From the NCBI RefSeq assembly GCF_036785885.1, contig NC_092320.1, forward strand, positions 13,331,557 through 13,395,556: a stretch of DNA of 64,000 nucleotides, given 5' to 3'. Positions 1-64,000 of the stretch are shown in pieces. The position numbers were made by a program, and so were the translations under genes. Position 1 is the stretch's first letter. Each line of letters begins with the position of its first letter. The notes under the pieces were generated by a model, which did no database searches, was not told where the DNA came from, and was given only the letters and a program-made list of their open reading frames with translations. The DNA is from Coffea arabica. Lineage: Eukaryota; Streptophyta; Magnoliopsida; Gentianales; Rubiaceae.

Positions 1-2431
1 AATCCAAATTTCTTTTGGGTAGCAAAATACATACGGATCGGATCAATCCACTTTTCACCTAGTTGCTTGAACGGGTGGTGAGCTGTTGCACAAAAAGTGG
101 TATTCCAGATGCAATTCAGGTGTAATAACTCAATTTTCTCTTAGCATATAAAATTCCTCTTGATGCTACACAAAATGTTTTCTAGTGAGAGACTTCCAAA
201 TTTATATAATCAAAGATTACAAAATGAGTTATTTTTAAAACTGCCATTAAAGTACAGAAAATGTGTGAAGTCTTTCAATTATACCCCTTAAATTGATTTA
301 CTTCATCAATTAAATTTTTGTGTTTGAACAACATACACAAGCTAGCCATTACTAAACGATTAATCGAGAGAGAGAGAGAGAGGAGAGATGGGTGGCCATA
401 AAACTACCATGAAACATTCTATATATGAAAGTCACTGCTTACAATGTGTACAGAGAAATGCAATTTTTGGTTCCCGATATTGGCTTATGTGCTAAATTGG
501 CTCCTCAAGTTTCCATCAAAACTAATTGGGTCCTCAAAGTTTCTCATTTTAAGTAAATTTAGGACCACTGACTGAAAATCATAATAATTAACTATCAAAA
601 TCAAATTGTTATTACTCAAAAGTGTTCATTTTGCAATTTTTCTTCATAATATTTTAAGTAATTATAATTAGCATTTTAAGACAAAATGGAATGTGAATTA
701 ATTAAATAAAAAATAGATGTGTTCCAATTAGTTGAAGAAAATGAGAAAATTTTGGTGTTAATAAATAACTTTATTAATTACTACTAAACAAATTCTTCCA
801 TGACTAGTGGAATAGGTTGTAAATTGGTAGTTCGTAATGGTGATTTTAAAAAAATTAGTGAATGTAAATATCTATATGATGTGTTTTTTGGAAATTTTTT
901 TTTTAAAAAAATCCCTTATATTTTTTATTATCTTTCTTACCTATTAAAATTCCAGGTTCCAATAGTAAAGTTTTAAAATATTTATTTTGCTATTTGTACA
1001 CATTGATAATTTTATTGAATGATTAAAATAATTCTACAATATCAACTTCATCTTAATTGATAACCTGTTGAAATGTGAAAAAAAATTGTCAACCTAATTT
1101 ACATATAGTATAGATTCTTATGTTTTAAAAGGATATTTAAATAAATGTTTAGTTATTAATACTAGTAAAAAAATGACAGACTTGTTATCAATTAATTATT
1201 TATAATTTAAAACAATAAATACACACATAATGCTAAATTTGAAACTAACTATACAAAAGGGGAAGAAACCTGTGAGAAATAGTTGGATGAATAAATGAGA
1301 TAAAAATGAAAAAACAACAAGAAGTTTGATTCATTTTTGCACTTTTTTTAAACAAAAGTTTGACCTAGTTCATATTTCATTTCATCCTAAAACCACAGTA
1401 TAACTATTTAAAACTTAATAGACCGTAATGATTCAAATTCAAAACATTTTTGGGGAGCAAAAAGGCATAATCAAAGTTGTTGACTAATTAAAATTTGTTT
1501 TTTTTTATCACTTTTTAATGTTTAATTTCCGTCAATTGTCCGAAATGTATCTAAAATCAGAAATTTTAGAGACCAAATTTGTTTTGATGAAAATATTATA
1601 GACCTAACTACTTGACACACGCGCCATACATTGGGAACTAAAACTACATTTTCGCATTAAATGTGTTCTGGTGTGAGCGCCTTGTACTATTTTATCCTTT
1701 TGGGTGAAGGTTATATGGGAATTCCAACGAGTGAAAAAATCATTTATGTGGAATATATTCCTCTAGCTTTACAAATTGGATGGACATCTCTCTTAAATTA
1801 CTAGTATTTGATGAAGTAGCAAAAAATCACTCCCGGAAGTTTGTGATGGCTTACGTGTTATGATTTGAGTTGGTAAGGAGAGAGAGAGTAGAAAAGAGCA
1901 GAATTCTTACTGCGAGAAATGAGTGAGCGTACAATTTGAATATTCTCAGATGCGTCCTAGTGTACAGAAAGCACTTTATTAGTTATACAACGTATCTGCC
2001 CTATATTTCCTTCAATCAATCTGCTTTGGTGATACCTAACTGTTACAATTAACAAACCAACTGCTAGTAACGGCTGGTCCCACTAATTGCTAACTAACTT
2101 CCGGCTGGCGTTGAAATTCCGTGTCATAACAGTACGTTACAGCTGCATGAGACTTCCTAAAACAACCGACTTCAGTTAAATGCTGATGAAGTTCGATGCA
2201 TCCCAGAAAAACCCAACGGCGAAGGAAAGCTGACAAAAAATTGTACGTATTAGGCACGTCACGCAACTAGATGTTCTTTAGTTCCTTTTTCTTTTTGGGG
2301 AACATGTTAAAGGCAAGCAACTTATTGTGTATATCACTTTGTAAAACGGTACAAAGGACACAGAAACCCACCGGAGGAGCTAGCCGGCTGTCAATACCTA
2401 TGCACTATCCAATCACCACTTGGGATTCTTA
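1..2431. other. Intergenic, no gene seen (contains one TIR element)
   Basis: AT-rich DNA with no open frame resembling a known protein. It holds a short GA repeat near 365-385 and the inverted-repeat element at about 452-1660, listed separately. About 1700-2431 is otherwise unremarkable. Confidence 0.6.
452..1660. mobile_element. Non-autonomous DNA transposon with long terminal inverted repeats
   Basis: The left end (about 455-570) and the reverse complement of the right end (about 1545-1657) align over roughly 100 bases. Shared landmarks in order are GGTTCCC/AGTTCCC, a TCATCAAAAC/CCATCAAAAC block and a GGTC..CTAAA/GGGTCCTCAAA block. The interior is very AT-rich and has no transposase-like frame. 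Long degenerate TIRs over 1.2 kb fit a MULE-type or similar deletion derivative. I could not find a clean target duplication, so family and exact ends are uncertain. Confidence 0.5.
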
Positions 2432-2612
2432 GTGACATGTTTTCTATGCCAACTCAATGTCATCAATAGTGTTGCGCCAAGTGTCATGTTATTATTTACA
2501 TTTTAATTTTCTAATAATTTAACTTGGTTTGGTTTAACACAAGTGTAAATAATAACATGGTACTTGGCGCAATATTATTGGTGGCATTGGGTTGACATAG
2601 AAAACATGTCAC
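2432..2612. mobile_element. Hairpin MITE (68-bp arms, 45-bp loop)
   Basis: The left arm 2432-2499 and right arm 2545-2612 are inverted repeats, beginning GTGACATGTTTTCTATG and ending in its complement, with a few mismatches and small offsets. The 45-base loop is AT-rich. The arm ends 20 bases beyond the stop codon of the minus-strand LEA_2 gene, so the hairpin should lie in that gene's 3' UTR or just past it. It is either a palindromic MITE or another inverted duplication; no transposase is encoded. Confidence 0.7.
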
Positions 2613-2631
2613 CGAGGATCCAAGCGACAAA

Positions 2632-3246
2632 TTATGAGCACTCCAAATCTTGGAGCTGCCTTGATGAGATATTGAGGTTCATGGTGCAATTCATGTCGGT
2701 GGACTTATTTTTCTTGAAGATCAACATTAGCATCAATTTTCCCCTCAATGTTGCTCGGCTAGTCAGAGGGATCCAAGCGTGTTGACTCAATTCATTTCCT
2801 AGTACATCCCCGGGCACATTGGCAGAGGACAAATCCACCGGAATGACGAATTTCTTAGTTGATCTGAAATTAGCCTTTCCCCTGGGAACCACAGCTTCTC
2901 CTACCTTGTACTTCTGATAGAAGAATTCAATAGTGCTATTCTGGTACTTGTAGCGACCGAAGTTTGCATTCTTGACAGAGAGCTCTGAAATCATCTTGGT
3001 ACTAAAAGAAGCATTTGTGTTTAATGTTGAAACCTGGAAATCCTCAAATGCGGCAGACCTCAGGCGGAATTTAGGCGTCCTGACCTTCATCAGCACAAGT
3101 GCGAAGACCAATATGACTGCTGTGTGGAATACAGCAAAGGCTGCAACGTATGCAAAACATTTCATCCATTTCTTGCGACGTTCTTCCCTTTGAGCCACTG
3201 AGGCCACCTCTTGATCATATGCCTTCCGTGCACCGTTCTCTGCCAT
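2632..3246 (-). CDS. LEA_2 / NDR1-HIN1-like membrane protein
   Basis: Single-exon gene of 204 residues. The start at 3246 (MAENGARK...) is chosen over an upstream in-frame Met at 3291 because the paralogue at 8423 begins in the same place relative to the shared VASVAQREERRKK block. A basic N-terminus is followed by one membrane segment at about residues 29-53 (AAFAVFHTAVILVFALVLM), then KVRTPKFRLRS and an extracytosolic LEA_2 beta domain with the usual SVKNxNFGRYKY and IPVDLSS landmarks. Family members are type II membrane proteins linked to abiotic stress and immunity; the exact role here is unknown. A TATA box (TATAAATA, minus, 3396-3403) lies about 150 bases upstream. It closely resembles the gene at 8423-9055 and the broken copy at 4359-4964. 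Confidence 0.88.
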   Translation of the reverse strand: MAENGARKAYDQEVASVAQREERRKKWMKCFAYVAAFAVFHTAVILVFALVLMKVRTPKFRLRSAAFEDFQVSTLNTNASFSTKMISELSVKNANFGRYKYQNSTIEFFYQKYKVGEAVVPRGKANFRSTKKFVIPVDLSSANVPGDVLGNELSQHAWIPLTSRATLRGKLMLMLIFKKNKSTDMNCTMNLNISSRQLQDLECS

Positions 3247-3395
3247 TGATTTTGATTCTGTTTGGTGCTGGAAATGTGCGATTATTTGCACGAGATGTTT
3301 GTTTAATTGTTTTGATTGCTTGATGCTTGGTGACGTATGTAAAGCTTGATGAAAGCTTTTGCTGGTGATGGAAAAGTTTAGGCAGTCTCATGGAG

Positions 3396-3403
3396 TATTT
3401 ATA
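3396..3403 (-). promoter_or_regulatory. TATA box of LEA_2 gene
   Basis: TATAAATA on the minus strand, about 150 bases before the chosen ATG at 3246; spacing allows a leader of roughly 120 bases. Position and sequence only. Confidence 0.5.
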
Positions 3404-3409
3404 TTTTGC

Positions 3410-4358
3410 AGTGCTAAAGATAGGTGTTCGTTAGAGGTCCAAACTTGGGACAACCTTTTTAAAGTTTTGTTGTGAGAGAATAAGTGAACTTTGCTGCTGA
3501 AGTTAAAGACTTTGAAAACTTTGCTTGTTCTGGTCGCATACGCACCTACAAGTTTTTGGCGCCTACAAGAAATCAGCTCTTATTGAGCCCCTTTTCCCGT
3601 TTGTTTAGCATGGAGAAATAAGTTAATTATTTTCTTATAAAGGTATTGAAAAAATATAAAGGAGGGACTAAATCCATACTCTCTTCCTAAATTTTTCTGA
3701 ATCCAAATTTATGCTTCCACGATAGAAATAGTATGCCTTGCACCGTCCTTTTACCTATTTATTTCTATCTTTCAAAATTTTTTTTTAGTTTTACTCTATT
3801 CTAATTTATGTAAGCTATCGAGTGTTAGTCATTTTCCTATCCAACATTTCATAGGTTTTGAGATTTTTGGGTCTATCAATGATGTAATACATCAAACTTT
3901 GATTCTCAATATGTAACAATCAGACTTGACAAGCCTACAGCATTCCTTGTAAAATTTTTCGACAGTTGTATCTAGCTTCTCGTCAAGTTTTTGGTTACTA
4001 AAATGATCAAATGAAGTAGTACGATATCTTTTTCTATTTTTTTCACCATTAAACAATGTTATTTTTGTGATTTATTCATGTGTGAGAAATCTGTTCCTTA
4101 CTGTGATCACTTTTGAGAACATACCTTTGTGTTATGGAGGCAGATAATTTTTGTTAATTTCATTATGAAAAGATAACTTTAGAATCTGCAAAAAAATAAC
4201 AACTAAACTTACTAAATGATAAGGGTTTTAATGTCATATGAGTGTTTAGGATGTGGATTTAGCACAGGAAGGTGTGGATTTAATCCCTCCAAAAATATGA
4301 AAGTCTATTGGATTAGTACCTCACTAATAACTATTTACAGGACAGGAAATTGATGGAG
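3410..4358. other. Intergenic, nothing recognised
   Basis: AT-rich spacer between the first LEA_2 gene promoter and the broken LEA_2 copy. No open frame, RNA gene or clear repeat was seen. Confidence 0.55.
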
Positions 4359-4964
4359 TTATTGTCCGAAAGTCATCTTACTTAAATTTATGGTACAATT
4401 CATGTTGGTGACCTTATTCTTCTTGAAGATCAACATTAGCGTCACTTTTCCTCTTAGTGTTGCTCGGCATGTCAAAGGGATCCAAGTGTGCTGCCTCAAT
4501 TCACTCCCAAGTGCATCACCTGGCAGATTGATGGAGTTAAAATCCACAGGAATAATGAAAGTTTTGGTCCATGGCATATTCGCCTTTCCTTTGGTAACCG
4601 CTGCTTCTTCCCTTACCACATAGTCCTGATAGAAGAATCCAATGGTGCTATTGCGATACTTGTAGCAGCCAATGTTTGCATTCTTGACTGAGAATTCCAC
4701 GATCATCCTTGTGTTGAATGAAGAAGCATTTGTGACTAATGAGGAAATGTCGAAATCCTCAAATGTGGCAGAATTTACCCGAAAAAAATTTAGGCTTCTT
4801 GACCTTTATCAGGACGAGTGCAAAGACCAATATAACAGCAGTTTGGAACACCGCAAAGGCAGCTACATATGCAAAACACTAATTCGTTTCTTGCAACGCT
4901 CATCTCTTTGAGCTAATGATCAGGCCACCTCTTCATCCACCATTGCTTCCCTGTTCTGTGCCAT
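4359..4964 (-). pseudogene. Broken LEA_2 copy
   Basis: This minus-strand sequence aligns along its whole length with the LEA_2 genes on either side. The start at 4964 reads MAQNREAMVDEEVA, then an in-frame TGA interrupts just before the SLAQRDER block. The frame also changes within the membrane segment and again near the KKPKF region. Only the C-terminal 115 residues (from MIVEFSVKNANIGCYKYRN) remain open, and the last few residues differ from the paralogues. It looks like a tandem duplicate that decayed. Divergence from the intact copies is moderate, so the duplication is not very recent. A truncated protein from the downstream frame cannot be excluded but would lack the membrane anchor. Confidence 0.8.
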
Positions 4965-6137
4965 TACTTGGAGGATCTAATTGAAGTATGTCCTGCATAT
5001 CTATTTTAGTTTTTGGCAGGAGTGTTCTATTTTAGGTCCAAGGGTTAAGAGATTATAAATAGTCTCTTAGAGTTACTTTTAGGAGGGCAGGTACATTTTG
5101 GGATACAGAAAAATTCAGAAATGTAAGGTCGGCTCAAATGCAAGAGTTGAAGATTGTCGAAATAAAATTGAGAAGTTTTTTTTACTCTTGGTCTTTATGT
5201 ATTGCGTTTCAATTTTTGAATTCTTGCATCTCATAATTATTACAAGTAGCTAAATCATTAATTAGGGCAAGGGTTGTAGAGTTGATTGGTTTACTTATGG
5301 ATTAATTTTGATATTTATGAACTAATTGTTTAATCTTATGCCCATGATTTGGACCTTTTGATTTAATTTATATTTCTATACTTGATGCAATAGGAGTAAT
5401 TATATGTGGTTTGTGTGAAGAACTGAAATGTGACATACAACCGTGCACTAAAGGGAGAAACGCAAAAAAGTCTAGATTCGAGATATATTTGGAATCTATT
5501 TGATGACACCTCTAATTACTTGCACTCTTAAAGGAGATAATTGAATTTCATTTGTGCATGATCTTAATTGTTGTTCATGGTAATCAAAGTGATCTGGTAA
5601 TAAATCAATTGACTCTTCCTAGAAGAAACTTGTAGCCCTAATTTCTTTTTGATTTAGCAATAATCATTCTTCATTCATTCAGTTTCATTTATTTGTTTTT
5701 CATTGAAATAATATATTAAATATTTATTCCTGTAGGTTTAACTTCTGAAATACTCCAAATGATTATTACTATGGTTAATCTTGTACACTTGCAGAATTCT
5801 ATCAATGAATTTCGTTGGTCGCTTAATTAATGAGAAGGTGCTAAAAGAAAAGCTAATTCAGTGTGATGGAAAAGTTTGAGAAGTCACATGGACCATATAT
5901 GGTCTTACCTTGCATAGAAGGATAGCAGATTTTCTAATTAATTAGTGTTAGTTGGAATTGCTTAGGACTACTTAATTGAAGTTTTCATCCGAAAAAGACT
6001 TGAGTGTATATTGGGTCCGAAGCACCGAATGGTTTGTTGACAACTTGACATCTTGTCACGCGTTTAAAGGCTGTGATCTCTTGATTTTCTAGATAGCTGG
6101 AAGTTACGTAATAAATTCGAAAGCGCTAGGTTTTATG

Positions 6138-6668
6138 CAACGAAAAATCGTTCAAAATCTTCGTCAAATAAATTTTTTCATCCTTCAGTTTTTAAATATT
6201 AACTTTACATTTCTTACAAATTCAAATTAATAAAACTTGGTTTCAATTTAAGTTTTCGACCACTTGTTACTTTGAAATCACCACGTGATGCACATGGAGT
6301 CATTTTTTATGTATAGAAAAGTTAGATTCCGCAAAAATGAATATGGATTAAGTCAAAACTCACTTTTTTTTAAGTAAAAGAGTAAATATGATTTAGGTCC
6401 AATGCTACCTTTTTAGAACTAAAAATGAATATATTTCTAGTCATTTGTTTAATTATAAATGATATTTAACATTTTTTTTCCCTTAAAAAATGCTCATATA
6501 TAGGTTACGTGATGGATTCAAGGTAAAAATTAGTCAAAAAAACTAGGTTGGAACCAAAATTTATCGCCTTGATTTTGTAAGAAATGAAAATTTACTATTT
6601 TAAAAGTGAACGATGAAAAAATTCATTTAACGAAATGTGAGAGACATTTTGAACGATTTTGCCTATAT
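6138..6668. mobile_element. TIR element (MITE-like)
   Basis: The left end (about 6138-6230) and the reverse complement of the right end (about 6575-6668) match over roughly 90 bases. Shared blocks are ATCGTTCAAAAT, a stretch with TTTTTTCATC and TTCATTTCTTACAAA near the inner edge. No coding frame lies inside. Long, diverged TIRs and a total of about 530 bases fit a MULE-derived MITE. A fragment with the same ATCGTTCAAAATCTT end occurs near 10756. Target duplications were not found. Confidence 0.5.
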
Positions 6669-7583
6669 GTAATCTAGATGAGTTCGTTATCCAGGTCTCC
6701 TATGTGGTGCTTTCTAATTGGTGAGTCCTTTTCTTTCTTTTCTTTTTTTTTTCCCCGAGATATGAATCATATGTTTCCAAGGTAATTGATTGGGAAAAAA
6801 AAACTCCTAAGTTTGTCATTCAAGATGAGAATAATTTTAGAAAAGATGACAGGGCGTAAAACTTTTCTAAAATAATTGCTACCATTAAATTAGATGGGTG
6901 CGCACCCGTATAGATTTAGGAAAGGTATATAGTATAATATTTGTTTATTGATGAGAACTGAATCACCATTAAATTAGATTGAGTGCGTATTCGTATAGAT
7001 TTAAAAAAGTCATATAGTAAGAAAATGATGGAACGTAAGATTTAAACATTTGACCTCTTATCTCGCCAAGACATTTAGGTCATTGGTGGCGGTGAACGGC
7101 CCAAACGACTGTCAACTATTGGTTTCTGTATATTATTGTAAGACATACCAAAGTTTGGCCGGTTTAAAAGTGATAATGGTCCCAGTCTTCCACAGATGAC
7201 CTTCTATACTGTAATTCCAAGACCAAGTTGGTAGGACCATTAGATTTGACTTTGGACTTGAACACCAAATATGGAAATTTTAGCTTTTTTTTTTTAAAAA
7301 AAATATCATAATTTCATTAAAATTTGCACTAATAGTAGATCAAATTATATCATCAAACATAACATATATATATATATATATAAAGCAAATATGAAGGATA
7401 GATGCTACAGATTTAAGAAACAGATAAAACAGATCTAATGGGCTTTGTTTTGTTTCACATGATGCACCTCAGAATAAATGTTCAAATGACTATTGGAGAT
7501 ATTCTTATTAGTTATGGGCAACTTAATTGCAAAGGAAGTTTTGAAATTTTCTTAAACTATAAGCACTGATTTGGGGCAACAAT

Positions 7584-7788
7584 GAACGGCAACGTCGTAA
7601 TTAGCACAGGAATTCTTCTTTCGCTTCAGAAATTACAGCAATTTTAAAACAGAACATAATGGCAGTAGAACTTTTCCAGGCATTTGAACGGCAACTTCAT
7701 AATTAGTACAGCAATTTTAACTTCTTTCGCTTAAGAAATTACAGCAATTTTAAGACAGAAGTACGGAACATAATGGAGAGAGCAACTT
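7584..7788. repeat. Two-copy direct repeat of about 95 bp
   Basis: Copy A (7584-7672) and copy B (7686-7788) share GAACGGCAAC, a TAATTAG(C/T)ACAG block, TTCTTTCGCTT, AGAAATTACAGCAATTTTAA and GAACATAATGG. Small indels separate the copies. The pair lies about 480-680 bases upstream of the plus-strand LEA_2 TATA box. Origin unknown. Confidence 0.7.
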
Positions 7789-8260
7789 CACAAGGAATAA
7801 ATTAAACTTGACAAAAACAAAATATATCAACACCACACACCAAGTCATTACAACAATTTTGAAAATGAAACCCAATGGAGGAACTTGTTAACGAGGAATA
7901 TATTAGGAAACAACCAAAGTACTTGTATCACGACCAAGTCATCTTGCTAGCATAACGAACTATAGGGGAGTATATCAAAGACTTTCCAAACCAGCTGTTG
8001 GAAAATCGTGATCAATCAATACAAATATCTTCAAGCTCCCTTGTCTTTTTTCAAATAGAAGCGTCTTTTTTGACAATTCTAACGTAGATTTTCAGTGTAA
8101 CTTGAACCGAATGTGTGGAAAGTCAAGTAAAAACAATAACTGCAGAGCGCGTTATTGGCAGGAAAACTTTTGAGGGCTGATGTAGAAATTCCTTAACTTT
8201 GGGCATTGGTTATACGAGAATTCTTCAACAAAAGGAGCTCTCATGCTAATTCAATTCATC

Positions 8261-8267
8261 TATAAAT
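8261..8267 (+). promoter_or_regulatory. TATA box of plus-strand LEA_2 gene
   Basis: TATAAAT sits 162 bases upstream of the ATG at 8423, in a position similar to the TATA box of the paralogue on the minus strand. Confidence 0.55.
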
Positions 8268-8422
8268 GCTCCATTTCACTGCTAAAGTTTTTCCATCACC
8301 ACCAGCTAAACCTTCAACATCTTCTCATTAAGCAAGGGAAAGCCAATACACCCCACCAAAAAAAAAAAGAAAGAAAGGTTTACTCCTGATTCATTCCCAC
8401 TTTTATTCAAGCACCAAAGTTC

Positions 8423-9055
8423 ATGGCAGCGAACGGAGAGCACAAGATGAGCGGCGCACCACCAGCAGTCAATCCTTATGGCCGAGTGGATGAAGAGTTG
8501 GCCTCGGTAGCTCAAAGGGAAGAGCGTCGCAAGAAGCGAATGAAGTATGTTACATATGGTGTAGCCTTTGTTGTGTTCCAAACTTTTGTTATATTGGTCT
8601 TTTCCCTCGTGGTGATGAAGGTTAAGACGCCTAAATTCCGCGTAAGGTCTGCCACAGTTGAGGATCTCCAGGCTACAAATGCTAACTTCAGTGGCAATAT
8701 GCATGCAGAACTCTCTGTCAAGAATGAGAACTTTGGTCGCTACAAGTACCAAGAAAGCACTATTGATTTCTTCTTTCAGAACTACAAGGTAGGGGTGGCT
8801 GCGATTCCCAAGGGAAAGGCTGGTTTCAAATCAACTAAAAAGTTCACCGTTCCAGTGGATTTGTCCTCTGCCAATGCCAATGTGCCCGGAAGTGAACTGA
8901 ATCAACACGCTCTGATCCCTCTGACCAGCCAAGCAACGCTGAACGGAAAAGTGAGGCTAATGCTGATTTTCACGAAGAAAAAGTCCACCAACATGAATTG
9001 CACCATGAACCTCAATACCTCCTCCAAGCAGCTTCAGGATATAAGCTGCAATTAG
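8423..9055 (+). CDS. LEA_2 / NDR1-HIN1-like membrane protein
   Basis: Single-exon gene of 210 residues, the best preserved member of the local cluster. The N-terminal 40 residues are polar and end in a basic run (QREERRKKRMK). One membrane segment follows at about residues 43-65 (VTYGVAFVVFQTFVILVFSL). KVKTPKFRVRS and an LEA_2 domain with SVKNENFGRYKY, VPVDLSSA and a NMNCTMNLNTSSKQLQD end come after. The family is anchored in plasma or internal membranes with the LEA_2 domain outside the cytosol. A possible AATAAATAT polyadenylation signal lies near 9414. It is inverted relative to its two paralogues. Confidence 0.9.
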   Translation: MAANGEHKMSGAPPAVNPYGRVDEELASVAQREERRKKRMKYVTYGVAFVVFQTFVILVFSLVVMKVKTPKFRVRSATVEDLQATNANFSGNMHAELSVKNENFGRYKYQESTIDFFFQNYKVGVAAIPKGKAGFKSTKKFTVPVDLSSANANVPGSELNQHALIPLTSQATLNGKVRLMLIFTKKKSTNMNCTMNLNTSSKQLQDISCN

Positions 9056-10782
9056 AGACCTTCCCATGATCTCTAGTATCCAACTTTAGTAGTGTTTTTA
9101 AGTGTTTTTTTTTTTTTTTCCATGAAGAGAGGTATAGTACTGTTACAAATTCTTTTATTCTTTTTGTTTGAGGGGAGAGAGTAGCTAGCCAGCGTCTGTG
9201 TTTGTTGCTCTGGCCCCCAACTTTTGTGGTCGATATGTATTACTTTTACAGTTCAAACATTTATACGCTATACTTCTTTCTGTTATTAGTAAGTAAAGTG
9301 CTTGTCTAGATTACGCTGCTATGTATGTTCTTTTTAGCCCTCATGTTGTTGTCATCTTTTCTTGAAATCATAAGGCATCATATATAGTAATATAATGACC
9401 TCATCATTTCATGAATAAATATCACGAATTATTCAAAAATCGGAATATAAGTAGTTTTTTTTTTTTTTTTTTTCTGTTTTGACTCCCTGTGTTCACTCTT
9501 TCTGTGCCGATTCTGCCATATTATTTGGAAATGATTAAACATCTCTTTATATTTTATATTTAAAGCATAAAATATATTCTTCTTTAAAATATATCATATT
9601 CTTCTCATAACTGCTATGGCTATACTCTTCCCATTCATATTAATCAGCAAAAATCACCAAAATAACCTTCTTTCTTTAAAACAAAAATACTTCCATTTTT
9701 AAGCCTAATAAAATTTATCAACAAATTATTTTTTGCCCTTTAGCGTACGTCTTTGCCACTAGTTTGAAGAATGTGGAAACATTACAAAGGTTTGATTTGA
9801 TGTGAAAGAAACAATAATATGACAACTTGAAAAGAACATGTGGGCTGCAAGTAACGATACAAGGTCCCCATTTCGGCCTCATATGTCATTCTCAATATAA
9901 GGCCCCCATTGTCAGTTTGATAAATCTCGTGGTACTAAATCGCCAAGGTAAATCCAATATCTTTGGGCTGAATCACATAAGGCCCAATACTGGAGAACTC
10001 TCAATCGGAATTTGATTCTTGCGGTATTTACAGGTGCTTTATAATTTATCGTCAACATATAGATAGATAGGCACAAGAAGAATCTGTTGTCGAACATTTT
10101 GATCCAAATTTGGAGGAACATTCTTTTCCTCGTAGCAAATTGATTTTATCGTGGCAGGGAATGGAAAACTTTTTTGGCACTTTTATTAGCATAAATTAGA
10201 TAACATTTTGTAAAGTTTGCCATAATTAGATTGGCCTTGTTGTTCTCTGTTGTTTCAGATTTTACAAAATCTGATTTTAGAAAATAATCAGAATCAGCAA
10301 ATGCTACTATTTAGGTGACGATAGATTTTAACATTTTCTATTATTAAAAAATCTATAATCAGAATACAAAAACAACCGAAATATCACAAAAATTAATTAT
10401 CCAAAATCAAAATTTATAATCAGTCAAAATAATCAATGAAGAACAAGCCCATAGTATATCTCTTTTCCTGCTTGCCCTCCTGGCTTTTCTAATCCAAATT
10501 CTGCCCTGCAAGAAAAATATCTCGTTTGATTTCTGTGGTTATATGGCGTATTTCACTATTTAAACTTGCACACCACATCACATAAAATTTTCCTAGAAAT
10601 TGACCCCAACGAACAAACTTTTCCTCAGACTTCAAAGTGACGCTCATGCATTTTCTAGAGCGGCGAGATTATTAGAACTCAACAGCTACAGGGAATTATT
10701 TTTTAAGAATAATGATAATAACATGAGAAAAAAAAATAGTTGGAGAGACAGCTCGAATCGTTCAAAATCTTATATCACTTAG

Positions 10783-11065
10783 ACCCTGTTTGATAACTCA
10801 ATTCAGCATTTAAATTTAATGGATTCAGATCTTAAAATATATTCAGACCATTTTTATAATCAAAAATTGAACATCTGAATTAATTAAGTTGTACTGAATT
10901 TTCTAGGCAAAACTTATTCCCAAAATTAAGTGATAAGTTATTCACTTATCATTGAATGTGATATGCATTCAAATATATTAGATTTAATATTGAACAATTT
11001 AATAATTTAATGGATTCATACTTCATATTTCAGATTTTAGATTTTAGTTTTGTCAAGCGCACCCT
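10783..11065. mobile_element. MITE-like unit, possibly hAT-type
   Basis: It begins ACCCTGTTTGATAA and ends TTGTCAAGCGCACCCTTA, whose reverse complement (TAAGGGTGCGCTTGACAA) resembles the start. The interior is AT-rich with repeated TTTAATGGATTCA. CCTGTTTGATAA-type ends are common on plant hAT-derived MITEs. No exact 8-bp target duplication was seen. Confidence 0.4.
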
Positions 11066-13502
11066 TAGTTCTTTTTTCTGTTTTGCTCATCACTTTTCTC
11101 TTATAAAAGCTTCCATTAGGATGACTATTCGGTTTATGGTCAATTGATTCGAGTAAACAAGTGGAAAATGACTAGATATAGTGATAATTGCAAATTATTT
11201 AATATAAAGAAAGTAAAAAGAGTTATACGAGCTGTTCTAAATTTCATACTTTATAGGACAATTATACCATTAACTTGCACTATGTTTTGAATATAGAATA
11301 GCATCCTGATATGGAGATTTGTTTTAATTCATTTTAATGAAAAAAAAAAATCTGAAGTATTCGTTGACAAAACGAGTTCTTTATCATAAGCATGGCAGCT
11401 GATGGCACATACGTATATTATAGGGCTGAGACTAGAGGTTTCCAGCTATGTTTGAAGCAATAGGCGTTCATGTCTGCGCACCTCAGTTGAATTCCAGCAA
11501 CCTTCTATTTTGTGTATTTTACTTTTGATGGTTCGTCAAATTATCAAAAGATGAAAAGATACAAGTTTATTACAATAAATTTTCACCTACAGATGCTATC
11601 GTTTTTTTTTTTTTTAATTTCTAAATGTATATAAAGTTACCCCAAAATGTACGTCTAATTGATACATTATTGACTCCTAATTACAAATCGCAACTAGAAG
11701 AGTAAAATGCACGACGAGGCTAAACACATCATCTAATGAGATGACAGAAGCCGGCCCTTAATGAGCTAAGCAAAGATGCATGCTCAAAATGATATGTTCT
11801 AGAGTTGACCTAAACATGTCTGATTTATCGTACGTGCCCCAAAATTTGCATGCACTGATAATTTATCTGATGCTTAACCACCTTGGCGCATGCTAAACTC
11901 TCATAGTTGACTTCATATTCGACCTAACTCATCTCTGTGCCTGCGTGCTTGTCTGTGCAACATTAATTACTCATCTTGCCCACCAAAAAAAAACAAGAAG
12001 AAGACTGTATGCCATGAAATTAACAGAAGAATGTTACTGGACAAAAAAAAAAAAAAAAAAAAGAGGATAACTCAATATTAAGATGCGAGGATTTGTACGG
12101 ATAAAAATGAGAGAACCAATTATTGCAGCCGTTTGGATATCAAATTTTTTTCAAATGATATTTCGCTTACATTATAAACATATTTTCCAACCTATCTTTT
12201 ATATTTTTAAAGAAATATTAATTTTTTTCCATCACAGACCAGTTCCTGGACGGGGGTCTTAGTTCTTGAGCATGTTAGTGGACGAGGCAACAGTTGAATG
12301 GCCTACTCGAAAGTTCGAAGAACAAGCGAAAAAAACCCTAATTATATTTTATTCTCTATTTTTAAGATTTTTTCTTCCTTGCTACTCAAGTGGTAATTGT
12401 CGTCAAGAGTTTCTTGGAATGAGGCTTGAGACGACTATGGGGACGACATGCAGCATTTACGTATCCATCCTTAGACACACACTATTTTTTGTATAAAGGT
12501 CCAGTGAATTCTCAGAATCTGTATTAGCCTTTGATTAGGTTTTACGGTGCAACAATAGATCAATATACTTAATCTTAAGTTTCGCCCGGTAATTTCTTTC
12601 CTCTCTTTAAAAGATCTAGAACACTGGAAGAAATTAAATATGGCAAAAACAAAGACGTACGATTTAAGGCAAGACCGAACACGTTTGCTTGGGGAATCGG
12701 GCTGCTTCCTGGAATGATATACCTCTTAGTTGCCATGGAATAGAATATATGCAGATACAAATTGAAGGAATTTATATTACGAGCTAGCTTATGATGTATC
12801 CTTCCTTGTGTTTCTGTCTGACATTTTCTTCCTAGCTTTTGGTTCTTTTCTCTTATACTTAATTTTCGTCCAGTGCATAAGCCAAGAGATAAAGAAATGA
12901 AAGAGGAAGCCCATTATAAACTAGATAGGCTATTAAACTTGTTTTACGATAAAGTATTGTAGATAGCAAGTAGGATGCAAGAACTGTGATAATGGAACAT
13001 ATTCTTTTCCAAGACATATGGAACCTGACCACAACTAATCCAGAAATTGTCTTCACACAAACAAAAGCTCCGTTGCTTCTCCGGTCATTCTCAGAATTAC
13101 AGAATCCAAGTGATGCAAGAGTTCTCAAACAACGTTCACATTCCGAATTCGTGGTTCATTTACCTTTTGTTTTGGTGCTATTTAAATTCTCTTACCACAT
13201 GCAGAATTCGCACATGATTAAATGAACAGTTTCGATTGTGATCGATCTTTGCAAGAATAACGCAGAGACTCTAAAGAATATTTGAATGTAAGGCCCCATT
13301 CCATTTCAAGAGTCTCTTATTGAACTCAAGGAAAAGAAAAGCTTAATGTGCAAATCTTAACTCATAAGCTATCAAATAATTTGGATTAATCATTTTGAAC
13401 CCGTAATTTTGTTCCAAAGTCCGTGAACATGTATTGGCACGTTTTTCTGGGCTATTAATTCTCTTGTTGGGTGGCAGGTGATTCTTGTTCCGTGGTTACT
13501 TG

Positions 13503-13856
13503 TACTCCCTCTCTTTTTTTATAACTGACGTTTAAGAAATTTGCTGTAGTGTACTTTTATCTGTCATTTTATTATTTTCATACAGTATTAATTATTTTTT
13601 CACAATTTTACCCTTTTATTTCTCTTTTCCAATACAGGGTTCTTAATTACTACTCCTAGTAATTATTGCTTCTCTTTTTGCAACAATCCTAGTAATTATC
13701 TGCCCCATTTAGTGCTCTAGTGAGAGAAAATATGGGTGAATTGGACAATTAATAAAGGTACAAAAGGAAAATAGTGTACAGATTTAAGTAATAAACAATT
13801 TTTCTTAATTGGTGTGCAAAACTTTAAACGTCAGTTATAAAAAAAGGGACGGAATA
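13503..13856. mobile_element. Stowaway-like MITE with TA target duplication
   Basis: The left end 13505 starts CTCCCTCTC and continues TTTTTTTATAACTGACGTTTA. The right end, read in reverse, gives TTCCGTCCC then the same TTTTTTTATAACTGACGTTTA. TA dinucleotides flank both ends (13503-13504 and 13855-13856). The CTCCCTC(C/T)GTCC terminus and TA duplication are hallmarks of Tc1/mariner-derived Stowaway elements. At about 350 bp it carries no coding capacity. Confidence 0.75.
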
Positions 13857-14236
13857 TCTTCTAGTATTGTGTGCGTAAGAGAAACAACGTTGTTGTTAAC
13901 ATCAATAATACGGTTGTGATCCTCGAAATATGTGTTTCTTTCATCAGCCCTTGTTATATCGTCAGAGTACAAGCAACTCATTTTTCACAAGCTTAACACA
14001 AGAAAAATTGAAGGATAATAAAACATATATAAAATCCAAAAGTTACATAGCACTAGGAAACACTAGTTAATTTTAACCCTTCTACTTCTCGCTACTCCAA
14101 AAGTGGTTCCAAGACAGCTAAAATCCCACGCTCGGAAGTGCCATTCTTCTAAAATAAAAGGACAATAAGAAACTTTGCAATCTCGTAATTGAGCAGCAAT
14201 GGACAGCCAACCTAAAATTAACAACCATTATCCAAA

Positions 14237-15400
14237 CTAAGCAGACCCCACACACGGGCAGGACACCACCGCACCACCACCTACAGGTCCAATCCCCACC
14301 ACCTCCGCCCCTTCCTCCGCCACTTCCTCCCAGCAATGCAAAACAGATTTCGGGGTCCCCACTCTACACTCCTCTTTTCCTCCCCTGGAGGCGGCAAAAC
14401 ACCGGTAGAACACACAGCCGCCACCTGGCAACTCTTGTCTCACCCCAGTCTCACACCTGTACCCCTCCACGTCACCACCCCAGAACTCGAGGTGCTCCTC
14501 CCCACATCTGTCGCCACCTCCCAAGCACGTGACAGCGACACTGAACTCAGCTGGTCCGAAACACCTCAGCACCCTATTCACCAACGATCCCAACCCGCCC
14601 AGATTCTCCGACCCGAAGTCCAAACCCATCGATTCATAGCTGGCGTAGCTGAACCCAGCCTCCGGGGTCACGTGCACGGTAGAATAAGCTGAGCCCTCAA
14701 TCCCATTCATGGAGTACCCGCATGGCTCAAATTCGTAGTCGCATACCAAGTGACTTGGAATTATCTCAGAAATCCCGGACATTTTCGTCATTTGATTGTA
14801 TCCATCCGATGTTTTGAAAAACACGGCGGCTTTTTCCCCGTCCAAGCCCGTCATGCACATCTCCAAATTAAACACGGGCTTCGGATAGTCGGACTTTAGC
14901 GGGCCCACCTGTGCCACGTAGACATGCCAGTTGCGATTCTGAAAGTTCGGATCGGAGAGGACGTAGCCACTCCCGTCTTTGAAGTAAGCGTTCAAGAAGG
15001 CCACCTCTTCAGAAAAGGTGCGGTGAGGGGCAGGTTGGGCATTCTGGAAAACGAAGGTCCCACGCGAGTACTTAACCGAGTTGACACCGAGTGAGAGCGA
15101 GTCGGCAAGTTTCAGGATTGGTGGGATGGACAGGAGCAATTTGGTGGTGCCACACGTTTTGAGGATGATTTTGAAAGGGAAAACGAACAAGCTCGACTCG
15201 GAGAGCACGTACGAGTCAAACTCAGCGTTGGATAGCTGGGAAACTATAGTGCAACAAGCGGGCTCGAGAATGGAGTCCAGTTGAGACCGAGTCAGGGCCC
15301 GAAGGCCCTGCCCATTCGGATCTCTGAACACGGGTGGCTCCGAGAATGCGATTTCCAGGCGTTTCTCAAAGCCTTCGAAACCAATAGCTGAAACAGCCAT
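14237..15400 (-). CDS. SAMDC: S-adenosylmethionine decarboxylase proenzyme
   Basis: Intronless main ORF of 387 residues. The enzyme decarboxylates S-adenosylmethionine to supply aminopropyl groups for spermidine and spermine. The start at 15400 (MAVSAIGFEGFEKRLE) is the family start; an in-frame Met 13 codons upstream is leader. Key residues are visible: Glu9 and Glu12, the self-cleavage site Glu68-Ser69 in LSESSLFVFP (Ser69 becomes the pyruvoyl group), Cys83 in KTCGTTKLL, Ser230 in PCGYSMN and His243 in STVHVTPE. The protein is about 25 residues longer than many plant homologues because of a Gly/Val-rich tail after the usual CW-acidic end. It is preceded by a two-uORF leader with two introns. 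The GC-rich 3' third contrasts with the AT-rich surroundings but matches conserved coding sequence. Confidence 0.95.
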   Translation of the reverse strand: MAVSAIGFEGFEKRLEIAFSEPPVFRDPNGQGLRALTRSQLDSILEPACCTIVSQLSNAEFDSYVLSESSLFVFPFKIILKTCGTTKLLLSIPPILKLADSLSLGVNSVKYSRGTFVFQNAQPAPHRTFSEEVAFLNAYFKDGSGYVLSDPNFQNRNWHVYVAQVGPLKSDYPKPVFNLEMCMTGLDGEKAAVFFKTSDGYNQMTKMSGISEIIPSHLVCDYEFEPCGYSMNGIEGSAYSTVHVTPEAGFSYASYESMGLDFGSENLGGLGSLVNRVLRCFGPAEFSVAVTCLGGGDRCGEEHLEFWGGDVEGYRCETGVRQELPGGGCVFYRCFAASRGGKEECRVGTPKSVLHCWEEVAEEGAEVVGIGPVGGGAVVSCPCVGSA

Positions 15401-15523
15401 TTTGAGAATATCCCACAAAAAGCAGGCGCCAAAATGCAAATAACGAAAGTTTGATGCGACCTTAATTCTCTAAGCAAGGCTGATGGATGGCTAAAAACTC
15501 CTAAAACTTTTGAAGAAAATTCC

Positions 15524-15544
15524 CTACTCTACTGAAGCGTCCAT
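15524..15544 (-). other. Possible third short uORF in AdoMetDC leader
   Basis: An ATG after the small uORF opens a six-residue frame (MDASVE) that closes before the main start at 15400. Short uORFs arise by chance and I know of no conservation for this one. It is listed because it lies between the known regulatory uORFs and the enzyme frame. Confidence 0.35.
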
Positions 15545-15562
15545 CGTCTAACGAAAAAGAGA

Positions 15563-15831
15563 TCAGGATGGTTGCCTCACGCACTGCAACAAAATCAAGA
15601 AACAAAAGGATTACGCAAAAACATTTAACAAACAATTTGCATAGGTAAAACGCATTATGATAGTTGATTGATTTTAGTACAAGTACTGACGTTGGAATAA
15701 GCAGCAGATCGGAATTTCTCGTTGCCGCCGTGGGGACGAACGTCTTCAATGATGTAATCAAGGGGGGCTTCGTATTGGGTTCTAGCTCTAATACTAGAAG
15801 ACTTTTTCTTGTCACCACCTTTGGTCTCCAT
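15563..15831 (-). CDS. AdoMetDC small uORF (53 codons, split by an intron)
   Basis: This is the conserved regulatory small uORF of plant AdoMetDC mRNAs. It starts at 15831 (METKGGDKKKSSS), contains YEAPLDYIIEDVRPHGG and KFRSAAYSN, and exon 2 ends at 15691 after the Asn codon. A GTCAGT donor follows. The acceptor ...GTTGCAG ends at 15584 and the next exon reads CVRQPS then TGA (15583-15563), matching the family ending CVRKPS. Its start overlaps the tiny uORF stop by one base. In plants the peptide represses translation of the main ORF when polyamines are abundant, and the tiny uORF relieves repression when they are scarce. The spliced exons are 15831-15691 and 15583-15563. Confidence 0.93.
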
Positions 15832-15839
15832 TACAACAT
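15831..15839 (-). CDS. AdoMetDC tiny uORF (ATG TTG TAA)
   Basis: Two-codon uORF whose stop TAA shares its last A with the ATG of the small uORF. This one-base overlap is the conserved arrangement in plant AdoMetDC leaders, where reading the tiny uORF diverts ribosomes away from the repressive small uORF. Confidence 0.88.
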   Translation of the reverse strand: ML

Positions 15840-15848
15840 TAAACCTCC

Positions 15849-16014
15849 CTGGAAAAAAAAATTTTTTTGTTTTTTGCAAGAATAAGGGTCCAGTTGGAAT
15901 CAAGAAATCTGGATTTTGTGAATGCTAGAGAAATTAGATAGCTAGATATGGACCTTCTAGCCATGCATCAATATATTTATACAGGGAAGAAAGCCCATGA
16001 TTTAGGGAACTTAC
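15849..16014 (-). other. AdoMetDC 5' leader intron 1
   Basis: On the minus strand the donor AAC|GTAAGT is at 16014 and the acceptor TTTTTTCCAG| ends at 15849, placing the tiny uORF ten bases into the next exon. Leader introns are usual for plant AdoMetDC genes. The non-coding first exon would run from roughly 16290 to 16015. Confidence 0.75.
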
Positions 16015-16313
16015 GTTAAAGTTTGGAGAATCAAACAAAAGAGAAGTGAATAGCGACCGCCTTGAAATGAGCTAAGCTCTTCTTTTATCTCTTTGCTTTT
16101 GGTGCTTATGATTGTAATGTCGTATGGGAAAGGAAGAAGAGCAGGATTGGGATTTGTGCTTTGTTGAGAGCAAGAGAGAAGGGTAGGGACTCTCTGGATT
16201 GTGGAGTAGAGACGAAACCGGGAGCCAAAACGAGGAAGACAAGCACGAAAATAAGCGGTAGTAATATCAGGGGTGAGTGGTTTTGGTTTGGGGAGAGTGA
16301 ACGGATGCAAAAC

Positions 16314-16321
16314 TATTTATA
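16314..16321 (-). promoter_or_regulatory. TATA box of AdoMetDC gene
   Basis: TATAAATA on the minus strand, about 300 bases before the leader intron 1 donor. It predicts a transcription start near 16285-16290. Confidence 0.6.
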
Positions 16322-16685
16322 ATGGCTGGCTGGGCATCACAAGAGCACGGCGAACAAACAAAAAGCCCGGCCCCGAGATCAGGGGTGCTGGTTTTTTTTT
16401 TTTCTTTTGTTTTCTGAATTTGGTTTGGTATTCCTTTTCTATTCTTATTCTAATCTTTTTGGGATAATTGGATTTTGTTTAATTGATTAATATATAATAA
16501 CACTTTCTTGAAATGTATACATTATACACTAATAAAATTAAATAACGCGTTATTATGTGTAAATTTTAAAATTTATTATAGTCTAAATTCTAAAATTTAA
16601 ATTTTAAAATTTATATTTATATATATGTGTGTGTATATATATTTAGTCCGTTAATATAATATATATAAATATAAAAAGAAATTAA

Positions 16686-16832
16686 GGTCATGCTTGGATT
16701 GCTTGTTTCCGTCGAAAAATATTATCATTTTCCGTGATCACATTTTCCTATCACCTTTTTCTCTTACATATATCAAATCGTTACAATAATTTTTTCATGA
16801 AAAATGACGGAAAATGCAATCCAAACACAACT
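16686..16832. mobile_element. MITE, copy 1 of a two-copy family
   Basis: The ends are inverted repeats: TGCTTGGATTGC...TTTCCGTC at the left and GACGGAAAATGCAATCCAAACACAAC at the right. The interior includes TTTTCCGTGATCACATTTT and AAATCGTTACA. A second, diverged copy sits at 52736-52878. TIRs of the TTGGATTGC type with about 145 bp total length suggest an hAT-like MITE; family is not certain. Confidence 0.65.
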
Positions 16833-18509
16833 TAATTCTTCGTATATAGATTGACAAAGGCAGAGAATTGGGGCTCCTTTTGCTAGCTAGGGCGAGCATC
16901 TCAAGGCATACAGGCTTGTAGACCTCTGGTGAAGAAAATAAAGAAGACGGTAGAGAAAGAGAAGATTAGTTTGAAAAAAAAAATTTTTTAAGGCTTAATT
17001 TTTAGTTGTATTCTTGTCTCTTTGTATACTAGCCCATAGATTTCTGTTCCTAGGCATGCGTGGAGGATTTTTTATAGGGAGGAATATGCCCGGCAGAGGG
17101 TATCTATATTTGTTCAAAGCCACACCAAGTATACGTTTTCGTATTGAATGTTTTTTTCAAAGAAAAAAGGTACTGAATTCTTGATTTGAAAGAGAAATTA
17201 AAATTGGCCATAGGAAAATTTATAGAGTCAACGTGCAGCAGCTATACAAATGTATTGCTAGATATATATATATATACAAGTCAAAATTTATGAAGGTTTT
17301 CTACATTCAATTGTGTTCTTTTCTTTCTTATTTTGGTTTTTCTTTTGTCAAAATTTATGATCCAATGTTCTTGCTTCATTCATTTGACCCAACAAATATT
17401 TTTTTTTTTTCAAAACTATATGTTATTGAGGAGCTCTAGGCGTTAATTCCAATTGAAGACCTTATAATTTTAAACAACAATTAAAGCCTCGACAAAGTGA
17501 TTTGCTTGCAAGACTAAAATGAGGATCAGCAACTTAGCAAAATACCTTAATTAAAGGACACGTATCAATTATCCGAATAATAAACTGACACGTGTGTGTT
17601 TATCAGGTGGTAAAAAATGAAAACGCGAGTCGCTCAGCACAATTAAATAATGGAGGTTAATCTCCAACGATACATCACTCGAGATCTAGAGGTCGAGGTC
17701 TTTGGATTACATGTTGCACTGTAGCAAAACCCACTATGAAGCATGCAAACATGATTCAATTTAAGGAAAAAGATTGTGTGTAGGAGTCCCGCCAGGGAAG
17801 AAAGTTCCATTCTTTTCTTTTCAGGTCAAAGACCAACTAGATCGAGACTAGTCTCACAGTGAATCAACCCAACTGAGACACTTCATGCATCATTGATCCA
17901 GAGCTGCATATTTACAACTAACAACCTCAAGGGGAGGATTAGGTTAAGTAGTAAGATGGGAGAGACTGTAAGTAAGAAATCTTGATTTCAAAACCCTCTT
18001 GATTTAATTGAAATTTGAAATCCGATCCTCTTGGTTTAATTGCATCTGCCATGCATGCACTTAGATCCATTACTCCTTCATAAGAAGGAGGATGGGCAAG
18101 TAAAGCAAACGAAACTTTCGTTGGCAATGATGGTCAATAATTGTTATCTTTCCAAATGTAAGACAAGCAAAGTTTGATCAGAAGGGCGTCTAATGATATA
18201 GTAAAGTAGTGACTAGTCACTAGTTTGATATTTAAAACACGCATGCTTTGCTCAGCTATTAAACAAAGTTTCCGGCGACATGTTGAATTCATCATGGGGG
18301 AAAACTTGTGATAATTCGACTATATTTAGACCCCCCGTCCAGACCAAATTAATCGACAATATTTTTATTTAACCCTAATGAACATCGATCACAATTTCAT
18401 TAGATCTACACTAATAGCAAAGTTACATCACTAGTCGCGCGCGGAAATGATCTTGAGATGAGGCCAACACTAGTGAGACCAAAACAACAAATTCAGATTG
18501 CATCCTTTT

Positions 18510-19130
18510 TCGTGGGATTGCTACCTGAAGAAGCGCAGAGCTTCCCCCGTGGAGGCCAATTATGTGTTTTGTCCGCCCCAGCATCAGGTGCGTGGAGGGG
18601 GGCCTCCCCAAGATTCGAACCCTGGTCCTTGTGTATAAGGGTCTTGGGGTTGAAGTCCTGGTACCACTTGGGCCTGGACAAGTGGCAGCCCAGGCTTGGC
18701 CGAGCTAGGCCTCGGCCCCAGGCCCCTGGCGGTCGTCCTGGGTCGCGCTGCTAGGGCACCTAAAGGGGGCAAGGATCCACCCCGAAGAGGTCGAGGACGA
18801 TCCCCCTGAATGCGGGATAGGGGGCTATTCTGGGCAGGTCCCGGAACGTGTGGAGGTCGGACTCCCCTAGCAGGTATAAAAGGTAACACACATCGACTGT
18901 ACAAGGGACGCTCACTATTGGCAAATTACTTCCGGTTGTTCCTACTTCCCGTGAACTCTACTCACCGGAAAACTAACTTGACCGTCGGAGTGGCCTCGGG
19001 GACAACCCTCGGGCCCCCTCTTCTGGTTCATTCCTGTTTGTTTTGCAGGCTGAGAACCAGCTCTTTCATCAGCACCCCGAGCTAGTCGAATCAGCTCGGT
19101 CCGGGGAAGCTCGGCGCTTCTTCACTGCCA
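18510..19130 (+). mobile_element. GC-rich fossil fragment, probably a Ty3/gypsy LTR remnant
   Basis: An abrupt GC-rich island in AT-rich DNA. It contains a TATAAAA box at 18874-18880, followed by AACTTGACCGTCGGAGTGG and GGGACAACCCTCGGGCCCC, which resemble the leader part of Tat/Retand-type plant gypsy LTRs. The segment near 18610-18670 also has a tRNA promoter B-box-like GGTTCGAA (minus), so part may be a different repeat. No internal protein region or partner LTR was found. It looks like an old solo or truncated LTR; the ends are approximate. Confidence 0.5.
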
Positions 19131-22100
19131 AATTATGCAGAAACAACAGAATATACTTTTTTTTTTTTTTTCTAATCTCTCTTATGACAAAGTTTGATCA
19201 GAAAAGCTAATAATTTGTCTCCTTTAGTCTGCAGTTTGTATTTAATATCCTAGTTGCTAAAATCATTGCTCATCCCATGGCTTTATTCTATAAATTCGTT
19301 TGTCTTATGCGTCTAGGTCAATGGCTAGTACATGGATTCCATGTTTTTCAAGAATAATGGGACTGGCGCATAATCTCATTATTAAGGTTGACAACTAGCA
19401 ACCACGTAATTAAATTAGTCCCTGAATTTTTAATTGCCTGTGCATCCTTCTGCTGTTAGCCTGAGCTTTATCCAATAAGAAAAGAAAAAATGAAAATCTA
19501 GATTATCTCAATGATCTCTCATCAACTCTGTTCATGCCAAGTTTTAAAATATCATGATTTTACGTAAGCCAGTCTAAAAACACTCCTCTAAATTGTACTT
19601 TTCATTGAAAAGAGGTCGTGAAGGAGTGATCATGAAGGTATTTTTAAAAATTTCTCTCTTTTTTTTTTTCAAAATCCTTCGAGTACTACATTGGCAGAAG
19701 AAGAAGTTAGCAGTGCATATAAATTAAAACTCCAAAGCTTGGAGGCGTAGGTTCAAATTCTCCCTTTTCTCTCCCTACTTCTTAAATCCCGCCCCTCTTG
19801 TACCAGAAAAGTTCAGGGGCCGGAAGATTTCCAATTCTTAATGCTGACTTCAATTTTATGATGAAAATGTGAAGGATATGTGTACAATATGACAGGTTCC
19901 AGTAAGCCGGCAAAAATGTATAGTTGTCGGTGGCGCATGCCGCGGATAGAGCGTGATGACTGTCCCCATTACATTGTGCATGCACAAAATATAAAGAATC
20001 AACCTTTCAATGCCCTTCAGTCGATCTCAGCGGAATTGAATGCATAAAGCATTATTATTGTTTTTTGCCGCAAAGTAGAAGAATCGGTCCCGATTCATTT
20101 AGTCTTATCTTCGTGATACATATGTGAATGTGTGCTAACATGTCAAAGCTTTGATTCTTCATTCTCTGATTAAATAATTGTGCGTACAAAACTAACCAGA
20201 GATCGATGTGCCGTGCCGGTTTCTCTGAATTTTCAACCGAAATTATTTAATTGTTCGGTTAAGATTTATTGCCCCAAAAGGGAAACAATTTTTTTTTTTT
20301 TTTTTGAGAAAAAAAAAAGGGAACAGTTGAGTGATGGCTTTTAGCTTTGCTAATATTATAACTTATCATTCCAACAGGTTGTGGCTGGTGCCTCAACACA
20401 GCTTTTCTCTCCCAATCACATGTATACTCTCTACCTTTCTTTGTGCCTCTTTTCTTTTCTCTTCTTTTCTTTTTTGAAACTGCTGATTCAGGAGGCAATC
20501 GACGCGAACTCAAGAATAAGATGGTTGTAGTGCTATTAATTCCTTGGCGTTAGGTACTTTTCTTTTCTGGGCTGTTTTAATGGGTCCTCGATCTGAGCTC
20601 CGAATTTCAGAATAACTTCCTTTCTAAGCAAGTCTCTTCCATTTAACATTAAAAAAAAAACCCCCCATTTATTTTCAAGAATCTCCTGGTTCAACAAATT
20701 GTTGGGCTGAAGAAGAACGCCTTTTGGAAAGTAGATGGAGGCCCATAAAGAGAAAGGTTTTGGGTCACTTCGAATTGGAAAGTACATGGGTAACATATCC
20801 AAGTCACGAACACTAAATAGTATTCGAGAACTTGTTGGATTAAGGTCCTTGGTTTTGTGGGCTCTTACTCTATTTAGAATCCGGAACGATTAAATTTTGA
20901 TGATCTCCCACTTATATTTTACAAAGTGAAAAAGGAAGATGCTGCGCGTAATTCTGGGTGGAGGATTTCGTTTTGGTCTGTGACATGTGGCTTGGTGATT
21001 TTCGGCAGCAATTTAGACCACCCCAGAACTAGGGGTGCAAACTCCGGGGTTTTGTTGGAGATGCAAGCAAGGAAACTGGTATCCATCATCAGATCCAAAA
21101 TGGAGAAAAAAAAAAAACAATTTTTTATGCGTTCTGATGAACGCATAAATCGGATTTTATATTATCTACATGCACACTTTGGAACTTGGATGGATATTTG
21201 TTTTGATAAGGTTTGGATTTATGACGTGCGTGTAATGATATCTAATGAACTTCTTATACGAGATTTGCTTCTTAAATATCCACACACAATCCTAAACCAA
21301 AATACTCATAGTATACTTGCGTCCACAACAGATTAATTTCTACAGTCACACTTCCTGGTTTCTAGATAGTAGGATCTAAGGCCGAAAGATGAACCAAATT
21401 ATTCTATAGTTGAATGGAGTTCGACTTGGTAATAGTTCGTTCAATTTTAGTTCGCTAACTGGTCAAGTTGTATTTGAACTGTTAAATTATTCTATATTTG
21501 AATGGAATTCGATTTGGTAAGAGTTTGTTCGAGGTTAGTTTGCTAATTAGTTAAATTAAACTTGAACTGTTTTTCGTGTTCCATAAAGTTCAAATTTGAT
21601 AGAAATCTTATTCAAACTTGATTCGACAACTAAACAAACCAAATTTGAACAAAATTTTAAACTTGTTAAAATAATCAAACAAGGTCGAAAGAACACTAGA
21701 GTGCTTGACTTGATTACAGTTCGTTCGTTCACACCCCTAATAGGATTCATAATATTTGCAAGGTTAGTACAATTATTATTCCGTGATAAAAGGGTAGTGT
21801 AAGAATCAATGAACCAGCAACTAGAATGCAGAAGATTTGACATTCGGTTTGATTCGGTTTGACATTCTTTAATTGTACTTAGAAATTAGAATGTGGTCAT
21901 CATGGCAAGAAGTGGTGTTTTGACCTACTCGTAGAAATGATTCGGGCTGCTGTTAGCTATAAATTATGACGCAATAAATATTTCATCCGTGAGAGCAAGA
22001 ATACGAAGTGGTGCTATCCTGTTCTTTCAACTTTTACATCAGTAAAATCAAAAAAAAAAAAATTCAAAATTGGAAAAGCCAACATAAAATTTTGTAATGT

Positions 22101-22149
22101 GACTACTCAAATTTTGATAAATTTGGACAAGCTATATAATCAATTGTGT

Positions 22150-22215
22150 TTTTTTTTTAATAAAAAAAAAATCATCATTTCATTAAATTTCTACTAATTA
22201 CAGAAATTACATCAA
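22150..22215 (-). repeat. Dispersed repeat, LINE-tail-like
   Basis: A poly-T/poly-A start followed by CATTTCATTAAATTT.TACTAAT...AAATTACATCA recurs in related form near 7290-7350 and 18395-18432. Read on the minus strand, each ends in A/T-rich tails like the 3' end of plant LINEs. No reverse transcriptase frame is attached. Assignment is tentative. Confidence 0.35.
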
Positions 22216-23926
22216 CCATACACAGTTATATAATCAATTGTTTGTCAAATCTCTTCTGGGACTAATTATTTTTGACAAGCAAAGATGATCAAGAAATGGC
22301 AGAAGCATAGCATAATTTAGGAAGTTTCCTAGCAACAAATGAAGATAAAACATGTAGCCAAAGGATAAGAATATATTGGGTGTCCATCCAAAGGGAAAAA
22401 GTAAACAAATAAAAAGAAGAGGAAATTATTGAAAAAGGATTGGAACCTTTTACTTTTGGCCACATTTCTACTAGCTTTGCGGCTTTATGTTGATGGCTTT
22501 TGCCTTCCCAATTCGAGCACTACCAAAAGCCTACAAACACCCAACGTGGAAGAATCAATGCCAACGCATGGAAGAAAAAACGCACTCCCATAAAGATTTG
22601 CATTTGCCAATTCCCCGTAGATACACTTGCATTGCATCCCTTTTGTTCGCCATTATCTTATAATATTTCTTTGATTACTTAAATATAATATATCACGTAC
22701 ACACAAATCTCCATGAAAAGTTTGTATGGTTGAGAAAAAAAAAAATGTGTGAGAAAGCCTTCACCCTTGTCCCTCTCTTTCTTTCTTTCTTTCTTTTTTT
22801 TTCTATGATTTTGCAATGAAACTAGTCCTAAAAGAAAGGGTTCTAAAGAGGAAGAATATGATTGGCAAAAATTTCCAAGAAAGGGTACGATTTCCACCTT
22901 TTAGAAACCTCTATACATACGGCTGTTTCCTAATGGGAGTCAAAGAAATTCATTCGATTTTCAACAATTGCCTCATATATGATATCAAGTATTGATGGCA
23001 ATATCATGGGATTTTTTTTTTTTTTTTTGTTTTAGTTCTGATGAGTTTAGAGCCTTCTTAGGTAGTAAAATTTGTAGAAATTTTCATTGCAAATTGTAAA
23101 TCATTATAATTTGCAGTGAAATCATAAAGCAAGGGAAAATGGCATTATTACATTCTTGTACACAAGCAGTCGTCCGCGTTGGATGTTCAGAGCTGAAGCA
23201 AAAAGAAAAATCATGGCAAAATCTAGATTCATGTTCTTGGAAAGAATTTGAAGATGGTAAATAGTGAATATTGGCTCCAGTTTCATCACTCGAATGATGA
23301 AACACGCACGGCTTGTAACTTATGATGATTGATCGAGCAACCTTTTTACTGTAAAATTGCAGCTTGCTCATCATGCTCACCGGACCAGGGGCTTCTATCG
23401 TCACAAGAATGCGCAGTTGATGATGGAGATGGGATGTTTCGAAATTAGATGGTATGGTGGAGATTAAATATAGAACATCATCAATTTTAACGCGTCAAAA
23501 AAATTTATTTATTATATCATCATCGTATCATACGCATTAATTGTGCTACTGTCTACACTACTGTGCCGTGCAGTCTCTGTTGATGATAGCAGAAACCCTC
23601 TACCGTGCTAACTAACACTGAATCAAGCCGCGGGCTGAGTGTTCTGCTGCCTTGCCTCGAAATATGATGGGTAATGGCATCTCTGTCTTGAACCCCCCCC
23701 TCCCCCCAGTCCAACACCCTCTGGGTCTGGGGTTTCTTTCCTGATAAGAAGCATCTTACAGACCTCATAAAAGAAGGGTTTTTACGTTATTCTTTTCCGG
23801 ACTGTGCGAGGCACAAAAGCAATTGTTTGCTTATCAGTCATCATGCGTTTCTTTTCTCCCACAGTATCTCCACTGATAATAATATATATTTCTTTATGCC
23901 AAAATGCCGTAACGCTCGCATACTAA

Positions 23927-24345
23927 TTTTACACCATGAAGGGAGTAGTTAAGTGCAAAGGTTCACGCCCTAAAAGGGTTAATTTTAATGTGCATCCTTC
24001 AACTATATTCAAAATTTTACTTAGGTCCTTAAACTTTAAAGTAGGATATTTTAATTTCGAAAATATAAAATCAGTCCAATTTTAATTCTTAAAGTATAAA
24101 AAAAAAGTCGCACTTTAATTCCTGAAGTATAAAATTTGTCTCACTTTAGCTTTTAAAGTATAAAATCTGTTCGACTTATATATTAAAATTTATCTCATTT
24201 TTGCCAATGATTTTATTTAAGTGAGATAACTATTATATTCATTTTGAATTTTAGCTAGAGACCCAAGTAAGAATTAATCCTGCTTTAAATCTGTCCATAA
24301 TAATTTACACCATGAAGGTGGTAGTTAAGTGGTTAAGGTTCATGC
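23927..24345. repeat. AT-rich internal tandem array between 40-bp direct repeats
   Basis: TTTACACCATGAAGG.GTAGTTAAGTG...GGTTCA.GC occurs at 23927-23970 and again at 24303-24345. Between them are several degenerate units of about 30-40 bases built around TTAAAGTATAAAAT. The flanking motif resembles a tRNA-type A-box region (AGTTAAGTGGTTAAGG), so the flanks may be SINE fragments. Confidence 0.45.
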
Positions 24346-24547
24346 TTTGAAGCTCTCTTTCTGCGCAGTCGTGTTAGTAGGTGAGCAAACCAAATGTTGT
24401 TGAAGGAAATAGATTAGTTTGGAAAACTCAAAAAAGAAAAAAAAAATGTTTGAGTGCTAGACTAACTCCTTTTAAGTCAAGTAACTATGGTTCAAACTAT
24501 TGTGGATGAAGGTTATCAGGATCACACTTAAAAGGCAGTTAACTAGG

Positions 24548-25566
24548 GCCTCATTTGGTATATGAGTTTTTTTGGAAATTTGTCTAAAACTTTACTGTAA
24601 TACACGGTAGAAGTTTTTGGAAAAATTTTTTAAAATGATTTTTTTTTCCTTTTCTTTTTTTGTTCTTTCTTTTTCTCTTGCCTTTTCTTTCTTTCCGTTT
24701 TCTTTTCTTTCATCTTTTCTTCTTCTTCTTCCTTCCCCCTCCCCCGCCACCTCTGCCTCCGACGTTGAAGAACCAGCAGCCATAGTCCAAATTTTTTTTT
24801 CTTTTTCTCTTCCCTTCTTCTCCCTCTCTGCTTCCCTCTCTCCCTCTACTCCCCATCACCCCTCCCCCCCTCTCCCTCCCAATGCTAGAGAACTTGCAGC
24901 CATGGTTTTTTCTCTTTTTTTTTTATTTTTTGCTTGTTCTCTCTCCCTCTCCTCCCCTTCCCCCTCCACCTTTGCCCAATCTGGTCGCGTGACCAAATCG
25001 TAGCTAGGGGAAGGGGAATGGGGAGGGGGGAGGGGGCAAAAAAAAAAGAAAAAAAAGAAAAGAGAGGGGAGCACCAACAGATCGGTCTAAGGGGGAAAGA
25101 GAGAGGGAGAAAGGAAAAAAAAAAAAAGCCGGTGCCGGAAGCAGTGGTGGAGGTGGTGGCTAGCAATGAAGGTGTGATGGATCGGGATGAGGGAGAAAGA
25201 AGAAAAAAAGAGGAAGTTTTTTGTGTATTAGGGGGAGGAGTGGGGGAGAGAGAGAGGGAGGAAACAAAGGTGGATCAAATTGGGCCAAGGGGAGGATGGC
25301 GCGGACGAAGAGGGAAAGAGGGAGAAAGGAAAAAAAAAAAAAAACCAGCATCGAAAGAGGTGATCGGCGCTGGAACCGGCGGCGGAGGTGGTGGTGGGTT
25401 GGGGTGGGGAAGGAAGAAGAAAAATAGAGGAAGGGAATTTTTTTTTTTTTTGTGCTTTGAATATTTTGAAGTGTGTAGACAAATTTTTTTTAGATTATTG
25501 TAGTTAAAGTTGATAAAAAATTACTATAAGATAAACTTGAATAAAAATTTAAGTTCCAAACAGGCC
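24548..25566. mobile_element. Fold-back element with polypyrimidine/polypurine halves
   Basis: The outer ends are imperfect inverted repeats: GGGCCTCATTTGG at the left, and CCAAACAGGCCTT at the right (reverse complement AAGGCCTGTTTGG). The left half (about 24640-24995) is almost all C and T on the plus strand; the right half (about 25010-25440) is almost all G and A, so the two can pair. The right half carries two related subunits, each a run of A followed by a GGTGGTGG-rich segment (near 25120-25165 and 25330-25400). Open frames in both strands reflect composition only. It fits a fold-back or MITE-like element that has expanded internally. Confidence 0.6.
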
Positions 25567-25569
25567 TTG

Positions 25570-27267
25570 GTTAGATAGACATTTCCAGCCTTTCTTTCAG
25601 CCAAAAATCATAAAAGAAATTTAATACAAGGCCCCAACTATGTCATGTACAAGTAAAGATTTAGGGCTACCAGCCTTCCAACACCCATAAGAACAATTTG
25701 TTGTAAAAATTCCTTGTCAGAGTCTTGAATTTAGCAAGTATGCCATTTGGCAACCAACTTAGTTGACCAGACAGATATTCCATAATCATCACCACCATGG
25801 ATATGGAATTGGTCCAATTGGAGATTAGGAGGAATCTTTGCATGCCAAAATCTTTCTGTCCACAACCCCATTGAAGGAAAAAACCTAAGGGATCAGAGAT
25901 TTGGATTGGACTCAAGGAAAGAACTACAAGTGGTAAATTGAACCAAGAACTCTTACTTCCATTAATAACTTGAAAAGCATCACAAACAGCTACCACAATA
26001 ATGGAATTGGAGAACATCGCATTAAAGCAACGTCCAGTCTTATCTCAGATAGACTATCAAAAGGAACAAAGGAAATGGCCTACCCCCCCCCCCCCCCCCC
26101 CCCCAAAATATTTTCTTTTTCCTTGCGTTTCTTGCAATGCTTCTCCTGCTCTGATGTTTGGTCTAAAACACGCAATTATTTCCAACTCAAAACAAGAGAG
26201 ATGCAGATACAAGGAGGTTCAAAGGGCAAAGGTTGCCTGTCCTCTTAGTGCCTACTAGTTTTGCAGCAGTAGCCGTAGCAGCAGGCTAGGACTTTGCAGC
26301 AGCTGTGAATTTTGTGATAGGAACTATATAGGAAACGAGAATATAGAGCACTGTGGTGTGTTCATTGCATTGCATTTCTTTGCATCCAATCCTTTGCTGT
26401 CACTCTCAAATTTTGAGCTTCATGCCTCTCTTTTCTTTTCCTCACTTTCACTGACATTCCGTATCAAGTCATCTCCATCTGATTCTCGTCTCTTTCCTTC
26501 TTTTTCCTCTCTCTCTCTCTCTCACATAGTCACACATTGAACGCACTTTGCCAAAGGGAAATTTAAGGTACAAAAAAAAATAGAAAAGGGAACAAAATGA
26601 GAACACTAACTTCGCAAAAACTTGTAATATTCCCCCACCCCAAATATTAAAATGACAAAAAAGAAAGAAAAAACAACATAGCAGATTTATATTTTTCAAG
26701 GTCAGAGAATGTCCTAAATGCAAGATTTGCTGTACTATTTACAAATTCTGTCAAAGATTGCTGATAGCGCAATTCAAGCCTAAGCCTAAGCTTGTGCTCA
26801 ACTAACATTCAGTGGCAAATAGAAGAAAGACACGTACATTAAGGCTCCCGCTAAGCTAAAGTACAGAGAAAAAGTGGAACAAAACAGTACATAAAATTTT
26901 GCAACTGCAAACCTATCAATTCCATGTAATCAAAATGGAAAAAGCAACAAAATAGCATGCTCAGCTCAGATGCATTAAAACATACCCAACACCCCACACT
27001 ATACTATCTGCAAGTGACTAGTACACACATTAACACACACACACGCCGACCAGTGTTGCGCTGCGGTGTGTTTTTGCCCACAGCAAAAGAAGGTAACTGA
27101 AAAAGTGTGACTCTAGGAAAGCCCAAAAAGCCTAGAGCGGAAACCGAAAGCAAGCAAGAAGAAAACAAACCATTTTATTCATACTTTATAGCATTTGTGA
27201 AGCAGCAAGAGCCAAAAAACTCAAGGTTGTATTCAGAAAATGTATTCTTGATCACCTCTTCTATGCA
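25570..27267. other. Intergenic / upstream of NIK-like gene
   Basis: A 116-codon minus-strand open frame at 25667-26017 has no recognised domain and is not called. A run of 22 C lies at 26083-26104. CT repeats near 26510-26524 and AC repeats near 27033-27044 are upstream of the receptor kinase start. The true transcription start could not be placed. Confidence 0.5.
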
Positions 27268-30200
27268 ATGGCCATGTCCGTCATCTTCAGCTACCGTTTC
27301 TTTCTTCTGGGCTTCTTCGTGTTTTCTCCTACTCTTTGTTATTCGTATGAAGCTCGAAATCCTGAAGGTAAACAACAAAAGATGATAAAAAGTTTATCTT
27401 TTTTTTTTCACTTGCATTCCACTAATTTTTTTTTTGTATTATTTCCTGGGATTGTTAGTTGAAGCTTTGATTAGCGTCAAGAATGCTTTGAGCGACCCTC
27501 ATGGGGTTCTGAGCAACTGGGATGAAGATTCTGTAGACCCCTGTAGTTGGTCTATGATAACTTGTTCCTCTGATAATCTTGTTACTGGCATGTGAGTTTT
27601 TAAAACTTTCTGGCTCTTTCAATACTTTTCTAGCAATGTTTCCGTTACGTTTGATTATATTGAACAGTAAAGACTGCATTTTTATCATTTTTTCTGCTCT
27701 GGGTTTAACAGAGGAGCCCCAAGTCAAGGTCTATCTGGGACTTTATCCGAGGTCATTGCTAATCTCACAAACCTTAAGCAAGTGTAAGAAAATGGTGGAT
27801 TAGGATGCTTCTGATATTGGGTTTTAGCAACTGAGTTGTGTTAATGTCTAATTTCTGTATTTAATGGTCAGATTTCGCTCATGCAGGTTGTTGCAGAATA
27901 ATAACATCTCAGGTCACATTCCACTAGAATTAGGCAATCTTTCAAACCTTGAGACTTTGGATCTCTCCAGTAACAAGTTGTCTGGTCCTTTGCCTGATTC
28001 TTTGGGGTTCCTAACAAAACTCCAGTACCTGTATGTTTTAAATTTCTTTTCCAATCTACCATTTTTGCTTAATTTTGTCATTTTCTTAGTTGGCTAATAT
28101 TGGAAATGGCGCATATATATATATATTATTTAATAAAGTTGTTTTGTCTTGTTTTGTGGGCTTGTCATGTAACGAAATGAGTAGAAGGTTGAACAACAAT
28201 AGCTTGTCTGGTGCTATTCCTCCGTCTTTAGCCAAAGTCCCTCAACTTGCTTTCTTGTGAGTGTAGATCTTTGTTCTGTTCTCTGCCTTCTTTTAAATTG
28301 TTTTTCTTGTTTGTCTCAGTGTCTTTTAAAGAAGCAACATAGAATCTGTAATTTTTGGGTTTTCCAAGAAAATTTTCTTTTGGAATCAAGCATAGGATTT
28401 GTTTCAAACCTTGAATGATAATGCGTTCTCTCTCATGAAGTCACTTTCACTTTCAGGGACTTGTCTTACAACAATCTGAGTGGACCTGTTCCCAGATTTC
28501 CAACCAAAGCATTCAAGTATGTCTTCTCTGCTGTGACTTTCTTCTGTTAAATGCAAACATGTACTCGTACCTCCTTTTATAACACACATGCTTTGTGCAT
28601 GAGTTATGTCAATTTATTATAATTATCTAGGGGATAATTACTTTTTAATTTTCTTTCGTTCTCTTCTGGTCTAATTTAACAATTCCTCTTGATCTATGTG
28701 TAATCAATTATATAGCATTGTGGGTAACCCCTTGATATGTGGAAGCCACTCAGGCAAGAGTTGTTCCGGACATTTTAATATGAGTTCTCTTTCATTCTCC
28801 ATGGATTCATCCCCTGGTAATTTATGAGACACAGTGTTTATAAGTTGATATCAATTTTGTTTCTTTCAAACAATTTTCTTCTGACTGCCCCTGCATCTTT
28901 AGGAAAATCCAATTCCAAAAGATTAGCTGTTGCACTTGGTGTTAGTCTGAGCTTTGTCTCCATTTTCCTCCTAGCAATTGTAGTTTTGATCTGGACTAGA
29001 AGCAAAAAGAATAAACAGTCCATTCTCAACATTAATGGTGAGTAATTATTAACTTGTAGCTTTCACATGCAAATTTAAAGAAAAACACTTATTTGCGGTT
29101 GTGGTGAGCCTCAAGAACTTGAATCTGTCTGTAGATGTGCAAGAGGAGGATCTATTAAGACTGGGCAATCTCAGAAGCTTTACATTCAAGGAGCTTCAAC
29201 TTGCAACAGACAATTTCAGTTCCAAGAACATACTTGGTGCTGGGGGATTTGGCAATGTATATAGGGGGAAGTTAGGGGATGGTACAATGATTGCAGTAAA
29301 GCGTTTAAAGGATGTGACAGGAACTGCAGGGGAGTCACAGTTTCGTACTGAGTTGGAGCTTATTAGCTTAGCAGTTCACAGGAATTTGCTAAGGCTAATT
29401 GGTTATTGTGCTATCCCAAATGAAAGGCTTTTGGTGTATCCATTCATGTCTAATGGCAGTGTAGCATCAAGACTAAAAGGTACGTACATCAACTCATGAA
29501 ATGCATCTGCGGCAAGTTCGTAGTTGCTATTCTTTGTCAACTCTTTGGTTTTACTGTTTTATACTTAGTTCAGTGCATGATCCATACAACATTCATTTTT
29601 CAACTGCCTTGGACCACTGTAGTATATGGGTCCCAGGTGCTCCAGAAAATGACGTGGTATGAGATAACGTAGGTTAGAAACGGGGACCATGTTTAACTGC
29701 TCATGATATCTTTTCAGTTTCATTTAGATTTGCTGCCTTCCACTAGTTGTTGTTAGGTGATATGAGCACAAACTTTCCTTTGCTGAGATTTTTGTTTGTA
29801 CGTGCTGATTCATTTGTATGTGGGATGGTCTACAATGGTTGGCTTTTGCTTCTTTCAACCTTGATGTAAATAGTTTTTTAAGTTTGGAAAATTGCCAGGA
29901 AATCGTTAGAATTCAGAGCTGATGTTTGGAATGGAGAACCTACAAAGTTTTTAGTTTCACCTAAGCTTTAGATCATTGTGCTGTGAAGAAATGTTTAGGC
30001 AAGGGTACAAGCAGCAGACCAAGGCTTAATACTTGGATTGTTGATTTATGAAATATGATGTAATTTAGAGAAGATCCTGAAATTTCTTTTGGTGGCTGAC
30101 CAACATAATAGGACTAATTATGATGCTCATTTCACCTTCTTCCTCTTTATTTAGGAGGAAAGAAAGTAGATATTGCTTCATTGAAGAATGATGCTTACTG

Positions 30201-31972
30201 CAAATGGAGATGACTGCACTTTTTTCCCCAAATTTGTTTGTGTTATCAGATAAGTAGTTTTCAATAATATGGCTAATAGATAATTAAATCCTGAGAGAAT
30301 ACATGCTTTTTCAAGCTTTGGTGGAATATGACCAGTATATCAATTTTGCTAAATGCATTTAATTCTAGCTAGCAGAGTTGTCTATCAATTGTGTTGATAG
30401 TCTAATTATAGTTTGCTGTTATATTAATCATGGCAGGAAAACCTGCTTTAGACTGGAACACTAGAAAGAGAATTGCAATTGGAGCTGCAAGAGGTCTCCT
30501 ATACCTGCACGAGCAATGTGATCCAAAAATAATTCACCGTGATGTAAAGGCTGCTAATGTTCTCCTAGATGACTACTGTGAGGCTGTTGTTGGTGACTTT
30601 GGCCTAGCTAAGCTCCTTGACCATGCCGATTCTCATGTGACAACAGCTGTTCGTGGCACTGTAGGGCACATTGCGCCTGAATACCTCTCAACTGGTCAAT
30701 CATCCGAGAAAACTGATGTTTTTGGATTTGGTATTCTGCTGATAGAGCTCATAACTGGAATGAAAGCCCTTGACTTAGGAAAAACTGTAAACCAGAAAGG
30801 AGCCATGCTGGAATGGGTTCGTCTCTTCCCTGAACCCTATTTCTAAACTTCTAAACCTTTGTGTGCTATTAAATTGGTTTAGCTACTTTGGAACATGAGA
30901 AGTCTTTCTTCACACTCAAATCACTAGCCTGTGGTTCATGAAATTAATGACCTGTTTTTCTTGGTCTTTATTTGTAATCTTTTACTCGGGGTACTCTTAT
31001 ATTCTGCCTTAAGATTGTCATGCATGAATTCAGATGTTTATCAGACACTCGCTGCTTTATAATATTTTCTTTTTTGTTTAGCTGCTAGTTAGTTTACTGA
31101 CGACTTATTCTTTGTAAAGGTTTCTTTAAGAAAGTGGGATCAAGTCAATGATTTCACTTCTTCGGATCGTTGACTCTTTTTCTTTTAATTGTCCTGCATC
31201 TTTAAGATCTATGTTCGGGCAGGAATTTTCTTTTCCAATGCTCATTTACTAATGGCTATCCTCTTCAAGGGACACTGAAAAAATATCACGATACATGAGC
31301 CGTTGCAAATAATGTTTTGTAGATTAATCATGAAGCTCTGGGTGAACAATTAGCTTTTAAAGTGCTATGTGTACTGTCTGTGAAATTGACCTGCGAACAG
31401 CCAGCCGAATGGTGTTCAAGAACAACATATATTTGCCTGGAAGGACTTGTGTTCCCATGTCACAAGAAAACTATGTGGCGGAGATTTGCTTGGCACATTG
31501 TTTAGTCTTGATAGTTATTCAAAGGGTATGCTCGTACACATCGTATATTTTTTCCCTTCATCATTGAAAATTTGGCATTTCATTGCAGGTTAAGAAAATA
31601 CAGCAGGAAAAGAAAATTGAAGTTTTGGTGGATAGAGAATTGGGTATCAACTATGACCGGATTGAGGTGGGTGAGATGCTCCAAGTTGCTCTACTTTGCA
31701 CTCAATACCTCCCCGCCCACCGGCCTAAGATGTCGGATGTGGTTCGAATGCTTGAAGGAGAGGGCCTAGCAGAAAAATGGGCAGCCTCCCATAATTATCC
31801 AAATCAAGGCACAAACCTTCCCCCCCTCATTCATGGTTCCCAAATTAGGTTGCACCATGCCACTGTGCCTGGACATGATGACAATGTCTATGACCAGTCA
31901 GCCATGTTTGAGATGATAACAATGGATGAAGACTATGATGCTTATGCCATGGAGCTCTCTGGTCCGAGATAA
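27268..31972 (+). CDS. NIK: NIK-type LRR receptor kinase, 11 exons, 641 aa
   Basis: Exons by eye: 27268-27367, 27459-27591, 27712-27783, 27887-28030, 28185-28256, 28457-28516, 28716-28816, 28903-29037, 29135-29479, 30437-30816, 31589-31972; all junctions GT-AG and the frame closes. The order is: signal peptide ([16 protein letters not shown]), LRR N-terminal domain with [10 protein letters not shown], about four to five LRRs on 72- or 144-base exons, a short Ser-rich juxtamembrane part, TM ([16 protein letters not shown]), and kinase. In the kinase, the loop GAGGFG is at 307-312, Lys328 is in IAVKRLK, HRD is at 421-423, DFG starts at 441, and the activation segment [20 protein letters not shown] follows, so it is an intact RD kinase. 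Sequence and exon pattern match LRR-II kinases (NIK/SERK clade), closest by eye to NSP-interacting kinases, which act in antiviral and immune signalling. Which NIK it is cannot be settled here. Confidence 0.92.
29480..30436 (+). other. NIK intron 9 (957 bp)
   Basis: Between the exon ending CTAAAAG|GTACGT and the one beginning GCAG|GAAAACC. AT-rich, with no embedded gene or clear mobile element seen. Confidence 0.7.
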
Positions 31973-34082
31973 CTAGAGGACCTAAATATGCATAGATATG
32001 TGAATTTTTGTTTTCTTATTCTTTACTATAAAGAAGGTTACCTAAGCAGTGGAACAACCTAAATTAGCTCTTACCTATTTTTATTTGGTTCTACTTTCCT
32101 GCATGTTTAGAAGGCTGTTTTGTGTTTTACCATGTATGTATATATCGTTTCACAGTCAGATACTGAATGCTCCAATGAGTAAATAATATAATTGATCTTT
32201 CATCCCTTGCATGACCTCATGGATGCAAGCCAGTGAACTGAACCATATGGTTTGGATGAAAATGTGTACTCATTTGTCAAGAGTAGGAGAAACATGTAAA
32301 GCCCTTTTTTGATCATGTTCTGTACCTCTTTAAATTTTCCCTGTAGGGGAAATGGAATGAGGTATGGTGCATGCATAGTAACTCATTCCTGGAGATGCCC
32401 ATTTCCAGGACAGAAGATCTCATCGACCACATCACATGCTCTTGCCTTCAAAATCAAACATGACTGTTAGTGCTAGCAAGAAAAAGGAAAAGTTAAACAA
32501 GAAAAAGAAGGGGTTCTGATTTTTTTTGACCAAAAGTAGGAGAAATGCTGTGATGCAATTGCACTATGCAGTGGTTGAACCGTCCTCGGCCGTCTGGTTG
32601 GGCCCTTGAGGATGCTGCGTGCAACCACTTGGGGAGTCTTTCGAGTCTCTGTCTTATGATGCTTTTGCACTCATGCGCTTCCTGCAGTTTTCCTTTCTGC
32701 TTTTGCTGCATTGATAAATACCAAAAACGAAGCAAAAAGTCAGTGTTCATATTATCGATGTTACTACTACCATTCTTCATCAGTTGGTGTCCTATCATAA
32801 TATATATATATATATATATATATATAGATGTGATTTGATGACCAAGTCTAGTTGAATTTGTGTTCCAATTAAAATTCGAGCTTCATGTGAAATACAAAAA
32901 TTGATTTCTAATCTTTTTTAGCTCCACAACAAACCAATACTTTCTCTAGAGTATTGTTGGAAATTTAGTGAATTACACAAATTAAGGATAGTGAAATTTT
33001 AAAATTCTTAGGGCCACACACACAATATTAGGTGGATTAGCCCGATGTAAAGGTTTTTTTTTTTGGGATGATTTAAGTGCCTAAAAGTAATCTGTTAATT
33101 ACCACGGCCTTACCTTATGATATCGACAAGAGATTAATTTATTACTCTACTCTCTTTGGACTTAATTCATTCTTCTTCATTTTTTTTAATTCTTTTTACC
33201 TTTTCCACCCTCAACTACCAGGTACAAGATTTGAACCCTGCACTAGAAAAGCTTCAAAAGCCCTCTTCTGATCACTAGACTCAATTCATTCTTCTCCAAA
33301 CCTAAAGTACAAAGATATATTTACAAGTCTCCTGTGATTGCATTGTTTGGGAGTTTCTTTTTCTTTTTTTTTTTTAACACATCTTTAGCACTTTTGTGGA
33401 ATGTGATATACATGAAGTGAAAAAGACAAGGAAAATGTATCAAAAAATATTCTCAAAATACTCAAAAAATTTTGTCCAAAACTAGCCATCTAAACATGGG
33501 ATTCTTCACCAGTTTTTAGAATTCACACCAACTTAATTCATTCTTCTCAAAACCTAAAGCACTAAAGTCTAAAATTTTCTCACTGTCACCAATGTCTAAA
33601 ACTCAAACTTGGCTCAATTAAAATCCAAGTTTAGAAGGATAACAAAGAGGAGAGTTTGAGAATGGAACCTGACTGAAGTCATTCTTTTTTTTTTCATGGG
33701 AGGCTAAAGTCGTTTTGAGGATTTTTTTTTTTTTTAATTCCATTTTGAGAGGATAAAAGAATTGTTTCCTTAAGCAACTTCCTATGATTGCATGGACTAA
33801 GCCCAATAACAAATTTGAAGTAAAACTGCTGATTATCATCTTAAAATGGGCCTATTAGCTTCAGCTTTTTAAAACATACAGCATTTACCGGGCCCAAGGT
33901 AGAATTACCGGTTGTAAAACCTATAAATTCTTGCGTTATTAAAAAATTTCTGATAAATCTTTCAGTGCCTTTGCTAAAACGCCCTTTTCTGTAGATTTTC
34001 TTTTGTAATTATTCTGTCTTATATACATATTCATGTATGTACTTGTATAATCCCATTAAAATTCAGTTAAATTAAAAATTCA
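31973..34082. other. Intergenic between NIK and ATG18b
   Basis: The first few hundred bases are probably the NIK 3' UTR. A TA microsatellite lies at 32799-32826 and poly-T tracts near 33056, 33368 and 33722. A TTTGAACCCTGCACTAG motif at 33230 resembles the B-box part of tRNA-type repeats. No gene was recognised. Confidence 0.5.
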
Positions 34083-37000
34083 ATGGCAAACCAGCCATCC
34101 CCCAGTGCAATTCTATGCGCTGCCTTCAATCAAGATAACAGGTAATCATCAAAAAAATTATTTGTCAGCTTAATTCTGATTAAGTTGGCATTATTCATTA
34201 AATTTCTTATTTTTTTTTGGCAGCTGCTTTGCTATTGGAACTAGGGATGGGTTCAGAATCTTTGATTCCAATACTGGCAGACTTCTTTATGAGAGAGGTT
34301 AAAGTTTCTATTTTTTCAATCAACTTTTATTGTGAATAATTTATTTTCAATTCAATAAAAGTGTGCAAGCTTGAATTTTTTTCCCTTTTTTGTCTATAAT
34401 AATATTCTGTTCTGGGTTGAAGATATTGATTGTCAGCTGATCAGGTTTTGTAATTTTTGGTGCTTTGTAGTTGATGACTAATGTATGGCATTTGATTAGA
34501 TCACTGGTTTAAGAAGGCAAATAAGAGTAGTGCATGCTTAAGATTTGATTCTTTAACTGCAGCGAGTCATTTTCTTCAAACTTTGATCATCCAAGGGTTT
34601 GATTCTCGGTCCAATTCTACAACGTCTACTTTCATTATTTGTTCTCGAAGTGGTTGAATTAGAAGACTATGGAAAATTTGTGAAAACTGCGTGCCTGAAC
34701 TGATTATTTTTAAAGAGGGTATGGGGAATTTGTAGTAATTTTATCCAAAATTTACAACTAGATGTACACAAAGAAGTATACTTACAAAAGTCAATTATGC
34801 TGCCTTTAAAAGCAAACTACTTAGAATTGCACTCTCTTATATTAAGAGTCTAAGCTTGACATTTCTTTCAAATTTTCTTGTAACATATTCTCCTGATTCT
34901 TTAACCTGATAGTCAAATCATGTTTCATGATAAAAAACCAAGCAACCCTATTGAAGTAGAACCTATACATAACTGCACATTGGTGTCTGGAATACATTGA
35001 TTCTATGGCACAGAGATATTTCATAATCAAGCATAAATATCTGTGGCAAGTCTTTACTGGGATGAGTAGAGATCTTTAATAAACACTTGTGCATGTAGAT
35101 TTTATTTTAGTTTGTGTCATATCCGTGATTATGAAGATCATCATGGATGTGACAACATGCCCAACTTATTTTATGTATTTTGAGATCTCTCATCCTCTCT
35201 TTGCTAGCTATTGGAGCTTTCATTGTAGTTGAAATGTTATTCAGCACAAGCCTTCTTTCCATTGTTGGGGCTGGTGAACAGGTTCTTGCAATTACTAGAT
35301 ATATTTTTTTTTCATTTTTGTGGAGAATATTAATACTAACAATTTCTGGTTGTTGCTTTCTTATGTTGCACCTAATTTCAACAGCCATCTTTATCCCCAC
35401 GGAGATTATGTTTGTTTAATACCAAGACTGGAGCTGCTCTCCGAGAACTAAACTTTCTGACTTCAATCCTTGCAGTTCGAATGAATAAGAAAAGGTAACA
35501 TATGACACAGGTCAGCTCTATTAATTTGCATCTGATTTTGTGTTTTTCCTATTTTGCATGTCTCCACCTGCATCTTCAAAATGGCATGGTTGCATATAGG
35601 CATCTTGGCTGGACTTTTTTGCCCTGAATTTGTGGTGATATTCTTCAAAAAGTTGAGGTTTTTATTGCCACAAATAGGAATAATGGTCTCCAACTTCATG
35701 TGTTCTGTTGCAAGTAAGCATCCTGAAGTTTTGTACTTTTTCCTTCACTGCTCCATTCCAACTTCTACTTTAGCATTCCAGTTAAAACTTGAAGGGGGAT
35801 TTTGCTGAGTCAGTGTAAAATTGATACCCTATTTTCCTTTCCTATAATGGTTCTAGTGTATTTCTGAATTTTTCATTGCCTTACCAAATAATTAGAGTCC
35901 ATGGAGACTGCAGTGGCCCGAGAAATTGTGGAGTAAGGGTACAGCTGATTGTGTTGTTTGTTTCACATGCTTTATATCAGTAGACACCACTTTGTCTGAT
36001 GTGAAAGAAGACTCACTTCCCCAATCTTTGAGAAACAAAGTCCTAAAGTCCTTTTGTCTTGTAGTTTTGGTGGTGTACCTTCATAGTTAGGACAATAAAA
36101 CGTGTTATTGTGGATTGGCTAGGAATGCACCACTGTTTCTTCTTAATTCTCCATTTGAATTCCAATTTCACTTAAATTCCATGCCATTTAATTCATCCTC
36201 TGTTAGCTTGATTACTGGCTAACTCTATCCACTTTTGTTTGGAAGTGCAATAGATTCTGCAAACTGAATTTGTTTCCTTTATGACAGTTTATGCTTGCTG
36301 CAACATGTGCGTTAGTTTATAAATTTTTACTATAAGAAGATATAATAAATATAGAGAACCTTTTAGTTACTGGTATTGTGTAGTTGGATCTTGTTTTCTC
36401 TAGATTAACTCTATCTTGCTCCATTCATTTGGATTCTTAATCTGAATGTCTGCGTGCTTTCCCTGAACTTAGAGCAGGAACAATGTCCTGACTATATGAC
36501 CTCCTGAACATGCCCACACTTTGCAAACTAGACAATCTATTACCTGGGAGGGGTGCATATGGATGACATTGGGTGAATTTCTTAGAGTATAATCATTGCA
36601 ATTTAGGTATTTTTGAAGCCACATACTATATCTTTAGTCAACTTCAAAAAGGGCAATACTGAGCAGTAGTATACTAGAAGCTTCTGTCTCCAAAAATCTA
36701 ACTTGTTTGCTGAATATTCTTTTCTGACTCTGAAAATGACTTTTTTGTAATCTTTTGTTCAATCAAGCTTTGTTATGTTCATTGAAATGTTTGCTTGGAA
36801 AATGCAGATTAGTAGTCGTTTTGCTTGAGAAGACCTACATATATGACATAAACAGTCTCCAGATATTGGACACAATAGATACTGTACCAAACTTAAAAGG
36901 TTGGTTCATAACATCCAATTTTCCGCTTGGGAAACATCAACATAAGCTTTTTTGTTGTGGCATTCTCAAATTGATTATATGATTTGTGAAATCTTTTTGT

Positions 37001-40000
37001 CCATCTTAAGTATTTGCTTTGATTAATGAGTCCTGCAGCATTTAAACTTTGTATTTCACTTCTGACCTTTAATTCTTTTGCTTTAGTAATAGCCATGTGA
37101 GTTTTTTTGTAATGGATAACAGATAATTATTGCACCATGAGGTTATTTAGATTATGCTTCAATTAGGTTCTTTGAGGAATACCTAGCAGTTAATAAAAGT
37201 GAACCATATTAGTCTGAATGTTTTTATTATTGATCTTATCATGTAGCATGCTCTACTGATTACACAAGTTTTTTTGAAGATTCTTTTACTATGCAGTTCA
37301 ATATCCCTAGTACCTTTTATAGTCACCATAACAAGAAGTTTTGTTTGTGAAGTACTTCCTTTTTTGGCCAAATGACAGGCATAAAAGAGAATAGCGAGAA
37401 TTCAGTCAAATCCTTAGTTCATGAGGGTGGTGGTGACACTGTCCAGTTTTCTCAACACAGTCACAACATGAAAATCATGTCCTGTTATCACCAAAGTTTA
37501 ATTAGTAATAAGTTCAAAACTTTTTCAACCAGTAACTCTAGAATCACACAAAGTGGACTAAGCAATTTATGGTGTTGTTATCATCATTGGTTTCAGACGC
37601 TGTTCCTCTCTTCCAAGTGACTAAAGACGCATCTGTTGCAATACTTAATAAGAATATAAGTGAAAAGGATCATTGGCACTACAAAGTAGGTTACTTATTT
37701 TTCATCTCTCGTTTCAGGACTTTGTGCATTTTCCCCAAGTTTAGATGGTTCCTTTTTGGCTTTTCCTGCTAGTATAACGAAGGGATCGGTTCTGGTCTAC
37801 AATGTAATGGAACTGCAATCCCACTGTGAGGTTGCATCCCTTATCCTCCTCCTTGTTGCTTGATTTCCGGATTTATTAGCTGGAACTACTAAATTGCTTT
37901 ATGATCACGATTTATCAGTATGGGAACTGTTAGTTTTCTTATCTAATAAAGAGCTTTGGCCTTTCCTTATCAACGACTGACAACAGATTAATATTTGTAC
38001 TTCTAGATGTCTTCATAGCATAGATGATCAATCTAAACCAAAATCTGACATTCTTGGAATTTTTGCTTGGTTGATGGCTCCATTCTTTTCGCTCTTCCAG
38101 CTGGGCAATGAATGTTAGAGAGCAACTATTTACCTGTATATCATCCAAGTACAAAACACATGCTAAAATTCCTTTGTAATAGGTGAATGTCAGTGGGTAA
38201 TGATCTGCACTAGATTAGTCTGAGAAGAATATTGATCTTAATAGTGAACCTACACTAAAAATGTTTATTTTTTGCTTGCCTTCTGTGACATTAATTCCAG
38301 TTGCACCAACAGCACAATTATTTTTTGCAGCTGGAGCATTGATATCGTTACCATTCTGAAGGAATTATAAGATTTTTTTTTACCAGTATTATAGGTGATT
38401 TTTAAAGACAGATAATGTCTATTAGTTAGTTGCTTCAGCAAAGTTTGGCTAAATGCAGATAGATGCTCATCGCTCACCTCTGGCTGCCATGGTCCTTTCT
38501 TCCAATGGAATGTACATAGCTACTGCATCAGAACAAGGGACCATAATCAGAGTTCATCTTGTCTCCGATGCAACTAAGGTGAAGTATCATAAATTTATTT
38601 ATACGGATGTTGAACAGTATCATTTTGCCGGACTTGAAAGTCTGTCTGCAAACTGTCACTACTACATCAGCGAAGGAACGAGAAGAGAGAGGAGGAAAGA
38701 GTGAAGAAAGAGAAGAGAGGCATGATGAGGAGGGAGAGAGTAATCTTGGGTGACTGGTGAGACGAGTATGTGAGAGAAATTATTACAGGAAGAAAATTCT
38801 AATGCGTCATATTCCATTTTTCAGCCACGAACTAAAGCCAGAATGCTGTAATGTTTGAATGGCAATAAGAGACAAAGAACTTTAAAACCTAAATTCTGAG
38901 AGTCAGCTAATTTATTCGTATCTGAAGATTTAGAACTCATGTTTTGTTGCATTTCTACCCTGTAAGGCAGAGAAGGGATGGTTTGAGGGAGGTGACAGTT
39001 TCATTTTTATTTGACATTAGTACTTCTGCATTTCTATCCAATGATTTAGAGCTTGATTCAGTTATTGATTCCTCATCAATGATATTTTGTCTAAATCTGG
39101 TTCCTGTTCGACCAAGGTGGACTGTAATTATAAAGACTTGAGCAAAAGAAAGAAAGAAAAGAAAAGAACATTACCTCATAGGTTACCCTGGATTCGTTCT
39201 TACTTTCCTTGTGGTTGCTAATTTTCTTTCTTGCATATGACCCAATTGTCTTACGCTGAGCAGTCGTACAGTTTCAGAAGGGGGACATATCCATCAAATA
39301 TTTTTTCCTTGTCCTTTAGTCCATCCACTGAACTGCCGGATATTCTTCTTGCCTCAAGCTCTTCTGGTTCTGTTCATGTGTTTTCTCTGGGATTTGCTCT
39401 GAATCACAGGTGAGAAATATCTACAAGTTATGCTGTACACTACATACCTTGTCATTCATTACATTGTTTTCTCACACCATGAATCCTGAATGTGTAAGAA
39501 ACCTGTTGACAAATCTGCTTTATGTGTGTTAAGTTCTGTTGTTCTTTTCCATTTTTTCCTTCTTTATCCCTTTGACATGTTATTGTTAGGAGAATATCAG
39601 TATTCTTGTAGATAATATTAGTAAGGGTATTCTTGTAAATGGTTAGTTAGATTTGTACTCGATATGTTGAGTGAAGTTGGGATATTAGGTTGCCGACCTG
39701 TGGATACTCCTATGGATCCCAATGTGAAATTAGTAGGAGATCAAGGTGCATTACTTGATCCTTGGCAATATCGAAGACTTGGGGGTAAATTAAATTATCT
39801 CACTGTAACGAGACCTGACATTTCGTTTGCAGTGAGTGTTGTGAGTCAATTTCTTGATACCTCTCGTACTAGTCATTGGGATGCTAGTATACGAATTCTC
39901 AGGTATCTTAAGAGTGCTCCTGGAAAAGGGTTGCTGTATCAAAATCATAGACACACTGATATTGAAGGATATAGTGATGCAGATTGGGTTGGTTCTGCCT

Positions 40001-43000
40001 CAGATCGAAGATCGACCATAGGATATTGTGTGTTTGTTGGTGGTAATTTAGTATCATGGAAGAGTAAGAAGCAAACAGTTATCTCCAGATCAAGTGCAGA
40101 ATCTGAATACCGCGCTATGGCTCACACTGTGTGTGAGTTGGTTTGGTTGAAGAGCATGTTACTTGAAATTGAGTTTGAGCATTAACAGCCTCTGAATTTA
40201 GTGTGTGATAATCAGGCGGCTGTCCATATTGCGTCTAATCCAGTGTTTCATGAAAAGACAAAACATATTGAAGTTGATTGTCACTTCATTCGAGAGAAAT
40301 TGCTTGACGGGGTCATCAAGACATCTCATGTACCGTCTGTAGATCAATTGGTTGATTTGTTTACCAAGAGTTTAGGGGGCTCTAGGGTGAAATACATTTG
40401 TAACAAGTTGGGTGCTTATGATATATATGTTCCAACTTGAGGGGGAGTGTTAGGAGAATATCAGTATTCTTGTAGATAATATTAGTAAGGGTATTCTTGT
40501 AAATGGTTGGTTAGGTTTGTACTCCTATAAATACTAGTTGGTCACTCATAATACAGTGATTAGATGTTTTCCTCCCAAGATACCTGTTGACAGTTATATT
40601 TAAACTTACTGTTGACAACCATATACTTTGTTAGCATGGCTAAATGATTGCTACCCCTTACTTGAATTGTTCTTTCTCTTGCTGTTTCCATCTTCCTCTG
40701 TCTACGCTACTTTTGGTTTATCTTCCTCTGTTTGCAGTGAGTGTTGTGAGTCAATTTCTTGATACCTCTCGTACTAGTCATTGGGATGCTATTATACGAA
40801 TTCTCAGGTATCTTAAGAGTGCTCCTGAAAAAGGGTTGCTGTATCAAAATCATGGACACACTGATATTGAAGGATATAGTGATGCAGATTGGGTTGGTTC
40901 TGCCTCAGATCGAAGATCGACCATAGGATATTGTGTGTTTGTTGGTGGTAATTTAGTATCATGGAAGAGTAAGAAGCAAACAGTTATCTCCAGATCAAGT
41001 GCAGAATCTGAATACCGCGCTATGGCTCACACTGTGTGTGAGTTGGTTTGGTTGAAGAGCATGTTACTTGAAATTGAGTTTGAGCATTAACAGCCTCTGA
41101 ATTTAGTGTGTGATAATCAGGCGGCTGTCCATATTGCGTCTAATCCAGTGTTTCATGAAAAGACAAAACATATTGAAGTTGATTGTCACTTCATTCGAGA
41201 GAAATTGCTTGACGGGGTCATCAAGACATCTCATGTACCGTCTGTAGATCAATTGGTTGATTTGTTTACCAAGAGTTTAGGGGGCTCTAGGGTGAAATAC
41301 ATTTGTAACAAGTTGGGTGCTTATGATATATATGTTCCAACTTGAGGGGGAGTGTTAGGAGAATATCAGTATTCTTGTAGATAATATTAGTAAGGGTATT
41401 CTTGTAAATGGTTGGTTAGGTTTGTACTCCTATAAATACTAGTTGGTCACTCATAATACAGTGATTAGATGTTTTCCTCCCAAGATACCTGTTGACAGTT
41501 ATATTTAAACTTACTGTTGACAACCATATACTTTGTTAGCATGGCTAAATGATTGCTACCCCTTACTTGAATTGTTCTTTCTCTTGCTGTTTCCATCTTC
41601 CTCTGTCTACGCTACTTTTGGTTTATCTTCCTCTGTTTGCAGTGAGTGTTGTGAGTCAATTTCTTGATACCTCTCGTACTAGTCATTGGGATGCTATTAT
41701 ACGAATTCTCAGGTATCTTAAGAGTGCTCCTGAAAAAGGGTTGCTGTATCAAAATCATGGACACACTGATATTGAAGGATATAGTGATGCAGATTGGGTT
41801 GGTTCTGCCTCAGATCGAAGATCGACCATAGGATATTGTGTGTTTGTTGGTGGTAATTTAGTATCATGGAAGAGTAAGAAGCAAACAGTTATCTCCAGAT
41901 CAAGTGCAGAATCTGAATACCGCGCTATGGCTCACACTGTGTGTGAGTTGGTTTGGTTGAAGAGCATGTTACTTGAAATTGAGTTTGAGCATTAACAGCC
42001 TCTGAATTTAGTGTGTGATAATCAGGCGGCTGTCCATATTGCGTCTAATCCAGTGTTTCATGAAAAGACAAAACATATTGAAGTTGATTGTCACTTCATT
42101 CGAGAGAAATTGCTTGACGGGGTCATCAAGACATCTCATGTACCGTCTGTAGATCAATTGGTTGATTTGTTTACCAAGAGTTTAGGGGGCTCTAGGGTGA
42201 AATACATTTGTAACAAGTTGGGTGCTTATGATATATATGTTCCAACTTGAGGGGGAGTGTTAGGAGAATATCAGTATTCTTGTAGATAATATTAGTAAGG
42301 GTATTCTTGTAAATGGTTGGTTAGGTTTGTACTCCTATAAATACTAGTTGGTCACTCATAATACAGTGATTAGATGTTTTCCTCCCAAGATACCTGTTGA
42401 CAGTTATATTTAAACTTACTGTTGACAACCATATACTTTGTTAGCATGGCTAAATGATTGCTACCCCTTACTTGAATTGTTCTTTCTCTTGCTGTTTCCA
42501 TCTTCCTCTGTCTACGCTACTTTTGGTTTATCTGGCCTCTTGAGTTTCCTTGCAGTTCAAGAGCTATATATGTTGTGCGTCTTTGAATAATATGTCAGCC
42601 TTGTATTGTTATCTTTAGTCAGATGTAGCTGGTAGTTGAAACTGTCAAATAACCTGATCTATTTTGTATTTCCTTTTGTACAGAAGCAGGAGATCAAATA
42701 CTTTTCTTGGGTCCATAGTACCTGATTCTGTAACTGATGTACTGGATTCTGCTTATCACCATGTACTTCATCATGCTGTCCCAGCTGGAGTTAAAAGGTC
42801 TAGTAGATATTAATTTGTATATCAACCATCTTACTATAGTTTCTTCATCATTTAGCAATATTCTATGGCTGTGGTTAGACTAGGTTTTCTGGTAGCAGAC
42901 TATTTTGACAACATTTTGATTAGACTCAAGTCACCCACTTCATAGATTGTAGTAGCACTGTTAGATTATATAACTTTTCTTTTAATACCTAAAAGGATGA

Positions 43001-44507
43001 TAATTTAGTTTCTGCAGTTCCAATTTCTATAACTTTCCAGAGCTCAAAGATGGTAATAGAAGATTATTTCAACCTTTTTGTGACTCTAACTTGTGATTGG
43101 ATGCGAATGTTAGTGTCTAGTCAGGTTTGAAAATGTATGTTGAATGGCTGAGACATAGGAAAATTTTGTGTTGGCATTAGTCTAGGAAAGAGTAAATTGA
43201 AGGCAAAATGCATGGAACATCTTTCTTACAACCTTAGTTTTTGAAAATTTACAAGACAACACATTTTACAGTGTGATCCATTGATTTGATAAAGCTTGTC
43301 TGTTCATATTTGACTGGAATATGTTCATCTATTATTAGTTTGACTAGTCTAAATTCTAAAATCTGCCGGTGGTATTTTATATGGTTATTTTGAAGTAATG
43401 TTCTACTTTTGGGAAGCTCTTAAATTCTCTCCTTTTATCCTTAGATCTATGTTGGAGTGTCAAATCATACAGTACCAAGGTCCAAAATGAGACTTCATTC
43501 TGACAAGTGACTCTATTTTTTCTCAGTTCAGATACATGAAAAAGGTTTTTCAGGAACCTAATTATATCACGAATACTTTTGCTGCTTTATCTTAATGTGG
43601 TTTTTTTTTTTTTTGAAACATTGGAATTTTAAAATCAAGGCACATATATTGCATAAAATTCCAAGTGTTGGAATTGTGATGATGTGTAAGAGGTGAGTTT
43701 CCATCAATACTATCCCAACAGCCTAAATTTTCAAATTAATTAAAGGAAACTGCAGAACTAAGTAGTTGAATTCGATGTTCTTAATCTTGCAATTAATCAG
43801 TCTATTATCTTTAAGAGGTTAAATTCTTTAGCATTCTGCTCGAGTGCATTTTCATGTGCAATTGGGTGTTTTGTTGCAGTAATGCAGTGGTTCGTAAGAT
43901 AGAAAGGGTTCCTGACACATCAATGGCTGAATGTGCTGTTTTACGGTAAGTTCAGTTTATCCTATGTTCCATTTTTCCACTTTAGGACATTCAGTTTCGG
44001 TTATATTCATCTGAGCTTGTATACATGTCATTCCTCATTAGCCAGTGTAACATAAGTTATCATCCAAGAAAGTAAGTAGGTTGTAAATGTGGGCATAGGC
44101 CTCACAACATTGCGAGAAAAGAGCAAGTATAAACTCGGACTTTCTCAGTCTTGGGTGGATAGTTCGAACTTCTAAGCTAGAAGGGACTGTGGCATGTGAA
44201 TAATTTGCCAATCTTTCAATCATTGGAGGATGCTTAATGTTTAGCCTTCTCGTGGGAACGGCTTCACTTTCCTGTTGTTTGAAATTTATTTGCTCCTGTT
44301 GTCTGAAATCTTCTTTGGTGGTTTGTTATATAACAATGTTTTGGATTCTGTAGAGCCACGATATCAGTGTTAACTAATGGTGGGTACTTCCTGGAGTATG
44401 GCTCGACAATCAACCGTCAAAATGAGTCTTCATGGACGCTGGAAAGGGAATATAATCTTTTAACGGTCCAAGGAGAACAAGCCGCCAGTTCAAATGTTGG
44501 CAATTGA
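34083..44507 (+). CDS. ATG18B: ATG18b-like PROPPIN, 11 exons, 373 aa
   Basis: Exons: 34083-34141, 34224-34297, 35208-35281, 35385-35494, 36808-36899, 37718-37830, 38459-38578, 39264-39409, 42684-42797, 43880-43945, 44354-44507; all GT-AG, total 1122 bases in one frame. The product begins [18 protein letters not shown] and matches the ATG18/WIPI seven-bladed beta-propeller family along its length, best with plant ATG18b as I recall it ([60 protein letters not shown]). The PI3P-binding FRRG motif is at residues 218-221 ([10 protein letters not shown]). The protein binds phosphatidylinositol 3-phosphate on the phagophore and helps autophagosome formation. Intron 8 (39410-42683) is 3.3 kb because of a copia fossil and its tandem copies; the flanking splice sites look normal. 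Confidence 0.93.
39579..40597 (+). mobile_element. Ty1/copia fossil inserted in ATG18b intron 8
   Basis: A much-shortened copia element, broken and lacking most of its interior. The parts are: a partial 5' LTR (39584-39660), the C-terminal reverse transcriptase and RNase H region (about 39664-40435, with [14 protein letters not shown] and SSAESEYRA landmarks), a polypurine tract (GAGGGGGAG, about 40439-40447) and a 145-bp 3' LTR beginning TGTTAGGAGAATATC at 40448 and ending TTGACA at 40592. GTTAT occurs directly before the 5' LTR (39579-39583) and directly after the 3' LTR (40593-40597), a 5-bp target duplication. It shares the gene's orientation. The two LTR parts differ at only a few bases, so the insertion looks fairly young. 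Confidence 0.85.
39826..42533 (+). repeat. Three tandem 905-bp copies of the copia 3' part plus intron flank
   Basis: The unit starts at TTTGCAGTGAGTGTTG at 39826, 40731 and 41636, exactly 905 bases apart. Each unit holds RNase H, polypurine tract, 3' LTR, the GTTAT duplication and about 126 bases of pyrimidine-rich ATG18b intron. Units 2 and 3 appear identical by eye; unit 1 differs by a few substitutions. The joins carry TCCTCTG between intron TTTATCT and element TTTGCAG, a copy of a motif about 30 bases upstream. The last unit stops at 42533, where the single-copy intron continues GGCCTCTTGAG. Confidence 0.9.
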
Positions 44508-46340
44508 TGTGCACTTTACTCATCCGCAGGCTTTGCTTTAAAGGGACAGCTTGAAACTGGAGCTTGTGGTTCCTCGCTGACACTTTGGCTTTTAACTCAA
44601 AGTAGAATACAAGGGTACACTGGCTAATGAGTTAAGATACCTGTTGCCAACCTTTAGGAACATCTAGATGGTTAAGATACCTGTTGCCAACCTTTATGAC
44701 CAGGGTATATGTTTGACATCATATGGTCTTTGATCGCTCTCACTTGACCTCCATAAACTATAGCATTTTCCTTCCTACTTGTAGTTGTAGGTAGCAAGTT
44801 TGTATGTGTGAAACTCCGCGTGCCATTTTATATCCTCACACTGATGAAGATATAATTCTTCTTTGTATTGTGTAAAACACAATTTTTATGATGTAATATA
44901 TATATATATACCTTGTGTATTTCTGCATTTGATTTTCTTCCCTGGGTAAGGATATAAATAATCTTATTATGACTTGGTTAATGAGTTTCCATCTGGCACT
45001 CTATGTTTATATATATTATATATGTGAAAGTTGTAATTAATTTTAAAAAGTATCTAAATGCAGAAAATGCAATAATTTAAATATGATAAGTTAAATATAA
45101 TTTAAGTATAATAACAAGTGTTCACTTGGCCTGTGTTTACTTTTATCTACCTTCGTTTCAATTCTCCGGCTCAGTATATTGCAGGATAGATCTGCCAGTG
45201 AATATCTTTTTTGCCTCTTTTATGTTTTAAGCCTGTTTCAGTATACAAGTGGTGCATTTGTTCACTAGTAAATAAAGGCATAAATTCGATAGGCACTTGC
45301 GAAAACCAGCTCCTTTGTGTTGCGTGGAGTTGCATGCCCAGAAATTGCACGAGTAACATGGATGAAACTTGCAGTGAGTCCATCAAACGCAGTTCTCTCT
45401 GCCTAAAAGTTAATTCAAAAAAACAAAAAATGCAGCTCTCTCTGCATATTAATATTAATGTGTGCGTTGTTTTTTCATACTCTTTTATGACTCTGCAAAA
45501 TCTTTGCTGTGATAGAACAGCTGATTGAAGAAAAGGCAAACCAGTATTGTAATATCACTCTTTTCTTTTCTTTTTTTTTTCTCGGGTGGGAGTCCGCACA
45601 GTATTTTAAACACTTTGATGGTTCTCAATTATGCAAAAACTAAGCACCATAGTCATCAAAGCAAACATATGTTAGATGTTTAAACTTCCAGATTACACCA
45701 AAAAGCAGTTTTTTTCCTTCTTGCCCTTCACCAAGTTTCAATTCATCCACAATTGTTCCTCAATATTACCTTCAATAACTTGCAACATACAATTTCATGC
45801 CAACTTCCAGTCCATTGAAACGTTCTCCTCTTTTTCAGTTATACAGAGAGTCGTGTCGTCGCTGGACTCGTAATTTTGCACTTTTTGGGGCAGCAAGAGT
45901 AGGCTACCTCTTACTTTCACTTTCTTAGATTTCATGTTTTCTGTTGGATGAGAATTTCACAATGTCTAAAAGCTTTGGACATCGACGAAACGAACTACCA
46001 ATTAGCTCAGCAAGTACTGAACCAAAGACTTGTTGATTTGCGCCAATTAGGCGATTTTTTAGAAAAGTATCTTAAATCTCTTATTTATAATTTCTGCAGT
46101 AATAGGACCGAGAAATGGGGTTTAATTTTTTTTCAAACCCTCTGATCAGCCTTCTATCTTTTTACAGCAAAAGCACCAAAAGACTGTCGAACCATCCTTC
46201 CAAGATACAAAACATTCCCATCTCTTAAACAGAAAACGTTGATCCGTGAGATCTCAGCATGCCAAGAGATGGAGATTTTGGTTTATAAGTCTTGAAACAT
46301 AAACTTCGGTTAATAGCCACACATCCCATCTCAGTCTAGA
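44508..46340. other. ATG18b 3' UTR and convergent intergenic space
   Basis: The ATG18b 3' end and the minus-strand TMEM208-like gene converge here. A TA tract lies near 44898-44912. Open frames of 65-122 codons on both strands show no recognised domain and are not called. Confidence 0.5.
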
Positions 46341-49300
46341 TTATCGTGCCCTAGTTTTGACAAATTTTCCTCTTGAAGCCCTTTTCTCCATCTTCTCTCT
46401 TTTCCTGCGCGTCTTTTCATCCTCTTCAGGTCCCTTCGCGATCACAGATTAGGAACATGAACTAGTATAAGTTTTTGCAAGAAATACTCTGAAGATAAAC
46501 ACTTACAGGTTCATGGGAGTAGTACCTCTGAACCAGAGGGTAAAAATCCTTTGACAAGACCAAAGAGCTTGTATGCTGCAAATGCTGGTATCTGGAAGCA
46601 AACAATTTAAACCAATCCAACTAAGCCTCACCAATTCACCAGATTCTCAATAAGATAGGTCTTAAACTCACCATATTAAAGCTCAAATTAACCGGAGTAC
46701 TAGTAGTAGATGTTCAAGCAGTACGTTTCTATTTAATAGAATTTCATCATTATGAGAAACTAAGCAGCCCGGCAGAAATAAGCATAATCTGCAGATAGAA
46801 TTGAATTCAACAAAAACTCAGGAAATTACCATTAACTCATTTTATTAAACAAATTGACCACATGTAACATCTTCCAACTGGACAAAGCTTCCCTTTACCC
46901 ACTGTGATGGTATCATCTGTCCCCATCAAGTTTTCCACTAGTGGATATCTTAAATATAAATTGAAACATGCATGACAAGCTTAAGAGTACTAAAAGAAAC
47001 AGACATTTCCGCTGGCATTGCCCTAAACAAACAGAGAGTAAGCTTCAATGGAACAAGAGCCTCTAATCACCTGAAGTAAAGACTAACCATAAAGAGAACG
47101 GAAGCCGAAAACAAAGAAACAGTAAAAAATTAAGAGGTGTAGGGTATTAGAAGCGTCAGAACATACCCATTTCTGAAAGACACAAGGACTGTCACATGAG
47201 TCAGATTGAGATGCTAATGATAAAAGATTTGATGCAAGATAGACCTTAAAGCAACCAAATAGTCTAAATTTGCGTGGTAAACCAAACAGCAAAAGTAAAC
47301 TCCAAAAGTAAAGCTACAAGTGAAAACAGAAATACATAAGCAAATACCACCAATGAAACTTTAGGAGGATCAGGAATACACTTGTGTTAAGACTTTTCAG
47401 GAGAACTGATTAGTAAAGAAATATCAAGTTGATGGAATTTTGCAGAAAGTTGGTTAATGAAAAATTAACCATAAGAACGTTTGACTTCGCAAGTGCAATA
47501 TACAGTAAGCAACAACTCTGACTTTTGCCAAAGCAAAATACAATTGTAAAACACACAGACAGCCTATTTATTTGAGCAAGTCACATCTTTAAGAGGATAG
47601 ATAAATCGGACTTTTTCTGCACATTTGTATACACAAATTACCATGCACAACGGACATTATAACCAAATTCCTGTTCAGATTAACTATATGCACAAGACTG
47701 TCCTCATCCCTACTCCCTAGGACTTCTTTGACACATATACAGAAGCAAAAAATGCCATGAAATCCATGCAACCAACATGATTTGCAGGAATGCAAACAGA
47801 CAGTCATAATACTAGCATACCCATTAATTCAACGTGGTTTGCAGCATATCAGATACAGCACATCTTTTGTATTCTGGTAATGCTATTATTTTACTCAAGC
47901 CTTGCGTAAACCCCACGACTCCACACCCACCATGTTTCCCAAATTTTTCAGGTGAAAAAAAGGACAGTCAAAGTCGATCTTACCCAATAAACAAGTTATT
48001 CAGAAGAAACAGACAAAATAAACGAAAGGAAACAATCAATCTCAACAGCTGAATGCAGAACTCAAATTTTATCTCAGAACTCAGTTTAAAGGGTCTGATT
48101 CAATTATCTAAAATGTTAAGTGTGAGTTATTATCTCATTTTAAACACTACTGGATGTCCAGATTTTACTCAAATAGTTTAAGGGCGCGGATCTTACCACC
48201 AAATATATATACCAAAACTTCTCCGAGAAGATAGAAGCGAGTTGAACAAAGCTCGTAATATAGATTACATCATGCAAATATCTGGACAAAAAATAAAAAC
48301 AAATAAGATTGAGTATATAATAACAACAGCTATCCCTACAAAGTATAAAGAAGAGTAAAATAAGATGAACCAACTTTTATCAACATAGAACACAAGAAAC
48401 TCATAATCTTAAAGGGTTGCAGAGTTATATTCAAGTCAAAAATGTAAAATCATCTCATTTTTATGACATTCTAGCATCGAAAATCCCTTCCAATCATGAA
48501 AGGAAATCACTAGTAACATTAGTCACTGTATGATTTTTCATACTCTTAATTCGGACTTCAATTCAGCCGAACGACATGATGGAAAATGTTTTTATCTGCA
48601 TATGCATGAAGTTGAAATAATTGAAAACGACGTGATTTTTCATATAGAATAATTGAAGTCCTGCATTTTAGGATCTGTGTATCATGAACATTATCTGCAT
48701 GACGTTGAAAGATAGAATGACTTAAATCCAATGTCTTTTAGGATGGCAACACTATAGATGGTTATAGTAATTCTCTCTCGGAAGCCTGCCATAATACAGT
48801 TCATCAAGTTATATACGCATATCTTTTGTTCGTATGAAGCGCTTACAACAGATCACCCACATTTCCTGATTTTCAACAGACGATTTGAGAGGGGACACTG
48901 AGGAATACATTGAAATTTTGAACACTATCATAAAACTTATGAGAAAATGAAATAGTAGCTTTCATACCACACTCAAAGCCAGATATGATACTGCTTAATA
49001 TGATGTAAAAAAAAAAAGGCTACAAAATTGCATTCTGATTACACCTCTGAAGTTTACAGTTTGATCACAGCCTACAAAACTAAATCCAATATGCTCCATC
49101 AAACTTAGAGGAAGCTTTCTTAGCACAACATTACATTCTCACAACAAATTGTTGAAGATTTTGCACAATTTCAAAATTAATCCCAAGGTTATTAGAGAAT
49201 AGACAAATTATTTTGCCCAAAAATAAATGTCATCATTTAATGCCTCAGCAGAAATGAACCTGCTGACCACACTGAGGAGATTAACAAGTCAAACCCTCAG

Positions 49301-50439
49301 ATAGTGCAAGCTTGTGCACGACATATACACTCAATCAAGTCAAAGTGTTCACCAATGACAAGCTTTTGCATAAGTATAAACTCAGTCACCTCAATGTACA
49401 CCACTGACACCCTAAAACAGCTCTAACATATCAAGCTCCAAATTGCAAATTCAGTTTCTTGCTTGGCTCGCTGATTAGTCACTCTCAAGGCCTTTCTAAG
49501 AGGTTCTTCTCAAAATTTCCAAATTAGAATATTTTCTAATTCTTCCTCTTTGGACTTCATACACGATTAAAAAGCCAATGGCAACTTACATGCTTCAAAA
49601 TCTTTCCTTTCTCCTAAACTATCCAATACCTAATTTATCTCGAGACTTTTCTTCTTCCTCACTCGGAAGTCCCAAAACAACAATAATAATAAGAAAATCC
49701 TAATGCAGAACACCTCAACTTACATTCTTTTCCATTTTGAACCTTTCTTAACTTGTCAACCTAATCCAATTTTCAGCTCCAGCACCTCAAACCATACAAA
49801 GAGTAAATAAAATAAAATAAAGTGCACACCTCAAACACAAAATCTTTGCTTTTCACCCTTTTTTTTTTTCAATAAAAAAAATCTACTTTATTAAATAAAA
49901 CACAGTTTTAACGTCTTTGCACTTGAGCTACACTTATGAAACAATCTTAATCATTACTAACAAAAAAAAAAACAATTATTACTGAAACAAAAAAATCAAC
50001 ATAAAAATAAAAAAGTCAAATTAAAATCATACCCACAAATTCCACCAGTAGACATATCAAATCCGCCGTCAATAAGCTCCCCGTCTTCACCATACGACGG
50101 CATAGACATGGCGTAGAGTTGCTGGTAGGGTATGATGTAAGCAAACGCCGTCAACAACAGCCCTCCAGCGTGCTTCCACTTAAACGTCGAGTACATAAAC
50201 CCTGCCCTAATCACTAAAAATACAACCTAAATAGTACCCCCAAAACAAAAAGAATTAAACTTTTGGAAAACGAATAATAATAATTCATAATTAGAGCTAA
50301 ATTCAGTAAAAAAAAATGGGTAATATATAAATTGGAAAAAACTGCTATTACTAACATTGGAGATGATGATGACGTAGAGGAGATTCTTCATGTGACGAGC
50401 ATTTTCTTCTTTTCGCTTCTTAGCTCCTTGATTTGCCAT
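46341..50439 (-). CDS. TMEM208 / SND2-like ER membrane protein, 5 exons, 173 aa
   Basis: Exons (minus): 50439-50356, 50226-50033, 48281-48197, 46591-46526, 46433-46341; total 522 bases in one frame. It starts MANQGAKKRKEENARHMKNL. Hydrophobic segments follow: one across the exon 1-2 join (LLYVIIISN/VVFLVIRAGF), one at GGLLLTAFAYIIPYQQL, and a third from VIYITSFVQLAS to YLVIPAFAAYKLFG. The conserved GELIDGGFDMSTGGICGY lies between the last two. The tail is acidic then basic (EEDEKTRRKREKMEKRA...). The family (DUF788, human TMEM208, yeast Snd2) assists SRP-independent targeting of membrane proteins to the ER. The last acceptor (GATCGCGAAG|GG) has a weak pyrimidine tract, so that junction is the least certain; it is supported by the family ending. 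Confidence 0.87.
46592..48196 (-). other. TMEM208-like gene intron 3 (1.6 kb)
   Basis: AT-rich intron between GTAAGA donor and TTCCAG acceptor on the minus strand. Small open frames inside have no recognised domain. Confidence 0.65.
48282..50032 (-). other. TMEM208-like gene intron 2 (1.75 kb)
   Basis: AT-rich intron between GGGTATGA donor at 50032 and CCAG acceptor at 48282. No nested gene was recognised; a T-rich/A-rich pair near 49860-49905 is low complexity. Confidence 0.65.
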
Positions 50440-50908
50440 GGGGGTCGGAAGGTTTAGCTGCCAAACGATGTCGTTTAGGGGAAGCGGTTGACCGGTGATA
50501 GATGGAGTGATGACTGATGAGAGACAAGCAGGTCACCGGCGGCTATGCGGAGCGTTTAAGTTACTCCAATAACTTTTCTCGGCTAGCTTCCAGATACCCG
50601 GTTCGGCTTTTGACTTGACTTGGTTCTTTTTCCTTTAAATTTCTTTGCGCGTAAAAATTGTAAACCAGTCAAGGCGAACCGAGTATGTGGCATTTGAGCT
50701 CAAGCTTTATCTCGCGAGTCAAGATTGGATTCAGCTCTTTTTTAAAAAAAAAAAAAATATATATATATATATATATAGTGTATATTTTATATATATCGAC
50801 AGTATACTATCATCGTTTGATTCATGATATGTATGCAAAAGTTGAATTTCAAATTCAAAATTTACATGGTTGTTATTCATCCAATACTGATAATGTAGAA
50901 AAGATTAA

Positions 50909-50952
<44 letters not shown>

Positions 50953-51678
50953 AGGGATAAGAAGTCATTTCACTTGTCAAATTATTAAAAAGTCATGTAA
51001 CAAGAAATGAAGCAAAGAACTAGGTCCCTTTTATCTTATATACAAGGTGTGTATATATATATATATATATTTGTCCCTTTGTTTATGCCAAACCAAACAA
51101 GTTCTATCCTTATATTGTCCTTTTTTGAACCCAATGGATTTTCTACCTATTATTATATAAGAAGACATGGGAGTTTATTGTAACATCCCAATTTTTTAAC
51201 GCGCAGCATAGCTCTCCTTTGAGGAAGCTGTGATTTTCTTTTTTCCATTTTATTTCTCCGCTTCTAACTTGATGGCTCAAGACCGAAGATCTAAAATATG
51301 AGTTAAGATAGAAGATTTTCGCTGCAGTTCATTTTGTTTATTTAAACATATAGATTTCTACTATTTTTATATGTTGTCTAATTTATAACTATATGATCAA
51401 GCTTTACAAATTAATGAAAAATTTTTAATTCTTGGATATTGATTAATTATGTTTAATTAGTAGCTCACCCAACTATTTCATTTAAATAGTTCCTTTATAT
51501 GATCGATTAAAGTGTCTTTTCCTGTTATACTATAAATCATTTCTCAAAGTTGCATAGAAAATCAGCTTTCTTTCTTCGCAATTGTACTTAATAATGCACT
51601 TGCATTATTGCCTTCATTAATCTCAAGATTAGTGATGGATTTGATAGATCCTTTTTACCTATTTTCCATAATCATAAA

Positions 51679-52036
51679 TAGGGTTGCAAACGAATCGAAT
51701 TGCTTGCGAGTAACTAAAATCAATGTTCGACTCAAACTCGGTTAACATCGACCTCCAATTAAACTTGAGCTAAACACGTCGAATTCGAGTTTAGAGATAC
51801 TCAACTCGTTAGCTCGCGAGTTGGCTCGATTATATATATATTTTTATTTAATAATAAAATTGCATTTATATTCCTAATATTTTATTATTTGTTAAGATAA
51901 TAATTATTTTTAAATTTTTTTTAAAGCTCAGGCTGTTATATTAAAAGTTTGACCTCGAGTTCGAACTGGATAAAACTAAGTCGAGGTCGACTCGATTAGG
52001 TCAAAACTCAATTCGATTCGATTCGTTTGCAGTTCT
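51679..52036. mobile_element. MITE with 9-bp target duplication (MULE-like)
   Basis: The left end TAGGGTTGCAAACGAATCGAA and the reverse complement of the right end (AGAACTGCAAACGAATCGAA) form a TIR of about 20 bases with three mismatches. AATCATAAA stands directly outside both ends (51670-51678 and 52037-52045), an exact 9-bp target duplication. Nine-base duplications are typical of Mutator-like elements. The interior repeats CTCGA/TCGAG motifs and has no coding frame. Confidence 0.8.
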
Positions 52037-52735
52037 AATCATAAAATGGTTCTTCATTTTTGCTTAAGAGAAACTGCATCAAATCACATAATATAGGTTC
52101 AAAATTTTATTATAAACAGTATATAACTAAACTAAAAAATTAAAAATTTTCAAACATAAAGCTTTATAATACCCTACCTTTTCAAATATTGCTAACTATA
52201 TTATTATTTTTATCCTTATTACTTGATTTAAAGTCTGATAAATTGAACAAAGTATGTATAAAAATGAATATTAGTCCAATAGCTAAAAAAATTTAAGGAT
52301 AATAAACTAAATATAAACTTTTTTATATTTGAATTTCATCAATTTGATATTTTTGCATAATAGATACAACTACAGAGAGGGTGTTTATCTTTTAGCAGTA
52401 ATATAAAGATAATAGTAAATTATGTCATAAATAAAAGGGTCATAATATATATCATGGCACTCTTTTTTTTTTTTTTGGTCAGATATTTTCCAATAGTCAA
52501 AGTTTGATTAACCCTTTTTCCAATAGTCGCATTCAAAGGAATCAAAATACTTGAACTCTGTTATAAAGTGATTGGCAAGGCACGAAATGTATTATATCCA
52601 TTCAATTTCAATTGCTTATTGACGTTTTGAGTACTGTTGTAACAAAAGAAAAGCTGCTGTGCATACTTGACATCCCAATCTAATCCAAACGTTCTAATTT
52701 TTTTAATTTTTTAATTCATGTTACTTTGAGGAAAC

Positions 52736-52878
52736 CTTGTTTGTATTGCTATTTTTCATTGAAAAATTACGTTATTTTCCGTAATCACATTTTTCTATTA
52801 CATTTTTCCCTCACATACATTAAATCGTTACAGTGTTTTTTTCATGAAAAATTATGAAAAATACAATCCAAACACAAC
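52736..52878. mobile_element. MITE, copy 2 of the family at 16686
   Basis: It starts TTGTTTGTATTGC, includes TTATTTTCCGTAATCACATTTTTC and TTAAATCGTTACAGTG, and ends ACAATCCAAACACAAC. It aligns along its full length with 16686-16832 with moderate divergence, which makes both copies a real dispersed family. Confidence 0.65.
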
Positions 52879-53604
52879 ACAAAGCACACCAATTTCTTTT
52901 TTTGAACTGATCTGCCATGCCAATTAAACATTTTCCTACTGAGAATATATTAATTAGCTTTTTCTCCTTATCCCTTGCGACAGGAACCAGCATGTGGTCC
53001 TCTCTAATGCCCAATACTTCTTCATGGTCACATTTGGGTAACCATCACTCTCATGCTTTCCACCGTTTCATTCCACTATTCCCAACACAAAACTTGGGCA
53101 CTATAGTCCATTAATTTCTTTTTCATGTGGCTATGCGGTCGCAAACCTTATCATATCCAATGCTTTAAGAGAATAATCAATTCAGAATCTTTTTTTTTTT
53201 TTTTTCAGTCCAAATCTCACCCCTTATCTTATCACACACATCTCTTGTTTGTTCGATCAATTCCAATATATACCAAAGCACATTTTTTGAAATTCACACG
53301 TAAAATATAAATAAAACTTAAAATTTAGTCTGCTACGAAACATACACATTCACCAAATTGTCAAACTCGATTCACACAAATTTACAAATTATACATCTAT
53401 GGATGGACTCAATCTTATAATGTCATCCTTTATGAGAAAAGAAAAAGAAACAAGTCATGACCAATCCTTAAAATAAATATCGAATTAGAATGGTTTTATT
53501 TTATTTTTATATTACTTTTATTTATTATTATTATTTTGTTTTTGGTATGTAGTGAAACTCTTGGTGCGAAAATACCAATGAATGAAGCGGCGAGTAGGTG
53601 AAAG

Positions 53605-53991
53605 TGTCTTTTTCCGATGACTGAGAAACTCAGACTTTTTCGTTACTAAAGTTGACCTGCGAGAAACCTTCAAAAGCCGGCAACTTTTGAAGGCTCCCGC
53701 AGACCTTAATAAACCCAAACCCCAAACCCCCCCGAACCGATGTGGGATAGAAACCCCACAGGGGTGCCCCGCTGCTAAGAAGTAAAGACCCCCCAGACAC
53801 CCACTGAAATGGAGAGATCACCTCCCCGAGGTTTCTGTCTTTTTCCGATGACTGAGAAACTCAGACTTTTTCGTTACTAAAGTTGACCTGCGAGAAACCT
53901 TCAAAAGCCGGCAACTTTTGAAGGCTCCCGCAGACCTTAATAAACCCAAACCCCAAACCCCCCCGAACCGATGTGGGATAGAAACCCCACA
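53605..53991. mobile_element. TRIM-like LTR element, 387 bp, two identical 156-bp repeats
   Basis: Two direct repeats, 53605-53760 and 53836-53991, appear identical by eye. Each starts TG (TGTCTTTTTCCGATGAC) and ends CA (GAAACCCCACA), as LTRs do. Read on the minus strand each begins TGTGGGGTTTCTATCCCACA, similar to starts of several plant LTRs. Only 75 bases lie between them, with no coding capacity, as in terminal-repeat retrotransposons in miniature. The flanks carry AGTAGGTGAAAGTG on both sides and a further copy near 54036, so I cannot show a clean 5-bp target duplication. Identity of the repeats implies recent insertion or recent duplication. Orientation and primer site are undecided. 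Confidence 0.65.
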
Positions 53992-54981
53992 GGGGAGTAG
54001 GTAGGTGAAAGTGTCGTTTGTTGAAAAAAAGAAAAAGTAGGTGAAAGTGAGGGCCCTCCTTAAAAAAAAAAAGAAAAGAAAAAGGTGAGGGTCCACTTTT
54101 GGAGGTTGGGATGGTTTTTTACCGCGTCATAACGTCTCTTTCTCCAATTCGAGCAAACAAAAATTTGCCTCCTCGTTTCCTGGAATTTATTGTGCTTCTC
54201 TTTCCTTCCAACAGAAAATGGTCAAGTCATCTACACCTCAGAAAAAATTAAGCAATAAATAACTAGAAAGAAGAAAGAATACGCCAAAGAGATAAATTTA
54301 AGAGAATTTCTCTTTCTTTCTTTTCCCATCCCAAGCTTTTTTATAGTTGCATAAACACGTGCATGTGTGTGCAGCTGTGTGTATGATGTCAAATTTGAGT
54401 GAAAAAGAATAATCCAGTCTTTGAATTCATTTGTTTTTACACCTGGGTTTTGCTCAGTTTATCTAATCAGGTGTGTTCATTGACCTTCTCTCTCTGTCTC
54501 TTTAATCTTTTTGACCAGGGACGATTGTATGCAAAAGACGTGATTCTTGTTTTTTTTCCGCCTCTAATTGGATATTGGATGTAACATGTTAATTGGGATG
54601 ATGAGATTGTTGATGCTTTCGATATTCTTTCTGTTTTATCGTCTGAAGAATCTGAGATTTCTTTGTGCCCATTATGAGTGGTTAATGACTGCAGTCGATG
54701 GTGTTTGTATAATGGTAGTGTTAGTTGATGGATTACTGTTTTCGAACTTGATGGTAGGGAAATGTCGTTTTTCTTTAATCCAATAAAGTAGATGCTACAG
54801 TAAAAAAGTTTGTCTTTTTATGATCCTTTAAAGTGGGAATATTCTGATTGCAATGTATCATTTCTCTCACGGCAACTTGATTCAGCTCTGAGGTGAAATT
54901 CAGGGACTTTTGACTCTTTCCTTAGCAAAATTGGACTCGCAGCTATCCCCTATTTTGCTTTACTTGAGTTCTGATTTGGAG

Positions 54982-57900
54982 ATGAGAGCAGCTCTTAGGT
55001 CCATCAAGCAATTCAGATCAGCTTCTCGGTACAGAGGAGATACTATCTCTGACGGATTTCCAAAAAGGCAGCATTTTTGGGCCAATACGAGTGGAAGGGC
55101 AGCCTACTGTCTACACCAATATGCAGATATTCGCGGATGTTATCATCCATCTTACCCGTTCTCCAGAGGTTTGCATGCTGATGCTGCAAGAGTAGCTAAT
55201 GGAGGTTGATATCTTATTGGTGATTTATGGTTCGCTATTCTGGTGGCATTTTTAATGGACATGAAGTTCTAGTTTTTGTTGTGTATTGGATCATTTTGGT
55301 TCAATTGCAGAAATAGATGGAGCAGGGCCCCTTGTAGAATACGAGCGAAGAATTGCCTCTGGTGAACTTGTGGATGGAGATATTTGCCAGGTTGGTTAAC
55401 GGAATTACCACTTTATGATTTAATATTTAATTAATTCCTTTGAAGGTAATAGAGTGCATAGGATTAGTAGTTTTAAAAACATAAGGCGAGGATAAACAGG
55501 GAAAGGAAAGATACGTTTTTTAAGAATACTAATCCTATTGCTTGTACTCTTGTCAAGTTTGTTGCATCTACACCTGGCTGAGCTACTCTCCTTTCAAAAG
55601 ATTTTTCTCCTTAGCTTGTAACAATAATGGCAAACTAGTACTGATATCTTAGCTTGCTGATATCATGTGTAAATGTGCTGGATTATTTAGACGTACTGGC
55701 TGCAGATAATTTTAACAGTTAAAAAGATGTTAGGTAAAAATTTTGCTACTTGTATTTCTCTTTCCTCATAGATATTAAGGATTGCTTTCAAAAGAGAATA
55801 GGTTTTAAAAGAAAGAAATTTTGGATGATGTTAAGCAAATCATTTCTGTACCATGTGAGAAGTGTATGGTCAGAGTCTTCTATGTTGTCTTAAAAAGTCA
55901 AACACCTACCGAAAATGAATTTGTAGTTAGGCACTTTGAGAGAACTTCAGAGGCTCTACGACCAGCTGGTTCAAAATGCTGATGCTTGCCAACTTGATCG
56001 GTATGCAGCATCTGAGAAAGCTGGAAGGTAAGGTTTATTGAGCTTTCTACCATCTGTCATGAGTAATACTTGTAGCTTTGTCCTTTCATACAGTTTGTTA
56101 TAAAAGATTTTCAAGTCAAGTTTTCATGTAATTGATTCTTCAAGTTACTTTGAGCATTTTATGAATCTTTGATCTATTTCAGGAGTAGGTGGTTGTGGTC
56201 ACGTTTCATACCTCAGTCTTCTTATTCACCAGTGAAAGGGCTTTATCTTTATGGAGGAGTTGGCACTGGAAAAACTATGTTGATGGACCTCTTTTTTGAG
56301 CAATTGTAAGCAAATGGCCAAATTTTATTTTGGGATGATAAATGCAATACTGCTTATTGGTCTGTTGCTTCACATATATGATTACCACTCAATGGTTGAA
56401 TTACTTTCAGGCCTTCCAGTTGGAGGAAGAAAAGAATCCATTTTCACGACTTCATGCTGAACATTCATAGCCACTTGCAAGTATGAATCTTTCCTATTTT
56501 TCTAACTATCTGAATTTTTATAGGTCCATTATCAAGATTACTGTGTGAAACTTAAAAGTTACTTTCTGAATGGACTGAAAGTAGTTTGATGTTCAATTGA
56601 AGGCATTGATGTCTTTTTCAGTTATTATCCTTCTAATAACTGATACATTGTCAGCTCACATACCTAGTATTCTTCCCATCTACTACTTTCTCTCAGTTCA
56701 AATGTTAAGCGATTTCCATAGGTATTTAGTTCTCTTCGTAGTGGCTATGAGTTGATTTTAAGTGCTTGAACATTTCTGATATAAGATTGGGTTCAACTAA
56801 CAATTGATTGCATCTTTCTCTTTGACAACATCTTTTGTAGTGTTTGTTATAGCTTAGGTAGCAACACAATCTCTTAAGGAATAGAATGTATTCATCTTCT
56901 TTCAACTACCCATTGTTGCAGAAGCACAAAGGTGTTGCAGATCCCTTAGAAGTTGTTGCTGGAGAAGTATCAGATGAATCAATTCTGTTATGTCTTGATG
57001 AATTCATGGTATATATATTTAGCAAGTTAGCACTATATTCTACTTACTATTGTTATGTATGAGAAATTTGTGTTGCGCTGCTGAAAATTTTATTTCCTAG
57101 ATGTTGTGATTGAGTTGTGAAGGCTAATGATGGAGCCTGTACAAAATTCTCCTCCAATCTATTGCTACTTGTTGATTCTCTTGCTGATTTTCTTTTGCAG
57201 GTTACTGATGTTGCTGATGCATTGATACTAAATCGTTTATTTAGGCATCTGTTCTGTAATGGGGCTGTAAGTACTTTAGATTTCCTTTTTAATGCATTTA
57301 ATTCCCATGAGTTATTTAGACTCAGCATGAAAGTAATTCTTTGTATTTGATTGTTGATGCAAATGGTTACAGGTCCTTGTTTCTACATCAAACCGTGCTC
57401 CTGATAAACTTTATGAGGGTGGACTGCAAAGGGATCTTTTTCTGCCATTTATAGATATACTGAAGGTATGCATTCTTGGATATAAGCTATACCAATATTA
57501 TTTTTGCAAATTTTACTTTCATGGAGTTTGAACCTATCTAATCGCATCTCCTGGAGATTTGAATTATTTGTTTGATCTCTGTGATCTCATACTTTTGGGA
57601 AAAGCCCTGAACTTTGAATTCATTTTTCTCTCTCCGCATTGTCAAATTTATGTTTTTATTACAGCTACTTTCTCTTTCGTGCTGTCTTAAACTGGTTATT
57701 TTGTGGCAGGAAAGATGTGTAGTTCATGAAATTGGCTCATCAATCGACTACCGTAAGATGACTTCGGTGATGTTACAGTCTCCTTCTTCATATTCATTAA
57801 GAATTTCATTTTTTGAGTATTTTGTTAATTGTTTCTGTTTACAAAGGATACAACAATGCCGTTGTCACCATATAGACACAGTTGTTTGACCACATTTTTT

Positions 57901-59509
57901 CCCCTGTAATGCAGGCACAGCAAGGCTTCTATTTCGTGGGGAAGAACTTATCAAGCCTACTTAACGAGAAGTTTTTCCAGTTGATTGGAGAATATAGAGC
58001 CGTTCCTCAAGAGGTGGAAGTAGTTATGGGAAGGACATTACGAGTATGTACACTGCTTTGGATTTGTATTCAACTTGGTGTGGTGTATGAGCTCTATTGT
58101 CTACATAATCTGTAGGCATTTCTTTATCTGCTTGAATTTTCAGGTTCCACTCGGTGCTAATGGTTGTGCTTACTTCCCATTCGAGGAACTCTGTGATAGA
58201 CCACTTGGTGCAGCAGATTATTTTGGATTATTCAGTAAGCCAATCTGCTCTCTCTCTCTCTGAACTTGCCGTTGTTAATGGTACCTTACCTCTTTAACCA
58301 ACTGCAGTTACTGACAAAAGTTTTTCCCTTTTGGTATAACTAAAGAGTCTCATGTTGGTTTGATATTCTTCTGCAGCATCATGATTCCCATTTGCTGATG
58401 GCTTTTTTCTGGCTATTTATTACTTTTATGCAGACATTCACAAACATATTTATATTGAATAGCTCTTAATCAATTCAATCTCTGTTTACAGAGAAATTTC
58501 ACACACTAGCTTTGGAAGGTGTGCCACGTCTTGGTCTCCACAACAGGACTGCGGCATATCGGTTTGTCACGTTGGTTGATGTTAGTCCTTTTCCTGGAAA
58601 AAATCCATTTAATTTGATTACCTGGACAAGTGCCTCTGCTCTGTTGCCTCTATCTTTTCAAAACCCTTGATTCTTTCCCTCCAGAGCAGACTACATTATG
58701 ACTAGCGGCTGCTAGCCTAAAGAAAATACTTTTCACACTAGATTTCTGGACATCTCATGTTGCAGACTACTCTGTTATAAATTGAAGGAACAAAAATGCT
58801 GACACCCTGTTGTTTTAATAGGTTATGTATGAGAATAGAGCTAGACTGTTATGTACAGCTGATGCAACTCCTATTCAACTTTTTGAAAAGATAGTCACAA
58901 TTGCTGACGCTCAGCAAATTTCTCCAAGAACATCTTCTAGATCAAGGAAAAACGACGATTCTGACATTTGTGTGGACAATGAATTGGGTTTTGCAAAAGA
59001 TCGCACCATTAGCAGGTACATCACTTTGTCATGAATCTGTCTACTTGTCACTATGCTTCTGATGTTTCCTAATACCAAGCAAATAATACGGTTTTTGACT
59101 TGGCTTATTACACATCTCCAAGGTTATAAATAATGACATTTATCATTTTCATGCACTCTATGTCATTTTAGTGCCAAGGGTATGCCTTACATATTCTTGC
59201 AATTTCCGATATTTTGTTGTTCCACCAAGTTGAGTAAAATGATCATCTTTAATGTTCTTCTGGTGTCCAACTTGTGCGTTCAAGTATTCGTTTTATCTTG
59301 TCTCAATTTGTCTTTGCCTCCACACTTAGTTCTTTTCTTTTCCCTAACTGATTTTGGTAGGATCTTGAAACGTCATTCTGATGTCTGAATCTGATGTTAG
59401 GTTGACAGAGATGAACAGCAGGGAGTACTTAGAGCAGCATGCTGCAATGTTGGCACAAAAGCAGCAGTCATATGAAGAGTGCAGTAAAAATGCTTTACAT
59501 CCTCAATAG
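54982..59509 (+). CDS. AFG1/LACE1-like AAA ATPase, 14 exons, 503 aa
   Basis: Exons: 54982-55204, 55311-55390, 55927-56027, 56183-56305, 56411-56480, 56922-57008, 57201-57266, 57373-57465, 57710-57766, 57915-58043, 58144-58234, 58492-58580, 58822-59015, 59401-59509; all GT-AG, 1512 bases in frame. The N-terminus ([19 protein letters not shown]) is rich in Arg and Ser with no acidic residue in its first 19 residues, consistent with mitochondrial import. Landmarks are [12 protein letters not shown], Walker A GGVGTGKT (159-166), [11 protein letters not shown], Walker B ILLCLDEF (220-227), [17 protein letters not shown], and [14 protein letters not shown]. This is the AFG1/LACE1 family, single-domain AAA proteins that help degrade surplus respiratory-chain subunits in mitochondria. 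The start is the first Met giving a targeting-like sequence; the true leader may hold an upstream intron. Confidence 0.92.
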
Positions 59510-62500
59510 TACCAAGAAATTTTTTCCAACATTGTCCTATCCTGGAACACGGCTGTTATCTGTAAGATGTAGATATTACATCTTCTTGTTTAGAGAAATT
59601 TGGGGTCGTTTTCCATGGTTCCGGAGATAGAACTACAATTTTCAGCTGATAATCACTAGTTGGATTGTAACAAAATTATTACCACATTGTAAATCCTGTA
59701 TTGAAAAGCTATAGCTACATTATGTATTGAGAGAAGCATTTGTTTTCAGACCTTGGAATAAACGAGTAGCCTATCATCCTATACTTTTTGCTCCCAAAAG
59801 GGGGAAAAAGGGAGAAAAAAACTGGGATTCTATGTAATTTCCTATTATGGTGGCTGATGAGATTACTGAGATGCATGTAGACCCGGTTAACATCAAATCT
59901 AAGTGTCTTTTAAACTAGCTTTCTGCATCCTTTAGAAATCCAAGGATTAAGGAGAACTTTTGTTGAAGATCTTTCTTGATAAAGAAAGATTCTGATCAGA
60001 TAATGTGGAAGCCGCTCATCTTACAGGCTCTCCGGGGGTATCACTCAACATGCTCAAAGATACTTCTGTCCAACATGGTGATTCTAGTGCAGGATTGATT
60101 GGTTGGATAAATGGTATTCTGTTGCCATATTTGCAAAAGGAGAGGCTTAATTAGTTAAAAAAAAAAAAAAAAGAAGCTACATATCTTCACAAGTAACGTT
60201 AATTCAATTCAAGTGTTGAGCATATTGCCTTTGCAATAGCAGATGTAAAACATGTTCTCAAGTTCCTTCCAAGTACTTTCGTGCAGAAAAGTTTTCAATA
60301 CCAAGATTAAATTAAGAAGAGAAAGGAAAAGAAAAGTCAGGCTGGATTTTTCCATTTTCTAGGTTCTGTTACTGCTTACTTGTGCCATTGTGTCCGAGGT
60401 ATCATTTTTTCCTTGGCGAAGAGGGCAGTCCAATCGCCCCTGCAGGTAGTCAGACTGGTTTCGTAGGCTGATAGTTATTAGCAGATTCTGTGATCGACTC
60501 CCGTGTGTTATTTCACTGTGTATTTTTGGAGTAAGAATCTATACAATTTTAGGGAATTAGTTTGAGCGAAAGATTGAATACGTTTAAGTGAAAAACAAAA
60601 TGGAAGAGGGCAGTCCAATCTTTGATTGCTACCTAGTGCGTTCTGACTGGAAAGCATTTCTTCTCGGGAGTGGAGGTTGAAGCTGCATCTCAATACTATA
60701 TCAAGTGCACGAAAGCTTCCACCATTTCTTTTAAGTCTCAAATCTCAAAGATGTTTATTTAACCTAATATATTAGAGCTTTTATTGAAGAGTAGACAAAG
60801 CTGACAACGAGCTACACGTATGTAAAACTTAATTACAAAACTTTTTGGTTTAAGCTTTAGGTTACACTAATCTCCCATTTGTCCTAACTCTGCCAACTTG
60901 AAATCACTATCAAATTCCAAAGGTATTCATAAAAAAAAAAAAAAAAAATTAAAGATAAAAGGTTTAATAATAGCAAAATTTTGAGACTGAACTTCGATCG
61001 AAGGAGGAAGGGGGATGGAGGAGACACGCCCCCTAAATTCTGGAAATTCATGTTTCGTTCTCTTAAAATTTCGAGATATCTCTTTTATATATTTAGCTAT
61101 TCGGCACACCAAAAATTTTTTTAAAAAAATTTCTCTTTATTGTTAGTTGCTTGCATAAAGCTGTGCACATCTTTCAGTTAATTTGCAATTAGTGGCTACA
61201 AATGAATCAAAGAGCAAATAAATTGAGGAATGTGATGTTGGAAGTTCGTTCGTTCGTTCGTTGAATTCACTCGAGCTATAAACACACATATACCTTTCTA
61301 ATTTTTTATATTTAACGATTGAATGGTTGATCTTTTGCATGCCTGAACACCACGCTTTTTGGGAAGCTTTTGAAATGCGTGGTTCTTCCGGGTTAAAACA
61401 ATGCCTACACGTATGGTTGCGGACAACTTCAACATGTCACGTCTTCAAGCCCAAGGCAACACTGTTGCCAATTCAAGTGATCAAATTTTCTCTCCTTTCT
61501 CTTTTCCTCTGTTGATGAGAACAATTTCTCATCGATAGACTTCAATTTTCTGGAGTTAAAGACCAGAAAATGTGCAAAAATTTTTTTTTAAAAAAAAAAT
61601 TATTTTAATCAGTAGTTAGGAAAAATCAGTACAACATAGCTAGGTCATTGATTCGGAGCTGGGCTTTCTGATTGATTGTTGCCCATGCCACACTTCCAAG
61701 CATCTTCGAAGACAAATTCTAGCAGTCATTCACGAATTACACGAGAATCAGACAGTACAATGTCAAATTTCAGAGATCTTCTTGATTCTACACTCTGGAC
61801 AGCAAAGGTGGACAATTCGATCAGTCCGAACCATAAAACCTTCAAAAATAAAATTTAAAGACTAAAGTGGGATGGGTTTCGGTTTCATACATTAGGGGTT
61901 GATGTCCAAATATAAAAGTCAAGAACTAAAGTGGAAGAGCTTTTATTGTTTAAGGGTCCCAAAATAAGCATACAAAATATTTACATTATTATTTACCGTT
62001 GAATTAAAAAAAATTCAGCAAAGAAAATTTACTTTTTCTAAACAAATAATTATAGGGCTCACCTCTTATCTTATAATGTGCCCTTAGGACAAATATTAGA
62101 AAAATCCATTTACAGAAACTCACGTTTAACTTTGTTAATTTCTAGACAGTCCTTTTCGTTTCATAACTCTTCAAAAAAAAAAAAAATTTTTTTTTTCGAA
62201 CCATTCGTGGTATCTCACATTAGCCAGATTTCTGTAATTCCTGTCCATATAAAAAACGAATAAACGGATTGAAGCATATTTCGGTTTGCCATTTTATTAT
62301 CATTTCATGAATTAAGTGGACAATGTTTAGCTTGAAATTAGGTCCTCTGCATAAACTGCAGTACTAAGTTGTCGTGGGAAGGAAGAAGATCTTGTTGGAT
62401 AATGGAAAAGCAATTTCAATTGTCGTGTCTAGTATATTGCATTTGTTTCTTTTGCATCTAGTCCTTGCCATTTCCTTCCCGGTAGTTGTTGAACTTTCCT

Positions 62501-62821
62501 ACAAGTTTGAGTTTCCCTTTGTTTCTATTGCAAGGTTTTCTATCTTATTGTAGCAAAATCAGATCCATCTTGCTGTCCTGCTCTAACGACTAGGATAACT
62601 TCACATTAGAGTTATCTGCATGTCCATTGTTACTGCTATAAGCAAAGACAAGTGAAGACAAGATTACAGGATTTTCAACAAAACCCTTGTAATTTTCTTC
62701 TTGGCTCCACTACATTACAGATTCAAACATGCATGCACATGGAATCCCTATTTAGCAAACCATTATCGATCACAGCAGTTAACCAAAAAAATAATAATAA
62801 AAAAAAAGAAAAAAAGAATAG
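59510..62821. other. Intergenic, nothing recognised
   Basis: The AFG1-like 3' UTR is followed by AT-rich sequence with a GTTC tetranucleotide repeat (about 61245-61261) and A/T homopolymer tracts. A 40-base TTCAAAAAAAAAAAAATTTTTTTTTTCG-type palindrome lies near 62167. No gene was seen. Confidence 0.5.
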
Positions 62822-63267
62822 ATGGCTTTTCTTCCGAAAATGATTGGAGCAGCAATGCCAGTAGTTATGGCAATACTCGTACTTGGGCTATGCTGCCGCT
62901 CATCTGCTGTGCATGCTATTCCAAATATGACTCGTTGAAATACTACCAATGCAACCCGGTGGCATGCCAGGACTTCAATTACGGGCGAAGTGTAGATTAT
63001 GTCCTTAGAACGCTACCAACAACGGTGGCTGCAACTCCGGGGCTACAATCTGTACGCTCAATCTCCTTTTACCAATATGCCTATAGCTTTTGGCCACTGG
63101 ACTTGTAGCTTGTCTCTATCGCGTTCGGATTGTGCCATTTGCATCCAATCTGCTTATATGATCAAATCACAAGTTTGTGCAATAATGCTAGCATCGGGGC
63201 TGAGGTGTACCTTGTTGATTGTACTATCAGGTACGAGAATTATCAATTTACGGAGAGAATAATCTGA
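62822..63267 (+). pseudogene. Broken DUF26 (ginkbilobin-2-like) secreted protein gene
   Basis: It begins with an open signal-peptide-like stretch (MAFLPKMIGAAMPVVMAIL...SSAVHA). The following sequence encodes DUF26 features: YYQCN, a GYNLYAQSP stretch, the diagnostic C-X8-C-X2-C motif (CSLSLSRSDCAIC), and the family ending GAEVYLVDCTIRYENYQF before a stop at 63267. These pieces are not in one frame; about three frame breaks are apparent, and no GT-AG introns obviously bridge them. DUF26 proteins are apoplastic cysteine-rich proteins, some mannose-binding and antifungal, and form the ectodomains of cysteine-rich receptor kinases. The length suits a single-domain secreted member. Sequencing error is a lesser possibility. 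Confidence 0.75.
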
Positions 63268-63908
63268 TTGATGGAAGGGATGAGAACCAACATTGATAGA
63301 TACCATTTGGGGATCCAATTATTCAACATTTGCAAGACAGTTTTCCGAATTTTCGCCACTCCTTTTCCCGTCTTGAGTGCAATCTGTACTCAAGAAGTTT
63401 GTGATGTTTCATTGTATCTTTGATTGTTGATTTCGTAATAAATAAATGTTATTTTGATTGGTTCATGCATGGTGTCTAGTTATGCGTTGTTTTTAATCTA
63501 TTTTAGTATAATAACTTCATCTTGGCTTCTTCTTATTAGTAGGTTTTTTGTAAGAATTTGCTTTTATCTAATTTTGTTAACTTCAAATCCATCTGGGCAT
63601 CTCCTAATTAATAGCTTCTTTGCTAGAGTTTTTTTTTTTTTCTTTCTTTCTCAAATAACGTCTACGTTTGTATGGCAGACAATTTAGTTATTATTATGAA
63701 TTAGCAAGAAACCTGATGACAAAATTAGGGGATTATCAAGAATCCTAGCCCTGCAATATATACTAGCCCTGCAAACAAGCATGCATGAAATCTCTATTTA
63801 AGCACCTATTTCAAACCATTCATTGCCATCAAACCGAATATCAATTACATCCTAATTAAGTTAATCATTTAATAAATCGACACGAAAATCATAGGAAATT
63901 AAGAAGAG

Positions 63909-64000
63909 ATGGCTTTTCTTCCAAAAAAGTACTGCAGCAGCAATGGTAGTAAAGGCAACACTACTACTGGGCTATGCTGCTCATGTGTTGTGCATGGTAT
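63909..64000 (+). pseudogene. Second DUF26 copy, cut by the window edge
   Basis: The start MAFLPK and the 92 bases to the window end match the signal-peptide part of the copy at 62822, with small length differences. The 130 or so bases upstream also match (GCATGCA...AATC(T/C)CTATTTA...CCATT). This is a tandem duplicate. In the visible part the frame beginning at this ATG is open but does not read as a hydrophobic signal peptide, so it too may be broken; only the start can be judged. Confidence 0.5.

Follow-up and report, generated by a model that had tools for sequence, protein, structure and literature searches.

A three-unit tandem array of Ty1/copia 3' end and host sequence within an ATG18-family intron of Coffea arabica

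How may the end of a retrotransposon, along with the host DNA lying next to it, come to be copied head to tail within an intron? This question is raised by a Coffea arabica gene, one intron of which (39410..42683, with both donor and acceptor located) is 3274 bp in length here versus 450 bp in its homeolog. Coordinates are those of the window, i.e., the whole 64-kb stretch of DNA analyzed, which is part of contig C11 and whose homeologous locus is found on contig C12. All features described are on the plus strand. The reading preferred here, with a probability of about 0.72, is that of insertion, then duplication in the course of break repair, then unequal exchange giving rise to a third unit, most likely without an adaptive role.

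The host intron, the array, and the inserted element

The exon upstream of the intron (39265..39409) ends with ...FALNH plus the AG of a split codon, the exon downstream occupies 42684..42797, and their outer boundaries, 5' and 3' respectively, were read by eye. Joined, these exons match the PROPPIN beta-propeller family (PF21032, E 3e-38) as well as PDB chains of Atg18 and WIPI, and the host gene is, as judged by such matches, a member of the ATG18/PROPPIN family. A PROPPIN search of the genome, of a kind which small-exon genes can escape, returned seven matches, on C2, C3, and C4, with none on C11; among control genomes 0 of 14 matched. Four exons compared around and after the intron differ from their C12 counterparts by a single base in three cases and by two bases in one, with no change in length.

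Within this intron the initial annotation had described a 905-bp tandem triplication, and that indeed is what is present: three head-to-tail units with a period of exactly 905, spanning 39825-42533. The self-match of the array begins at 39825, and host intron resumes past 42533. Within each unit, the terminal 3' part of a Ty1/copia element is followed by a GTTAT target duplication and then by 126 bp from the host intron. Unit 1 (39825..40729) thus runs through the end of pol, which we take to be its RNase H portion, the polypurine tract, the 3' LTR, GTTAT, and the host piece, and then ends with six additional join bases. Unit 2 (40730..41634) is likewise 905 bp, while unit 3 (41635..42533) is without those six bases, hence 899 bp, and is followed directly by unbroken host intron. 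That units 2 and 3 are identical, with unit 1 off by a few bases, also had been claimed, and the sequences agree: zero differences over the 899 bases which units 2 and 3 share, with unit 1 differing from both at 39887, 39923, and 39949 only.

Megablast self-comparison (matches of at least 80 bp) found no further abutting tandem pair, either in the window or in the 69.5 kb of homeologous sequence compared, with non-abutting repeat pairs reported in both. The array is absent from the TRF listing, for which the longest period is 500. Rfam matches to structured RNA at gathering scores numbered zero over 39400-42700.

The element itself begins just past the left GTTAT copy (39579..39583), with a single GTTAT found at the same place on C12. 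Set against four sister copies, in LTR as well as internal sequence, its 5' LTR is a remnant consisting of the first 77 bp (39584..39660), which then runs into internal pol by way of a shared 7-bp TGTACTC. The pol sequence that follows, upstream of the repeated part (39661..39824), matches sister loci, with the stretch 39651-39830 matching 17 of 17 sister loci, among the matches listed, at 91-96%. The 3' LTR in unit 1 (40448-40592) is 145 bp, TG...CA, and is followed by a second GTTAT (40593-40597), as identified by comparison with C12. In sister copies the LTR is 146 or 147 bp, and a matching 5-bp target duplication is seen in all six of those examined. What had been read as a shortened copia element flanked by a GTTAT duplication therefore is so, i.e., a 77-bp LTR remnant fused to pol with GTTAT on both sides.

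Assignment to Ty1/copia follows from L012:602-1318, a stretch of one sister copy that precedes the pol end held in common and matches RVT_2 (PF07727, E 4.5e-72). The window copy is without most of this RVT_2-bearing part, and its two remaining pol pieces match zero Pfam families at E 0.1. The exact string spanning the fusion of LTR with internal sequence occurs once in the genome. A deletion derivative which spread as a shared family form thus is rejected, to the extent that an exact-string search, which diverged relatives would escape, can do so.

On C12 the site is empty. The flanks match that contig at about 98%, with differences at 64 of 5076 aligned bases to the left and 21 of 2088 to the right, and between them, in place of the element, is a lone GTTAT (C12:11967942-11967946). 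This GTTAT links the left flank to the same 126 host bases, with 3 differences from those of unit 1 (40598-40723), and these bases then lead into the right flank. The difference in intron length, 3274-450 = 2824 bp, is fully accounted for by 1009 bp of element, 5 bp for one GTTAT, and 1810 bp for the two additional units. Used as a query, the 126-bp piece was reported at four sites, namely the three units on C11 and one locus on C12, so it is host intron rather than element, and an element-borne origin is ruled out. From an empty site with one GTTAT in the same intron, together with host DNA inside of the units, it follows that insertion came first and duplication later, which is as the initial annotation had it. 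Differences between the C. arabica subgenomes are described as largely, and abundantly, consisting of transposable-element presence or absence (PMC10805892).

Joins, order of copying, and age

Two joins connect the three units. The first (40720..40737) consists of the host end, ...TTTATCT, of which ATCT lies within those coordinates, then six extra bases, TCCTCT (40724-40729 in unit 1), and then the element start, GTTTGCAG. The second (41625..41642) is identical, and the join string, TTTATCTTCCTCTGTTTGCAG, occurs exactly twice genome-wide, both times in this array. That TCCTCTG at the joins matches a nearby motif can be upheld. A 12-mer, ATCTTCCTCTGT, at 40690..40701 is repeated 30 bp downstream at 40720-40731, the former being the probable donor. 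When the 126-bp host piece was shuffled with its dinucleotides preserved, this 12-mer arose in just 1 of 20000 shuffles, which is significant. The six join bases by themselves appear in 2110 of 20000, which is not significant, so it is upon the flanking identity that the templated reading rests.

The locus thus combines a local head-to-tail copy, microhomology, and a templated insertion, as is expected of tandem duplication by break repair. Templated insertions are described as a hallmark of polymerase theta, with tandem duplications tied to that pathway in nematodes (PMC7368036). Plants are reported not to encode HELQ, and most of their theta-mediated outcomes to bear templated insertions, often as patchworks (PMC8654963). 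The enzymes of repair are not identifiable from sequence, and we infer at the join a repair of the theta or patch type.

In the preferred reading, a sense-oriented Ty1/copia element would have inserted into the 450-bp ATG18-family intron of one homeolog, presumably after the lineages split, the empty site being what is observed. Most of its internal part is missing, whether lost during reverse transcription or following insertion, and 7 bp of microhomology mark the point of fusion. A break, or else paired nicks, would later have caused 899 bp to be duplicated in tandem, from inside pol to 126 bp past the insertion, with repair probably primed on ATCT roughly 30 bp back, copying TCCTCT, and then rejoining at GT, i.e., in a polymerase-theta-type or patch process. 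After some mutation, unequal crossing-over between the near-identical units, or an equivalent homologous exchange, may have supplied unit 3, as one shared derived base suggests.

That base is seen in an alignment of all units to 17 sister copies having loci, among the 39 sister matches listed (40 of 1081 candidates having been scored). At 39923 units 2 and 3 have in common a derived base, with that of unit 1 found in 17 of 17 sister copies compared; at 39887 and 39949 it is instead unit 1 that is derived, the base of units 2 and 3 being present in 17/17. All three units furthermore carry bases that are private to this locus, at 39862 and 39886 (0/17 sister loci) and at 39894 (1/17). The 5' part of units 2 and 3 consequently was copied locally rather than from another genomic copy, and an ectopic template for that part is ruled out by these private bases surrounding the differing sites. 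The simplest order that fits is one in which insertion would be followed by tandem duplication, then mutation, then a third unit from unequal exchange carrying the unit 2 state at 39923. As one shared derived base, 39923 offers thin support for two steps. All three differences also fall within just 63 bp (P of about 0.014 under uniform placement), a clustering which simple mutation does not predict and for which gene conversion in the rest of the units could account.

A single replication-based event, i.e., fork stalling and template switching or instead microhomology-mediated break-induced replication, might have made all three units at once. The two joins, being identical, favor this, and short microhomologies plus a templated insertion fit template switching as well as they do end joining. 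The distribution of derived bases, one in units 2 and 3 only and two in unit 1, nevertheless suggests that units 1 and 2 separated before units 2 and 3 did, unless gene conversion has intervened, and a single event thus is possible but rather unlikely. The attribution of the joins by the initial annotation to template switching or microhomology repair is broadly right: microhomology and templated insertion are seen, while replication by template switching stands as the rival to break repair followed by exchange.

A much less probable explanation is that of an assembly artefact, with the real locus possessing one or two units. In its favor are the identity of units 2 and 3 and the fact that what was analyzed is assembled sequence rather than reads. 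Unit 1, however, differs from the other two at three sites. The published C. arabica HiFi assembly, if that is the source, is described as coming from a di-haploid plant (PMC11018527). In that case, typical HiFi reads would also be far longer than the 2.7-kb array.

Dating was based on a choice of two substitution rates, 1.3e-8 or 7e-9 per site per year. Given these, the 3/905 differences between units 1 and 2 correspond to 127 kyr (26-373) or 237 kyr (49-692), respectively, and the 2/77 differences of the LTR pair to 1.0 Myr (0.12-3.6) or 1.9 Myr (0.22-6.7). For the split of units 2 and 3, with 0 differences in 899 bp, what is obtained is an upper bound, of 128 kyr or 238 kyr. The suggestion that expansion is very recent or ongoing accordingly lacks support, since zero differences over that length allow for up to about 0.13-0.24 Myr. 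C. arabica allopolyploidy is placed at 350-610 kyr, with no major evidence reported of LTR-element mobilization thereafter (PMC11018527). The age ranges calculated here do not firmly place the duplication before or after that event.

Candidate splice acceptors and transcript ends

Likely effects of the array, as predicted, are a longer intron, three sense-oriented LTRs, and two acceptor-like sites. The latter are found at the joins, where an acceptor-like motif was claimed to have been recreated twice, and both do rank first, at 12/15, among the 102 YAG sites of the intron by pyrimidine content, which by itself is a crude score, used without a branch point or trained matrix. The true acceptor scores 11/15, a value also reached by two other sites, while the original site in unit 1 scores 10/15. 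The joins may be viewed as candidate splice acceptors, and unit 1 already carried a site of this kind. Splicing from 39409 to any of the three TTTGCAG sites is predicted to result in SECCESIS and then a stop, i.e., with the frame ending after eight codons. As for transcript ends, there is one TATAAATA per unit, located in the LTR, and AATAAA was not found in the intron.

Might the array then have been retained for tuning how ATG18 is spliced or where its transcripts end? The rank of the two joins and the presence of TATAAATA in each unit are what would be cited in favor, along with transcripts that are described as ending early inside some intronic elements in Arabidopsis epigenetic mutants (PMC10241880). 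The unit 1 acceptor-like site, however, is older than the duplication, the intron is without AATAAA, and retention for tuning is improbable, with the preferred reading instead assigning the array most likely no adaptive role. Also improbable is that unit number (one, two, three, or more) segregates in Arabica, with the candidate acceptors at the joins, richer in pyrimidines than the true one, shifting one ATG18 homeolog toward truncated transcripts in proportion.

Relation to known repeats

Tandem retrotransposition, that is, the insertion whole of an LTR element with several units or of a read-through product, has been proposed for some tandem LTR-retrotransposon arrays, but can be set aside here as refuted by host DNA within the units. 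Although such arrays are described as frequent in plants (PMC11899658), the units here start inside pol, and in each of them the target duplication is accompanied by 126 bp of intron from this very locus. The arrays of Morales-Diaz et al. 2025 (PMC11899658) do resemble this locus in having several LTRs alternating with internal sequence at one insertion. Those alternating LTRs and internal regions, however, are as described flanked by target duplications, versus GTTAT and host DNA here inside of every unit, and so the array does not consist of LTR and internal sequence only, bounded by outer target duplications.

Vaughn and Bennetzen in 2014, and Schiml et al. in 2016, reportedly dealt with plant tandem duplications by means of break repair. 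Close to the present case are patch-mediated or polymerase-theta-type tandem duplications as described from rice (PMC7971508), which likewise involve a local head-to-tail copy and short microhomology, with a templated insertion here as well. At 899-905 bp, and with its third unit, the array does lie above their main class (below 125-200 bp). In rice such duplications fall to ~5% of events by 200 bp and then remain flat to 15 kb, with the longest perfect one at 4.9 kb.

Satellites born of retrotransposons (Vondrak et al. 2019, PMC7004042) similarly are described as built of tandem units which a portion of an LTR element has supplied. Here, by comparison, the repeat is limited to three units within a single gene, and the unit crosses the border between element and host. 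The array thus is not satellite DNA in the sense of a long array of many units, with its host piece reported elsewhere only at the empty site. In Arabidopsis, the LTR elements which alter transcript ends from within introns (PMC10241880) are, as described, also sense copia remnants, whereas here the element is partly triplicated. Open-access literature, as searched by title or abstract start, yielded nothing on this locus nor on Coffea together with ATG18b.

The locus is a tidy and clear instance of known processes, about whose anatomy the initial annotation was right. It is a well-resolved example of a retrotransposon insertion seeding a tandem repeat into which part of the host intron is drawn. 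The empty 450-bp homeolog intron, in combination with many surviving sister copies, is what allows an order of insertion, duplication, and triplication to be read from polarized mutations. What is provided is one concrete locus at which the birth of tandem repeats, and the growth of introns, may be tested in an allotetraploid, leaving the general view of these processes unchanged.

Identity along the homeologous stretch

The window, as compared with its homeologous counterpart (C12:11922000-11991999, C12 being the contig carrying that locus), varies in identity along its length, with gaps. Within the ATG18-family gene, over 34147-39583, identity is 98.5%, with the remaining collinear stretches ranging from ~87 to 96%.

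Short direct repeats

Downstream, i.e., 3' of the last exon of that gene, is an imperfect (94%) 32-bp direct repeat, with a spacing of 40 (window 44631-44702). Further along are two 160-bp direct repeats, 100% identical and separated by 71 bp (53605-53764 and 53836-53995), a pair which possibly represents a small terminal-repeat element. The homeologous stretch itself has a repeat pair of ~151 bp, near C12:11982315, 97% identical and at an offset of 257.

Sister copies of the copia family

Elsewhere in the genome, one sister copy of the intronic copia element (L012, on contig C18) retains an open frame of 704 codons spanning pol (L012:2-2116). As that frame is open, and as sister copies are ~95-99% alike pairwise, among those sister pairs listed, the family may be young in the Coffea arabica genome.
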